From: Antitrichia curtipendula
Taxonomy: Eukaryota > Streptophyta > Bryopsida > Hypnales > Leucodontaceae
Reading direction: 5' to 3'
Assembly: GCA_951230915.1 (NCBI GenBank)
Contig: OX579637.1
Coordinates: forward strand, 8,680,001 to 8,744,000
DNA length: 64,000 nucleotides
Below are positions 1 to 64,000 of the stretch, one piece after another. The translations under genes and the position numbers were made by a program. The notes beneath the pieces were generated by a model. That model was not told the DNA's origin and made no database searches. It saw nothing but the letters and a program-made list of their open reading frames with translations. Within the stretch, counting starts at the first letter, position 1; each line of letters starts with the position of its first letter.

Positions 1-1
1 T

Positions 2-358
2 AATCTGCTCAACCGGATTGGAGCAGTAGAGAATCCGGCCAAGTCACATCCGAATGACTTTGTCCACATGCGGGAGGAAACACCAGAGAAGCCATTGTCC
101 CCGGAGGCTGTCAATGAACCGATCAACTTGGATTCACCGATCCGGGAAATGGAGATTCTCGAATCCGAGAAGGAGGACTTCGAGACGGAATCTGCGACGG
201 AAACGGATGATGAAGAAGATTCACCGCCGAAGAAGCAGCAGATCCAGACACGGGCGGCCGGAAAACTCACACCACTGCCAAAGACTAGGGCGAGGACATC
301 ACTGGTGCAGTCGGGAAGCAGCTCGAAGAAGCCGAAGAAAGTAGGGTTTAGAAGTTAG
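2..358 (+). CDS. LTR-encoded ORF, C-terminal fragment
   Basis: An open frame enters from the left edge and ends at a stop at 356-358. It is the acidic-then-basic C-terminus of the protein encoded inside all family A LTRs. It contains a conserved segment around NRIGAVENPAK, an acidic stretch near ESATETDDEED, then a Lys/Arg tail with SSSKKPKK. It aligns without gaps to the C-terminus at 53640-54006. The function of the protein is unknown. No premature stop is seen in this part. Confidence 0.75.
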   Translation, partial: NLLNRIGAVENPAKSHPNDFVHMREETPEKPLSPEAVNEPINLDSPIREMEILESEKEDFETESATETDDEEDSPPKKQQIQTRAAGKLTPLPKTRARTSLVQSGSSSKKPKKVGFRS

Positions 359-773
359 ATTTTTGACTTTAGGGTTTTCCGGAACGGATTTTCCATATGT
401 GGACCCGTTTCCGGAATTCTAGGGATAAACTTACATTAGCATTCCGGATATCTTGGATGTTTCTGTGGTTGGTTAGCTTGATTTTTGGGTGCCTTTTTCC
501 TTTTTGTTTTGGTTTTTAAACGGTGAGCAGGTCTGTTGCTCATTCATTCCATCCTTATGCAATTTGAAGTTTCATTTCAATTTCCTTATTTCAATCTAAG
601 ACACTAAGTGGACTTTCCATGTTTTAAAGTATTCTTGGAGGACTTGGGCGGTGTGTTTTTTGTGTTTTGAGAGTTGTGAGGAACTGGGAAGGAGGAATCC
701 GGATTCCATGATTGTTTGGAGTGAGACAGTAAGGGAGAATCTGTGGCGAAGCTAGGACGGATCTGTAGGACTT

Positions 774-1104
774 AACACGATATTCGTTATTTTGGGAGTT
801 TCCCTATCTCCCAATTTAGGTCGGTTTGCGCTGATCTGAATCATAGATTGGAAAACTGGAATTTTTGAATGGGCATAACTTACTCAAGTCTTGTCCGAAC
901 TGGGCATATGAGGTGTTTTTTGACATCTACAGATTCCGTAGATGTCAAAAAACACCTCATATGCCCAGTTCGGACAAGATTTGAGTAAGTTATGGCCATT
1001 CAAAAATTCCAGTTTTCCAATCTGTGGTGCAGATCAGCGCGAACCCCGCTGAACTGCATACTCCCAAAATCAAGGAATTCTCCCAAAATAACGAATATCG
1101 TGTT
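774..1104. mobile_element. Foldback/MITE-like element inside the LTR
   Basis: Two long arms (about 774-930 and 938-1104) are inverted copies of each other around a 7-base loop (931-937). The inner ~80 bp is almost perfect and the ends read aacacgatattcg and cgaatatcgtgtt. The element is flanked by actt on both sides. The homologous LTR at about 54412-54425 has the uninterrupted site with a single actt, so this is an insertion with a 4-bp target duplication. It has no coding capacity. The right arm is slightly longer because of a small internal duplication near 1062-1085. No second copy was seen in the window. Confidence 0.85.
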
Positions 1105-1780
1105 ACTTGTGCATTTAGAGTCTTTAAACTACCGGAACGGTAATCTGATTGGAGTGATTGGAGTGTTGAGGGTGAGGTTCCGGAACTAGAAGCGGTTCCG
1201 TGCGGAGTTAAGCAGCCGCCAAGGGGAAAACCCCTACTTCCCGGAAGATCTGCCAACTGCAGTATCACCTACTTTCTCTTAGAATTTCTCTTGTGTTAAA
1301 CCCGGATAGTTATGTATCTGCCGTTGTAGTGGAGAGGAGAGACCGGATTCTATGTGACCTGCTTTCTGGATAGACCATTCGGAAAGTTGTGAGGAGACAG
1401 AAACTACTTTATTACAATATTTAGACCTGTCGAGTGTCTTGGGTTGTTTTGTAGATGTTAGAATGTGTGACTGATAAGTGGTGGAGTCCCTGCCCCTTTA
1501 AAGTGTAAAAGCGGACCCCTTGAAGGTAAAACAGAGGTATTACAAATCGAAGAGTTACTATATCCAGATTCCGGAAGAGGACGGATCCGAATTAGAAATT
1601 GAAAAGAAGTAAGTTCCGGAAGAGCGAAAGAGAGGTTTTGGGTTCCCTTGGGGTGTTTTAGAGATAATCCGATTAAATCCAAATTCATAGCAGCATAGTA
1701 GAGTCCCTGGGACGATTTTCCGTGTCATTTAATCACAATTGTGTGTTAAAGGTGCTTACACCTAGATTACGCGTACGACA

Positions 1781-2362
1781 CTGAGGATGAATGGTCGGAC
1801 GACGATGATGTAGAAGACAATCTAGCACCCGTAACATTTACAGTGGGACATGAGCGTCAAGAAGCTTGGGAAGACATCGAGTTTTAATCAACAAATGCAA
1901 GAAGCTATGCTTAGAAGCATGGAGGATCAGAGTCAACAACACGGGCATGACAGGTCCTACCAACATGATCGTACTGCATCTGCTTCACAAGATGGTCAAA
2001 GGGTCTTACACTACACTAATGACCCCCGAGGTACTTATTACAACCCAAAAAGAAGTCATGGAACCACACATGATTCTGCATCTAGCCAAGGAGGCTCCCA
2101 ATACTATTCCGGATCTACTACGGGTGGTTCATATGAGCGTCACACAAGCTCTCGTCATGTTGAACCAAGGCAAGGAAGGTCTCAGCACCGTGATGTAGTT
2201 CCTCCTCCAACTTTTGGAGGTCCTTACTATGGAAATCCCAATCAAGGAGTTATGCCAAGCGACTATGGATGCACTTGGGGCGGAGGACTATATAATGGCA
2301 TTTATGGATCTGGTTCTACACCACCAAAACGTAGAGATGACATCCATTCAGATTCCGAGTAA
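1781..2362 (+). pseudogene. 3' part of an unidentified gene interrupted by the LTR
   Basis: Immediately after the LTR an open frame (1783-1884) encodes a very acidic stretch (EDEWSDDDDVED) and stops. An overlapping frame from 1850 to 2362 continues with a Gln/Ser/Gly/Tyr/His-rich low-complexity tail that ends in charged residues (KRRDDIHSDSE). The two frames are probably one C-terminus split by a frameshift, with the LTR having inserted upstream. No conserved domain is recognisable. Acidic low-complexity tails occur in plant transposase-derived proteins, but that is only a guess here. Confidence 0.4.
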
Positions 2363-3915
2363 AGTAGGTAGAGCTATTTTAGTCGTTGTCTCACAATCGA
2401 GTGGGCCTTGGAATCTTTTGCCATTGGATTATGGAGTGTGGCAATCATAGTACAAAAATATCGGCATCTCGACGAATAGCATTTACGTACTAAAATACTT
2501 TGATGTAAATATATTGTATTAAAATATATTTGGAGGTTGGTACTTGGTATCATCATAGCGGTATCGTTCAAGTATCAGTCGTATTGCTTTTCAATATAAA
2601 AAATATTTGCGTACGATGAAATTCTATTATCATTATCCCCTAATCGTTTTTGACTATGTTTTCACCAACAACGCTCCAAAGCTGCCATTTCTAATACTAG
2701 TGTCAAATTTTAGAAAAAAAACATTCTTGGACACATGTAACCATAGGATCTTGTAGTAAACTTGTTTAAGAAGATGTGGAAAAAATTTCAGAATCGGACA
2801 CCATGTGGATTGCAAGATAGTAGTGTTTGAATTGACAAAAATCCTTTTTTTGTCCTTGCGAAAAAACGGGCAGCTGCCCTTCACAAGGTCACATTTGTAA
2901 GAATAAATGTCCAAAATGGTGGTTACTCTTTGGATTTATTCTTGAAGGCAAGTTGGCTACATGCTTGAAAATTTTCAGATCATTTGGATTTGTACAACAT
3001 ATAGGAAAAAAATAGTAAGTAGGAAGAGGTAGAGAATGATTCAAAACACTAAATTGTGAAGAATTTATTTATGGAATTGAAAAATGCCAATCCAACGGTT
3101 GTAATGTTGTAATAAACAATCTACACCCAATGTTTTTATTTTTTTTCAAAAATATTGAAAATTGAGTTGAATAAAAGACTTCAAAGTTTATTTTAGAGTT
3201 GAAATTCCATAACTACCCTTAAACTAAGAATCCTCATAACTTTTGACTCATAGATCTAAATGGAATGATTCAAAGCTTCCCACGTACATATAAATCTAAA
3301 GAACCAATTTCTAATTTTTATTTTCTTAAAAAGTGATTTTTGAAGAAGTTTTTTTTGCTGCCCTTGTTGCCCACCAAGGACTGAAAATGACATATCATGC
3401 AATAACTTTTTAATCATGTAGTCAAAATTTATGAGAATTGTTGGGCCTTAAAGCTACTCCTTGGGCACGTGTTGTATGAAAATTTCAAAGAAAAAAAATA
3501 AAAATTCCATTTGTAGTGAGCTGCCCAAAATCGCTATGTTGCCAAAAAAAACATTTTGGTCTTTTAGGGGTTATATGTGTTCAACATTGATTATACAATT
3601 TTGAACCCAACCATACCAAGCTAACATCCATCGACAATAATTGTTGCATTGCACTTCTCATCCAAGGATTTCAAGCAAAACATATGATGAATGCATAAAT
3701 AGATGGTAGACATTGAACATTGGAAGCTTCAAAACACACAAACATTTCAAAACTTTATATGAATTATAAGGGTGCACATATATTGGCATATATTGATGGT
3801 GCATATATATACTAAATAGTTTGCAAATAATCATGCAAATTTATGTACTCGCCTCTACATTTACCTAATACTTCTATAGTTCTATCACTTCTATGTTTTA
3901 CTAACAACATAGACA
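2363..3915. other. AT-rich DNA without a recognisable gene
   Basis: Short frames only, with many A/T runs. A perfect 12-bp palindrome gggcagctgccc sits at 2869-2880, and GCTGCCC/GTTGCCC words recur near 3358 and 3520, but no array or gene can be supported. Confidence 0.6.
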
Positions 3916-5400
3916 CTAATATGAGTGGCGGAAGTGTTCATCCGGAATAGGCCAGTTGCAATTATTGGTAAATCGATGGATGATTTTGGACAAGCTACCG
4001 CGAAAATCAATCACCGAATCACAAAGGCACTCCAAGTAAAGGTGAAAAATCTTTGCCAAATCCTCATGGCTAAATCTTGTATGTCCTTCATTTTCCCGAT
4101 GTAAGCTCACGTAGTCCGCCGACATGCAACCATTGTTGATGGCTTGAGCTATTCGACCAACCGCATATTCCTCCGATTTACGTGATAAAATCGGTATCGT
4201 TGACACATCCGCATCTCTTCTATGCAAGTATGCAATAGAAGGGTCCACCCACCACCTCTTTTTCAAGGTCTCAGTCCGCTCACTCTGAGAGGTGACCGTG
4301 TACAAGGACTTCATTGGTTCATTACGTAAAGTAGTCATGCCCCAATTGCAAACTCCAGTGTAAACACGTGACTCATCATTGGGAAAGTGAAACATAATGT
4401 TGTCCAGTGAAAGATCATTGTGCAAATGTCCAGCGCTGTGCACTGCATTCATGAGGTGCACCAATGCCCATGCAAGCTCTGTGCGCTTCTTCCTCCAACG
4501 ACCAAGTAAAAAAGCTTTGGTCACCTCTTCCGGGGTCGGTTGAGAATAAGCCAACCGAATGCCAATGTTATCGGGATATTCTTTATCTAATTTTAACATT
4601 TGCCTCAATGTTCCGCCATTCCACCAATACGAGTACCGTTCGTTCTGCATTGTATGAACAGCAGAAAACCGGATAACTCCATCATGTGGAATTCTCATTG
4701 CCATTGACTCGTTTTGGTGTTCCAACCTTGCAAGCTGAGGTCGTAAGCGTTGTTGATGAGATACCTTCGCTGCGAACTCCCAAAATGTGGGTATCTCACG
4801 ACATCCTTCAATTCGGACCCTCCGAATTGTTGCATATCCACCCCTCAGGATTTGATCATCTTGTGGAATCACCCTTGCTGTTTCCAGAAGCGCTAAGAGA
4901 TGTCATCGCCCACGTTGCAACTCCACAAGTCCCTCATCACTATTCTACCAACTCATTGAACCTTGCCTATTTCGATTCTTTGCAAAAGGGGCGCACTAGC
5001 AAACAAACAAGTCTGCCCTCAAAATAACCTGTTCAAAAGCGCCATCACCTACGCGGTGTTGCTTCATGTACTTCTCTAAGATCACCTTTGCATTCCACAA
5101 TGCCTCATGGACCTTGTTCTTGAAAAATTGTTGAAAGCCCTTCCTCTCCATTTCATGAATCCAGTAGGGTACGTTTAAAGCATCCATGAACTTTTGTGCC
5201 ATATCTCCCTTGAATTTATCTGGGCACTCGTCTTCATACCTTGCATATTTGGTATACAACGACGCAGTGGTTTCCGACTCATAAAATTTGACAATGCACT
5301 CAATGAGAAATGCTTTGCAAGCGAGAGAGGGAGCGTCCATACTCGCCTCACTGTCCGGCTTCACTCGTTTGTCCTTCGCAGCCTTCTTTGGTCTCGGCAT
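3916..5400 (-). pseudogene. Protein-kinase-like gene with three in-frame stops
   Basis: One minus-strand frame runs from an ATG at 5398-5400 (MPRPKKAAKDK, basic start) to a stop at 3916. Stops at 4996-4998 (TAG), 4945-4947 (TAG) and 4903-4905 (TGA) interrupt it, all explicable by single C-to-T or G-to-A changes. The N-terminal ~130 residues form an unassigned helical region. The kinase-like part, numbered from 4872, has a Gly-rich turn (GGYAT, residues 11-15), a candidate ATP-binding Lys in FAAKV (36), a catalytic-loop-like HNDLSLDN (151-158), and CNWG (175-178) where kinases carry DFG. The Asp of DFG is therefore Asn, so even the intact protein might be a pseudokinase. An intron hiding some of the stops cannot be excluded. 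A CCGTCCG array lies directly upstream. Confidence 0.6.
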
Positions 5401-5579
5401 TGTGATGAAATCATGTTTAGAAGTGCACTTGCAATTTTTAATCCACAAGGCAATATACGACTTGCCAGATGATCATACACGTAATGTAGAAAAAAAAAGC
5501 AACAAGTATCCCCTAGAAATCACACTCTTATCTTCCCTTAGAAAGGAGCCAATGGAGGATAAACCACCAAGGGGGAAGA

Positions 5580-6130
5580 TAAAAGTGAGGAGCGGACGGG
5601 CCGTCCAACTCTTTTATCCAAGGCGGACGCCTCGACCGTCCGCCTGACTGGACGGACCCGACAAGGCGGACGGATCATCGTCCGCCTCGTCAAGACCGTC
5701 CGATCAGGTGGACGCCACCTGTCCGACTCATCGGACGGCCGCCGTCCGCTCTGGGCCGTCCGACCCTAAAATCGAAGGCGCACGCCTCGCCCGTCCGCCT
5801 GATCGAGCGGACGAGACGACGCGGACAGACAGTCGTCCGCATCGTAAGGACCGTCCGATCAGGCGGACGCCACCCGTCCGACTGATCGAACGGCCCCAAT
5901 GAATCGGACGGCCACCGTCTCCTCTGGGCCGTCCAAACTTCTTATCGAAGGCGGACGCCTCGACCGTCCGCCTGATCGGACGGACCAGACGACGCGGACG
6001 GCCAGTCGTCCGCCTCGTAAGGACCGTCCAATCAGGCGGACGCCACTTGTCTGACTCACCAGGCGGCCCCGATGTATTGGTCGGCTGCCGCCCACCCTGG
6101 GCAATCCGCTTGATCGGACAGCCCCTCTCA
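5580..6130. repeat. GC-rich CGTCCG/CGGACG array, about three degenerate units
   Basis: This block is far more GC-rich than its surroundings. Units begin with atc(c/g)aaggcg at 5616, 5771 and 5944, giving periods of about 155 and 173 bp. Within units CGTCCG and CGGACG hexamers alternate every ~10-25 bases in inverted pairs, so the block could fold into many hairpins. It sits 180 bp upstream of the kinase-like gene. Direct plus inverted short motifs near a gene's 5' end resemble the subterminal transposase-binding repeats of plant DNA transposons, but no terminal repeats were found. Confidence 0.75.
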
Positions 6131-6508
6131 AGTGGAGATCAAATTGAGAGATTTTTTGAGGTCATCCGACCAGGCAGACGGCTGCATCATCTGACTCCTA
6201 AAACAACCTCGACCATCAAATAATGACAAGGAGGGAAAGACAAAAAGCTCATCGAGATTCACTTTCTTACTTAAAGAACTTGAATCATTAAATAGAACTC
6301 CAGCGGGTTTTTAATGCAATGATCTTCAATCTTATACACTAAATCCTACATCTTTAATCCTATACCCTAAACCCTATACCCTAAACCCTATACCCTAAAA
6401 CCTAAGTCCTAAATTGTACACTCTAAAGTCACAAATGTAAGAAATCATAACTAATTTAAAGTATAAAAACAAGTGCAAATTAAGTTCCTCAAGAATTATA
6501 TGGACCAT
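6131..6508. repeat. Short spacer with telomere-like 14-bp repeats (6359-6405)
   Basis: Three tandem copies of a 14-bp unit (ccctataccctaaa) followed by degenerate cctaa words resemble plant TTTAGGG telomeric sequence, on the CCCTAAA strand. The tract is short and degenerate, so it is an interstitial relic rather than a telomere. The last five bases (6504-6508, accat) are the left target duplication of the next solo LTR. Confidence 0.6.
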
Positions 6509-6866
6509 TGTCGCAGCACAGGATAAGCAATTCCCATGTTATACTCCCAAAAACCACTCTAAAGCATAACAAAGTGACTCTAAAGATCGAACCCACGAGA
6601 TTCTGTGAAGTATCTAGCCTTATTAACGAACTAAGCCAAGTCAGTAGTAATATCCATCTTTTCCGGTCCTCTCTCTACGACCGGAAGTTCAAACACCCAG
6701 AAAACAAAGGACCAGATTCTTTCTATCTTCCGATTCCAGCTAGTCTTCCGGTTATCAAATCCAACACAACCCCAGGATCCTATCTCTTCCCGGTCCGGGT
6801 ATCCGTCTAGGCCAATCCGCTCTAGACAACTCACAACCATTTCCTCTCCTATCCGGTTTGGTTTTA

Positions 6867-6887
6867 CCTCTGTTTAGCCATCAGAGG
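6867..6887 (-). other. Conserved LTR hairpin (family B version)
   Basis: On the minus strand the stem CCTCTG/CAGAGG (6 bp) encloses a 9-nt loop (atggctaaa) and is preceded by agcgg. The same layout with stem CCCCTG/CAGGGG occurs in families A and C, so stem pairing is kept by compensatory change. It lies about 360 bp from the LTR 3' end. Function is unknown; a packaging, polyadenylation or translation signal are possibilities. Confidence 0.6.
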
Positions 6888-7691
6888 GTTCGCCGCTTGC
6901 TTTTGAGAGTGGTAGGCCCACCACACCTTCCGTGACTTATAGTGGCTGAAGACCCACTTTCCTAATCTCTTCCTTCCTAGGCTAGTACGGATCCGGTTTG
7001 GTCCTTCACAGCAATCCAGATTGCAATCCGGTCCACTGGTCACACAAAGACCCCTCGTACGATCCTCTCAATACTACAACGACCCTGATGTCATCCTATT
7101 CCGTGCGAAGCTAAGGCGGTTACAAGTGTACCCGTCCATTCCAACGTCAACTAGAATTCTTCCGTTTACCGCTAAGATGGCGAGACCTCACAGGAGATCG
7201 GACACTCAACCGGATTTCTCACCCAGGAGTTCTAGCGCGACTAAGGACTCCCTCCCTATCCGCCTAGCCTAACAACGGTTTTCTCACCCGGAATCTCAAA
7301 CTCTAGACGCGCTGAGGCACTGAAGTTCACTCCCAACTCTATCCTATCCGCTCACATGTACTTAGAACCAAGAAAAACACCAAGGGGAGAAATCCCAACG
7401 CATCCGCTCGTGCTTTCCGAACTCCCTCACGCACAACTCTGCCAAAACATGGGAGAACGTACAACAAGAAAGTACAAAGAGAGAACACAAAGAAAATGTA
7501 GAAGGAAAGACTCCCCGTCCTCAGCACAAAGACTGAATTATATAGACTTTGAGAACTTCCAAAAATAACAAAAGGCAAAAAGAGCCGTTAAAAGTCAATC
7601 TAAATCTAGATCCTAACTTCCGGTCCTCTTAACACTACCGGATCGGATTACTAATCCGGATCCGTTCCTATCCTATCTTTCCTAACTTATT

Positions 7692-9329
7692 CTACATCGC
7701 TATCCCGCGCCCCAACGAAGGACTCTTGGGCTCCGCCTCCAATTGCTCGAAGACTTCTTCCAAGTTCCTGTTCCGCTCTCCGGCCATCGGATTTGGCATG
7801 TCAGAACCGGGAGAGTCTTCGATGTTGATCGGCGCGGTCTGGGAAGGCTGACTCGGCTTTGACTGCGGAGTCTGGTCCCTTCCTTCCCTTGGGTCTGGCA
7901 CTTCCGGAAACGATTCCGGCATGGAGATGTCCGATAGGTGGACCCTCATCAATCCGGTCAGCTTCTGTGTACACTCCTCCATCCGGTCCGCCGCTCCTCG
8001 TGCTAAGACCAAATTCTTCTCCACCTGCTCGGAGAAGTCAGTCAGGATCCGGACTATCCAGGTACCGGATAGTTTCTTCTCCTCTAAAACCTTCTCGTCG
8101 AAGAGTCTGGCCCTGACTGCCACGCTTCCGGTCTCACCGAAAGTTGCCTTCACCGATTCCGCCACCTTCTGCGTTTCGTCCGCCATTACCCGGGTGGCGG
8201 CCATGTCTTCCTTGAAGGTGGCCACTTCCGCCTTCAACATGTCGACCTCCTCTTGAAGTTGACGGATCTCCGCTTCCTCCTTCCGGATCTCGACCGGATT
8301 GGTGATGCACTCCGCTACCTTCTCCGGCAACTTGCTGTCCGGTGCTGCCTGCACCAACTCTCCAATCTGCAGCAGGGCGATTCTCTTCGCCTCCCAATCC
8401 AGGCGGATGTCGACGAGGATCTTCACCAACTTCTCGAACGGGTCGACCGGTCCCTTCTTCGAACAGCCTACCTTCTCTCCTTCCGGTGTCTTCTCCTTTC
8501 CGGTTTTATCACCGAGTGGAGATCCTCTTCCGGTCGGAGAGGTCGTCTTGTGCCGCTTGGGCTGCCTCTCCGCCTCTTCTTCATCTTCTTCTTCTTCTTC
8601 GGTCTCGGATCCGGTTTCCTCTTCCTCCTCGTCCGTTTCCGATTCTCCGTATTTCAGGAGATTTTCCTGGGCCTTCTACTCCTTCTCTTCCGAGTCTAAA
8701 AGGAGCTGGTGTTGCTCATAGAGGTGGAAGAGGTAGGGACACACGGGTGTCGGCCTACTCCTTCCGACCCTCTTCGCCAACTGGGCCACCAGATCGAACA
8801 TGATCCGGGCCCAGTCCGCTTTCCGGTCACCGCTCAGGGCACCGAAAATAGTGTTGCCGAGGGTGATTGTCACCCTTGTCGGCTTCTCCGGATGGAGGAT
8901 CGGGATCAGGAACTGTAATAGTTTCCGGTGCTGGTCGTCGATGCAGTCTTCCACCGCGTATCCGTCCTTGGGGTTGACCGCTCCTTGGAACTTGCCCCGA
9001 ACGTACTCGTCCTTCCGGTTTGCCATCCCGTGGCCTCCTGCCCGGAACTTATAAACCTCCCTCCAGATCTCTTCCGTCCATTGATGTGGAACACAGCGGA
9101 TCGTGTTGTCGAACTGGTTCGTCCACTTCCCCTGGATCTCCTTCACCATCCGCTCGTCCTTAAAACCCCAGGGTTTGTCGAGCAAACCCTGGCACCCCAT
9201 CCGGTTGAGATCCAACCAGAGCATCTCCATCTCCTCCTCTGTCGAAGGGAGAACCGGAACGACCTTCCGGAGTTTGACCGGAGCCGACGTCGTGGATGGG
9301 CCTGGTCTGTTCCGCCTAAGCTGCGGCAT
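7692..9329 (-). pseudogene. LTR-encoded ORF, family B
   Basis: One minus-strand frame runs from ATG at 9327-9329 to a stop at 7692, about 545 codons, broken by one TAG at 8676-8678 (CAG-to-TAG type). The N-terminal ~220 residues hold the block shared with families A and C: a TEEIWREVYKF-like segment, then DDQHRKLLQFLIPILHPEKP, then a GNTIFGAL-like segment and a CPYLFHLY segment. This organisation resembles the 'putative plant transposon protein' domain seen beside plant gypsy elements, a family-level analogy not checked by search. A highly acidic linker, a long coiled-coil segment and a short acidic tail follow. The C-terminus is shorter than in A and C and lacks the basic SSSKKPRR tail. Confidence 0.65.
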
Positions 9330-9600
9330 GGACACAGACTAGATCTAAGACAGTCCTTTCCGATTCTACCTCACACAGTCCTAGCCGCACGTCCCGTTCT
9401 CACGTTCTCTCTCCGATCTCAACCAGAATCCTGCACAGCAATCGGTACGCAACCGGAAACCTACCCTGCAACACACCTCTAACACTCGCACACTCACGCA
9501 CACACGCGATCACTCACACAGCGCCGAAACATGAGGAGCGCGACAAAACACTCTCACCAAACGGAGTTTGGAAAAAGGAGTGCGACTGAGGAGGTGCTGG

Positions 9601-9610
9601 CCTTTTATAG
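9601..9610 (-). promoter_or_regulatory. TATA box of the family B LTR
   Basis: On the minus strand ctataaaagg lies about 270 bp upstream of the LTR ORF start and about 300 bp inside the LTR. Families A and C have TATA-like boxes in the equivalent place. This makes U3 short and would make the LTR ORF the first reading frame of any transcript. Confidence 0.6.
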
Positions 9611-9919
9611 TCTCTCCTGACCTAAAAATCGTCATGATGACGTTTACCGGTCCGGTCCCACCAATCCGGTCTAACCCTAATCCGGTTCTATACCCCCAAT
9701 CCGGTCCACTACTACTTCCGGCCAAGGATCCGATTCCAATCCGGTTCCTAGGTGTCACCTCTAGGATTGGATTCGTGCCAACTATTCCACTATTTCAATG
9801 TCTTTCCTAATTTTCCGTCCTCTGCTATTTCTAGACAAAACCTACATACTAATCGATAGTTTCCGTTCCGTTTTCTAGATAAACAACTGAAAACCAAAAA
9901 TTCGGACTGCGACAACCAT

Positions 9920-10661
9920 CTTCAATCAAGGACTTAACTTGAGGATTCTTGATTGGGTTTAGGTGTTTCTTGAATTCATAGCACGCATAAGTTCGCAAAT
10001 AAAGCTTTGAAGTCAATTTTTAATTTCTTATGTGAATATATTTTGTTAAACAAATTCAACAATAGACTTTTTATGTAACTTTATCAATACCATTGTCCCA
10101 CATTAGTTGAATGAATTTATACCTCAAAGAATTCACCAATGTGCAATTGTGCATGGAATTTAAAAATTAAATGTTTACTTCTCTAGCTTTTCTAAATTGG
10201 GATGTTTGGTCATTCAACCCTTTGAGGAATATTCACGTACGTCTTTCACCTTGTGCATTTTAGCCAAAATTTAGGCAATTGAGTTATGAATAAATGATTA
10301 AATGTGAAATGTTTAACCCCTACTTTTTAGGCACCTTGCTTAACTATATTTTTTTGCTTTGAACCTTTTTAACTAAATAGGCTCTCTAGTGATGGTGAAT
10401 GTCTAATTTTATATGATAAACAATTGAGTTGAGAATCTAAAAAAAAGATATTTAAAAAGAAACACTTAGTTTTCACTCATTAAAAAATTGCAATAGGTAT
10501 ACAAAAGAAATATATTTGACAAATAAATAAGGCAAAATTTACCATTATGAAAAAACAAATCCAAACATATTTGTATTGCATAAATATTTATACATTAATT
10601 AAAAGCAACTCATGACATACCATGAGTGCTGTGCATTACTAATATTGATTCCTCATGAGAT
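9920..10661. other. AT-rich DNA, nothing recognised
   Basis: Long A/T-rich stretch between the solo LTR duplication and the 3' end of the RING-type gene. No frame, repeat or motif stands out. Confidence 0.6.
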
Positions 10662-13600
10662 TCAAATAAGTACAAAACAAATTTCATTGGTTAACCCCCT
10701 AATACAAATACTATTTTGCATCATCGCTACCGTTTGCGGAAATATGAGAGGCACCTTCTTGTTCCTTAAGTCTTCGACTTGGTTTACAAGTTTGAGGACC
10801 ACCCGACCCGGAGGATGTGCCCCTCCTGATTGGACTTCCATGTCCACGGCGATGAATTGTCGTTTGGTTTCTGGAGAGTAGTCATCTTCATCTTCAATCT
10901 TCCGTTTATTTTTCCTTGTGGGAGACAAATCTACTTCCTGTGCCTTTAACGCTCTCAAAGCATTATAAATCTTTTCTATCATAGCATTACCGCTTTGTCA
11001 TCATCTCGAGGGGTCAACGAGATCGCTTGCCCTGTGCCATGTAGAAAAGTCCTCCACGTCGTTATAATGTCGGTGATCCTCTTATCAAATGTACTTGCCA
11101 CCTCCACGAGTGCATGTTCTGTGCTTGATAGCCCATCTACATTAAAAGCAGCACGAACGTGCGCAACTTTTTTCAATTTTGATAAGAATAGGGCTCTCCC
11201 TATTAAGCTGTGATTGTATGCTCCGTACTGCTCACTGAACTCTTGGGATGGTTGCACTTCTATGCAGACGCCATCTTCTCCTTTCCGCACTTCTTTTTCA
11301 GGAAACCGGAAGAACTTTTGATGTGAGATGCTCCAGTGTCCCCCCATGTTACGACAAAACAATTCTCGAGCCTCTAAGTCTTCAATACCCCTAGCCCGCA
11401 ACTCCACCTCTCTATTGCGTGTCATCCAGTCAAAGTCATTCAATTCGTCATTGTAGTTCTCACAAACATCATGCATGAGTTTTTGCGCATTCCAAATTAG
11501 AGGTCGTCCCCAATGAATGTAATTTTGGAATAGAAATGGCTTTTGGTCAAGTGGAAGGGTCCATCAATTGTGTTCGTGGCTAGGGGGCATGCTCTCCTCG
11601 TGCCCAATCATTTCGTAAAACCTAGGGCTCAAAGGAGAACGACACTCGGGACAAACCGAATGAACAAGGGATGATTTCACCATACACGTGATATGGTAAG
11701 TGTGGCGACATTGGCCCATGATTAAGGTGCCCTCGGGACCAAAATGATTTAGACAAAGGCTGCATTTACCCTCCAATAGTTCCATATTTGAACTTTCACC
11801 ATGCACTACTATCTTGTCCACCTCTTTGATGTACGTTGAATGCGTGCTGTAAGGGGCCCAACCTTCTTCTACTTCCAAGGTCTAGTTGATGGACTTTGAC
11901 GCAATCTTTTGCGCGTCATTCAATCGCTCAAACATTGCCAACATGTCCCCCCAATATGTGACGTCAATTGAACCCCTATGATGTACCTCAAACATCCTTC
12001 TAATAGATAGGAGGTTGGAGGAAATGGCATCGCATTGCTCCTTCGACTTCATGGCTAATTTGAGAAGCCCCTTCATTGCTCGGGTTACTACAGACGGTTT
12101 GTCTTGTAGTTTTTGAACCTACGTCAACCAACGAGTGTCGGAACTGCTCTTTGGCAAGCATTTATCTACCTCCACTACTTGCATCATTTTTTGATATTGT
12201 GCCTCCAAATAGACATTTTGTTGAATTACCGACTCTAGTCCATGCTTCACCTCCTCAAATTCGTGGCCTTCCGTTTGCATGGACGCGTCTCGGAATGTGG
12301 GAGGAGGATTATCCATAGCGGTTTCGGATATTACTTCCTTTTGGTTGTTTTTCTCAACCGCTTCTATACGCACGGCTCCGCCGGTCTTTGGAAGAACACA
12401 TCCCCCATCCTTGAAATTCTTTTGCTTGAGCACTACAATTTCGTACTCTAATTTCTCGATAAATTCCCTTTGAGAAACTAGAGTGTCATATCGACAATCC
12501 TGTGCGTTCGCAAATCTTTCATAATTAGCGCACACTCCTTTGAATGCATCCTTCAATTGCTTGTGCTCTTGTTTCAATTTCTCGTGCTCTACCTCCAAGG
12601 CCTTGTATTTCTCATTCTCTTCATTCAAGATGAGCAGCTTGCGATTATTTTTGACCCGCTCCTCCAATAATAGTTTCATAGACGTAATGAAATCCCAAAA
12701 CGACAAGGCACCAGACACCAACTCGGGCCCGGATTTGGTGAATTCCTGAGCAACTTCCATAAGTTTGGGGGCAATGCTAGCTACAAATTTAGCTGTAACC
12801 GACAATCTTTTCGAGGTGATCACAAAATTGGGCTATTGATCACTGTATTCGGCGAAGGGATTACTCGGTCCGGCCTCGTTTGCGGTTTCAGTCAAGCCCG
12901 CCTTGTTTGCTGGGTTACTAGGACCGGCCTCATTTGTGTCAATTACTTGGTTTGGTTGAAGAGAGATGTCTTGTTGATGTGCCCTAAACAAATAAGAAGC
13001 TTCCAACAAGCTTCCCAATTCACTCACCATTGGCAAATGACGTAGATCCTCCAATTGTGCTATATTTTGAGTTGACAAATGCGGATAGCTCTTATCCAAT
13101 GGGTTGTCATCAATGGACACATTTTGCACCATGCCATCGAGTTGCTTCCCATTTTTTGGCAACATCTGCCCTTCAACTCTTGGACTCGATACGGAGCCCA
13201 ACATGGGGCTTGATACGGGGCCTAATACGGGGACCAATATGGGGCTCGATACGGTGCCCAATACGGGACTCAATACGGGGCTCGGTGTGGTTGACAAGTC
13301 TTGATTGCAAGGTACTTGTGTCATAAAATTCATAGCATCGCTCGCTATGATATTATCAATTGATGCAATGGCCCTTGCCATTTGTTCGGGACGAACCTCA
13401 TCCCGACGTTTTTGTGGTGCAGATGGGGCTATCGGTTCTTCAAAAATGAGCCGCATGCTTAGAGCACCACTTTGTTCACCCACAGGTGTAAAATTGCGTG
13501 TGCATATCCAATCCGCCCGAGGAGTTAAAAACACCTCTCCGTCAACACCTTCCACCGTGGCATTTGACATTGTAGTTGGAATCTTCGTAGAATCCAAATG

Positions 13601-14143
13601 TACTCCAATATTTCCCCCCTCCATGATCTCTTTTTTAACCTGCATTAAAGCATGTTTTTGTCGCTTCTGTGATTTTGGTGCCTCACTTGGACTTGCCTTT
13701 GGATCATACAAATCTGGAATATCTTTTTGCCCTACTGTAAGCAAAAGCGGAGCCCCAGTTGTTGTTGGATATGTGCTCCAGTCCACCTTCCGAGTCAATA
13801 TGAGCTCAGCGTACACCATAGAGGCCATTTTGTAGTTTATGAGACCCTTACTCATTGATTTTTCCCCGAAGAGGGCCCGCCAAACCTCAAGTGATCGATG
13901 GACAAAATGTCCATCCTTGCAATTTGATGGCTTGCAATTGAAACCTTGTGTGTGAATAATGTGGACCTCACGAGGCCACAACTTGTCGATGTGATACATT
14001 TTCACATATTTATTGCAAATTTTGGAGGTCCAATAAGTTTCTTCCTCCTTCTCCCATTCGCTCTCCGCCTTGATATTTGGATCATCTAAAATATCCCATT
14101 GAAGCTCGTAGGCAGCCCCCTTTGATTTTGTCTTCCCGGGATT
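10662..14143 (-). pseudogene. Large coiled-coil/RING-finger gene of unknown role, broken
   Basis: A single minus-strand frame can be followed from the gap edge (14143) to about 10980, then a 1-base frameshift leads to a last segment ending at 10662. In-frame stops lie at 12833-12835, 12119-12121, 11882-11884 (all TAG) and 11564-11566 (TGA), each compatible with C-to-T. Order of parts: an N-terminal region with conserved Cys/His/Trp (around YHIDKLWP and VDWSTYP), a Pro/Val repeat, a long coiled coil (about 12200-12750), then a RING-H2 finger at about 11640-11780 with spacing C-x2-C-x14-C-x-H-x2-H-x2-C-x10-C-x2-C. After that come a Trp-rich segment and a basic KRKIEDEDD motif. RING-H2 fingers are typical of E3 ubiquitin ligases; the rest is unassigned. 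A diverged relative occurs at 24057-25480. The N-terminus is lost in the gap. Confidence 0.65.
13183..13287 (-). repeat. In-coding minisatellite
   Basis: Degenerate 12-18 bp units built on 'gatacggggc' and 'caatatgggg' encode a Ser/Pro/Val/Leu repeat (SSPxLxPVLG-like) within the RING-type gene. The unit keeps the reading frame, so copy-number change would alter only the linker length. Confidence 0.7.
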
Positions 14144-14343
14144 NNNNNNNNNNNNNNNNNNNNNNNNNNNNNNNNNNNNNNNNNNNNNNNNNNNNNNNNN
14201 NNNNNNNNNNNNNNNNNNNNNNNNNNNNNNNNNNNNNNNNNNNNNNNNNNNNNNNNNNNNNNNNNNNNNNNNNNNNNNNNNNNNNNNNNNNNNNNNNNNN
14301 NNNNNNNNNNNNNNNNNNNNNNNNNNNNNNNNNNNNNNNNNNN
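14144..14343. other. Assembly gap (200 N)
   Basis: Exactly 200 N, a placeholder size. The flank at 14344 is the GC-rich CCGTCCG array, which may be why assembly failed. The true length is unknown. Confidence 0.98.
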
Positions 14344-14518
14344 GCCCCGTCCGTCCCGTCCGCCGTCCGTCCCGTCCGCCGTCCGTCCATCCGCACCGTC
14401 CACTCGTCCGGTGGTCTGCGTCCGTCGGACGGTGGCCACTACGTCCACTGCGTCCGGACGTCCGGACGTCCGTTTTTTGGACGTGATTTGCCCCCGGACG
14501 TTCCAATTCGTCAACCTT
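14344..14518. repeat. CCGTCCG array upstream of the RING-type gene
   Basis: Very GC-rich direct repeats of ccgtccgtcccgtccg type pass into inverted gtccggacgtccggacg words. The motif is the same as at 5580-6130, and the position relative to the minus-strand gene (immediately 5') is also the same. The left end is in the gap. Confidence 0.7.
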
Positions 14519-15050
14519 GACTTCAACCAAATTGTGCAAGTTGGAAATATGCTCAAGTATTTGAATGTCTACAAATATTAATTGCATGTATAATAGCAAT
14601 CCACCCGCACGTGAATCCAAAAAAATATAGAATATTGTCGGACCTGTATTTTTATGGTGTCAAAAATTAAATGTCATAGAATTCTAATTTGAAAGCGACT
14701 TCAACCAAATTGTGCAAGTTGAAAATACGCTCAAGTATTTGAATGTCCACAAAAGTTAATTTGTAGGTAATTTCAATCCGCCTTCACATGAATTATAAAA
14801 CCAATTTGGAATAATACCACCTGTACTTTAATGGTGTCAAACATCAAATGTCATTGAATTTCATTTTGAAAGCAACTTCAATCAAATTGTGCAAGTTGCA
14901 AATACCCTCAAGTACTTAAATGCCCACAAATATTAATTTGTAGGCGTTTTCAATCCGCCTTTACGTGAATAAAACAAAATCGGAATGAAAATGGACATGT
15001 ACTTTAATGGTGGCAAAGATCAAATGTCATAGAACTACATTTTACACTAA
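14519..15050. repeat. 178-bp tandem repeat, three units
   Basis: Units begin with (g/a)acttcaa(c/t)caaattgtgcaag at 14519, 14697 and 14874, giving periods of 178 and 177 bp. They share landmarks such as 'ctcaagta.tt.aatg', 'aatccgcc', 'ttaatggtg' and 'caaatgtcat'. The units are about 75-85% alike by eye. The monomer length is near that of nucleosome-sized plant centromeric satellites, but three copies alone do not show a satellite array. Confidence 0.8.
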
Positions 15051-16060
15051 ATAAATTAGTGACATTCAAATTGTAGCATCTTCGGATCAATTTCGTAATG
15101 TCATGCATTAATTTATATGGGCAAACTTTGTTTCTTAAAACCCAAATCTCAAATGTGCTCTATGCATAAACTAGTTAAACTATATTAAAAATAAATTGAT
15201 ATTAAAATTGGAGTTATTTTTAAAATTACCTAGGAGTGATGTTCACATAATTTTATTTTTCTAAACTTGTGCTTTGAAGATGAATGGCATTGAATTTGAG
15301 AATGAGAGATGATGTTTTCTCAAGATTTTATGAAATTGATATGGAACCATTCTTTTATCTAGAGATTGAAACATTTATTAAGACCTTGGTTTGGGGAATA
15401 TTAGTTATAGCTGTTTAGCTCTTTTAAATATAGTTCCACTGTAGTCAATAAAATTAAAACCTTCCTATGTTGTGCACATTTTTTTCAGAAGTACCCGGAG
15501 TATCGTATTTAAAAAAAATAGTAGTCGCCTATTTTTTTTGAGGCAGACGCTAAAACCTATAATCGAACTCATGAACCCTACATTCTAAAACATGAACCCT
15601 AAATATCCACTAAATTGGGAAGTTCCTTTAGTTGAGACATAAGGAGTATGAAATAAAATAAAGTGAAAAGAATAGCCAGCATGCGTAAAAAGAATTTGAA
15701 AATCGCATGAGCTTCTGAAAATCTTTTGGACACAATGCAATTAAATATTTTTAAACTTGTAAGGTAAGAGTTAGGTTCCAAAGTGGTGCAAGCTTTAAAA
15801 TGGTGCCCTACCTTAATGGTGCATTGTCTATAGATGTTTCTTTTTTCATAGCCTTCATAAATGTACAGATAGTGTACATTTTACAGGGGCGATTTTGGAG
15901 CCCGATGCTAGTTCAACTTCAAAATTTATAACTAATTCCATAAAGCTCAAAGAAATGTGAAACAACTTGGGTTGGACGCCAAATCCACTTCTCTTTCAAG
16001 TAATGTTTACTGAAAATAATTCAAGAAGTTTTACCTTCCCAAAATTTAATTTCAGCCCTT
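15051..16060. other. AT-rich DNA, no gene recognised
   Basis: A/T-rich sequence with a few CCCTAA-like words near 15570-15605. No continuous frame or motif. The change to more balanced composition after about 16060 may mark the left border of the DUF7869-type unit. Confidence 0.5.
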
Positions 16061-16337
16061 AGGTGGGCGGTTTATGGGCCTGCTATCTTAGTCATATACG
16101 GAATGACAACGCTCTCACTAAAAGCAGCTACGAAATGTGGAACCCATGTTCCATCATGCCGAGTGCGCATAATCTTTGGAAAAGGTGCTCTCGAAATAGT
16201 AGTGGAAGAAGTCTCCTCGAGGACGCGGCTCCTTTTCTTTTTTTGCAACGAAATATAGGGGAAAGGCGTGCATGGTCTTGAAAAGCACTGACTGCGCGCA
16301 AAATCGGAGTCCGTTTGAATTCAAGAATGTGGCACGC

Positions 16338-16386
16338 TATTCTTCCCGCGTCTTCTTCCCGCGTCTTCTTCCCGTCTTCTTCCCTC
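16338..16386 (+). promoter_or_regulatory. Pyrimidine-rich tandem tract, possible promoter element
   Basis: A 13-14 bp unit (tcttcttcccgcg) is repeated about three times and ends in a C/T-only run. Plant core promoters often carry such pyrimidine patches, and this one lies 1.4 kb upstream of the first clear exon of the transposase-like gene. No TATA box is obvious beside it, so the promoter role is a guess. Confidence 0.3.
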
Positions 16387-16823
16387 TATCTTGCAGGCTT
16401 AGGTCGGGACGCATCGATGGAGGCGTTTTGCAGTAATTCTTGTACTTGTTGTCGTTCCTTCTTTGCCTGACCAGATCAGAGCAGAGACGCGTAGATTTTG
16501 AGACATACTTCTGTCTTCGCTATGTGTGGCGCTTGCAAGGGATTTGTGCATTGCTGAGCAATTATCATAGTGAAGAATGGCCTGTAAGGAAATCCCATCT
16601 CTCTTGTAAGGTTGTGTACTCTACGTTTTGCGGTGTTGTTGGTGTATTCGCGATTCTCAATACTTCTTGGAAATGATATGATAGATGCACGTGGTATTGA
16701 ATTCCTCTGCATTGTGGTAGTCTGACATTGCAGCTTACATTGTACATTTGCGGCATTGTCAATATCAGTCGCGTAATGAACCGACTTTTTCGCCGCAAAT
16801 TCCGGATATATGTTACGAATTCC

Positions 16824-17747
16824 ACATTAGCCTCGAGTCAAAGCTAATGTAGGTCTAGCCTTGAACCATTACCCTGTATCCTGGAGTCCAGGGTATGGTG
16901 AGGTTGTACAGTGTAGTCGCTGAAATATATAGTGTGCTAGATTTACCTTCGGCACGAAGGTAATAAATGATGTTGTGAATTCGCTGTATATTGGAGTCAC
17001 CGTATCCTTGAATAATAATCATAACACTAGAGATCAGGATCCTTGATATTCAGTTTATGTTCCTCTGCTAATTTCACTTTGACTCGAAGCTAATTTGCAG
17101 ACTGCTCTAGTATTTCTTTAGACATGGACGCCTTGGATAGTTATCGGCATGGTAATGTTTTGGTTTAGTAATTTTTTGTTTAACCATTTATGACATGGTA
17201 ATTTACCTTCGTCTCGAGGGTAAGTATTGTGTGTTAATGATTATGAATGACCTCCACTACGATGTTGATATGTGGTTCGGTGGAATATATTCTCTTGATA
17301 TTCTTGTGTCCTTCAGCAGTAATGGTGAATTTACCTTCGATACGAAGGTAAGTCGGTGATGGCTTATTACTATAGTACTGTTTAAGCCTTCGGATTCTAG
17401 ATGAAGTTTGTGAATCCTGATGTGTGGGCTAGAGGTGGTCGTATTTATTGATGCGGTGGCCGTGGTGGATGAGAGGATTGATTAGTGAAACTCGACTAAA
17501 TTATGGCTGTGTAGGAGCCTTGTCGGTGTCCATTAATATTTCGTAGTGTAGTCATTGTTTGCCTCAGAATGAAAACTGATGTGATTGCTGTCTTATTATG
17601 TTCGGTGTGTCCACCACTATTTCTTGAAGTGTTGCAAATTTTGTCTATGGAGATGTTGTTGTCGCCCTTGGTACCTCAACTGTGAATAAGTACATTTTCG
17701 TGGTTGTCCGTTCCTGTCGTTATCAGGTACCTTCGTGTCGAAGGTAA
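16824..17747. repeat. Six copies of a 21-bp palindrome, TTACCTTCG-NNN-CGAAGGTAA type
   Basis: Sites: 16824-16850 (variant with TTAGCCTCG and longer arms), 16943-16963, 17073-17093 (degenerate, nearest to the first site), 17203-17223, 17331-17351 and 17727-17747. Central triplets are agt, gca, act, tct, ata and tgt. Each site has 8-9 bp inverted arms meeting at a CG-NNN-CG core. Spacing is about 110-130 bp for the first five, and all lie upstream of the coding frame. In three sites the right arm runs into GGTAAG or GGTAAT, which resembles a splice donor. The same design with different arms occurs at 55-64 kb. Confidence 0.85.
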
Positions 17748-17811
17748 TTACCATGAAATCGTCATTATACCTTGGCTTCCAATGACTTGTGTTTGTTTTT
17801 GTAATGGTAGG

Positions 17812-20679
17812 ATGGACATCCATGGTCTCGACAATTTTGCTACCCCTATTCCAATTTTGGCTCCGAATGTTGCTGACTGTGATGGCATCCCTCGTTTGTC
17901 CTGGAACACAAAAGCTGTTACTTTGCGTAACGAAGCTGGAGATGACGTCACGAAAGGAATCTGTTGTAGCGTTGATGCCGATCTTGTCATCGATAGTGAC
18001 GAGAAGCCCCTTGGTGACAATCGAGTCGCTGTTCAAATTGCAGAATCTTTATGTGAGATGGAGGTTCCATCAGGTTGGATGCGGTCAATGCATTCTTGGC
18101 ACATTGCGCGAGTATTTCTAAACGGTGTTAGCCTCTATGATCATCAACAGACAGATTTGTACAGCACTGCTGTGAATGCTTCCAACCGTCGTGCACGTGT
18201 GGGAGTGCGCTCTTATGAGAGTTCTCGAGAGAAGAGGGAGCTTGATCTCCCTCCTAAAAAAGAAACCCTTCTCACCACCCAATCAATTATTGGAGTGTCC
18301 ACTGTATCTTGTTGCTATAAGAACTGCTTGCAGCATTTCCCTTGTAGTGAAATTCAGGCGATTTGTTCTGAATTGCATGTAACTAGTGGAGTGTATGTCC
18401 GCAAGCGCTGCCTTCTTGAAGCGCATAGACAGAAGCACAAAGACCAGGCAGGGAAGGAATGGATAACATTGAAGAGTATTGATGTTTGCCTTCCTGTCTG
18501 GTGGACTATCCATGGGAAATCAAAAGCAACCTTCGACAAGTTCAAGCACATGGCCAATGATGGGAAAGTAGCTGAGTCGCACGGGAATTTGGGGTCTAAG
18601 AAGCCACGCACACAGACTGTGCAAGCCACCGCCACACTTCGGGCTTTGGTTGTAGGGCAAGCAGACAAAATGCCGCACAAAACGAGAACATTAGCTTCAG
18701 GAGAGAAAGTACCCGCAATGGTTTTGTCCTCTACGTTTCAGTGGAGTGATCAACTACCAAAAATCAATGAAGCCAATGCCAAGTTTGATTTGCCGCCGAT
18801 TTCTTCCAGTGGATTGAGTGGCATTCAACGTGCTTCTTTTCCTGAATATTCTGCAAAGGCTCGTGGGGACACTTTTGCAAGGTGTGGTCTATGCGATACT
18901 TACAAGCAGTTGAAGAATGCTTGCACTCCATTGTCTACAGCACAGGGCAAGTAGTACAGAATTTTGAACACCCATCTTTGTGGACAAGAGGCCCATAGAG
19001 TATTGTACTATTCAAATCGATATGTGTCGGAGGAGTTCCCTGAGAAAATGTTGTGCATCATCCACAATAAAATGGATCACTCGAAAACTGATTCTCCGCA
19101 CTTCTCTCACAAGACCAAAGCAGCAGATTTCTACATGAAATTGCCAGTTGCTGTCACCGGCATGATTGCTCATGGTCATGGCGACATTTGATATGCGCAC
19201 TATGGGCTGGAGATTTTTCCTACGGACTCAAACCATACTGTTGGGTCTATTGCAAGGTTGTTGCGTGATCTTGAAGGAGTTCCGAAGAATTCATCCCGCA
19301 TTCTGTTTTCTACGGAGGACAACCAATCCCCTTTAACCCAGGCGGTATTGGAAGGTTCAAATATATGTTTGGACTCCCTTCTTCCTCCTCCACAAGAACC
19401 AATCGCTCATTGTCCTTTACCGCCTATATTGACTTTACAGCTAGACAATGCATCCGGGGACAACAAGAACCGATGGGTTTTTGCTTTTTGTTCTTTACTT
19501 GTGTTCAAAGGCATTTTTCGTGAGATATACATCAATTTCCTCATTGTTGGGCATACTCATGAAGATATGGACGCTCTCTTTGGTCGATGGAGCACGATGT
19601 TGAAGATGAAAGACTACAAAACACTTCCTAGGCTTATGAAATCCTTCATGGATTGTGAAAGTCATCCCGTCATTCCTCACTTCATCGAGGAAGTTCCTGA
19701 TTTTAAGCTATTTGTGCAGGGATACTTGGGTACAGGTGGAGACTTCTTGGAAGGTCATTCTACGTCCCAACAGTTCAAATTTTACATGGATTCAAGTGGA
19801 TGGCCTTTGATGGAGTACAAGAATTTGTGTACGGACAAGGACTAGTTGCCAGAGCACGGTAGAGGGATTCGGTTGTGGTCTGAGACAGAAGACGGTCGTC
19901 CCAAAGTGCCAAGCGGAAATCCAACACCTTTGGCTCCACAACAAATGCGGGCAGTAGGTGAAATAAAGAAGGATTTGGATGGTTTTATTTCACACTGGAG
20001 CAGAATGGCGAATATCAAAGAGTCTGGAGAGTTCAAGCTTCTATATGGTCCCATAAAAGAGTATTGGAAGGATGTGAGGGCGGCTTTAGATGAACCTCTA
20101 GTGGTTCGTGAGACTTTGAAAGATGGATTTTGGCCGGCTTCTAGGATCACCGAAGAACCGGAGGACCGAAAGCGAGAAGATGGTATAGTGCATGAAGAAT
20201 TTGCTCAAGATAGACCTTTTGTTGGGCGTTGGCGCGACCGTCCTAGACCTTCGTTTCGTATTGATAAGGATTTGTTTGCGGGATATTTTGTCGTTGTGCA
20301 ACCCGCTGATGATGACCCAAAGCCCTTCTGGCTTGCTAGAGCACTTACGAATCCGGATCCGGGACATATGCATTTGATCCAAATTCAGTACTGGACACCT
20401 ACATCAGGTCGTTTCATTGACTTGGATACGTATGCTGGGTGGGACACAAAAGCAAGGAATGTGTGGCATATAGATCGTATAATTCCTCCTTGTTGGTCAA
20501 ACACGGACTGTATCATGACGGCATTCAAGCCACGTGGAAAGAAAGTGGTTGACGATATTCCTCAAGTGATTTCGAGAGTTACTATTCCGAAGGCACAAAT
20601 GAACATCATCAAATCATCAGTGGCAAACTTTATGCCGAATTGCAATAACGATGACGTCTTGGATGAAGAGGAAGAGTAG
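17812..20679 (+). pseudogene. DUF7869-type transposase-like gene, three C-to-T-type stops
   Basis: One plus-strand frame runs from an ATG at 17812 (just after a plausible acceptor, atggtag) to a stop at 20679, about 955 codons. Stops at 18952-18954 (TAG), 19189-19191 (TGA) and 19843-19845 (TAG) interrupt it with no frameshift. The core matches the DUF7869 family pattern known from eukaryotic transposon-like proteins: KMDHSKT (about 19070), LDNASGDNKNRW (about 19442-19477) and VGHTHEDMDALF (about 19546-19581). These supply candidate D, D and D/E metal-binding residues of an RNase H-fold transposase. Upstream, CCYKNC and FARCGLCDTYK give Cys pairs that may bind zinc. The C-terminal ~150 residues (FWLARALTN, IQIQYWTP, NVWHIDRI) look like a chromatin-reader-type beta domain, which is tentative. 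The tail is acidic. Terminal inverted repeats were not found. Confidence 0.75.
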
Positions 20680-22467
20680 TTTGTAGTTGTATTAGAAGAG
20701 TATTATATTTAGATCTTTGATTCTATATGCTTTTGCATTTAGATATTTTGAGTTGTTTGCAGTTCTATGTTGTATTGTTTTTATCATAATGTAGCAATAA
20801 TGTAACAAACTTGATTTCTATTAATAGTATTTGTTCACCTTCTCTTTGCATTTTCATGTAGAGCATTTACATATGTTTCACTACTTTTATCTTGTAAAAG
20901 GTTTGTGATGGAAAGTGTTGTATTACAATCATTTAGAGTAAGGATTTGGCACAAGCAAGTCTCAATTTAATGAAATGCTTCACTTCATAACTTTTTAGTC
21001 TCTTTTATTTCTTTATCTATTACGAAATAAAAATAAATAGAATGTTTATTGAGGGATGTAGCTTCTTTTTTTAGAACTATGTAAATGTATTAAATCACAA
21101 TTTATTTTATGTGAGTATCAATTTATTGAAGAGTCTCATTTTAATGAACACTAATTGTACTCTAAATATAGAATACATTAAAATGAGACCCGAACTTGTC
21201 TCATTTTAATGAATAAGGCCTTTTTCTCTTTTATTCAATCACGTGAGCAAATCAGAGTTCTTGAAATAAAAACAAAGGCCCGGCAATCAAATCCTCTTCT
21301 GCAAAAAACTAGGAATGAACTTTGTCATACTATGCTAGTTCAATAAGGTAGGTTGCAAGTGCGTCAAAAACTTTGTATGAGTGCGTCACAAAATCAGCAG
21401 GCTGTTTGACTTCTCTGGGTGCTTGTGGCGCTGCCTCATCCAGTGGTACTGGAAAATTTACAAAACCATTTATCAAAGGTAAACAATTCTCCACCTTGCT
21501 TCTATCTTCATCAACCACAACTAATTCAACCACTACTTAGTTGAAACCTTCTACTCAAGGAGTAAAAATGAAGCACGTCTCTTCTGATTTAATTCATACC
21601 AAGCTTTACTCACTCTAATAGCTCGCCACAAAAATCCAAAATCTAGTGATAACACCAAAATCTTGCTCCCAGACTTTGCTCAATAATTTGTACAACAAAA
21701 TCCCACAGACTACAAATTCCTACTGCAACTACTCGACTGTCGACTGAGATCCTGCTCCCAGACTTGGACCACAAAACAATAAATGACACTATCAAACCAA
21801 GGTATCAGTTACATCCTCAAGAAAGCACTCAAACCAACTTTCAGACCACCACGCTTCTTTCTTAGATGTGCATATTTCTTCTTGGCTCTCATTCTTTGAT
21901 AAATTCTCTCACATATGTCCCAGCAACGGAACCAAAAATGATTGATAGAATAATTTCAGATTCAACATACTTGGATCAAAATCAAGTTAATCTTTCTTTA
22001 TTACTTAGATCCTTGGTGGATCAAGATACATGACTCCTCCCTTGTTGATTGATTCCTCAATGCCTGCACTAAGACACCCTCTTCTAAACTCTCACAACCG
22101 ACGTGCTTCTACGGCTTGTCTCTCTTTATTCTCCTCTGTTGTTAACCGCTGACCAGTCCATAACTAAAGAACCTACAAGGAAAAATCTAATTGGATCATT
22201 AACGGAACAGAATTGACAAATGATAAAAAACAATGATCACCTCAAAGGATGAAAATTAATTATCATTCAATTTGTATGTCGAGAATATGACAAGTCAAAA
22301 TTAGTTGTATCAAGACTTTAGCTTATAGTTGGGGGACATTGTTGGATATGGGCAGGACCGTACTCAGGTTAGGCAAAAACTATATATTCTCTCCATTGTT
22401 CATCACTTGCCAAGTCCCCTCTCGATGCCTCACATGCTAGCTCCTTTGTGGTCTAGGCTTAAAGAAT
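20680..22467. other. AT-rich DNA with an inverted repeat at 21176-21211
   Basis: Just 3' of the transposase-like gene, the word gtctcattttaatga occurs near 20958 (variant), 21133 and 21198 and, inverted, at 21176. The last pair forms a 14-bp perfect stem with an 8-nt loop. It could be a 3' end signal or element border. The rest (21300-22460) has only short frames; 21900-22200 has the look of an old retroelement end, but no pair was found. Confidence 0.45.
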
Positions 22468-24056
22468 TTGGTGGATGATTGGACTTGCCTTCAAAAACAT
22501 ATCCATTTATTTTGTGGGTTTTTTTCAACAAACACTTGTAGGGAAGAAGAATTCACTTTAAACATGGCTACGAAAGGGAATGGTTTATTTGAGAAGCATT
22601 GGATGTTTGTAGACTTAGATAGGCCTACTGAAGGAGAACTTTCTCCAATATACACGCCAATGGCCTTGGTTTCATTGAATCCTTTGTCATCACAATAGAA
22701 GAGGACAAAGAAGCACAATCTAGAATGGCCCCTTCTCAAGTACATGATCAAATGTAGGTCAATAGAGGTGGAGTTTTAAAATCAACAAAGTATTGGTGCC
22801 TTCAAGAGGTTGTATGTAAACAACTAAAGAGGGATATGATAATTTGATTGGAGATTTACGAACAAAGCTTGAGTCAAAGTTGGAAGCAATTAAGAGATTT
22901 AATAGTTATTCCAATTATTGGTTAGCCTTGATTATACTTGATAAAATAGTGATTGTGTTGATTGCCAATATTGTAGTAAGCTTTGGTCATCATATCAAGA
23001 AAAAAATTGATAGTGACTGGAACAAAGGAGACAAAGAGATGGTTGCAAAAATAAAGATGGTTGGAACTTGGTGTAAACAATTTTCTAAGTGGTGCCAAGG
23101 CAACACTACAAGAAACCTATATTTTATGTGACGTTTTTAAGATTTTAGAAGACAAATTTTTGTGGACTTCAAATAAAACAACTTTTAATTTTTATGTCAA
23201 TAATAGCATCCAATGTAACGTATATCCACAATGATATCTCCACATCAAATGTGTTGTACCATTTTGATTCTGGAAAGAAAAATACAATATATCATGGGAT
23301 TTATAACTAGGTCTTTTCAATTAAGTTGTGGAAAATGAGCCGTCAAGGTATGCTTATAAAATGCAAGAGGGTCTTCTGAAGGCAAAAGCCCGCAAAAAGT
23401 TTGTGGTTCAAGAATTGTTTTTTTTTAATAGAGACAAAGGCTCTATAAACTAGCTTTAGGTCTTATCAGTGAAGGCACCTATACTATAAGGTTGTTGATG
23501 CATATGCAATGAGATGGATTGCAAAAAGGATTTTTGAACAAAAAATGGGATTCAAATTATCTTACCAACCAAAATCCAGAGCAGTACCAATACCTATAGC
23601 TGAAATTGAGAAGCCTCCAAATAAAAGATGTGTACACAAAGACATCTGTGTTAAATGTTCTTGAGACATTGAAGATGGCACCATACTATTGAAGTATACC
23701 TGAGAGTTATTATTGTAAATAGAATTTTTTGTATGTGGCTTTTAAAAGTATAGCCCATGGTAGTTATCTTGAAGGGAAAAGATGTTCACCTCTCATCTTC
23801 AAAGAAGATTATGTGTACTTGGCATCTGCCAGAATAATACACCATATATAAAACTATCGATATACTAAAAACACCACTATATGCAATTATTTTTTTATTT
23901 TTTATGATACCATGTACAAGATAAAAATGTATTATGTTCAAATTCTTAAATAATACAATCACAATTACACCATGTAGGGTTTGAATGAGATAACAAATTA
24001 AAAAAATCATGCATCTAGTATACATAGTTCTACAGCAATTGCAATTGAGCTACATC
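22468..24056. other. Relic coding DNA, unassigned
   Basis: Short plus-strand frames (22468-22698, 22844-23131) have gene-like composition, for example a charged segment with RTKLESKLEAIKRF. They are broken by many stops and frameshifts, and no family could be named. 23132-24056 is A/T-rich without recognisable content. Confidence 0.3.
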
Positions 24057-25480
24057 ATACAACATCCATCTTCCCCTTCTCTTTTCCTTCCTTCTTCTCA
24101 ACCTCAATCTGGGCCATTGCCTTTTTCTCTTCCCTGTGTAACTCAGTGAGGTCATGATCCTCCCATCTATCTCACCACCAAATTCTCTGGAATGATCTCA
24201 AACAGCCTATTTGCATTTTCAACAGCTCTTTGCTTTGTTCCAAATTTCCTTCAAATTTGAGAGAAGTAGCTGACTTCTTCTTTAGCTCAGCTACTTCTAT
24301 TTGAGATGTCTTAAGCATGACCCGATCAAAGAGAGCTTGATCTGCAATTTCATTCATGCCCCTTGCACGCCTCTACCTTCATCGGCGCACTACTCTTCTT
24401 GCATCTTGTAGTCTTCCATAATTTTAGCAAGCCGCTCCTATATCACTACGTTAGTAGTTGAGCTAGATCCTCCACCCAACAAACTAGAGAGATTGAGATA
24501 AAATGCCTCCAAGTCCTCCAACTCACTTTGTTGCTTGAACAAAGCCACTTGCCCGCTTTCAATTTGCGCTTGAAGATTAGCCACATAGTAACGATCCAAG
24601 CTTCCCATGTTTCGGTTGCAAAGAAGTTGACGTTTTTTTTTTTTGGCCAGCTCTTTTCAAAGCATCTCTAAATTAGCTTCGTAAGATGCTTTGCTTTTTG
24701 CAATTGTATTTGGATGAACAACTTTACAATATTCCTCCACTGCTGGTTCTTCATCTTCCCATGGCAATGCCATCATCTGTGGTGTCCCTTCCACTTCCAT
24801 TTGGATCTCTCCATCCATCCTATCATACGTAGCTCTTTTGCAACACACATGTACATATTGCAATACTTGAATATTCTTCAAAATGAGGGACCTCCGCCGG
24901 TTCCATTACATAAAGAACTACAAATATTGCTGATGAAGTGTTCTCTTGTGTAATATTCCCTTTTTCATATACCACCAAAGATAAATTTATCCCCGCTGTA
25001 TGTGAAGTCATTTCTTCATCCAAGTCGTCATCACTTGCTAAACTTGAATGAGTCAACCACACGTACTCTTCATTGGGCACTCTTTCTTTGATACCCTTCG
25101 ATTGCCCTAGCCCAGCCTATGGATATTAGGAGGGCCTACCCTAGTGATGTGCTTTGTTGTTGGAACAATGACATGCTTTGATGCTTAAATGGTAGACCAA
25201 TCTACACTTTGAGCCAAAACTAGCTCTGCATACACCATTTGACATATGAAGAATCATGGCATTTTGGTCTTGGTCATGCTCCGTACATCATACAACACTC
25301 GATACACTTTGATACAACTTTGCACAAAGACGTCATTAGTGCAATAGTACAGGTTTGTGCAGTTCATCTTCAGGTGTATCTTGTGTTGATGATGCGGAAA
25401 TAGCTTGTCAATATGGCACCACTCCACAAATAACTTACAAGTCACCACGACTAATCTTCTTGAAACCTATCCTAACCTCG
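24057..25480 (-). pseudogene. Decayed relative of the coiled-coil/RING-type gene
   Basis: Minus-strand fragments keep the order of the gene at 10662-14143. At 25200-25448 a segment reads CHIDKLFP and then MVYAELVLAQSVDW, matching YHIDKLWP and MVYAELILTRKVDW there. Lower coordinates hold Glu/Lys-rich coiled-coil pieces (24172-24357, 24657-24881) in different frames. No RING finger was found, and many stops and shifts are present. A GC-richer array of ggcgac/ggcaac words lies upstream at 25860-26165, parallel to the arrays upstream of the other two minus-strand genes. Confidence 0.5.
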
Positions 25481-25859
25481 ATGTGCCATGACATTGAGGT
25501 TCATCAAGATGTATCGTTGCCTACATTGGTTTTCTCCTTTCCTCTTTGTCTTCTTGCTAGGATCCATTGGGTATGGTTTTCACCTTGGGCCAATGAACAG
25601 AAATCAATTTAAATTCTACAAGACATGCCTAGAATTTGAACAAGTGCTCTAACATGACAATTCTATTCAAATGTAGTATTGTACTCCACTAAAACATTTA
25701 CAAATGCATACGCAATGGCATGTGCTCCGTGCACAAAATTACAATTTCGCTCCAAAGTTTGTTGAAAAAGCAAAAGTTTGGTGGCAATTTAGAATAAAAT
25801 GGGTACGAGACCCAACTTTCCAGATCTTTGAGCAAGCAATCATTCGCTGGAAGTAGGTG

Positions 25860-26165
25860 AAAGACAATACGCAGAACTGGAAGAAGTGCGCATATGCAAG
25901 AGGGCGACCGTGCATAAGTAGGCAACTGCGGATTCAGGGCGACCTTCGGTTTGGCGACCGTGGAACTAGAACGGAGGGAAACTCCCGTATTCCAAGAAAG
26001 AGGCAACTACGGGTGGGGCAACTGCAAGAGACAAATCCAAGGTTTGAAAATCCCGCTTTCAAGAATAAGGGCGACTGCAGTTTTAAGACGAGGGGAAGGA
26101 CAACCATTTCAGATCTAGGTAGTGTATTGATGGTGGAATGCATTGTAGGATTTAGGATTCAAGTT
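25860..26165. repeat. Array of GGCRACYGC-like words
   Basis: Words such as gggcgaccgtgc, ggcaactgcgg, ggcgaccgtgg, ggcaactacgg, gggcaactgc and gggcgactgc recur every ~20-40 bases in one orientation. An inverted copy of the whole block occurs at 31160-31530. It lies 5' of the minus-strand relic gene. Confidence 0.65.
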
Positions 26166-26640
26166 TGAAACTGATGAGTAATAAACATGCAAAAACAAGA
26201 TTAATTTTCACCTTTTTAAAATCTATTTTAAGTTCTTTCTAGATGTCTTCAGGACTCATATCCAAGACAACTAAACGAGACAAAATTAAGCTTACCAAAT
26301 CATTTTCTTCTACCAAATCCTCTAAAAACAAAACTATAATCAATCATTTGTTGAATCAAATTATTTTACAATCCTTAAACTACCCTTTCAAAAAAATTAA
26401 AAAAATATATATACTACTTGAAAGAACAACTTGGTAAGATTTTATTTAATTGCAAAGTATTGTGAAATCAATTGCTAGGTGCTTTGTGAATTTTGAAGCT
26501 AATAGATGGAGACATAGGAAAGCCCTCACTCACCCGATGGATTCTATTTTGCCTGCACCAATCATCTTAGTCATAAACCTTTATTAAAATATAATTGAAT
26601 GTGAAAGCTATTGGAATATCTAGAATGGAAGTTTCTATGA
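26166..26640. other. AT-rich spacer
   Basis: No gene recognised. The left target duplication of the next LTR (cttct) follows at 26641-26645. Confidence 0.5.
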
Positions 26641-26889
26641 CTTCTTGTCGTACGCGTAATCTAGGGGTAAGCACCTTTAACACACAATTGTGGTTAGATG
26701 ACACGGAAAATCGTCCCAGGGACTCTACTATGTTGCTATGAATTTGGATTTAATCGGATTATCTCTAAAACACCCCAAGGGAACCTAAAACCTCTCTTTC
26801 CCTCTTCCGGAACTTTACTTCTTTCCGGTTTCTAATCCGGATCCGTCCTTTTTCGGAATCCGGATACAGTAACTCTTTGGTTTGTAATA

Positions 26890-26910
26890 CCCCTGTTTTA
26901 CCTTCAGGGG
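26890..26910 (-). other. Conserved LTR hairpin (family A, solo copy)
   Basis: On the minus strand the stem CCCCTG/CAGGGG encloses the loop aaggtaaaa, preceded by agcgga. It lies about 245 bp from the LTR 3' end. The layout matches families B and C. Confidence 0.6.
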
Positions 26911-27741
26911 GTCCGCTTTTACTCTTTGAAGGGGCAGGGACTCCACCACTTATCAGTTACACAATCTAACACCTACAAAACAATCCAAGACACTCAACAG
27001 ATCTAAATGTTGCAATAAAGTAGGTTTTCGTCTCCTCACGACTTTCCGGATGGCCTATCCAGAAAGCAGGTCACACAGAATCCGGTCTCTCCTCTCCACT
27101 ACAACGACAGATACATAACTATCCGGATTTAATACAAGAGAAATTCTATAAGATAGTAGGTGACACTGCAGTTGGCAGATCTTCCGGTAAGTAGGGGTTT
27201 TCCCCTTGGCGGCTGCTTAACTCCGCACGGAACCAGAAGTGGTTCCGGAACCTCACCCTCAACACTCCAATTGGATTACCGTTCCAATATTTTAAAGATT
27301 CTAAATGCACAAGTCCCACAGATCCGTCCTAACTTCGCCACAGATTCTCCCTTACTGTCTCACTCCAAACAATTATGGGATCCGGATTCCTCCTTCCTAG
27401 TCCCTCACAACTCTCCAAGAAAACACACACACACACCACCCAAGTCCTCCAAAAATACTTAAACACATGGAAAGTATACTCGGTGTCTTAGATTTGAAAT
27501 GAGGAAATTGAAATGAAACTTCAAATTGCATAAGGAGGAATGAATGGGCAACAGACCTGTCCACCATTTAAAACCAAAACAAAAAGGGAAAAAGGGGACC
27601 AAAAATCAAGCTAACCAACTACAAAAGAAGCCGAGATACCCGGCACCGAAAACTATCCCTAAAAATCCGGAAACGGGCCCACACTTACGGAAAATTCCGT
27701 TTCGGAAACTAAAAGCTAAATATCCTAACTATCCGTCCTAT

Positions 27742-29697
27742 CTACTTTCCACGGCGCGTCTTCTTTGAACTACTTCCGCCTTGATTCGTAACTTCCTTCA
27801 GGTTGGCCTTGACAGGAGTCGACCGGAGAGCCGCGCGAGTCTGAATCTTCCTGGGAGGGGGCGGAAGATCTTCATCTGTTTCCGTCATGGATCCGGATTC
27901 GTAGTCGTCCTTGTCCGAATCCACGATCTCGTTTACATCCTCCATCTCGTCCAGGTCGATGGGAGCTTCTTTCCCCTTTGGTGCTTCTCCTTCTAGTGCA
28001 TCCGTCTCGCGCATATGCACAAAATCCTGGGGACTTGTCCGGGCCGGATTGGCCACCAACCCCATCCGCCTGATGAGGTTGTTATCCACCATCGACTGTG
28101 TCTGTTTTACGGAATCGGAAGTTCCGCCATGTACTGGTGCGGGGGTTACCGCTTCCACTGGTGTTTCCGCCTGAGTTGGAGTATCTTGGACCGGAATCTT
28201 TGCGGCGATCTGACTCCGCTGCGCCAACCATCCCTATGGAATTTTGTGTGGCCTAAGAAGTGACCCAAGTCCTTCTGATTTCGAGCGGATGGAGCTCTCG
28301 CCCACATGTTTCACCGGAGTTTGAAGGTACGGATTGGTTGACAGATCCGGAAACGATGAGAAATTCATCGCCTGTTCCGGATCCACCCGAGTCACCAACG
28401 CCTGCATTTCCTTCAAGACTCTCTCCATCCTTGTCTGGAAGTCCATCAGGATCATCACCACCTTCGATCCGGTGATGTGTCCATCCGTCACCAGCAGCAC
28501 GTCGTAAAGGGCCGCCTTGTTAACCAAATCCGTCGGTTGGGTGACCAGCGACTGCAAACTCCGAACCATGCCGAGGGCGTCCTTCTCATTCCGTCTCGCC
28601 AAGGAACACTCTCCTTCCGCCCAACTGGTCCGGGCTTGGAATTCATCCCGGGTCTTCTCCAGATTCCGGATCTCCTCGTCCTTCAGGCGGATCGTATCCG
28701 AATCCGGCCTTCGTCGGATCTCATCGATAATCTCCTCGGGCGGAACCTTCAGCTCATCCGCGACCTTCTGGATGAACGCGGTCGTCCTCACATGTAGGAG
28801 TCGTGCCTGTACCATCCACTGGTCCCCCACGTCGAAGAACTCCTTTCCAGAATTTCTTCTCTCTTCCGGAACTTGGTCCGGCTCCACCGGGTTCATCTCG
28901 GGTTGCTTCCCCCTTGAACCCGGATCCGTGGATTTCCGCTTGGTTCCCCTCCGCCTGATCCGGTCCTCCTCAAGTTCCTCCTCTTCCTCTTCCGAAACTG
29001 GGACATCCTCCTGGACTTCATCCATCAATCCGTACTTGAGGATTTCGCATCCGGTTTCGAAGATGAGAGTCTCATCCGGTGTTAGTACATCTCCATGATG
29101 GTACAGGTGGAAAAGGTAGGGGCAGATCGGGCTGTACTTAGCCTTGCTGATGTGATCCGCCAATTTGGTGACCACCGTCGCGATAACTCTTCCCCAATGC
29201 ACCACCCTCTCCTCCAGGCTTCCGAAAATCGTATTGGCCACTGTTACGGTGACTCGACTTGGCTTTTCCGGATAGAGTATCGGAATCATAAATTCCAATA
29301 CTCTCCGGTGACGCTCGTTGATGTAGTCCGCGATTGCATAGCCTTCCTTGGCGTTGGATGGATTCCGGAACTTCCCTGTTGCGAACTTATCCGCCCTGGA
29401 AGCCAAGCCGTTCCCGAACTTCCGGAACTGATACACCTCCGCCCAGACGTCTTCCGTCCATCCCTTCCTCTGTCCTCTCACAGTCAGCTCGTACTGATTC
29501 GCCGTCCCATCAATGAGTTCCTGAATCAACTCATCTTTCTTCAAGTTCTAGGGTCTCTCTATCAGCCCTACGCATCCCATCCGTCGGAGATCCTCCTCCA
29601 ACTCCTTCCGGACCTCCGGGTCATTTGGTATCGCCGGACAGACCATCCGGGCGATGACCGACACTCTCGCGGATCTCGGATTACTACTTTCCGCCAT
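27742..29697 (-). pseudogene. LTR-encoded ORF, family A (most complete copy)
   Basis: One frame runs from ATG at 29695-29697 (MAESSNP) to a stop at 27742, about 650 codons. It has only two stops: a TAG near 29549 at a Trp position (the family C copy has PWNL there) and a TAG at 28234-28236 (Gln type). The N-terminal domain (about residues 50-230) has the blocks NQYELTVRG, TEDVWAEVYQFRKFG, ERHRRVLEFMIPILYPEKP, VANTIFGSLEERVVHWGRV and CPYLFHLYHHGDVL. An acidic/basic linker, a long coiled-coil region, the conserved NPART/DFVHMR block, an acidic patch and a basic SSSKKTRRGK tail follow. The N-terminal domain resembles the plant transposon-associated domain found next to gypsy elements (inference). 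The basic tail suggests nucleic-acid binding or nuclear entry. Confidence 0.7.
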
Positions 29698-29830
29698 TCG
29701 GAACCCGGAAACTACTGGCCTCACCTCTCGCTATCCGTAAACGCACTCTCACCAGACTTTCTCTCAACTAGCTAAGCGCGAACGAGTTTGAAAACTCAAA
29801 AGATGAAGAGAGAAAGGCAGGTGGTGGTCC

Positions 29831-29840
29831 TTAAATAGCC
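29831..29840 (-). promoter_or_regulatory. TATA-like box of the family A LTR
   Basis: On the minus strand ggctatttaa(gg) lies about 135 bp upstream of the LTR ORF ATG. Its position agrees with the TATA boxes of families B and C. Confidence 0.5.
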
Positions 29841-30137
29841 AGAACAGCGCCTTCAGTTCCCGGATTGGAACCAAATTAGGGTTCTGTTCCCGAGGCGCGT
29901 CCCCTAGCCTCGTAGGTCGGATCCCTAGTCCGTAGGTGGCGGCGTTCCGGTTCATTTCCGGAAACCCTAACCTGGCCGGATCGGAAACTAGTTTCCGGAT
30001 GAAGGCTTATTCCAAACGTAAGCTCTTCCGGGAAACAACTACCATTTCTTAACCTAAAGAAGTTTGAAAATTTCTACCTATTCCATCTATTCTACTCTAT
30101 CTATACGGAAATTAGGTTTCCGTGTTGTGACACTTCC

Positions 30138-31159
30138 AATGGTTTTAAAAGTATCAATATGATGCTTTTCAAATCCCAAGTGAAATTGAGAAATGATATA
30201 TGATAAAGTAGATACATATAGAAGTGATAATTAAAAATATTTTGAAGTAATGTGGACCCATAGAAGTTTAAGAAAAGCTTACTGAGTTATTATTCTTATA
30301 TTGTTCATTTCTTAAAGATTATTTTTGAAGTACTTTATCCCATACAGTCGCAAGGCTTTTCTTCCATTAAAACCCACTGAAAACTACCATTTCTATTGAA
30401 AAGAGCAAAAACTTTAAGAATTTTTTTTTTAACATATCTAATTGTAGGATTCATTACTTAATTAGTATACAAATGCATGGAAAAAATGCACAAAACTTGG
30501 ACCGTATAGATTGCAAGATATTTGCATTTAAAGTGAAGAAAACAATTTTTTATACACCTTGATGATCTAGATTTTGTAGCTTCCAATCTTCTTATCTTAA
30601 AATCTATGCACTATTGATTTGGATTTTCTAATTTTTTAATATGTTGAATAAATGAGTTGAAAATCTAGGAAAGAATTCAACAAAAAAACATTTAATTTTC
30701 ACTTATTAAAAATTTATTAAATAAAAGAAGGATTAAGATCGAAGGGATAACTAAACCATTAATAACTCTAAGATGGAATTGAAACACAATAATCCCAACA
30801 ATGGATTTTTCTAACAAGCAAACTTAACCTTACATAACAAAACAAATTGTTCTTGAAAAATTCTAAAAACTGCATTAGAAAATGGATTCTTTAAGTTATA
30901 TTTTTAAACAGATGTTTAAATTGCCTGAAAACTAAGATTGTCCATAATTTTTTCAACACTAGTCTAAATAGAATGAATCAAAGCTTCAAATGTAGACAAC
31001 AATATAATCTTGGAGAAGAAAATCTAAAATCTAAAATATGATTATGGAAATGGTTATGGTTTTCTTAATATTAAAGACTTTGTACTAGGATGTGCCTTGC
31101 TAATCTTGACATGGAGACGCTGGAATTTAATCAAGGTTTTTTATGTTATGTACTTGAAG
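30138..31159. other. AT-rich DNA, nothing recognised
   Basis: Long A/T-rich stretch without frames or motifs. Confidence 0.6.
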
Positions 31160-31530
31160 ATTTAGAGGCTGAATCCTAAACTCTAAATCCTACAATACAT
31201 TCTATCATCAATACAATGCCTAGATTTGATACAGTTGTTCTTTCCTCTATCCTAGACCCGCGGTTGCCCCTATTCGTGAAAGCAAGGGTTTCAAACCTTC
31301 TTCTTAGACATGCGGTCACCCACCTGCGGTTGCCTCTTCCCTAGAAGGCAGGATTTTTAAACCTTGAATTTCCTTCTTCTTGGATGCATGCTCGTCACTC
31401 ATGGTCGCCTCTTTTCTGGAATGTGGGAGTTTCAAACCATGATTTTTCCTGTCCTAGATGCACGGTTGCCTAGTCCAATTCTCTTTCGCCCTAGTCGGAC
31501 CTGCAATTGCCACAAGAGTGTGAAGCACAC
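31160..31530. repeat. Inverted copy of the GGCRACYGC array
   Basis: Reads as the reverse complement of 25860-26165: it starts near 'cctaaa.tcctacaat.cattc' and continues through gcggttgcc, gcggtcaccc, gcggttgcct and acggttgcct words. The two blocks face each other about 5 kb apart and bracket the family A solo LTR. They may be the two ends of one decayed unit or two separate copies. Confidence 0.6.
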
Positions 31531-34500
31531 AAATTGTGTTGCTATCTTGGTATCAAGTTGCTGCGTTAATTCAATCTTTTTATTTTACAAATTCTTAAGG
31601 CTTGACTGATTAAAGGGATAGCGCAAGCAACCCCCAAAGCTTCATTTGTGTCTGACTAGGGTTCTGGGGATAGCATGCTCTACCCCCTAAATTGGTCATG
31701 TGATTAAAAAGATTTGTTTTTTATGTTTGGATTTAGGGTGTGGTTGGAATGGCTATTTGTAGCAAGGTAGGTGTGGGTGGTGTCGGGGTTCAAGATTATT
31801 ACTCTTATTCCAATTGGTGGTTCCAAAATTAGGGTTCAAGGTTTTATGATTTTGATGTTTTCAATTCCCAGAGCTAGTGCAACAAGTAAAGTATCGCTAC
31901 AACAATCCATTGGCTAGTGTTGTTACTATCCTCATGATGGAGATGACCAATTATAAGAACCCATAAAGATGATTTTTGTGTCCTACATCAAGTAGTTCAT
32001 TTTCTTTTTGTGCCAAGAGGTAATTTGCACTCATCTGGATTTTGTGTTCAATTGCAATAACAAAAGAAATCTCTTTCCTTATTGAAGATACAGAACTACG
32101 GATCGAAGAATCGGTTATTGTGATAAGTTTTACAATGGTGACAAGGCCCTTGCAATGACTTTGAGCTCCAATTGTTGTGGCTGTTCAAGCTTCTTCTTTA
32201 TTAGGTCACCAAGTTTTCCAACAATTCTTGAACACAACGAGAATTAGGATTTTGGAGAGTGAACCCTAGATGTTTGAGGTGAATTGGATAGATAAGTTTA
32301 AATAGTAGATGACGCCAAAGAAAAAGTAATATAGGTTGTCTGTTAAAAAATAGGATAACAACGAGGAGTGCACCTTTGCAATTGCGTTGATTTGAAGGTG
32401 GAAAGTGACATTGCTTGAATCTTATTTTCCCTGCTGTACGTTGTTCTAGACCCTATTGAAATGGATTGAAGATGTGGAGTACATGGAGGGGAGTTGATTG
32501 CAATTTGGCATGACTCTTTCGGAAATTATGAAGTGTCTTTGTGAGGTATTTTGGTCTTCATTTTCTCAATGCTTGAAAGGACTTGAACCACTTTTGCTCC
32601 ACAATTTTTTTGATGCTAGAAGTTGATTTTGTTTACTCTTGTGGTTCTAGGGACTTCAAGGCTAAGCCAAACCATAAAGATCTAGTACATGTTATTCTTC
32701 TAGTTCAATCAACTATGCGAATTGGTCTAATATTGCAAGCATTTCTTGTGAAAAAGAAGTTCATACTTTTTAAATTTGAAAGATTTCGTACCTTATATTT
32801 CTTCATCCGTTGATATCGTGCATGACTTGAAGATTCAAAATTTTTACATTTGTCATTTCTGCTTTTGATTTTCTCTTTATTCATTAGATTATTATTTTTT
32901 GCTTTGTTAAAGGTATTTATGTAATTATCAATCTTGCCCACATTGCCACAAACAACAAGGTATTGGATTAAGTTGGAACTATAATGAATTTTTTTGAAAT
33001 GTGGTTCAAAACTATATGGAAATACTATTAATTTTGTCAAGTAATGAAGCAACTGATTTTCAAATACCATTCTCCTATCAACAACAATGTCACAAAATTT
33101 TTATCACAAAGTCTATATCATTGGTCAATTAATAGTGCATCATCCGTTTTTTGACATTTCACATACTTAGAGTTTGTGTTGTTGGTTACAGATCATACCA
33201 CAATTCTTTCCAAACCTTTTTATGAATATGAGACAAGCCGTTTGGGTGGATGGAGAAATTGGTTAGAAGCTTTTAAAAACTCTTTATGCCTAAATCATAG
33301 CATAGAAACACTTCCTAGGAAGTGTTTATGAATATTAAATAACGTGGGGCTCTTTGTTGAAGTTAGGGTTCTAACTACTTTAGAAAGCTACTACTTGTCA
33401 AACAATTTTTTTTACGTAATGCTAAGGCCATAACACCAAAAGAACTGAGCATTGCCAAGAAGGTCGTCACCTTTGATGTTAATGTGATTCCTTTAGTAGG
33501 TGATAATTCCAATGGAATGTCAAACTTGCAGTCCACACCAAGTATATGCAGCCTTGCCGGGTTTGCCATAGGGTGCACATTAACATATCATATTAACATA
33601 TCGATATTCTCCTTTTTGTGGAGGAGAAAAAGTCAAAGAAAATAAAAGTAGGATAGTCAATAGGTTCCATTCCATACAAGAAAGGAAATGACAGTGATGA
33701 AGGTAATGAGGTTGATCGAGTTGATGAGCCAAATGTGTGCATGTTTTGTGACAATGGTGTGGAAGAAGGTAAGACTTGTTTTCCTCTGGTGAACGCGTGT
33801 ATGTTTTGTAACGATGGTTTGGAGGAAGGTGAAATATTGCTTTGGTATGATTATTTTTCTATAGTGAAAGTGCTTCCACTTTTTAAAGTTTTCCTTCAAA
33901 CTATTACATATTAAATTATAGAGGATATCAAGTCTTGTATGTTGTATTGTACAACAATGAGTTTCTGATTTCATTGCCATTATTTGTAATTCCTATGAAA
34001 TTATTAGGTTTGAAATTTTCTCTCTATAATCATAAAGCTGAGATGGTCTATGCATGAAATCCTTTCATTTGACAATAGATTAACAAATGCCTTACATTGG
34101 GATTATCAAAAACAATTGTTCATGTAAGCTCATTCACTCTTAAAAGTACTGTTAATGTTGCAAGCAGGGCATATAAATTCTGGAATGTGAATCCTAGAAT
34201 ATTGAGTCATTTAATAGAAGAAAATTGTTCCTCAATTCCTTTTATACACTAGTTGCTCCAATGTGATGTGCCCCGCTTCTAAGGATATTTCTACAAGAGA
34301 ATTTGATCAAGTTTTATGTTTCATACACATAATGGCATTCTTGAACAAACAATTAAATTGAAGAATGGTTGATCTATGGATTTGGATTTTGTAATCAAGC
34401 CCCACATTAATGACTACGCTGAAACCAAAATTCAGTAGTAACTTAATCTGCTTAAGTCAAGTTTCTATAGGTCCGTAAATTTTTAATTGTAGGTTTTACC

Positions 34501-34641
34501 AAAACTTGAATTTGAATGATGCTTTTGAGGCCATGTATAAGAAATTAGGCCATGAAGTGGAATTGTTATGCAAGGACCATTATGCATGATTCAAGCACGT
34601 TGTAATACTCAAGTTTGACTTAAAAAAACCTCAGTTCATTT
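31531..34641. other. Relic DNA, no gene supported
   Basis: Only short frames in A/T-rich sequence. Some stretches have gene-like composition but no family could be named. Confidence 0.4.
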
Positions 34642-34893
34642 GTGTCCACATGCACACAAGTTGAGTTTCAAAATTCAATTGGATATCTTGATTGTGGAGC
34701 TATTCAAAGACTTTCTTTAAAGATGCATTTTAGGCCAAAGTACCGTCTCCTTATCTATTTTTATGTAATATTGATCTATAGGAAGCTTTCACAACAAATT
34801 AATAGGTGGATGTGTCCAAATTGTGAAGCTATGCAGCACGTATGCTTTGCATGTGGAAAACTTGGAAATTTTGCAACATTAGCATCTTTCTAA
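34642..34893 (+). pseudogene. PHD-finger-like fragment
   Basis: The frame contains RWMCPNCEAMQHVCFACGKLG, with two CxxC pairs separated by QHV. This arrangement is characteristic of the zinc-finger segments of plant PHD proteins of the EDM2 type (family knowledge). The expected downstream His/Cys ligands are not visible in frame. It is a short remnant only. Confidence 0.35.
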
Positions 34894-37555
34894 GGGGTAA
34901 AAACTTGGGAAATGTTTCCTTCATCTTTTCTGTCAAGTTTTGGTTGAAGACCCTCATTCCAACTTTAGGATGCTCTATAGAGCAAAGTAAAAAAGTTGGA
35001 ACGGTTGTTAGACCATGTCAACTATCTCGCGTTGGGTCCAATAAATATTTTCCAAAAAAAAGTCTCATAGGAGTTGATTTCATTGATTTTTTTTTCATGA
35101 ATATATTGGGATCTTTTTTATTACTTCTTTTCCTCAAATCCATTCCAACCAAAGCTAAATTCATGATTGTGCCTTGGTATAAGTCTTTTTATGTGGGGCT
35201 AAGCAGTATAAGTGATTTTGTTTCTCTAAATGCTTAGTCAAGCTCCTAGTTCTTGTCACAACACAACATAATGTGGCATCCAACATCAGGATGGAGTTAT
35301 ATACATTCATTTATTCACTCCACAAGTATACAAGCTGCCAAACGGATGACGGCAAGAGAGACTCTAATCACTACCTTATCAAATGTAGGCATTGTTCTAT
35401 TGCTTGGTATAACAAGTGCTTGCTAAAATATGCATCATGTTTTATTATGTGGACTAATATTGTGCCCATGTTAGCAACGGTCTATTCCAAATTTACACTA
35501 AGCAACTAGAGTTGTTATTGTTTTATTGTGTTTTGATTGTCTGAAGATTTTCTTCAAGGCATGTGGAAAGCAGCTTTGGCCACTTCAAGGTGGCAAGCAT
35601 GTCATGTGCTTAGTATGGGTTAGTGTATCATAACCTTTTTCTTTTGGATGGATTTTGTCTAAATTTTTTTGGGTGATTTCTTCACCCATAAGAAGTACAA
35701 TTACTGTTCAAGTCTATGAGCTTTGGGTGTGCATGGGTAGATGACATAGACTTGACCTAAAGTTGGAAACATACAAGTTGGACCACATTATCTTTCCAAT
35801 TTTTCAAAAAAAGGCCATATTCATTAAAATGAGACAAATTGGTCATTATGAGAACCTAAGTCCCTTCTTTTCAAAGATAAGTTGTTGGAGGCAAAGATAA
35901 ATATGGATAACCTTACCAGCGGTTAATGAAGAGATTGCTATCTTAAAATAGTCATGAAGATAAATTTTTGTTACATTTTGTCAAAGCTTAGAGCAATCAC
36001 AAACTCAAACAATGCAAAATGAAATTCTACATGGGTGGTCAAAAAGTATGTGACATTTATAACAAGTGGTCAGTTTGCATTGCAAAATATGAATCTACTT
36101 GAGATTCCATCTACATATGAACCAATTTATCTCGCTTATATATACAACGTAATGCCTAGGAAATAAATTCATTCCTAAAATTCTAATGATTGAATGTGAT
36201 CGTGTAAAAATATGAAGGCCATATGCACATGAAGCATTTGCCTTTGCCTTTGCCTTTTCAAAATTCATTGCATTCCAAAGGGGAACCAATCCATTAGCTA
36301 TCATTCTTGGTGGGAGAACAAATTTTTGCTGCCTCATTGGCTGCCTCTACTGCTTTCAACATGCTCAACCCCCTAAGGATATCCTCGCGTCGAGAAGGCC
36401 TTGGCTGTTCACTCGCTAAAAAGACGGGACCAAACATGCCCATCTACATTAGTTCCTTCACTTCCCACCCTCGTTTGCGTTCGCTTCCGGCTATGCAATC
36501 ATTAGAAAGAGATTTGCAACTTCGACGAGGCGGCTTTGGAAATGGTCTATAGGTAGTACTTATATACGTATCAACAATTGTTGTCGATCGTGTGTAATTT
36601 GACCTTTGAAAGTTTTAAAGAGTTGTTCGATGGGATATAGGTACTCTAGAAGGTGAAGATTTGCCTCCTACGGATTTGGAGGGAATAGAGCCAATAATCT
36701 CTGCAATGCACCAAACCTGACCTGTATTGCATGCACTCAACAAGACCTTCCTCTTGCAACTTCCTCTTGCGAAATCTGTATTGTAATCATTGCCCTGTAG
36801 AGAGTGATATGCACCCCCTGTAGGTGATTTTAATCCATCTTCAAAGCAAGGATCCATCGCTTGGTGTTCTTCATCTACATATAGTTTCCTGTGCGGGGTG
36901 TTTGAAGTTTATAGCGTTGGCGATTGCGAGCGCAATTGACTTGAGGTAAAGTCACTCTTCTCCAAAGGTGAAAGTGAGCAAATCAGGATCTTCATTGATC
37001 CCCTGCTTAGTAGGCTGTCGACCATACTTTCCTCCACAATCCTCTTCGAGAAGTCAATGGATGCGGAAGCCGCCTCAACTGCAAAGCCTAGAAGGTAAGG
37101 CCTAGGATAAGAGAACGGCAAGAAGTTCCCCCTAGTTGACTCGGATTTCCTAGACATGGGTGCATCCGATCCAGACTACAAGCTCCTAGTGATGAGCGGC
37201 TGTCTCTGCCACAACAAGTGCATTTTAGGACCCTCCGACCTAAAGAAAACGAAGAGTACATAACCCTCACATAATTTATCCTCGGTTCAAAGATAAAAAA
37301 CTACTTGCACAATGAATATCTTCAATTCATTGATAATACAAAGTCTCCACAATTATTCTCCAACCAAAGAGAACAAAATCTCAACGATCACAATTTATCT
37401 TTGACCCAAAGATACCTCAACAGAGAAAAAACATGGAATCAAATCAAATCAAACTTCAAAATTTTACTAATATACATGAATGAAATTTACATAAAAATTT
37501 GTATTCACATTATGTACAACACTTTCTACAATCGACCACTACATGGAGAAGTCTA
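34894..37555. other. Relic DNA between the PHD-like and NIF-like fragments
   Basis: Up to about 36300 it is A/T-rich. 36300-37270 is of more balanced composition with short frames on both strands (for example 36909-37157 and 36615-36857 on minus). These could be remains of 3' exons of the NIF-like gene, but no motif supports this. Confidence 0.35.
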
Positions 37556-37559
37556 TTTC

Positions 37560-38284
37560 TTCCTATGTCTCTCTAGCTCAATTACTAGTTTCATCCCTAG
37601 CAAGACAAAACGAGATCCTAAATTTCTAGCGGACTCCTTCATGCCGCCTAAAACTCCATCTGCAAGATGGGACTTAGAAGACAAGGGGGGCACACCAATG
37701 CGGTTTGCATCAATGAACTCGCGTAAACAACCAAGTGGACATTCTTCATGAAGTCCCTCAACTACAGACCCAAACTTCCTAACAACACTTTATCCCCACA
37801 TACCTCATAATTCCAACTCTCAAGGAATATTGCATTCCCATTCTCATTGAAGACGCGTTTTTGCGGAGAGTTGTCAATGACAATAGTATTGTCCTTGCTA
37901 AAGGACGTTGAATTGCTCTTCAAGCACTTTGAGAAGCAGGATCTTTCAAAGGCTCCCAGCTTGTTTATGGAATTTTTCCTTAGAGACTTCTACCATCCTG
38001 CACTTGTCTTGACCTAGAATGTTAAATGGTGCCTTGCCATTTTGGAACAAGAATCCAGCGACGGGTTCCACATTCTTCTTCAACATGGAGCTCCAGACTA
38101 CAATGCGGTTCGAGATCCTAGAAAGCTTGTCTAAGAATTCCTTCAAGTTGGGACGAACAAAGACAAATTCTTGCAACCAGTTGATTGGACATTCCTTATA
38201 GAGTCGCTTCAACCATAGAGCAAGGGAGTCTAACAAGACCTTGTTCTTACACAATACTCCGTTCAAATCAAAAACGATGTTCAA
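37560..38284 (-). pseudogene. FCP1/NIF-type phosphatase-like gene relic
   Basis: Minus-strand frame from 38284 starts MNIVFDLNGVLC. DLNGV stands where HAD-superfamily phosphatases of the FCP1/NLI-interacting-factor family have DxDGT: the first Asp is kept and the second is Asn. FVRPNLKEFLDKL and RIVVWSSM follow, as usual in this family. A frameshift near 37945 leads to IVIDNSPQK and NAIFLESW (about 37800-37900), the C-terminal acidic motif of the fold, and then a TAG near 37760. A second, longer copy lies at 58340-59056. The Asn in DLNG is shared by both copies, so it is probably a family trait rather than decay. Confidence 0.6.
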
Positions 38285-38863
38285 TCATTTTGTTTGCGAT
38301 TGGGCAACTAACAAAGACGCAATTTGTGGCATACTCTCTTTGCGGGCCTTTGCTACTATTTGATCAAACAAAACAAAAAGATGTTGTTACCTATTGAAAT
38401 GATGAATCAGGTGACCCTTAAAACGGGGAATAGCACTAAAATCCACTAAGTGATTGCATAAACCCTCTGCTAAGAGATTGTTCGAGTGCCAATGGGTAGA
38501 GCACCCTTCTAATTTTCTTGCACTAGGCACAAACATGGACGAAAACAATTCATTAGACACAAGATCCATTGAAGAGTTGGTGATACATATATTTATTTCA
38601 AGATAGATTATGATACGTCCGGTCATTCCATTTTGCTAATCACTATCTAGTTTGTACAAATATCAACTACAATCTATTTGGGTATATACACTATGCTATG
38701 AGACGCAGTTATAGAGTGGCAAATTGTCAATGCCACAAAATCAGAGACTCTCCACTCCCTCCTTTCAACCCAAATGAATCAACATGAGAGTCTCTCATTT
38801 ATAATTGACAATATAATAGAATCCAACACAAAACATCCATCATATTTCACATGACTGACTTGA
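38285..38863. other. Spacer, nothing recognised
   Basis: Short frames only; ends at the left edge of the family B LTR fragment. Confidence 0.5.
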
Positions 38864-41112
38864 TGTTGCAACACAGGGTTGGTAAATTTCCCATTATACT
38901 CACAAAAATCACCCTAGAGTATAATTAAGTGACTCTAAAGATCAAACCCACGAGATTCTGTGAAGTATCTAGCCTTATTACGCAACTAAGCATAGTCAGT
39001 ATCAAAATCCTTCTTTTCGATCTTCCTTCTAAAACTGGAAATGTAAAAATACCAAGAAAACTATAGACCGGATTCCCTCTATCTTTTGATTCCAACTAAT
39101 TAACCGGCTATCAAAATCCAACACAACACCAGGACTTTATCATTTCCGATCCGGGTATCTGTCTAGACCAATCCGCTCTGGATTGCCTACAAGTATCCCT
39201 ACTCTTATCCGGTTTGGATTTACCTCTGTTTAACCATCAGAGGGATTGCCGCTTGCTTTTGAGAGTGGTAGGCCCACCACACCTTCCGTAACTTATAGTG
39301 GTTGAAGACCCACTATCCTAATTTCCTAGACTAACCCGGATCCGGTTTGATCCTTCACAACAACCCAGATAGCAATCCAAATTGCAGGTCATGCAAAGAT
39401 CCCACATACGACCCTCTCAATACTACAACGACATTGATGCCACTTCCTATTCGTACGAAGCTAGGTAATTACAAGTGAATTTGTCCATTCCAACATCAAC
39501 CAGAGATTTTTTGTTTACTACTAGGATAGTGAGACCTCACAAGAGATCAATCACTCAACCGAATTTCCTACCCAGGAGTTCTAACGCGACTAAGTAATAC
39601 CTCTCTATCCACCTAGCCTAACAACGGCTTTCTCACCCGGAGTCAAAACTCTAGACGTGCTGAGGAACTAAAATTCACTCCTAACTCCTTCCTACCCGCA
39701 CTCATGTACTTAGAATAAGATTGAAACACTAAGGGGAGAAATCCTTCAAGAATCCACTCACACCTTCCTAACTCCTCGTCATACAATTTTGCCACACACT
39801 TTGGAGAGACACACAACAAGAGAGGAAATAGAAAACACAAGAAAATTGCAAAGTGAAGACTCTCAGTCCCTAGTACAGGGACTGAATTATATACAATTGT
39901 AAAACTTTCCAAAAATACAAAAAGGCAAAAGTGACTATGAAAGTCAACCTTTTTCTAGATCCTATCTTCTGGTCTGTCCTAACACTATTGGATTGGATTA
40001 TAAGTCCGGATCCGTTCCCGTCCTATCCTATTATTACAAAAATATCCTACCTACAAGGCAACCCTACGCCCCAGAGAAGGACTCTTAGACTCCGATTCTA
40101 ATTGATCGAAGACATCCGCCAAGTTCTTGTTCCGCTCTCCGGCTGTAGGATTTGGCAGACCGGATCCGGGTGAAGAATCCAAGTTGATTGGTGCGGTCTA
40201 GGAAGGTTGACTCTTCTTTGACTAAGGAGTCTGATCCTTTCCTTCTCTTGTTTCCGTTCCATCCGGAAATGATTCCGGCATGGAAATATCCGATAGGTGG
40301 ATCCTCATGGATCCGGTCAACTTCTGCGCGCACTACTCCATCCGGTTGACTGCCTCCTGCGCCTTGACCATCGATGCCTCCACCTGCTCGGAGACGTCCG
40401 TCAGGATCTGAACCATCCAGAAACCGGATAGTTTCTTATCCTCCAATACCTTCTCATCAAATAATTTTGCCTTGACGGCGGCGGTTCTGGTCTCATCAAA
40501 AGTGGCCTTCACTGCCTCCGCAACCTTTTGCGTCTCATCTGCCATCTCTCGTATAGCGGCCATGTCCTCCTTGAAGGTGAAAACTTCTACCTTCAACATG
40601 CCGACTTCTTCTTGAAGTCGCCGGATCTCATCTTCCTGCTTCCGGATCTCAGCCGGATTGGTAATGCAATCCACCACCTTCGCCGGTAACTTGTTGTCCG
40701 GAGAAGCATGTACCAACTTTCCAATCTTGGAAAATATCCTTTTTTGACCTCCCAATCCCCTCGTATGTTGCAGAGGATTCCAATCAACTGTTCGAACAGA
40801 TCTTTGGGATCCGTCTTCTCGGGGCTTGACTTTTCCACTTCTGATCCCTTGTCTGGAGTAGACTTGTCTCCGTGCGGCGATCTTCTTCCGTGAGGAGATG
40901 TGGTCTTCTACCATTTGTTCAACAACCTCTCGGTCTTTTCCTCTTCTTCTCCTTTTGTCTTGGATCCGGTTCCTTCTTTGACCTCGTCATCCGATTCCGA
41001 CTCTCCGTACTTTAGGAGGGTTCCTGAGTCCTCCACTCCTTCTCCTCCATATTCGTGAGGAGTTGGTTGTACTGGTATGGGTAGAAGAGGTAGGGGCACA
41101 AAGGTGTGGGCC
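38864..41112 (-). mobile_element. LTR fragment, family B (copy 2), interrupted
   Basis: Starts tgttgcaacacagg, a diverged family B terminus, and follows the solo LTR at 6509-9914 colinearly up to the position equivalent to about 8755. There a new family B terminus (tctcgcagcacagg) begins. The 5' third of this LTR, including the ORF N-terminus and the TATA box, is missing. The hairpin is retained near 39228-39248. Confidence 0.75.
40085..41099 (-). pseudogene. LTR-encoded ORF, family B, fragment
   Basis: Corresponds to the coiled-coil and C-terminal parts of the ORF at 7692-9329: EIRKQEDEIRRLQEEV, KEDMAAIREMADETQKVAE and VRILTD-like segments. At least three frames are needed (40085-40333, 40333-40914, 40908-41099), so it carries several frameshifts as well as stops. 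It is more decayed than the 6.5-9.9 kb copy. Confidence 0.6.
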
Positions 41113-42165
41113 TACTCTCGCAGCACAGGATAGGTAAATTCTCCATTATACTCACAAAAATCACCCTAGAGTATAACTAAGTGATTCTAAAGATCGAACC
41201 CACGAGATTCTGTGAAGTATCTAACCTTATTAAGCAACTAAGCGTAGTCAATAGCACAATCCTTCCTTCCGGTTCTATTCCTCAAACCGGAAATACAAAA
41301 CCCCAAGAAAACTAAAGACCGGATTCCTTCTATCTTCCGGTTCCAACTAATTAACCGGTTATCAAACTCAATACACTCCCAGGATCTTACCACTTCTGGT
41401 TCTAGTATCCGTCTGAACCGATCCGCTCTAAACAATCTATAAGTATCCTCACTCCTATCCGGTTTGGTTTTACCTTTGTTTAGCCATCAGAGGGGTCGCC
41501 GCTTGCTTTTGAGAGTGGTAGGCCCACCACACCATCCGTGACTTATAGTGGCCGAAGACCCACTTTCCTAATCTCTACTCTCCTAGACTATTACGGATCC
41601 GGTTTGGTCCTTCACAGCAACCCGGATAATCATCCGGATTACAGGTCACGCAAAGACCCCCCGTATGATCCTCTCAATACTACAACAACCCTGATGCCGC
41701 TCTCAATTCGTACAAAGCTAAGGTGATTATAAGTGCATTCATTCGTTCCAACATCAACTAGAGTTTTTCCGTTTATCACTAAGATGGCGAGACCTCACAG
41801 GAGATCAGACACTCAACCGGAATTCCCTATCCAGGAGTTCTAGCGCGCCTAAGGAGTCCTTCCCTATCCGCCTAGCCTGACAACGTCTTTTTCACCCAAA
41901 ATCAAAACTCTAGAAGTGCTGAGGCACTGAAGTTCACTCTCAACTCTATCCTATCCGCTCACATGCACTTAGAATCAAGAAAATGAGACACCAAGAGGAG
42001 AAATGGCAACCAATCCGCTCGCGCCTTCCTAACTCTCTCTCATACAACTCTGCCAAACTTCGGAGAAACATAAAACAAGAGAGTCAAATAGAAAACACAA
42101 GAAAAATGCAGAGGAAAGACTCCCAGTCCCCAACACAGGGATTGATTTATATACACTGGTAAAAC
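41113..42165 (-). mobile_element. LTR fragment, family B (copy 3), joined to family A
   Basis: From tctcgcagcacagg it matches family B (6509 to about 7540) without the ORF region. At 42159-42165 (gtaaaac) it switches to family A sequence (acaggggtataac...). Both families carry gtaaaac at this place, so the join is at a 7-bp shared word. The second B piece begins inside the first, as expected from a B-into-B insertion followed by recombination. Confidence 0.7.
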
Positions 42166-42412
42166 AGGGGTATAACAAACCGATGAGTGATTGTATCCAA
42201 ATTCTGGAAGAAGACGGATTCGGATCAAAATCCGGAAACAAGTAAGTTCCGAAAGAGGGAAAAGAGATTTCGGGTTCCCTTGGGGTGTTTTAGAGATAAT
42301 CCAAATAAATCCAAATTCATAGCAACATAGTAGAGTCCTTGGGACGATTTTCCGTGTCATCTAACCACAATTGTGTGTTAAAGGTGCTTACCTCTAGATT
42401 ACGCGTACAACA
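42159..42412 (+). mobile_element. 5' LTR of the gypsy element, only the last ~250 bp left
   Basis: Matches the end of the family A LTR at 54835-55084 and ends gcgtacaaca at 42412. The rest of the 5' LTR is gone and family B sequence takes its place, so the 5' target duplication is also lost. Confidence 0.8.
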
Positions 42413-42415
42413 TTT

Positions 42416-42433
42416 TGGCGCCACTGCTGGGGA
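42416..42433 (+). promoter_or_regulatory. Primer binding site, tRNA-Asp type
   Basis: tggcgccactgctgggga lies 3 bases after the LTR end. It is two mismatches from the tggcgccgttgccgggga site complementary to the 3' end of plant tRNA-Asp, which is common in plant Ty3/gypsy elements. It fixes the LTR border and the plus orientation. Confidence 0.85.
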
Positions 42434-42565
42434 TTCTGATAGTTTGTGTTGAGTTTGGTATAGTTTGGACGGTGACGGAAGAACAAGAGAGTTTTCTTAC
42501 TTCCGGATTTAAAAGTCCGGAAATAGAAACGATAAAGACTGAAAGAATTATTAGTTGTAGACTCT

Positions 42566-43366
42566 ATGAGTAGACCACAAAGAAGAACTCCTGCAGGTCG
42601 TCGTTCTAAGCGATTAAACGAAGCTGGTAGAAGAGTAGTAGTACACGAAATTCCCGCGACAGAATTGGAGGAAGATTTGGTACATGTTCCTAATCAGGAA
42701 GTGAGACCAGAGAACCTTCCGGATTTAGTTACCAATCCGGAAACAATCCCTAAACCGGAACCAGTTATAGAGGAACCGGGAAGAAAGGAAACATCTGAAT
42801 CTTTTGAAGAGGATTCCTTTGCTGAAGAAGCAGACATCATGGTGACTACCACCTGTCTGCGGTATAGTAGATTCCGAGGGGATGGTAGCAAAGATGTAGA
42901 TGACTGGATGGGAGAATTCGAGGCCATTGCTACTGCGAATTAGGAAGATCCAGCCGCCAGACAAAGGATATTCCAGGGCCTACTGAAAGGAGAAGCCCTG
43001 CAATGGTACCAGGATGTTCCGGAACTTACCCGGAACAACTGGAATCGTCTTACGGAACTGTTCCTTCGAATATTTAGAGAAGTTGGGGGAGAAGCTAGAG
43101 CATTGGGGAAACTGAGCAAAGTCACGATGCATACTAATGAGTTGGTTCGGAAGTATGGACAGAGAGTAAAGGCTTTGATCAAGAAACTGACTATAGACAT
43201 AGCTCAGAGTATACAGGTGGAATGGTATGTGGCAGGGTTTCCGGAAGAATTGGCTTTCCAAAACCGTCAAAGCCGGCCTACTACTTTACTGGAGGCCATG
43301 GAGTCTACTCAAAAATTACGAGAACTCTGCCCAATATTTACGAAGATCTGTCAAAAAGAGCAATAA
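42566..43366 (+). pseudogene. gag: gag capsid-like region of the gypsy element
   Basis: One frame starts at ATG 42566 (MSRPQRRTPAGRRSK, basic). The retrotransposon-gag-type segment follows a linker: YSRFRGDGSKDVDDWM, LLKGEALQWYQDV, NNWNRLTELFLRIF and EWYVAGFPEEL. A TAG at 42941-42943 interrupts it at a likely Gln position. After 43366 the zinc-knuckle part continues in another frame, so at least one frameshift exists. Gag forms the particle that packages element RNA; this copy cannot make a full-length protein. Confidence 0.8.
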
Positions 43367-43376
43367 GATGGAGAGA

Positions 43377-44669
43377 GGACGGAGCAAAAAGTACGAGAGA
43401 AGGGAAAGAAGAAGACAGAAGTTTTCTGACTTCGAGACTGCGAGTTCCGGAATCGGAACGGATGCATCAGCTACGGGTACCAACAGTTCCGGAAGTGAGC
43501 CGAAAGCATCCAGCAGTAGGAGAACGACGCGTGGCAAGAACGAGAAGATTAGCCGGAAGACAGTGAAGGTGAATGTCAAGGACCATGACTCCAAGAAATT
43601 CATTAGGAGCATCCAAGAATCCCTAGAGGCCATCAAGGTCAACCTGGCGGAGAACCGGATGCCAAGACGGACAGTGCCAACAACCCGTGCAAATGTTTGG
43701 TGTACCTGATGTGGGAGACCCGGCCATTACGCGAGCGAGTGCAGTCAAGGGCCACCGAAGTAGATTCACTTTGTGGACGAGGGAGGAGTGTATTACACGC
43801 TACCAAATACAGAAGGAGATTATGAAGAACGGGTCAATCCGGTTTTTTAGATCCAGACGGGATACGAAAGAAGACGGATGCCACAACAACTGGTCTGGAC
43901 GAATGTGAATCCACATAACGCAACAGTCGGATCTAGTCAAGGTAACTATCTCCCTTCCTAGTTTCCACCTAGGACTTATTTTGTATGTGGCAGTCCTCAA
44001 CATTATGCCAATAACTGTTCTCATAAGGAACATGGGCAAGGAGCACCTTTAGCTCTCCCTTGCCAGAACTGCCTTGAGTATAGACACGGAAGTAACGAGT
44101 GTCCAAAATCTCAGCAAGTTTGTACCATCTGTAGCCAGGTAGAAATTCCTCCAAGAGATCAGACCGCTCTCAATTACGGTTCTACTATTGGAATTGAGAA
44201 TCTAGAAAATTGACAATCAAGGGTGGAGCTTCCAGTAGATCGAGAGGAACTTGTGCATAGAGTATCAACCCGGAGTTCCACCAAAAATCGGGAAGAAAAA
44301 TATAGAAATAGGGAATGGAGAGGAAGAGAAAGAGCCAAATCCGGTGATACGGATCCGAGTGATTCTGATCACTCGATCCGGATAGAACCTATCCGACCCG
44401 TAGTAGAGTTAGAAAAAGGGGTGGGGCATTACGCTATTCCTATCGACATCAGTCAAGAGATATGGAAGAATCTAGATTCATCCGTCACGACTCCAGAACC
44501 TGTAGCAAGGAAAGTCACCTTTGATGACGTTCCAATTTTTATCAATCCAAATCTAAAGGTGGATGAGTATGATATTGTACAAGACGTAAAAGATCAGAAG
44601 GCGAACGTGACCATTGGACAGCTACTCCATGATAACACGAACTACCAAAGACTAATCCAAGAAGCTTAG
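43377..44669 (+). pseudogene. gag zinc-knuckle region and linker
   Basis: The frame contains CCHC-type knuckles: the one at about 43702-43743 is perfect except that one residue between its first two Cys is a TGA (CGA type), and another at about 44064-44105 (CQNCLEYRHGSNEC) is intact. A partial CxxxxH..C copy lies between them. Further stops at 43752, 43848, 43960 and 44211 are TAG/TGA of the C-to-T type. The linker 44223-44669 is open and acidic/basic. CCHC knuckles bind the RNA genome. Confidence 0.7.
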
Positions 44670-44706
44670 ACAAAGAGACGGAAGAGAAGATTGAAGCTTT
44701 CCTTAG

Positions 44707-45117
44707 TTGTTGTCAATTTCTCGAGAGTGGAAGATTAAAGGAGCACCAAAACTGGAAGTGGAAGTTGGAGGATGCATTGTTTCCAAAGTTCCAGTGAACG
44801 GTAGATCCGGAGTCAACCTCATGTTGGAAGATATGGCTTTCGACCTTGGGTACACTGCTTTTCAGGCGACAATTCAAGTGTTACGGATGGCGGATCAATC
44901 CCAAGTCCATCCGGTCAGAAGATTGTCAAAAGTTTTGACCCGGATTGGAAAGGAGACATATCTATTAAACTACGTGGTGATCCAGGTAACTAAGGGGAGA
45001 CCTTTTCCTATGTTACTCGAAAGACCATGGTTGTATACGGCCAGAGCCCTAGTAGACTGGGGGCCAAAGAATTCGTGGTGGGAAAACCAGCTACCCGGAT
45101 TCCCTGGAAGCACGTAG
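44707..45117 (+). pseudogene. Aspartic protease region, active-site residue changed
   Basis: The segment GGCIVSKVPVNGRSGVNLM occupies the place of the retropepsin active-site loop (family pattern D-G/S-G-S-x-V-N). Here Asp is Asn and the next-but-one residue is Arg. Both changes can arise by single G-to-A substitutions. VTKGRPFPMLLERPWLY follows, as is usual for plant gypsy proteases. The frame differs from the upstream and downstream parts. Confidence 0.65.
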
Positions 45118-45119
45118 AC

Positions 45120-45922
45120 CATTTGGGAGAAACCAATGAATCGGACGGATACACCACCGATTGGTTGAATCCGGAAGATTCTGATTCAGTCCGAAGTTAT
45201 TTCACATCTATAACGGAAACTGATTTTGAGTTTCCGGAACCTACCTTGGAAATTGCGACGGAAGAGCCATTGGTTGAAGTTACGGGTATACCCCCAGAAG
45301 ACAGATCCATGGGAGAGATGGATGTCCCACTCTCTTTTGATTGGATCCGCCAACAGATTTTGGAGGGAAATCTTCCAGCCATTGGAATGAGCAGACCGAG
45401 ACAAGAATCTTTGTGGAGCGACTTCCGGAGTGAAGCTGAGGAGACTGAATCAGAGCGGATCAAGAATATTGTGAATCCTTCGGACTATGAGAAAGTCAAA
45501 GTGGGATCCGAAAAATCCTTCTTCATGAGTAACTCCATGTCGGCGGAAGAAAGGAAGGAATACAGGAAGACGTTGGAAGAATACTCGGACATTTTGGCAT
45601 GGATACCATCAGATCTGAGTGGAATCCCAATAGAGCTGGGAGAACACAGGATCAATCTAGTGGAGGAAGCAGTTCCCATTCGGCAACGCCAGTACCGGCT
45701 GAATCTGCAATATTCCTTGATGGTGAAGGTAGAGATCGATGCTTTATTGGAAGCCGGATTTATCTATCTGGTGCACAACTCTGAATGGGTATCCTCTATC
45801 GTCGTTGTCCCCAAGAAAGCTGGACCGGAAGGCAAGATCAAGATATGGGTATGTCAGGATTTCTAGAAGCTGAATACAACAACCTGGAAAGACTACTTTC
45901 TCTTATCCTTCACGGATATCAT
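45120..45922 (+). pseudogene. Reverse transcriptase, 5' part (split by a solo LTR)
   Basis: The RT frame contains LAWIPSDLSGIP, EHRINLVEEAVPIRQRQYR, EAGFIY, SEWVSSIVVVPKK and KIKIWVCQDF, then a TAG at 45864-45866, then KLN. These are the N-terminal RT blocks of Ty3/gypsy. At 45922 the frame is interrupted by solo LTR C with target duplication atcat. The remaining RT resumes at 49469 in the same frame, because the insertion adds 3546 bp, a multiple of three. Confidence 0.85.
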
Positions 45923-46232
45923 TGTCGTATGACGGAAATTCAAAAGTGAGAAGAATAGACTAGAATAGGATTAGAATAGGCTAGAATTTTTCAATTTTTG
46001 TATATGAATGGGCAATCCGGAAAGAATAGAACGTAAAGAGAGGATAACTAAATTCCGGATTCCTAGTACTAGTTTAAAGGCTAAACAGTTAGTAATAGGA
46101 TTAAATCCGGAATTCGGAAACATGCCGGATGAGCGGAACCTACTACCTAGCATCCGGTCTAGAGAACTAGGAGACCGTTACGGGAACAGCCCAACTCCCG
46201 TTCTCCACCGAGAACTGTCGGCGAAACGTCGG

Positions 46233-46241
46233 ATATATATA
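46233..46241 (+). promoter_or_regulatory. TATA box of the family C LTR
   Basis: atatatata is followed by a pyrimidine-rich stretch (cctctccgcc... cattctctttctcc). It lies about 150 bp upstream of the LTR ORF start and 310 bp into the LTR, as expected for a short U3. Confidence 0.65.
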
Positions 46242-46390
46242 CCTCTCCGCCGCGCACTCTCATTCTCTTTCTCCGCTGCTGTTTGCGAGCGCAAGTAGAG
46301 AGTGAAAGAGTGGTGAGTTAGTTCGCGACAAAGAGTGGATAGTGAGGTCGGTGATGATTGCATTGGATTCTACAGTACGTGTCGGTGAAG

Positions 46391-48349
46391 ATGGCGGAGT
46401 GTAGTTGTAAGATTACGGTCGTAGCGCAAATGGTCTGTCCCGATATCCCTTCCGACGCGAATGCCCGAAAACAGTTAGAGGAAGACCTAATGTGCATAGG
46501 GTGTGTAGGACTGATTCGGAGGCCCTGGAATCTGAAAAGTGACGAGATGATTCAGGAACTCATCATGGGAGTTCCGAATCAATACGAGTTGACTGTGAGG
46601 GGTAGGCCCGTCGTATAGAATGAGGATGTATGGGCGGAAGTATACGGTTTCAAGAAAACCGGATCCGGATTAGCTTTTAGGATGGACAAGTATGCGAGCG
46701 GAATGTTCCATAGTCCGGCCAATGCCAAAGAAGGATATGCAATTAGTGAGTGTCGAGATGACAAGCATAGACGAGTACTAGAGTTTCTCATTCCGATTTT
46801 GTATCCGGAAAAGCCAACCCGGGTCACTATTACAGTTGCCAACACCATCTTCGGTGCATTAGAAGATAGGGTGGTACACTAGGGAAGGGTTATTACCGCA
46901 GTAGTAGCAAAACTGGCGGAACATGTCGCAAAGGGGAAAAATAGTCTCATCAGCCCGTATCTCTTTCACCTTTATCATTAGAGGGAAGTCCTAAGTGGTC
47001 AGGAGATGGTCGCGTACGATACAGGAGCGACCCTTCTAAAGTATGGCCTGACGGGAGAGGTGGAAGAAGTCCGTCTAGATTCTGAGGAGGAAGATGTTCC
47101 GGAAGAAAAGACGGAACAACCAAAACGGAGAGAAAGGCGACAGAAGTCGACTGATCCAAGATCAAGAGGAAAGCTTCCGTTTTCGGAGGAAGGAGAGCCC
47201 CCCTTGGCTCCGGAAGGAGAAGTAACATCCAAGTTCTATGAAGCCGGAATGAGTTGGATGCGGCAGGCCCGAGATCTCCATGACAACATGTCAGATCTGC
47301 TAATTGAGATCATGGACGAGGTCAAGGTCGAGCCGAATAAACTCGTCGAGGATTTCAAGAAACGACCTAGTCCGGAAGTTCTACGTGCGAAAGACGAGCA
47401 GATCCGGAACTTGGAGAAGGAGCGAGACGATCTGCGGATCCGGTTCAACTGGATGGAAGGAGAACTGGGAGTTGCAAGGCAAAAGGAAGCAGAGGCGCTT
47501 CAGCTATTCCGGAATCTATCTGGACTAGTCATACAACCGGCGGAAATCGTAGTGCGATCCCACCTTTTCAGTGATCAATTGATGAAGGAAGGACACATCA
47601 CCGGATCCAAGGTGGTAACCATCTTGGTCGATTTTCAGTCCAGAATGGAGGGTGTGCTGAGGGAGATGAACAAATTGTTGGGACATCTAGATCCGGAAAA
47701 GGCGATGGATTTCTCACAGTTTCCGGAAGTTCCTACATCGATGTTCATGACAACCCCAGTGAAGAACGTAACCACCGGATTAATCCAATCTCAGTCTCAA
47801 GGTCTGAGATCCCTTCTAAGGCCAACCAGAGGAGTTTCCGCAACCCAAGTGGAAGCAACGACTACGACTATACTCTCTCCTGTTGAAGTCGGAAGAGAAA
47901 CCGTTGCGAAGGCTATTCCAGTACAGACGGAAGTTGTCGTTATCCGGAACGTATCGCCAACTCCATCGAATGTGACGGGGTCAATCTCCTTAGCAAGTCG
48001 AAAGACTCGTCGGGACCTAATTGACCGGATCGGGGGCCTAACGAATCCGGCTCGCACCCACCCGGCGGACTTCTCACATATGCAACAGACGACGCCAAAC
48101 AGGAATAGCGCAATGGTCGACCTGGAGGAGACGGATTTGGGGAAGGAGACAAATGTGGAATGCATTGAAGATTCGGAAGATGAGGAGTTTGAAACCGGAT
48201 CGACAACGGAGACGGATGAGGATTCTCCGCCCCCTCTGCGTAAAATCCAGACTCGTGCAGCTCTCCGTTCGACGCCAGTCAAAGCTAACCCCAAGGGTAC
48301 ATCGAACCAAGGCGGTAGTAGTTCCAAGAAGCCGCGCCGTGGTAAATAG
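46391..48349 (+). pseudogene. LTR-encoded ORF, family C
   Basis: One frame runs from ATG 46391 (MAECSCKITV) to the stop at 48347-48349, about 650 codons. It is broken by TAG near 46616, 46880 and 46979; the first two fall at positions where the A/B copies have Trp. Blocks in order match family A: NQYELTVRG, EDVWAEVYGF, DKHRRVLEFLIPILYPEKP, VANTIFGALEDRVV and PYLFHLY, then a charged linker, a coiled coil (residues about 290-400), NPARTHPADF, an acidic patch and the basic SSSKKPRRGK tail. Conservation of the protein among LTRs whose other DNA has diverged argues for past selection on the product. Confidence 0.7.
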
Positions 48350-49180
48350 TTAGTGATTTGAAGTTTATTTTGAATTTTTTGTTTCGGAACGGATTTTCCG
48401 TGTGTGGGTCCCGGTTCCGGACTTTAGGAGTAACTGCGCTTGGCGTTCCGAGTATTTTGGAAAGTCATTGGTTGGCTGCCTAGATTTCTGGTGCCCTTTT
48501 GCCTTTTTGTTGTAGTTTTTAAGGAGGAACTGGTCTGTGGCAAAGACATTCTCTCCAAGCCCATTTTTGAGTACATTAGTTTATGTTTCTTGAAGCTTTC
48601 TTTAATTCCAAGCCACTTTGTGGATTTCTCTCGCTTTTATCTATGAGTGCATGTATATCAATTTTGTTCATGCAGAGGTAATTTGGAAGAAGGTCGGATG
48701 AAGAGGATTCCAGATTTTAAGTGATCGGAATCTGATTGATAGGACTGTGTGAAGAGCGGATTCTGGGTTCATGGAATAGGTAGAGCACTGTGCCTTTAAA
48801 ATAACTAATATAGTAATCCGGTTGGAAAGAGAGGGCGCAAGTCCGGAACTCAGGAAGGGTTCCGTACGAAGATAAGCTTCTGTCAACGGAATGTTCCTAG
48901 ACCCAGCGGAAGGTCTGCCAACTAAAAGTGAGCCTAGTTATCCAGTAACCTAACCTTAGATCCAATTCCAATTTGCCTTGATCTGTCGTTGTAGTGGGAG
49001 TGATAGAGTGTGGTTCAGAGTGACCTTCTTTCCAGATTAGCTACCTTGGAAAGTTGTGAGGATCATATCTCTTCCGTCACAATTAGTTCAAAGTAATACG
49101 GGTTTTTGATTGTGTTTTCTTATTTAGGAATGTGAGTTAAGAGTGGTGAGTCCCTACCCCTCTAAAGACCAACAGCGGAC

Positions 49181-49201
49181 CCCCTGAGGGTAAAACAGGG
49201 G
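49181..49201 (+). other. Conserved LTR hairpin (family C)
   Basis: Stem CCCCTG/CAGGGG with loop agggtaaaa, preceded by agcgga. It lies about 260 bp before the LTR end. An overlapping alternative pairing (accc with gggt) would give a second, mutually exclusive fold. Confidence 0.6.
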
Positions 49202-49463
49202 AACCAAAAACCAGATATTTGAATCGAGAAGGAGGAAATCCGGAATCCGGATTGAAGTGATCCGGATAGAATTCCGGAAAGAGTTAGTTCCGGAAAGCAA
49301 ACAATATAGTGTACGGATTGCTTGGGGTTTTGTTTAAGAGAAGAAGAAGATCCGGATAGTTAAAATTCGCAGCAAAATAGTTGAATTCCCTGGGACGATA
49401 ACTCTTGTCATTTTACACTATTTTAGAAGTAAAGATGCTTACACGCTAACTACGCGAGCGACA

Positions 49464-50039
49464 ATCATCCTTGATCATGTCTCCGGAAATGAGTGTTATA
49501 GTTTCCTAGACGGGTTTTCTGGATACAATCAAGTCTTCATCCGACTTATGGACCAGTTGAAGACAACATTCACTACGGAATGGGGAACGTTTGCTTTTAC
49601 CCGGATGCCGTTTGGACTCTGTAACGCCCCGGGAACTTTCTAGCGATTGATGATGGATATTTTCCGGGATTTTCTACGACATTTTCTAGAAGTATTCATC
49701 AACGATTTTGCAATATTCAGTTCCGAGGAATCACACCTCGAGTACTTGAGGATGACTTTCCAGAAGTGTAGGAAAACTAATCTGAAGTTGCATCCAGGAA
49801 AATACTTTTTCGGAATGGTTTCCGGAATCCTGTTGGGACATGTCGTTAGTCAAAAGGGATTGCAAGTGGATACAAACAAAGTCAAAGCCATGCTAGCGCT
49901 TGTAGCCCCAACTGTGTCCGGGAGATTGAAGGATTCCTTGGCTGTGTAGGATATTACCAGTGGTTTATTAAGGGATACGCACTGAAGGCAACTCCTCTGA
50001 TCCAGCTGTTGAAGAAAGAGACGGAGGTCATCTGGAATT
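49464..50039 (+). pseudogene. Reverse transcriptase, 3' part
   Basis: Continues the interrupted RT with CYSFLDGFSGYNQ, TTFTTEWGTFAF and MPFGLCNAPGTF, then TAG at 49641-49643 (Gln position in the family), RLMMD and VFINDFAIFS. The catalytic YxDD/FxDD motif reads FIND, so the first catalytic Asp is Asn (G-to-A type) and the copy would be inactive. A +1 shift near 49925-49947 moves the next segment (GYYQWFIKGYA) into another frame before the RNase H part. Confidence 0.8.
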
Positions 50040-50606
50040 TTGGAAAGGCAACATGCCTTTGAAAGCTTGAAGGCGGCACTGGTTAAGGCCCCTATATTGT
50101 CTTTGCCGGATTGGCAGAAGGAATTCTATGTCACTCTAGACGCTTCTGGATGGTGTTTGGGAGCTATCCTTTGGCAGTATGATAACAGCCAAAGGGAATG
50201 CCCGATCTATTATTCCAGCAGATAGATGGGTCTTCTGAAAAGAAAATACAACACCATGGAACGGGAAGCCCTGGCTATCATTTACACCTGCAAGAAGTTC
50301 CGACATTACCTTCTCGGATATCCGATTGTGTTTCATGCAGATCATGACTCGCTCATATATCTGGTGAATAAACCGGATTTGTCCGGAAGGATAGCCAGGT
50401 GGGTATTGCTACTCCAGGAGTTCGATTATAAGATAATCGTAAAGTCTGGAAAACCAACGGAAATGCAAATTTTCTTTCAAGGTATCGGGGGAAGACAGCA
50501 CTCAAGGACGTTTCCGCGGAGTTTCCAAATGAGTTTCCGGAAAGGCAAGAGGTTCCGGTCTTCCATCTCAACGAGGAGAAGGAGTCAGATTTCCAAGACA
50601 TCGTGA
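50040..50606 (+). pseudogene. RNase H region of the gypsy element
   Basis: Contains FESLKAALVKAPIL, FYVTLDASGWCLGAILWQ and PIYYSSR, a TAG at 50223-50225, then YNTMEREALAIIY, KKFRHYLLGYPIVFHADHDSL and WVLLLQEFDYKI. These are the usual blocks of the Ty3/gypsy RNase H, with the catalytic Asp in LDASG and Glu in MERE visible. The tether to integrase is degraded after about 50480. Confidence 0.8.
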
Positions 50607-50887
50607 CTTACCTCACCAATGAGACATATCCGGACGGATTGAATCGTGAAGAGAGGATCATTTTCCAAAGGAAGATAGCCCTTTATTTACTGATTAAGGG
50701 AACACCTTTTAAAATTGGGGGCAGATGATCGGCTCTTGAGGTGCTTAGAAGCCAAGGACCGGAAGCAGGTCATGACGGCAATGCATTCCGAACCATCAGG
50801 AGGACATTTTGCAGCATCACTACCGTAAACCGGATTCGAACTGCCGGGTACTGATGGCTATACCTTATCTGGGATGTTAAGGCAAAC

Positions 50888-51889
50888 ATGGGCAGTTGCA
50901 ATTGGTGTCAACGCATGGGTGCCCCTTCCATCCGAAACCACTGGCCACTTAATCCTATTATACTGCTTGCACCATTTGCAAAATGGGGGATCGATTTTAT
51001 TGGCCCCATTGCTCCTGTCAGTTCCGTAAGGAAGAGGTACATAATTCTGGCAACAGATTATGCAACTAAATGGGTGGAAGCACGAGCAACTCGGAAGAAT
51101 ACGGCTCAAGTTGCGGCCACTTTCCTGTTTACAAATTTTTTGATGAGGTTTGGTCATCCACTAGAGTTAGTGAGCGATCGAGGGCTACACTTCCTCAACG
51201 ATGTTATTCAGAACATCACGACCAAGTACTACATCAAACACCAGAAGACTACTTCGTATGACCCAAGGGCGAATGGATTGACGGAAAGGGCTAATGGCAT
51301 TGTGGAGAAATCACTCAACAAAATGATTTTGGAGCACAAGACAGATTGGGATTTGAGACTCCCATCTGCCTTACATGCCTACAACACATCCGAGAAGACT
51401 ACGACAGGAAGAATTCCCTTCTACCTGGTATTCAGACAAGAAGCAGTACATGGGATTGAGTTGGAGATGGAAACGTATCGGGTGATGGCAACCCGGAATG
51501 CGGTGTCAGCGAGTGATCCGGAAATCCGGCTGTTGGCAATCAAAGACTTGGAGGAAGCTCGTCTGGTGGCATTGGACCAAACAAAGGAAATACAAGCAAA
51601 GCGGAAGATGGTTCACGATAACAAACTTCCGACCAAGCACAGGATCAAGGAGGGCAGATTGGTGCTGCTGTACAACAACCGATTCCGGATCTTCCTAGTC
51701 AAGCTACACACCAGATGGATGGGCCCCTACAAGGAAAAGTATGTCTTCTTCAATGGATCTATACAATTGGAGGATTTGCAAGGAGTACGGCTTGACACCC
51801 GAGTCAACAAAGCTAGAGTCAAAAAGTACGAACCAGATCTTGAATCAAGAGATGAGAGAAAGAATGTTTGCAGGGACTCTCACAGTTGA
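50888..51889 (+). CDS. Integrase of the gypsy element (open over the core)
   Basis: An open frame of 333 codons carries the integrase core: WGIDFIGP (first Asp), VSDRGLHFLND (second Asp) and NGLTERANGIVEKSL (Glu), the D,D,E triad. HKTDWDLRLPSALHAYNTSEKTTTG and a C-terminal basic region (HTRWMGPY) follow. The upstream HHCC zinc-binding part (50700-50890: MHSEPSGGHF, CNWCQ) is spread over shifted frames, so the N-terminus is damaged. No chromodomain is seen. Integrase inserts element DNA; this is the best-preserved domain of the polyprotein. Confidence 0.85.
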   Translation: MGSCNWCQRMGAPSIRNHWPLNPIILLAPFAKWGIDFIGPIAPVSSVRKRYIILATDYATKWVEARATRKNTAQVAATFLFTNFLMRFGHPLELVSDRGLHFLNDVIQNITTKYYIKHQKTTSYDPRANGLTERANGIVEKSLNKMILEHKTDWDLRLPSALHAYNTSEKTTTGRIPFYLVFRQEAVHGIELEMETYRVMATRNAVSASDPEIRLLAIKDLEEARLVALDQTKEIQAKRKMVHDNKLPTKHRIKEGRLVLLYNNRFRIFLVKLHTRWMGPYKEKYVFFNGSIQLEDLQGVRLDTRVNKARVKKYEPDLESRDERKNVCRDSHS

Positions 51890-51897
51890 AAAAGGGG
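51888..51897 (+). promoter_or_regulatory. Polypurine tract
   Basis: gaaaaagggg lies three bases (tca) before the 3' LTR start at 51901. This is the usual position and composition of the plus-strand primer in gypsy elements. Confidence 0.8.
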
Positions 51898-52118
51898 TCA
51901 TGTCACAACACGGAAACCTAATTTCCGTATAAATAGAGTAGAATAGATGGAATAGATAGAGAATTTTAAATCTTTTTGTTTTAAGAAATGTTAGTTGTCT
52001 TCCGGAAGAGCTTACGTTTGGAATAAGCCTTCATCCGGAAACTAGTTTCCGATCTGGTCAAGATAGGGTTTCTAAAAATGGACCGGAACGCCGCCACCTA
52101 CGGACTAGGGATCCGGCC

Positions 52119-54006
52119 ATATTGACTGACCCTACCGCTCGGCAAGAGTTGGAGCAGGACCTCAAGTGATTAGGGTGTGCCGGATTACTCAAGAAGCCGT
52201 GGAATCTGAGAGGGGAGGAGTTGATTCAGGAGTTAATCAACGGAACTTTGAACCACTACGAGCTGACGGTGCGAGGACAGCCCAAAGGGTGGACAAAGGA
52301 CGTGTGGGCGGAAGTTTACTCGATTCGGAAGTTCGGAGAGGGGTTTGCTTCTCGGGTGGATAAGTTTGCCACCGAGAAGTTCTGGAACCCTCCTCACGCG
52401 AAGAAAGGGTATGCGATTAGCGACTGTGTGGACGAGCGCCACAGGAGGGTGTTAAACTTTCTCATCCCCATACTGTATCCGGAAAAACCTAGCCGGGTCA
52501 CAGTTATGATGGCCAACACCATTTTTGGAGCGATGGAAGCAAGGGTAGTACACTGGAGACGTATCATGGCGCAGGTGGTGTCAAAGCTCACGGATCATGT
52601 GTCCAAAAGCCGGTACAGCCCGATCAGCCCCTCCCTCTTCCACATCTACCACCATGGGGACGTATTGACGTCGGACGAGATGTTGGTGTACAACACCGGA
52701 TTGGAGTTGGTCAAGTATGATTTGACGGATGAATTGGAGGAGGATGAGCCCATTTCTGAGGAGGAGAAGGATCCGGAAGAGGGAGCCTTGGAGCGGAAGA
52801 AGCCTAGGGGGAAGTCCATGGATTTGGGTTCACGGGGGAAGCAACCTGAGACGGAAACGGGTGAACCAAACCCAATTCCGGAAGAGGAGAAGCCACCTCT
52901 TAGGGAATTCTTCGACATCAAGTTTGATTGGATGCATCAAGCCCGGAACTTGCACCACAAGGCCATCCAGTTCATGGAGGAGGTGGCAACCGAGCTGAGC
53001 GTGCCACCCGGAGAAATCATAGACAAGATTAGGCGGAGGCCGAATCCGGAATTCATCCGTCAAAAGGACGAACAGATTCGGACTTTGGAGAGGAGCCGGG
53101 AGGAAGCGGAAAGTCAGAGGAACTGGGCATAAAGGAAGTGCGAGGCGGCACAGAGTAACGAGAGGGACGCCATGCAACTGGTCCGGAACCTCCAGGCCTT
53201 GATCGACCAACCGGCGGATGTTGTAAACAAGGCAAGGCTCTACGACGCCCAACTGATGTCAGAAGGACATGTGGCCAGATCCAAGATCGTGATGATCCTC
53301 ATGGATTTTGAGGCCCGGATGCAGAAGGTACTCCAGGAGATGCAGTCCTTGGTAGCACGCGTCAATCTGGATAGGGCGATAGACTTCTCGACATTTCCGG
53401 AAGCGGACGTCACCAGATCCAATCCATATCCATCTCCAGACTCCGCCAAAACCAGTTGTGGGGATTCCGGTCTTGTCGCAACTAGGAGGATTGGTGTCTC
53501 TCCTGAAACCACATGTGCAGCGGGAGTGGTTGACTCAGAGAACTTACTCTTTGGTCCAGAATCAGGGGGATAGGCAGAATGTTCCGGAGCAGGGCGGAAT
53601 TTCCACGTCGACTCAGACTCAGACGCCGGAGGAAGGGAAGCAAACTAGGGGTAATCTACTCAATCGGATTGGAGCTGTGGAGAATCCGGCCAAGACTCAC
53701 CCGGACGACTTTGTCTACATGCAGGAGGAGACTCCAATGAAGCCATCGTCGCCGAAGCCTACCGACGAGCTGATTGACTTGGACTCGCCAATCCGAGAAA
53801 TAGAGATTCTCGAATCCGAGAAGGAGGACTTTGAGACGGAATCCGCCACAGAGACAGATGAGGAGGAAGATTTGCCACCGAAGAAACGGAAGATCCAGAC
53901 CCGTGCGGCAGGAAAGCTCACACCGTTGCCAAAGACCAAGACAAGGACATCTCTGGCGCAGTCGGGAAGCAGCTCAAAGAAGCCAAAGAAAGTAGGGTTT
54001 AGATAA
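52119..54006 (+). pseudogene. LTR-encoded ORF, family A (3' LTR copy)
   Basis: Same protein as at 27742-29697 but lacking the N-terminal ~25 residues. Frame 0 has TGA at 52167-52169 and TAA at 53130-53132. A frameshift near 53440 leads to the C-terminal segment ending at 54006 (NRIGAVENPAKTHPDDF, acidic patch, SSSKKPKKVGFR). Blocks DVWAEVYSIRKFG, ERHRRVLNFLIPILYPEKP and MMANTIFGAMEARVVHW are clear. It serves as the reference for the fragment at 2-358. Confidence 0.7.
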
Positions 54007-54821
54007 TTAAATTTAGACTTCAGGTTTTCCGGAACAGATTCTTTGTATGTGGGTCTGTTCCTTGACTTTTAGGGATAACTTTCATTAGCATTCCGGATAT
54101 CTCGGATGCTTCTGTGGTTGGTTAGTTTGATTTTCGGTTGTCCTTTTTCCTTTTTGTTTTAGTTTTTAAAGGGTGAGCAGGTCTGTTGCTCATTCATTCC
54201 ATCCTTATGCAATTTCAAGTTTCATTTCACTTTCCTTACTTTGATCGAAGCCACTAAGTGGACTTTCCATGCTCTAAGTACTGTTTGGAGGACTTGGGCA
54301 GTGTATTTGTGTGTTTTGTGAGTTGTGAGGAACCAGGAAGGAGGAATCCGGATTCATGTGTTTGGAGTAAGATAGTAAGGGAGGATCTAAGACGGATTTA
54401 GGTCGGATATGTAGGACTTGTGCATTTAGAATCTTTAAACTACTAGAATGGTAATCCAATTGGAGTGGTGAGGATGAGGTTCCAGAACTAGGAGTGGTTC
54501 CGTGTGGAGTTAAGCAGCCGCCAGGGGGAAAATCCCCGCTTACTGGAAGATCTGCCAACTACAATTTTAGACCAATTCCTTTTAGACTTCCTTTTGTGTT
54601 GAATCTGGATAGTTATGTATCTGTCGTTGTAGTGGAGAGGAGAGACCGGATTCTATGTGACCTGCTTCCCGGATAGGCCATTCGGAAAGTCGTGAGAAGA
54701 CGGAAACTTACTTCGTCGCAATATTTAGATCTGTTGAGTGTCTTGGGTTGTTTTGTAGAAGTTAGAGTGTGTGATTGATAAGTGCTGGAGTCCCTGCCCC
54801 TTTAAAAGAGCAAAAGCGGAT

Positions 54822-54842
54822 CCCCTGAAGGTAAAACAGGGG
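54822..54842 (+). other. Conserved LTR hairpin (family A, 3' LTR)
   Basis: Stem CCCCTG/CAGGGG with loop aaggtaaaa, preceded by agcgga, 242 bp before the LTR end. Confidence 0.6.
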
Positions 54843-55084
54843 TATAACAAACCGATGAGTGATTGTATCCGGATTCCGGAAGAAGACGGATCCGGATCAA
54901 AATCCAGAAAGAAGTAAGTTCCGGAAGAGGGAAAAGAGATTTCGGGTTCCCTTGGGGTGTTTTAGAGATAATCCGAATAAATCCAAATTCATAGCAACAT
55001 AGTAGAATCCCTGGGACGATTTTCCGTGTCATCTAACCACAATTGTGTGTTAAAGGTGCTTACCTCTAGATTACGCGTACGACA

Positions 55085-55411
55085 CGTTGTTTGCTCAATC
55101 GGTACGTCGTAATTGTCGACATTGTCATTCAGCTTGTGCTCACTGTCCGTCGAGATATCTACACTCTTGTTTGCTGCAGGTTGCGACTGCCTGGCCGGTG
55201 TCCAATTGGATTCAGCCGCCCCCTTTCCCTTCTTCTTCGATGATGACGGTGTCCTTGACCGCTGAGGTCTCCTCGGATACATGGCCTCGTCAACAAAATA
55301 GCCGGAAGGTAGGAAGTTGTTCTTGTCCAGAATCTTGGCCGCACTCGCAATTCTTGTCCAGTCATCGGACTCATCCGAGTCCCCCACCGCAAACACTGTG
55401 AGCCTGCTCAT
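55085..55411 (-). pseudogene. Last exon of methyltransferase-like gene copy 1, truncated by the LTR
   Basis: The exon starts at ATG 55409-55411, right after the acceptor tttcttcag. It is homologous to the exon 59797-60759: both begin MS..., then carry a LxSGY...PR segment and a TPSSSKKK/STPSSSKRK motif. The exon is cut at 55084 by the gypsy 3' LTR, so the acidic/Gln-rich part and the stop codon are missing. The intron in front (55412-55565) contains two palindromes. Confidence 0.65.
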
Positions 55412-55453
55412 CTGAAGAAATGACACAAACACAGTCAATTGCATACAATACAA

Positions 55454-55516
55454 TTCAGATCGGGTCGAGCTGAACAACGGTGACAAGTAGTTTACTTCAG
55501 GTCGACTCGACCTGAT
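55454..55516. repeat. Two 21-bp palindromes in an intron, TTCAGGTCG type
   Basis: 55454-55474 reads ttcagatcg-ggt-cgagctgaa and 55496-55516 reads ttcaggtcg-act-cgacctgat. Both have ~9-bp inverted arms with a CG-NNN-CG core. They lie in the 154-bp intron 55412-55565, which has donor gtatgt and acceptor ttcttcag on the minus strand. Confidence 0.8.
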
Positions 55517-55565
55517 TGACAGACCGGATATATTCCGAATGAAGGTAAATGGTTGTTAAACATAC

Positions 55566-56921
55566 CATTGCAGCACATGTGAATTTAGAGCCAGCAAAGA
55601 GTGACAAAATGTTTGCCCCGGGAATATAAAACTTTCTTAAAATACGGATATAGAACTCCATCCGCAGCTCTGTGTTGTTGATTCTGAATTCGAGCTCATT
55701 GTGTAGTCGTGGCTTCGTGTATGTATCTGTATTAGGAGCATCATACAATGCCCTAAGGTCGACATAGTTTTTGTTGCTCGGGCTCTGAAGGAATGTTAGA
55801 TAAATTTTCTCGACTGCCTTCTTGTTGGTGACGGAGTAGTCACCCATCCTCTCTTGACTTGCTGGCATGTAGTCCAAGAATGTCATCTTGTACTCCTTTA
55901 GCACATCATTTGACTTGATGTAGTGGAGAAGCTGCGTGTGCTCAGTGAGATCTAAAGCTATCAAAAGCCAATTTTGGACGTCTTCAAGATACGGTTGACC
56001 TTTCTCCTGAAACAATCTCAATGCAGCTGTGAAGAACGGGTTGGATGGCGTGCACTTCTCCTTGTTCAGGACGATAGGAGTGTACCTCACGTTCCATACA
56101 CCGAACGCCATGTTCTTCAGGTGGTTGGCAGTCATCGCCCCCTTCGGCCAATCCTGGTGCTCTTCTGATTTTATGTCATACGGTCAATAGTGAGCGACAG
56201 ACATTGGCGGGACGAAGTTATTCCTGCGTTTAAGGAGCACCTTGAAGAATTGAGCCACGTACGGTGACATTTCTTCCACGGATTTGTTCTTGGCTCTGGG
56301 CTGCTTGGCTTGGGCCCAATAATTGTCTCCAGGTTCATGCTCGAGAAGAACGTTCATCAAGGCGCTCGTGAAGTTCCAACTTTTGTTGAACTGCCTCCAC
56401 TTCTCTACGTTCAACTTGTCCATAGAGTTCATTAGTTCTAGGGTTGAGTCCACGAGGTGTAGTTCCCTCTTCACAAGATACTTGCGTTTTCGGCGCTCAA
56501 CCTACTCCTTGCATGTGTAGCAGCTTTTGAGCACACCCTTGATGAGTTTTATTGTCACCTTCAGATACTTCTTGTTCTTCCTTCCTAACTCTTGATGTAA
56601 GATGTGCTTGGCCAACTTCGTCAAGTCATACAATGAGAGATTACCAAGCCACTTGAAGTATTCGTGGATCAAGTTCCCCCTCTCTGGCTTCCATGTTGTT
56701 TTTGCGTTGAACTTCATGCAGGTGTCTGGGTCCATGAGCTCCCCATGCGCTGCGCTTGAAATCACTTTGCTCCAAAGGTTGAAAACTTCATCAGGAACGG
56801 TGATACTCTTGAGCTTGTTCACAATCTTGAGCTTTTCTTCTGCGTCCTTGCCTTTTGCTGCTTTCTGAGCCTTCACAACATCAAGCATGGTGAAGCACTT
56901 GTACATTGCCAAGGAGAATTC
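55566..56921 (-). pseudogene. Methyltransferase-like gene copy 1, main exon
   Basis: The exon starts at 56921 after the acceptor ...gtccag and ends at 55566 before a gtatgt donor. One frame has two stops, TAG at 56502-56504 and TGA at 56184-56186. Both fall on Trp codons of the paralogue (KEWVERRKRK and HYWPYEW), so both are TGG mutated by G-to-A. The C-terminal part (RLHNELEFRINNTELRMEFYIRILRKF, then ANILSLFAGSKFTCAAMV) resembles the end of N4/N6-type DNA methyltransferases, where a KPxELx helix precedes the SAM-binding DPFxGSG motif. Here the motif is LFAGSK. A catalytic DPPY-like motif is not evident. The N-terminal two-thirds is unassigned. Homologous to 60953-62309. Confidence 0.55.
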
Positions 56922-56963
56922 CTGGACGAGCGTGATGCATTACAAAGCAGTTAGTATGCATGG

Positions 56964-57047
56964 TTCAGGTCGAGTCGACCATAATTGTTCTCATGCATAA
57001 TGATACAGATAGAGTATGCTCTGCAGTTCAAGTTGAGCTGATCTGAA
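56964..57047. repeat. Two palindromes upstream of the copy 1 main exon
   Basis: 56964-56984 reads ttcaggtcg-agt-cgaccataa and 57027-57047 reads ttcaagttg-agc-tgatctgaa, the latter degenerate. They lie in the presumed intron just 5' of the exon at 56921, the same relative place as the site at 62430-62450 in copy 2. Confidence 0.7.
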
Positions 57048-57661
57048 GTGCATACAACATCATATTCAAAATTTTGGGAGTTTTCCAACGAAATGAGAGT
57101 TTATTCTTAATGCCTTAGAATTTTGCAAAGCAAATAAAAGCAAAAAAGGAGAATTAAACGTCAGCAAACACATAAAAAACATTTGATGACAATGATAAAA
57201 AGCTTCCAAATGAAGAATTCAAAAATGATATGCTCAACTTTGGGCATTGCATCTCTATTACCCAAAAAAATCATATGGTTTACATATATTTTGCTTTGCA
57301 ATGCGTGCAATATATACTCTTCTAGATGATGACATGTGTAGGATTCAGGCAATGGATGCGTGATAAAAGCAATCCCTTGGATCCACCTAAGATAACAGTG
57401 GACTAGAATTCAAATAAGAAGCATGAAAATCATGTAACCAGAATGCACATGTATTATAAACAATTAGCAACTACGTGATGTACTCTTGAGCTTTTCAAAG
57501 GCCATGAAAATTTCAGGCCCTCAACTATACCCCCCTCCCCCTTGACACTTGCACCTGCCTGACGTATGTGTTCTCTTTCTTGCGCTTGTAGTGACCTCCG
57601 CTCCCCAGAGTCCCAAGTACGAGTGGAGGATTGAGTACACAGTGACCTTCCAGCTTTTTTT
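57048..57661. other. Non-coding DNA between the phosphatase-like and methyltransferase-like exons
   Basis: A/T-rich, with a C-rich run (cccccctcccccttg) near 57530. No exon recognised. Confidence 0.5.
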
Positions 57662-58012
57662 TTAACTTCCTGATTCAGTCAATGCACGACATTGTGGAAG
57701 TAAAAGACAAGCAACCACGGGTTCAGGAATTTCCGCACGCAGATCACTTGGCATATGGGATTTCACTTTCGGTGCAAACGTTAAATAATTAGCATCTCCG
57801 TAAAGCTTCTTTTGCGTCCCTTTTTCTGAAATAGTTGGCGACCTTGACAAATCTCGGACTGTCCAAGAGCGCAGAGGAGATGGTGAGCAAGAAATCGGCA
57901 AGCGCAGCTTCTTGTCTGGGGGACTATTTACCACTTCGTCCTCGATCTGCTTGATAGAGAAGTTCATGGTGGAATTAACAATAGGAGCCAAGCAAAATTC
58001 CTTGTACTAAGT
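57662..58012 (-). CDS. Probable 3' exon of the NIF/FCP1-like gene
   Basis: An open frame on minus with a plausible acceptor (acttag) at about 58013 and a stop at 57662. It encodes a Ser/Pro-rich segment (NSPPDKKLRLPIS, SPSPLRSWTVRDLSRS). No domain is recognised. Assignment to the phosphatase-like gene rests on orientation, spacing and the palindrome in the intervening intron (58302-58322). It could instead be part of the downstream gene. Confidence 0.35.
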
Positions 58013-58301
58013 ATCATGTACTGCCCATACTCCAGAATGGAGTCCTCAGACGCTTGACACGGGAGGTTCCCATCCAACCTAGATCTTACAGACGCGTTTT
58101 TCATCTGGCAGGGAAAAATAAGAAAATTAGCCATAGAACTTTGAACAGGTCATAAGTACATAGAGTTCAGTATAAGCTGTAGCCAGAGCAGAGGACCTTG
58201 GACCTCTAAAAACAAAATCGTCCCAAAGTACACGATATCGCAAAGGGCGTTAAAATGCAACAAAGAAATACGTAAAAATAAGTTGTTTTAGGACGCTACA
58301 T

Positions 58302-58322
58302 TTTTGGTCGACTCGAGCTGCA
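58302..58322. repeat. Palindrome in an intron of the NIF/FCP1-like gene
   Basis: ttttggtcg-act-cgagctgca. Core arms GGTCG and CGAGC belong to the TTCAGGTCG/TTTAGCTCG type; the outer bases have decayed. It lies just 3' of the main phosphatase exon. Confidence 0.6.
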
Positions 58323-58339
58323 TACCTCCAAAACTAAGT

Positions 58340-59056
58340 CTAACTAACACTAGCGGACCCATGAAGGACCTCTATAAGATTGTCATACTCTCGGCGACCC
58401 CGTTCTTCGCTCAGCATTCGTCTTCCAATCCTCCATTTTTTATTCTCTCTGAAGGACTTGAGACCATTGCTGCAGTTGACGTGCAACTGTTGGAACCAAG
58501 GAAGCAGGACTGCCAGAAGAAATGTGTCCCTGTCACCATTTCCTCGGTTACCCCAGGAATCCGATAATATTACATTCTCAGACTTGTTCATGATGTGTTT
58601 GTGCGGGCTGTCGTCCACTACGACTGTATTATGAGAAGTGAAGTTCCCATGGAAGCCACCGAAAAGGAAATCTAGGTTCTTAAGGAACAATTCCTTATTT
58701 GTTCCAGGTTCCTTGTAAGTGGTCAACCTCCCGACTCTATCCCTGCACTTGATAGTCTTGCACGAGTCTTGCCCAAGAACGAGGAAGGGCCATTTTCCCT
58801 TCCGAAAGAGGTATCCACAAATTTAATTGGTCGTAGTTTTTTTCATGGAGCTCCATACAGTAATTTTTGTTATCATCTCTAGCTCCTTCAAGAACTGAGC
58901 GCAATTTGGACAAACATATATTGCTTTGGGTCCAACAATTGCAGCGATTGTAGCAGAGTGCGGCTCTGAGGCGTCGCAAAAATGCTTGGTTGAACTGTTG
59001 GACTTCTAGTCCTCGCAGCAGCATAAAATGCCATTGAGGTCTAGGATGACGTTCAT
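58340..59056 (-). pseudogene. FCP1/NIF-type phosphatase-like gene, main exon
   Basis: The frame begins at ATG 59054-59056 with MNVILDLNGILC, the HAD-phosphatase motif I in the DLNG form shared with the copy at 37560-38284. KITVWSSMKK, GYLFRKGKWPFLVLGQDSC and VVVDDSPHK (the acidic motif IV of the fold) follow, then SENVILSDSW and LLAVLLPWF. A TAG just after the first motif and a TAA near 58820 interrupt the frame; both are compatible with C-to-T. FCP1/NIF proteins dephosphorylate Ser/Thr, classically on the RNA polymerase II C-terminal domain. With the second Asp of motif I replaced in both copies, activity is uncertain. The exon end is not certain; donor candidates lie near 58340-58380. Confidence 0.6.
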
Positions 59057-59280
59057 CCACTTTTTTGCCACCCCAGACCTCAATGGTTGATGGACGCCCT
59101 CCGTATTTCCTTTATGGTTTACTGTAGGATCGGACCCCTGCTAACAAATGTACGAATGTGCATCCAGTTACGATCGTGAAACTGGCCTAATTTGTACGTC
59201 ATGCAAAATCATTTCATTGCTGAAGGACAAATGACAATGTAGAATGTCCAGTTGTGCCATTCAAGGACAAGAGATTATAC

Positions 59281-59471
59281 CTTCTCCAGTGCCGAACTTG
59301 AAGGCCGATCAAGAATTTCACAATTGGTTGCCACACAATGAGGCGCTGAAGTATCTTCATCCAATTCAACAAACTCAACTGAACATATCGGATTTTCATC
59401 CTCATTTTCATCCCGATTTTGTGTAGAAGGGAGAATAGAAACCTCATGACAACTTTCCAGATTCATAAGTC
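59281..59471 (-). CDS. Probable 5' exon of the NIF/FCP1-like gene
   Basis: Bounded on the minus strand by acceptor attgcag (before 59471) and donor aag/gtataa (after 59281). It encodes a short acidic segment (DENEDENPICSVEFVELDEDT) without a recognised domain. A palindrome lies upstream at 59664-59684. Confidence 0.4.
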
Positions 59472-59663
59472 CTGCAATTCAAGATTGTGGAGAAGGACTC
59501 ATTGTAAGATATATATTGCATTTTCAATGATAATTGTCCTTTACAATATAGAACTCAATCCACCAGTGTCGAAACTACAACTAACGCCAACAAAAACAAT
59601 GTCCGGATAAAAATCGAGCACTACATCTACAGACAAAGCTAGAGCTCAAACTCTATCAAACAG

Positions 59664-59684
59664 TTTAGCTCGAGTCGAGCTAAA
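59664..59684. repeat. Perfect palindrome TTTAGCTCG-AGT-CGAGCTAAA
   Basis: 9-bp arms without mismatch around agt. The arm is intermediate between the TTCAGGTCG type of copy 1 and the TTTAGCGCG type of copy 2. It lies 5' of the phosphatase-like gene and 3' of copy 2. Confidence 0.8.
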
Positions 59685-59796
59685 CCTACATAACGCAATG
59701 CTCACTAAGTGTTTATTGGGCAAAACCTACAAGTTGATCTTTGGTGGGCAGGGCATCGCTTCCAAGCTCCACCTCGAAAGCCTCTCTGGACAGGTT

Positions 59797-60759
59797 CTAC
59801 CTAATCTCCATCTCCGCAGCTTCCACGTCGGGACGTGGACTCCTCACTGGGTCTTCTTGCTGAGCTTCCGAGGGAGAGGGATCACCAACAAAATCTTCGG
59901 ACGACAGAGGTGCAGGCGACTCGGGTGCGCTACCAAGGATTTCCAGCAAAGGCTGCGACGGACTCGAGGCGTTGCTTATATTAGAGCCGGACGGCTCGCC
60001 CTGCAGTTGCAACATCGGAGTTTGTGGAGGAGGGGGCAGTGCTGCGGTGGGTTTCGGGTCAACCTTTATAATCAGGATTTGAAGCATTTTCTTGTTCTGT
60101 TGGGCTAGCTCGCGGTTGTTTGGGGACTCCGCCCCCATCCACTCCTGATTATTTCTGTGAAGTTCAAGGTTATCAGCCCTCTCCCTTGCGTTGTCCTCCC
60201 TAATCTGCGCCAATGCAAGCTCGTTTTGGCGCTGGTTCAGCTGAGATTGTATTTGCATATTCGCTATAGATAAGGCAGTCTGGGCTGTAATCTCCGCCAG
60301 CTGCTTTGTAATACTCGTGATTGTATCCTTCTTCCTCTTCTTTTGTGGGCGCCCAAATGCAGTAGGAGTCTTCGGTGTTACAGGCAAAGGAGGTAACATG
60401 GAGCTCGCCGATGATCCTGGTATATCTGTAGATGGGCGGCTTGTCAGTGTTGCCATTTCATCGAGTCCTTGAAGCCCGTCGTCTTCAATGTCTTCCTCGT
60501 CCTCATCGGATTTGGAATCTGAGTCTGGTTCTTCGTAGAGCGGAACCTCCATCCGCCGCTCATTGAGTTGGGAAGTCTGGCTCGACCTCAATTTCCTCTT
60601 CGACGATGAGGGCGTTGAACTCGGACCTTCACCAGCCGACCTCGGGTACCCACTCTCAAGGAAGTCAGCTATGTCTAGCACCATCGCCTTCTTACAGATT
60701 CCTTCCCACCAACCCGATTGAGAACCCAGACCAATGGCGTAGATGTTCACGTTACTCAT
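59797..60759 (-). CDS. Last exon of the ParB/methyltransferase-like gene (copy 2)
   Basis: The exon begins with ATG at 60757-60759 after the acceptor ttttttgtag and ends with a stop at 59797, 320 codons uninterrupted. MSNVNIYAIGLG may be the start of a new exon rather than a protein start. It contains a LESGYPRS segment, STPSSSKRK, an acidic run (DSDSKSDEDEEDIEDD), a basic nuclear-signal-like RPQKKRKKD, a Gln/Arg/Glu-rich coiled coil (about residues 150-215) and a Pro/Ser-rich tail. The tail looks regulatory or protein-binding. The preceding intron (60760-60952) holds two palindromes. Confidence 0.6.
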   Translation of the reverse strand: MSNVNIYAIGLGSQSGWWEGICKKAMVLDIADFLESGYPRSAGEGPSSTPSSSKRKLRSSQTSQLNERRMEVPLYEEPDSDSKSDEDEEDIEDDGLQGLDEMATLTSRPSTDIPGSSASSMLPPLPVTPKTPTAFGRPQKKRKKDTITSITKQLAEITAQTALSIANMQIQSQLNQRQNELALAQIREDNARERADNLELHRNNQEWMGAESPNNRELAQQNKKMLQILIIKVDPKPTAALPPPPQTPMLQLQGEPSGSNISNASSPSQPLLEILGSAPESPAPLSSEDFVGDPSPSEAQQEDPVRSPRPDVEAAEMEIR

Positions 60760-60811
60760 CTACAAAAAAGAAATAATATTGTTAACGCAATCAACAGAAG
60801 ATGCAGAACAT

Positions 60812-60933
60812 TTTAGCGCAGCCCGCGCTAAAACGAAAACTCATTTGAATGCATAGGAACAGGAACAATGATAACGAACATACACTAGAAACACTTCATA
60901 CAGGCAACTCAGCTTAGCGCGACCCGCGCTAAA
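60812..60933. repeat. Two palindromes in the 193-bp intron, TTTAGCGCG type
   Basis: 60812-60832 reads tttagcgca-gcc-cgcgctaaa and 60913-60933 reads cttagcgcg-acc-cgcgctaaa. The intron is the homologue of 55412-55565, which carries two TTCAGGTCG-type sites. Confidence 0.85.
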
Positions 60934-60952
60934 GTGCAATCATATTGCATAC

Positions 60953-62309
60953 CACGGCCGTGCACGTCAGCTTGCCCCCCGTGTAACCGGAAAAACCCGA
61001 CATGCCAGACTTGCAGAATGCCTTCACGAGCCACAAGTAGGATTCCATTCTCAATTCCGTGTTGTGAATCCGATACTCCAGCTCACTGTACGCGCGTGTT
61101 TTCACGTACCGTGCCGTACCGTACCGTTTCCGGACACTCAAACTCGGAAGGGATTTCCACCTTGTTCTTGTTCTGTGGATTCTGCAGGAAGATAAGGAAC
61201 ACCTTCTTCGGCGTCCTCGCTGCTGGTACATTTCCCAGTCAGTCATTCTTTCCAGCAGAGTACACGGAATATGAAATCAAGAAGGATTTGAGAACCCTGT
61301 TCGATTCGACATACTTCAGGGCTTGAGCTTGCTCCTTCTCGTCACCACAAATGAAGAGCCACAACGGAACATCCCCAAGTGCAGGTTTCTTTGTGTTGTC
61401 CATGGACGTGAGCACTTCAATGAAGTACGGGTTCTCCACGGTAGAGGTGGCCTTCTTCTCAATCCCCGGCAAGGACCTGAAGTCAATCACCCTGAGCGCA
61501 AGATGTTTATCGATCTCTGGAGTCCACACCTTCTTTGGCCATTCCATGTGACGATTTTCGACCCACTCATAGGGCCAATAGTGGCCATTTGCTGTCGGTT
61601 TCTTAAAGTTTTCCTTGTGTTCAAGAAACACCTTGAAGAAATCATAGGCGTCTTGGGACAGCTCGGTGATCACCTTGTTCCTTGCCGATTTGTTCTTCGC
61701 TCTCCCAATGTAGGCTTCACTGGGCCTATCGAGCAGCACGTCCATGGTGGCGCTGGAGAAAAGCCGTTCCTTCTTAAAGGCCTTCCAGTTCTCACTGATG
61801 ATCTCGTTTTGAGCGTTCATGAGCCCAAGTTGAGGCTTGATGCCATGGAGCTCCTTGATCACGAGATTCTTCCGCTTACGACGTTCAACCCACTCCTTTG
61901 TGCTGAAACAATCATCGAGAACTGACGTGACACTCTTGATTGTGAACTTCGGGTATGAATGAGTGCGTTTCCCACCCGATTGGTTGAGCAGATGTTTTGC
62001 AAGTTTCGATATTTCATCGTAGCTCAAATTACCCAAGTGCTTGAAGAATTCATGATTCAACATGCAACTTTCAGGATTCCAATCCTCCTTAGCGTTAAAT
62101 ATCATATCCGTGTCAGGATTGAAGAGCTCTCCATGCGCGGTTGCGGTGATCACCTCACTCCACAGCTTGTACACATCATCGGGTGCCGTGATGAGCCGTA
62201 ATTCGTTCGTCAGCTTCAGCTTCTCTTCTTTGTATTTTGTTTTGGAGATCTTCAGATTCTTGATAACATCAATCATGGAGAATCTCATATACATTGCCCT
62301 CTCGAATAC
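60953..62309 (-). pseudogene. Methyltransferase-like exon of copy 2, frameshifted near its 3' end
   Basis: The exon starts at 62309 after the acceptor tgatag (VFERAMYMRFSMIDV) and ends at 60953 before a gtatgc donor. It is open for 350 codons to 61239, then needs three frame changes between about 61250 and 61100. One falls in a run of 5-bp cggta repeats (about 61108-61130). The paralogue at 55566-56921 shares HGEL..PDT...FNAK, NLS.....KLAKH.L, VERRKRK and HYWPYEW, plus the C-terminal EYRIHNTELRME followed by FSGYTGGKLTCTAVV. This last motif resembles the SAM-binding FxGxG of DNA methyltransferases, with Lys at the last position. The N-terminal part is unassigned. With the upstream exon the order is ParB-like then methyltransferase-like, an arrangement known from prokaryotic and phage modification proteins. 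Confidence 0.55.
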
Positions 62310-62429
62310 CTATCACATATTTTGGTAAATGGCGTTAGAATCGACAGCAAAGGTTCATGTAATTCAATCGCAATACATGAAGCAAGAAATTGACCGAGGA
62401 ATGAACTGATCCGTGTCTCAGGGATGCAG

Positions 62430-62450
62430 TTTAGCGCGCCTCGCGCTAAA
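62430..62450. repeat. Perfect palindrome TTTAGCGCG-CCT-CGCGCTAAA
   Basis: 9-bp arms without mismatch in the intron between the ParB-like exon and the methyltransferase-like exon. Confidence 0.88.
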
Positions 62451-62521
62451 GTGCTTACTTGGAAGCTCTACTTTTTCTGCCTGTTCTCTACTGTCCTTCT
62501 CGTGGACGCGAGAGTACCTAA

Positions 62522-63911
62522 TTACTTTGTTGGCGTCGGGTTTTCGGGCTTGCCCATATCCTCCCAGACATTCCGAGCTCCCAAAATATTGGTCGCCCAA
62601 GATGGTTGAACAGCCACAAAATGGTTTGTGCAATTGTAATATGCGGAAATGCTTCGCAGCTTCTCAGCATCTTCTAACCACACGATGAAGCAATTCCATT
62701 TCCGAAAGTGCTCCCTCTCATCCTTGTCCACGTTGTTTTCGTCATCGAACATGTACTTGCTAGCTTCAACACTCTGCTGCCCGTTGATGATGTAGAATTC
62801 CCCGGCCTCGATTTCCTCCCACCTTGTGGGCTTCTTCTTCAGACCAACGGGCATGATACAGAATGTTTGTTTGGTGCTCTTGTCAGGAATATTTAAGAGC
62901 ATATTGACCATGTCTTCAGCAATGATGTTTTGCTTGGACCGGATGTTATATGTTGGCGGCGCCTCTATGAGCTGTGAGATGTCAATCTCTTTCTTCTCAC
63001 CAACACCAAAGACATATGCGTCTTCACAAGTGGTCCAGAACTTCTTGTACACCTGACTTATATGCTCATAGTCAGGTTTCTTCTCTATCGCCCGCGAGTG
63101 TGGCACATTTTCCATCTCATTCGCGTAACTCCCTTTTGCGACCTCTGAAGTCTCAGACTCCTTTGCATAAGGTGTCTTCTTAGACAGTGCTGCAACTTTC
63201 TTCCCCTTCCGCGTGTCGGTCTTCAGAGTTGGTGTCTGCGTGCTTCTGTGACCTCGACTTGCACCCGACTCCTGCTTGACTTTGAGCTTGGAGGTCATAC
63301 TGAGGCCTTGGTTCAAAATCTCCTTTGATATTGATCGAGCTCTGTTATTCTCCTTCTGCATCTCAAGCTTCCCCTTCAGTGTGTGTAAGTCGTTGAATAG
63401 CATACGGATTTTGCTGCATAGTTTTTTCCATGTCAGGGGGGTCCCATTTGCGTTCTGCCACTTGTTGTTGTCTAGTTTCTTCTCCAGCTCCTTGATCTCA
63501 CCGCGGTATGGAGTAGGTTCTAGACTCGAGAGGAATGAGCTCAATTGGAAAGGCACAAGAACAGAGTTGATACAGATTGCGAAGTGATAATTATTCTGCC
63601 TACTCTCACCGAGAATCATTGTCATGCATTTGACTTTGATCATTGGGTGCGTGTTTGCCTCTACATCCTTGATCTTCTCGTGAAAAGAGAGTTGCAAGAA
63701 GCACTGAGCGTTCTTAAATTTATACGAGATGCAGAATTGGTTTATGAATGGGATCATGAATAATCTCCAGGCCTCAACTCTTTCCGGCTCCTTGAATTCC
63801 CAATATTCTCCTTCATTGAGATGGTCGTCTACACTTTTGTCGTCGTCGTGGAACTGCACTTCACATCTCTTGAAGTATATTTCCAGTGCCTCGATTTGAT
63901 TATCCATCCTC
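62522..63911 (-). CDS. ParB/sulfiredoxin-like exon of copy 2
   Basis: A 461-codon frame from ATG 63905-63907; a likely acceptor (gatag) just upstream suggests this is an internal exon starting at about 63911. Residues 1-230 are helical and unassigned, followed by a Lys/Ser-rich linker. Residues about 310-395 resemble the ParB nuclease/sulfiredoxin-like fold: IRSKQNIIAEDMVNMLLN (helix), TFCIMPVG (strand), then GEFYIINGQQSVEASKYM, the place of the GxHRxxAA-type motif. NCFIVWLEDAEKLRSISAYYN and PSWATNILGARNVW follow. The stop at 62522-62524 (PTPTK then TAA) is probably a 1-base deletion: one base on, the frame continues with VIRYSRVHEKDSREQAEK to a strong gtaagc donor near 62456. ParB-like domains bind DNA or act as nucleases. 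Confidence 0.5.
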
Positions 63912-63974
63912 CTATCAAAACAAGGTAGAAAATGAGGTTAGTCGACAGCGGACAATGTTTTTCGCCAGTTGCGT

Positions 63975-63995
63975 TTTAGCGCGGCGAGCGCTAAA
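63975..63995. repeat. Palindrome 5' of the ParB-like exon, TTTAGCGCG type
   Basis: tttagcgcg-gcg-agcgctaaa, one mismatch between arms. It lies in the presumed intron upstream of the ParB-like exon, at the window edge; more exons and sites may lie beyond. Confidence 0.8.
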
Positions 63996-64000
63996 TTGTA

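Follow-up and report, generated by a model that had tools for sequence, protein, structure and literature searches.

Dispersed palindromes, specific to element subfamilies, in non-coding parts of a moss TIR transposon that carries a ParB-like gene

The window analyzed here, 64,000 nucleotides of the moss Antitrichia curtipendula (contig OX579637.1, positions 8,680,001 to 8,744,000), holds at its right edge one end of a 19,491-bp DNA transposon with terminal inverted repeats (TIRs). This element extends from window position 57056 to window-equivalent 76546, such that 57056 to 64000 (minus strand) lies inside the window and the other 12.5 kb lies past its right edge (L027/L028). Its genes are ordered as T, which encodes a DUF7869 protein, then gene A, which is divergent from T and encodes a protein with ParB-like and methyltransferase folds, and then gene B, which encodes a HAD/NIF phosphatase. 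Genes A and B are on the minus strand of the window. Exon 1 of gene A (62522 to 63937) is an open frame in which a domain with weak PH/FERM-F3-like matches precedes a ParB-N/Srx-like domain. Exon 2 spans 61239 to 62309 as far as an in-frame stop, and carries a helical domain followed by the start of an N6/N4 amino-methyltransferase fold. Exon 3 (59797 to 60759), an open frame with a long low-complexity, charged composition, was placed by its order and by comparison with two distant relatives (L001 and L002, see below). Gene B (58340 to 59111) comprises two overlapping open frames of an NIF/FCP1-like HAD phosphatase, with the Pfam NIF match in the first. The intron borders of gene A were taken from the sequence and from homologs, with no RNA used. 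This copy of gene A looks decayed, in that the exon 2 stop at 61239-61241 falls where a paralog at 54989-57055 reads through, and the frame shifts ~110-155 bp past this stop.

An earlier note on this DNA described four palindromes in and beside gene A that share their arms with 0-2 mismatches, and its coordinates were right. Two of these sites lie in intron 2 of gene A, at 60812-60832 (TTTAGCGCA-GCC-CGCGCTAAA) and 60913-60933 (CTTAGCGCG-ACC-CGCGCTAAA). A third is located just inside the intron 1 donor at 62430-62450 (TTTAGCGCG-CCT-CGCGCTAAA), and the fourth, at 63975-63995 (TTTAGCGCG-GCG-AGCGCTAAA), is the first unit of an array 5' of exon 1. In this order, the sites match TTTAGCGCG-N3-CGCGCTAAA with 1, 1, 0 and 1 mismatches. 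In the sense context of gene A, GT donors closely precede the sites at 62430 and 60913. A fifth site, TTTAGCTCG-AGT-CGAGCTAAA at 59664-59684, occupies the spacer between genes A and B, and has one arm base altered with a matching change on the opposite arm. Matches to TTTAGCGCG-N3-CGCGCTAAA were absent from 100 dinucleotide shuffles of the window. When the window was scanned for 9-3-9 palindromes with CG flanking the centre on both sides and at least 7 of 9 pairs, 11 places were recovered, of which 10 lie in two gene-like regions and the remaining one is at 1126. The second of these regions, at 16943-17747, has a different arm, TTACCTTCG. A search of the window for known RNA families gave no match at the gathering threshold. 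Elsewhere in the window are a perfect inverted repeat (906-962) with a 7-nt loop, whose arms span 25 bp, the longest that the scan could report, or more, and, on the minus strand, an open frame (3916-4902) that matches protein kinases weakly (E 0.009, under the Pfam cut-off).

The boundaries of the transposon emerge from comparison with its relatives. DNA matches were followed past T (40 of 514 candidates scored). In 25 of the 28 other copies the match terminates no more than 11 bp from a shared point, and in the other 3 it breaks off sooner. This common end point is an inverted terminal repeat that matches window position 57056. Right ends were fetched for 20 of the 25 copies, and all 20 stop at the identical base while their flanks differ. 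At the left, the TIR was present at 18-20/21 in six of the seven ends fetched. The TIR of the element in the window is AACATCATATTCAAAATTTTG, and its target duplication is ATAC (GTAT on the other strand). Seven of eight copies checked at both ends have 4-bp target duplications, specifically ATAC (this element), ATAA, TTTA, AATT, CTGG, TTAG and TACC, and for the eighth the left end was not found. The element holds 25 copies of the palindrome (matching at 14 or more of the 18 arm bases), for which the Markov expectation is near 0. The outermost copies are ~2.6 kb from its left end and 4 kb from its right end. Thus, the suggestion in the note that a mobile element uses the sites holds insofar as they are internal to a TIR transposon, but none is at its ends. 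We rejected the idea that they are terminal sites for a transposase given these kilobases of separation. The spacer of the transposon also includes a short CCCTAAA telomere-like run (L028 2678-2721).

The sequences that flank this element belong to the same gene family. Its right flank gives 11 matches, at 86-88%, to the first exon of gene-A copies that are more distant, and its left flank (54989 to 57055, minus strand) holds exons 2-3 of another, more distant copy, with TTCAGGTCG-type palindromes at 55454, 55496 and 56964. Because exon 1 is matched on one side and exons 2-3 are present on the other, the transposon appears to have inserted at the exon 1/intron 1 donor of this putative host copy. 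The junction at 57056 adjoins a decayed palindrome of the host copy's own. Palindromes were considered as insertion targets, but by eye the 20 other right flanks look mutually unrelated and contain no palindrome array, and this candidate was rejected.

The 400-Mb genome contains at least 91 matches to gene A (90 of 858 candidates scored) and at least 128 to T (128 of 1505 candidates scored). The gene-A matches merge into 87 loci, and at 43 of these a divergent T gene is found 5-16 kb upstream; none in this interval shares the strand of A. Random placement yields 0.6 such upstream pairs on average and never more than 4, and three T genes occur downstream of A loci at a distance of up to 16 kb. 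DUF7869 is the sole Pfam family above cut-off in the T proteins scanned, with no Mutator-type transposase among their matches, and one relative carries the name 'transposase' at its source. We presume that T is the transposase of the element. We found no description of this ParB-like/DUF7869 transposon in the open-licence papers searched. One contig (C5, 37.2 of 400 Mb) accommodates 53 of the 87 loci for gene A and, for T, 69 of the 128 loci scored, and it is perhaps a sex chromosome or another repeat-rich chromosome.

The palindromes occupy a characteristic position with respect to these genes. Each of the 30 best gene-A loci among the 91 matches has at least one site. Counting palindromes in which 8 or 9 of the 9 pairs form, these loci have 187, and all of them are outside exon 1, leaving none in 40,893 bp of exon 1 sequence. 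The claim that no site falls in an exon is thus upheld for exon 1, with borders read from the sequence. The companion claim, that the sites belong to introns and the 5' flank, is accurate for the four sites first described, but the feature is not bound to introns: its main concentrations are arrays 5' of A and of T. The array 5' of gene A spans window-equivalent 63975-65155 with ~100-bp spacing, and some of its neighboring spacers are alike. The array 5' of T, on the opposite strand to A, spans window-equivalent 71880-72737 with 58-bp spacing. Similarly, a separate T-type DUF7869 gene in the window (17686 to 20679, plus strand), which has interrupted frames and belongs to a separate element, is preceded by a TTACCTTCG-N3-CGAAGGTAA array (16943 to 17747) with units at 16943, 17203, 17331 and 17727 and ~130-bp spacing.

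The same layout recurs in far more distant genes of another organism. A scan of prokaryote assemblies revealed two contigs in a cyanobacterial metagenome-assembled genome (MAG), L001 and L002, that encode an intron-containing gene A with 28-30% identity. Each has eight TTCAGCTCG-N3-CGAGCTGAA sites in introns and flanks, one L002 site having an imperfect core. Three weaker palindromes (L001 2073, L001 4969 and L002 4118), with 6 of 9 pairs and unrelated arms, lie in open frames and were left out of these counts. Throughout the 4.8-Mb MAG there are 16 places with at most two mismatches to this palindrome, 15 of them in L001/L002 and one in a third contig (L030), where the site is on the 5' side of a 963-residue DUF7869 frame; a reversed control pattern gave none. 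These eukaryote-like contigs with intron-containing transposons reside in a public MAG (CADCWO01, AVDCRST_MAG81), and one of their proteins stands in NCBI under a cyanobacterial name. Their presence there is probably contamination. Predicted proteins from other contigs carry a further trace of the arrangement, since they overrun the exon end and the intron part encodes the palindrome. Specifically, 33 palindrome-encoding matches are found in the last 50 residues of 29 of 150 proteins, versus 24 in the other 52,413 residues, although one of the three regular expressions used matches protein ends only (5 of the 33 tail matches).

Conservation within the arrays was examined in a manner that does not presuppose the second arm. 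Array units of the 90% class were chosen by an exact left arm only (96 units from 21 of 23 loci, 191 within-element pairs). Their right arms are 0.83-0.98 identical and their centres 0.36-0.54, whereas mean spacer identity is 0.36 on the downstream side (0.20-0.70) and 0.43 on the upstream side (0.25-0.77). A comparison of 841 pairs with sites chosen by both arms agrees with this picture, although there the arm conservation arises partly by construction because sites were picked by motif resemblance. Tandem similarity among certain array spacers might suggest chance, or that a MITE or similar insert was duplicated recently. However, the second arm has been kept while spacers diverged, shuffle and Markov expectations are near 0, and the layout is common to genes ~30% identical. 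We therefore give this explanation next to no weight. The palindrome itself is real, but the 21-bp unit originally described is too short, and the conserved unit in this element's own subfamily reads ACAn-TTTAGCGCG-nnn-CGCGCTAAA-nTG.

The note had also proposed that the sites fold as RNA hairpins, closed by a 3-nt loop, with a function in splicing, to which a role in RNA stability can be added. Short introns do have sites near the donor, and certain stems are longer, such as that at L001 4391, which extends beyond the palindrome. On the other hand, the majority of sites belong to upstream arrays, and intergenic DNA has some as well. Past the four outer pairs, pairing is at most 0.26 except at two positions (0.42 and 0.47). 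Moreover, mismatched pairs on the sense strand of 258 sites, again picked by motif resemblance, comprise 73 G.T, 90 A.C and 70 others. This absence of a G-U excess gives no sign of selection for RNA pairing. Because of this lack of bias and the sites in 5' arrays and intergenic DNA, we regard RNA hairpins as very improbable.

The identity of the arms depends on the subfamily of the element, and both arms of the palindrome change between subfamilies. TTTAGCGCG is the arm in the ~90% class and TTCAGCGCG in the 62% class, whereas the single 70% locus has both and the one 44% locus read has TTTAGGTCG. With sites again chosen by the left arm only (23 loci, half-sites counted on both strands), the right arm is nearest that of its own subfamily for 225 of 258 half-sites in the 90% class and 37 of 52 in the 62% class, the rest being ties, other arms or no match. 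Arm pairing is nevertheless imperfect, because the 90% class includes nine TTCAGCGCG half-sites that lack an exact partner and, at L061 (44 class), no right arm is the exact complement (5 of 7 reach 8/9). The intron 1 donor position occupied by the site at 62430 holds a site in 18 of 23 loci examined of the same subfamily. Both patterns bear on the proposal that the palindromes are operators of the ordinary promoter or enhancer type, which tandem duplication has multiplied and a host transcription factor reads. This proposal would account for arrays 5' of both genes at regular 58-, 100- or 130-bp spacing and for the similarity of certain adjacent spacers, but a host factor predicts neither arms that vary with element subfamily nor a site that recurs at a fixed place in an intron. 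We consider it a poor, if conceivable, explanation. The analysis shows a TIR transposon whose non-coding DNA carries dispersed and conserved palindromes that are subfamily-specific.

If the sites serve the element, the T protein is one possible user. In the En/Spm system, TnpA sites serve the transposition complex and autoregulation, and by analogy the palindromes could be DUF7869 transposase sites for assembly of a transposition complex or for autoregulation of T. An array of 15 units, 10 of which match the palindrome at 14 of 18 or better, precedes T with arms nearly those of the A array, and the T genes of L030 and of the separate element in the window have 5' sites too. The T array differs from the A array: its inner pair frequently fails to match (TTTAGCGCT-AGT-CGCGCTAAA), and seven exact left arms occur without a single exact right arm opposite them. 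No gene A was seen near the separate T gene and its array (16826-17747 and 17686-20679; 90 of 858 candidates scored). The palindromes are not subterminal, being at least ~2.6 kb and 4 kb from the two ends, and the sites in the introns of gene A and in the A-B spacer also argue against this explanation, which we judge unlikely but worth keeping in view.

The product of gene A offers another candidate. Structure prediction supports a ParB N-terminal domain fold and a beta-class N6/N4 methyltransferase fold. Canonical ParB proteins have a GERR-type CTP-binding motif, and in an alignment read by eye gene A has GQHS at the expected place instead, within a motif that is INGQHSVAASK in most relatives and INGQQSVEASK in this copy. 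Exon 2 starts with a helical region, but there was no helix-turn-helix (HTH) among the matches listed. The catalytic motif of N6/N4 amino-methyltransferases is (D/N/S)PP(Y/F/W). A DPPY-type motif is not evident by eye in a 32-sequence alignment of gene A, where IDFRxxP follows the corresponding strand. Sequence comparison with solved structures returned no convincing relative.

We favor, with moderate confidence, the hypothesis that the palindromes are family-specific DNA recognition sites at which a dimer made by the element, most likely the product of gene A, binds and marks the element in a VANC-like manner. Binding by the ParB-like/methyltransferase-like protein was among the suggestions of the note, and it is the putative function that we rank first. 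The dimer would read double-stranded DNA, contacting two half-sites of 9 bp each that are separated by about one helical turn, and the dispersed sites would permit it to mark or cover its own element. An element covered in this way could stay expressed despite silencing, or be regulated, as VANC does for VANDAL. The gene-A product is the first candidate for the binder because of its ParB-like fold, and the T protein remains a candidate because arrays also accompany T genes, among them the T gene in the window near which no gene A was detected. A more elaborate version, which we offer only tentatively, is that a ParB-type clamp and an inactive methyltransferase fold were taken over by a eukaryotic transposon. 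The clamp would load at parS-like palindromes, slide and shield the element from silencing, and each subfamily would have acquired its own binding specificity through matched changes in protein and palindrome. If recognition by an element-made dimer is correct, the system would add to VANC/VANDAL a second and independently built private DNA code by which transposons mark themselves. This code would be paired with a ParB-like protein, a role for which we found no counterpart in the open-licence papers searched. Subfamilies with different palindromes and diverged proteins would then form a natural series for learning how specificity is encoded.

Several known systems share parts of this arrangement. 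In ParB-methyltransferase proteins of phages and bacteria, an N6/N4 methyltransferase fold comes after a ParB-like domain, which is also the domain order of gene A. In contrast, gene A is eukaryotic and contains introns, its catalytic motif is not evident, and its exon 1 had no match in a phage collection at E 0.01. A viral origin of gene A was rejected, as two routes through IMG/VR gave no relative. The exact first palindrome pattern had no match in IMG/VR, and a looser pattern matched nine contigs with one site each, which we take as chance.

ParB relatives such as KorB, a plasmid repressor of the ParB family, are described in PMC11790492 as loading at palindromes and sliding as clamps. The similarities to ParB-parS and KorB-OB are the ParB-N domain fold and the palindromic sites near the gene. 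The half-sites also look alike, TTTTAGC/GCTAAAA for OB (PMC11790492) versus TTTAGC/GCTAAA here, for example at window 62430. This likeness is possibly a coincidence, because several other subfamilies are without a TTTAGC half-site. In the moss element, moreover, no GERR-type motif was seen, no HTH was identified, the half-site spacing is different and the setting is a eukaryotic transposon.

With regard to transposon classification, Sola DNA transposons are characterized in passages of PMC10741241 by 4-bp target duplications, variable TIRs and lengths that sometimes exceed 15 kb, and are reported there from the moss Physcomitrella. Membership in Sola is possible because of the 4-bp duplication, which is also found here, and the occurrence in moss, although those passages mention no ParB-like or HAD genes. 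VANDAL elements, of the Mutator group, have target duplications of 7-12 bp (PMC10741241). The element does not fit VANDAL or Mutator because its duplication is 4 bp and the Pfam family of T is DUF7869.

Nonetheless, VANC/VANDAL of Arabidopsis is, in our analysis, the nearest precedent for these palindromes. According to PMC5735166, motifs in the introns, intergenic regions and terminal non-coding DNA of VANDAL elements enable an element protein to counter silencing. Like the element described here, these are multi-gene DNA transposons in which a short motif is repeated in non-coding DNA, the motifs multiply as tandem repeats, and related families differ in motif. The motif reported there for VANC21 is YAGTATTAY, whereas the sites described here are 9-3-9 palindromes, and they occur together with a DUF7869 T gene, a 4-bp duplication and a candidate binder with ParB-like and methyltransferase folds.
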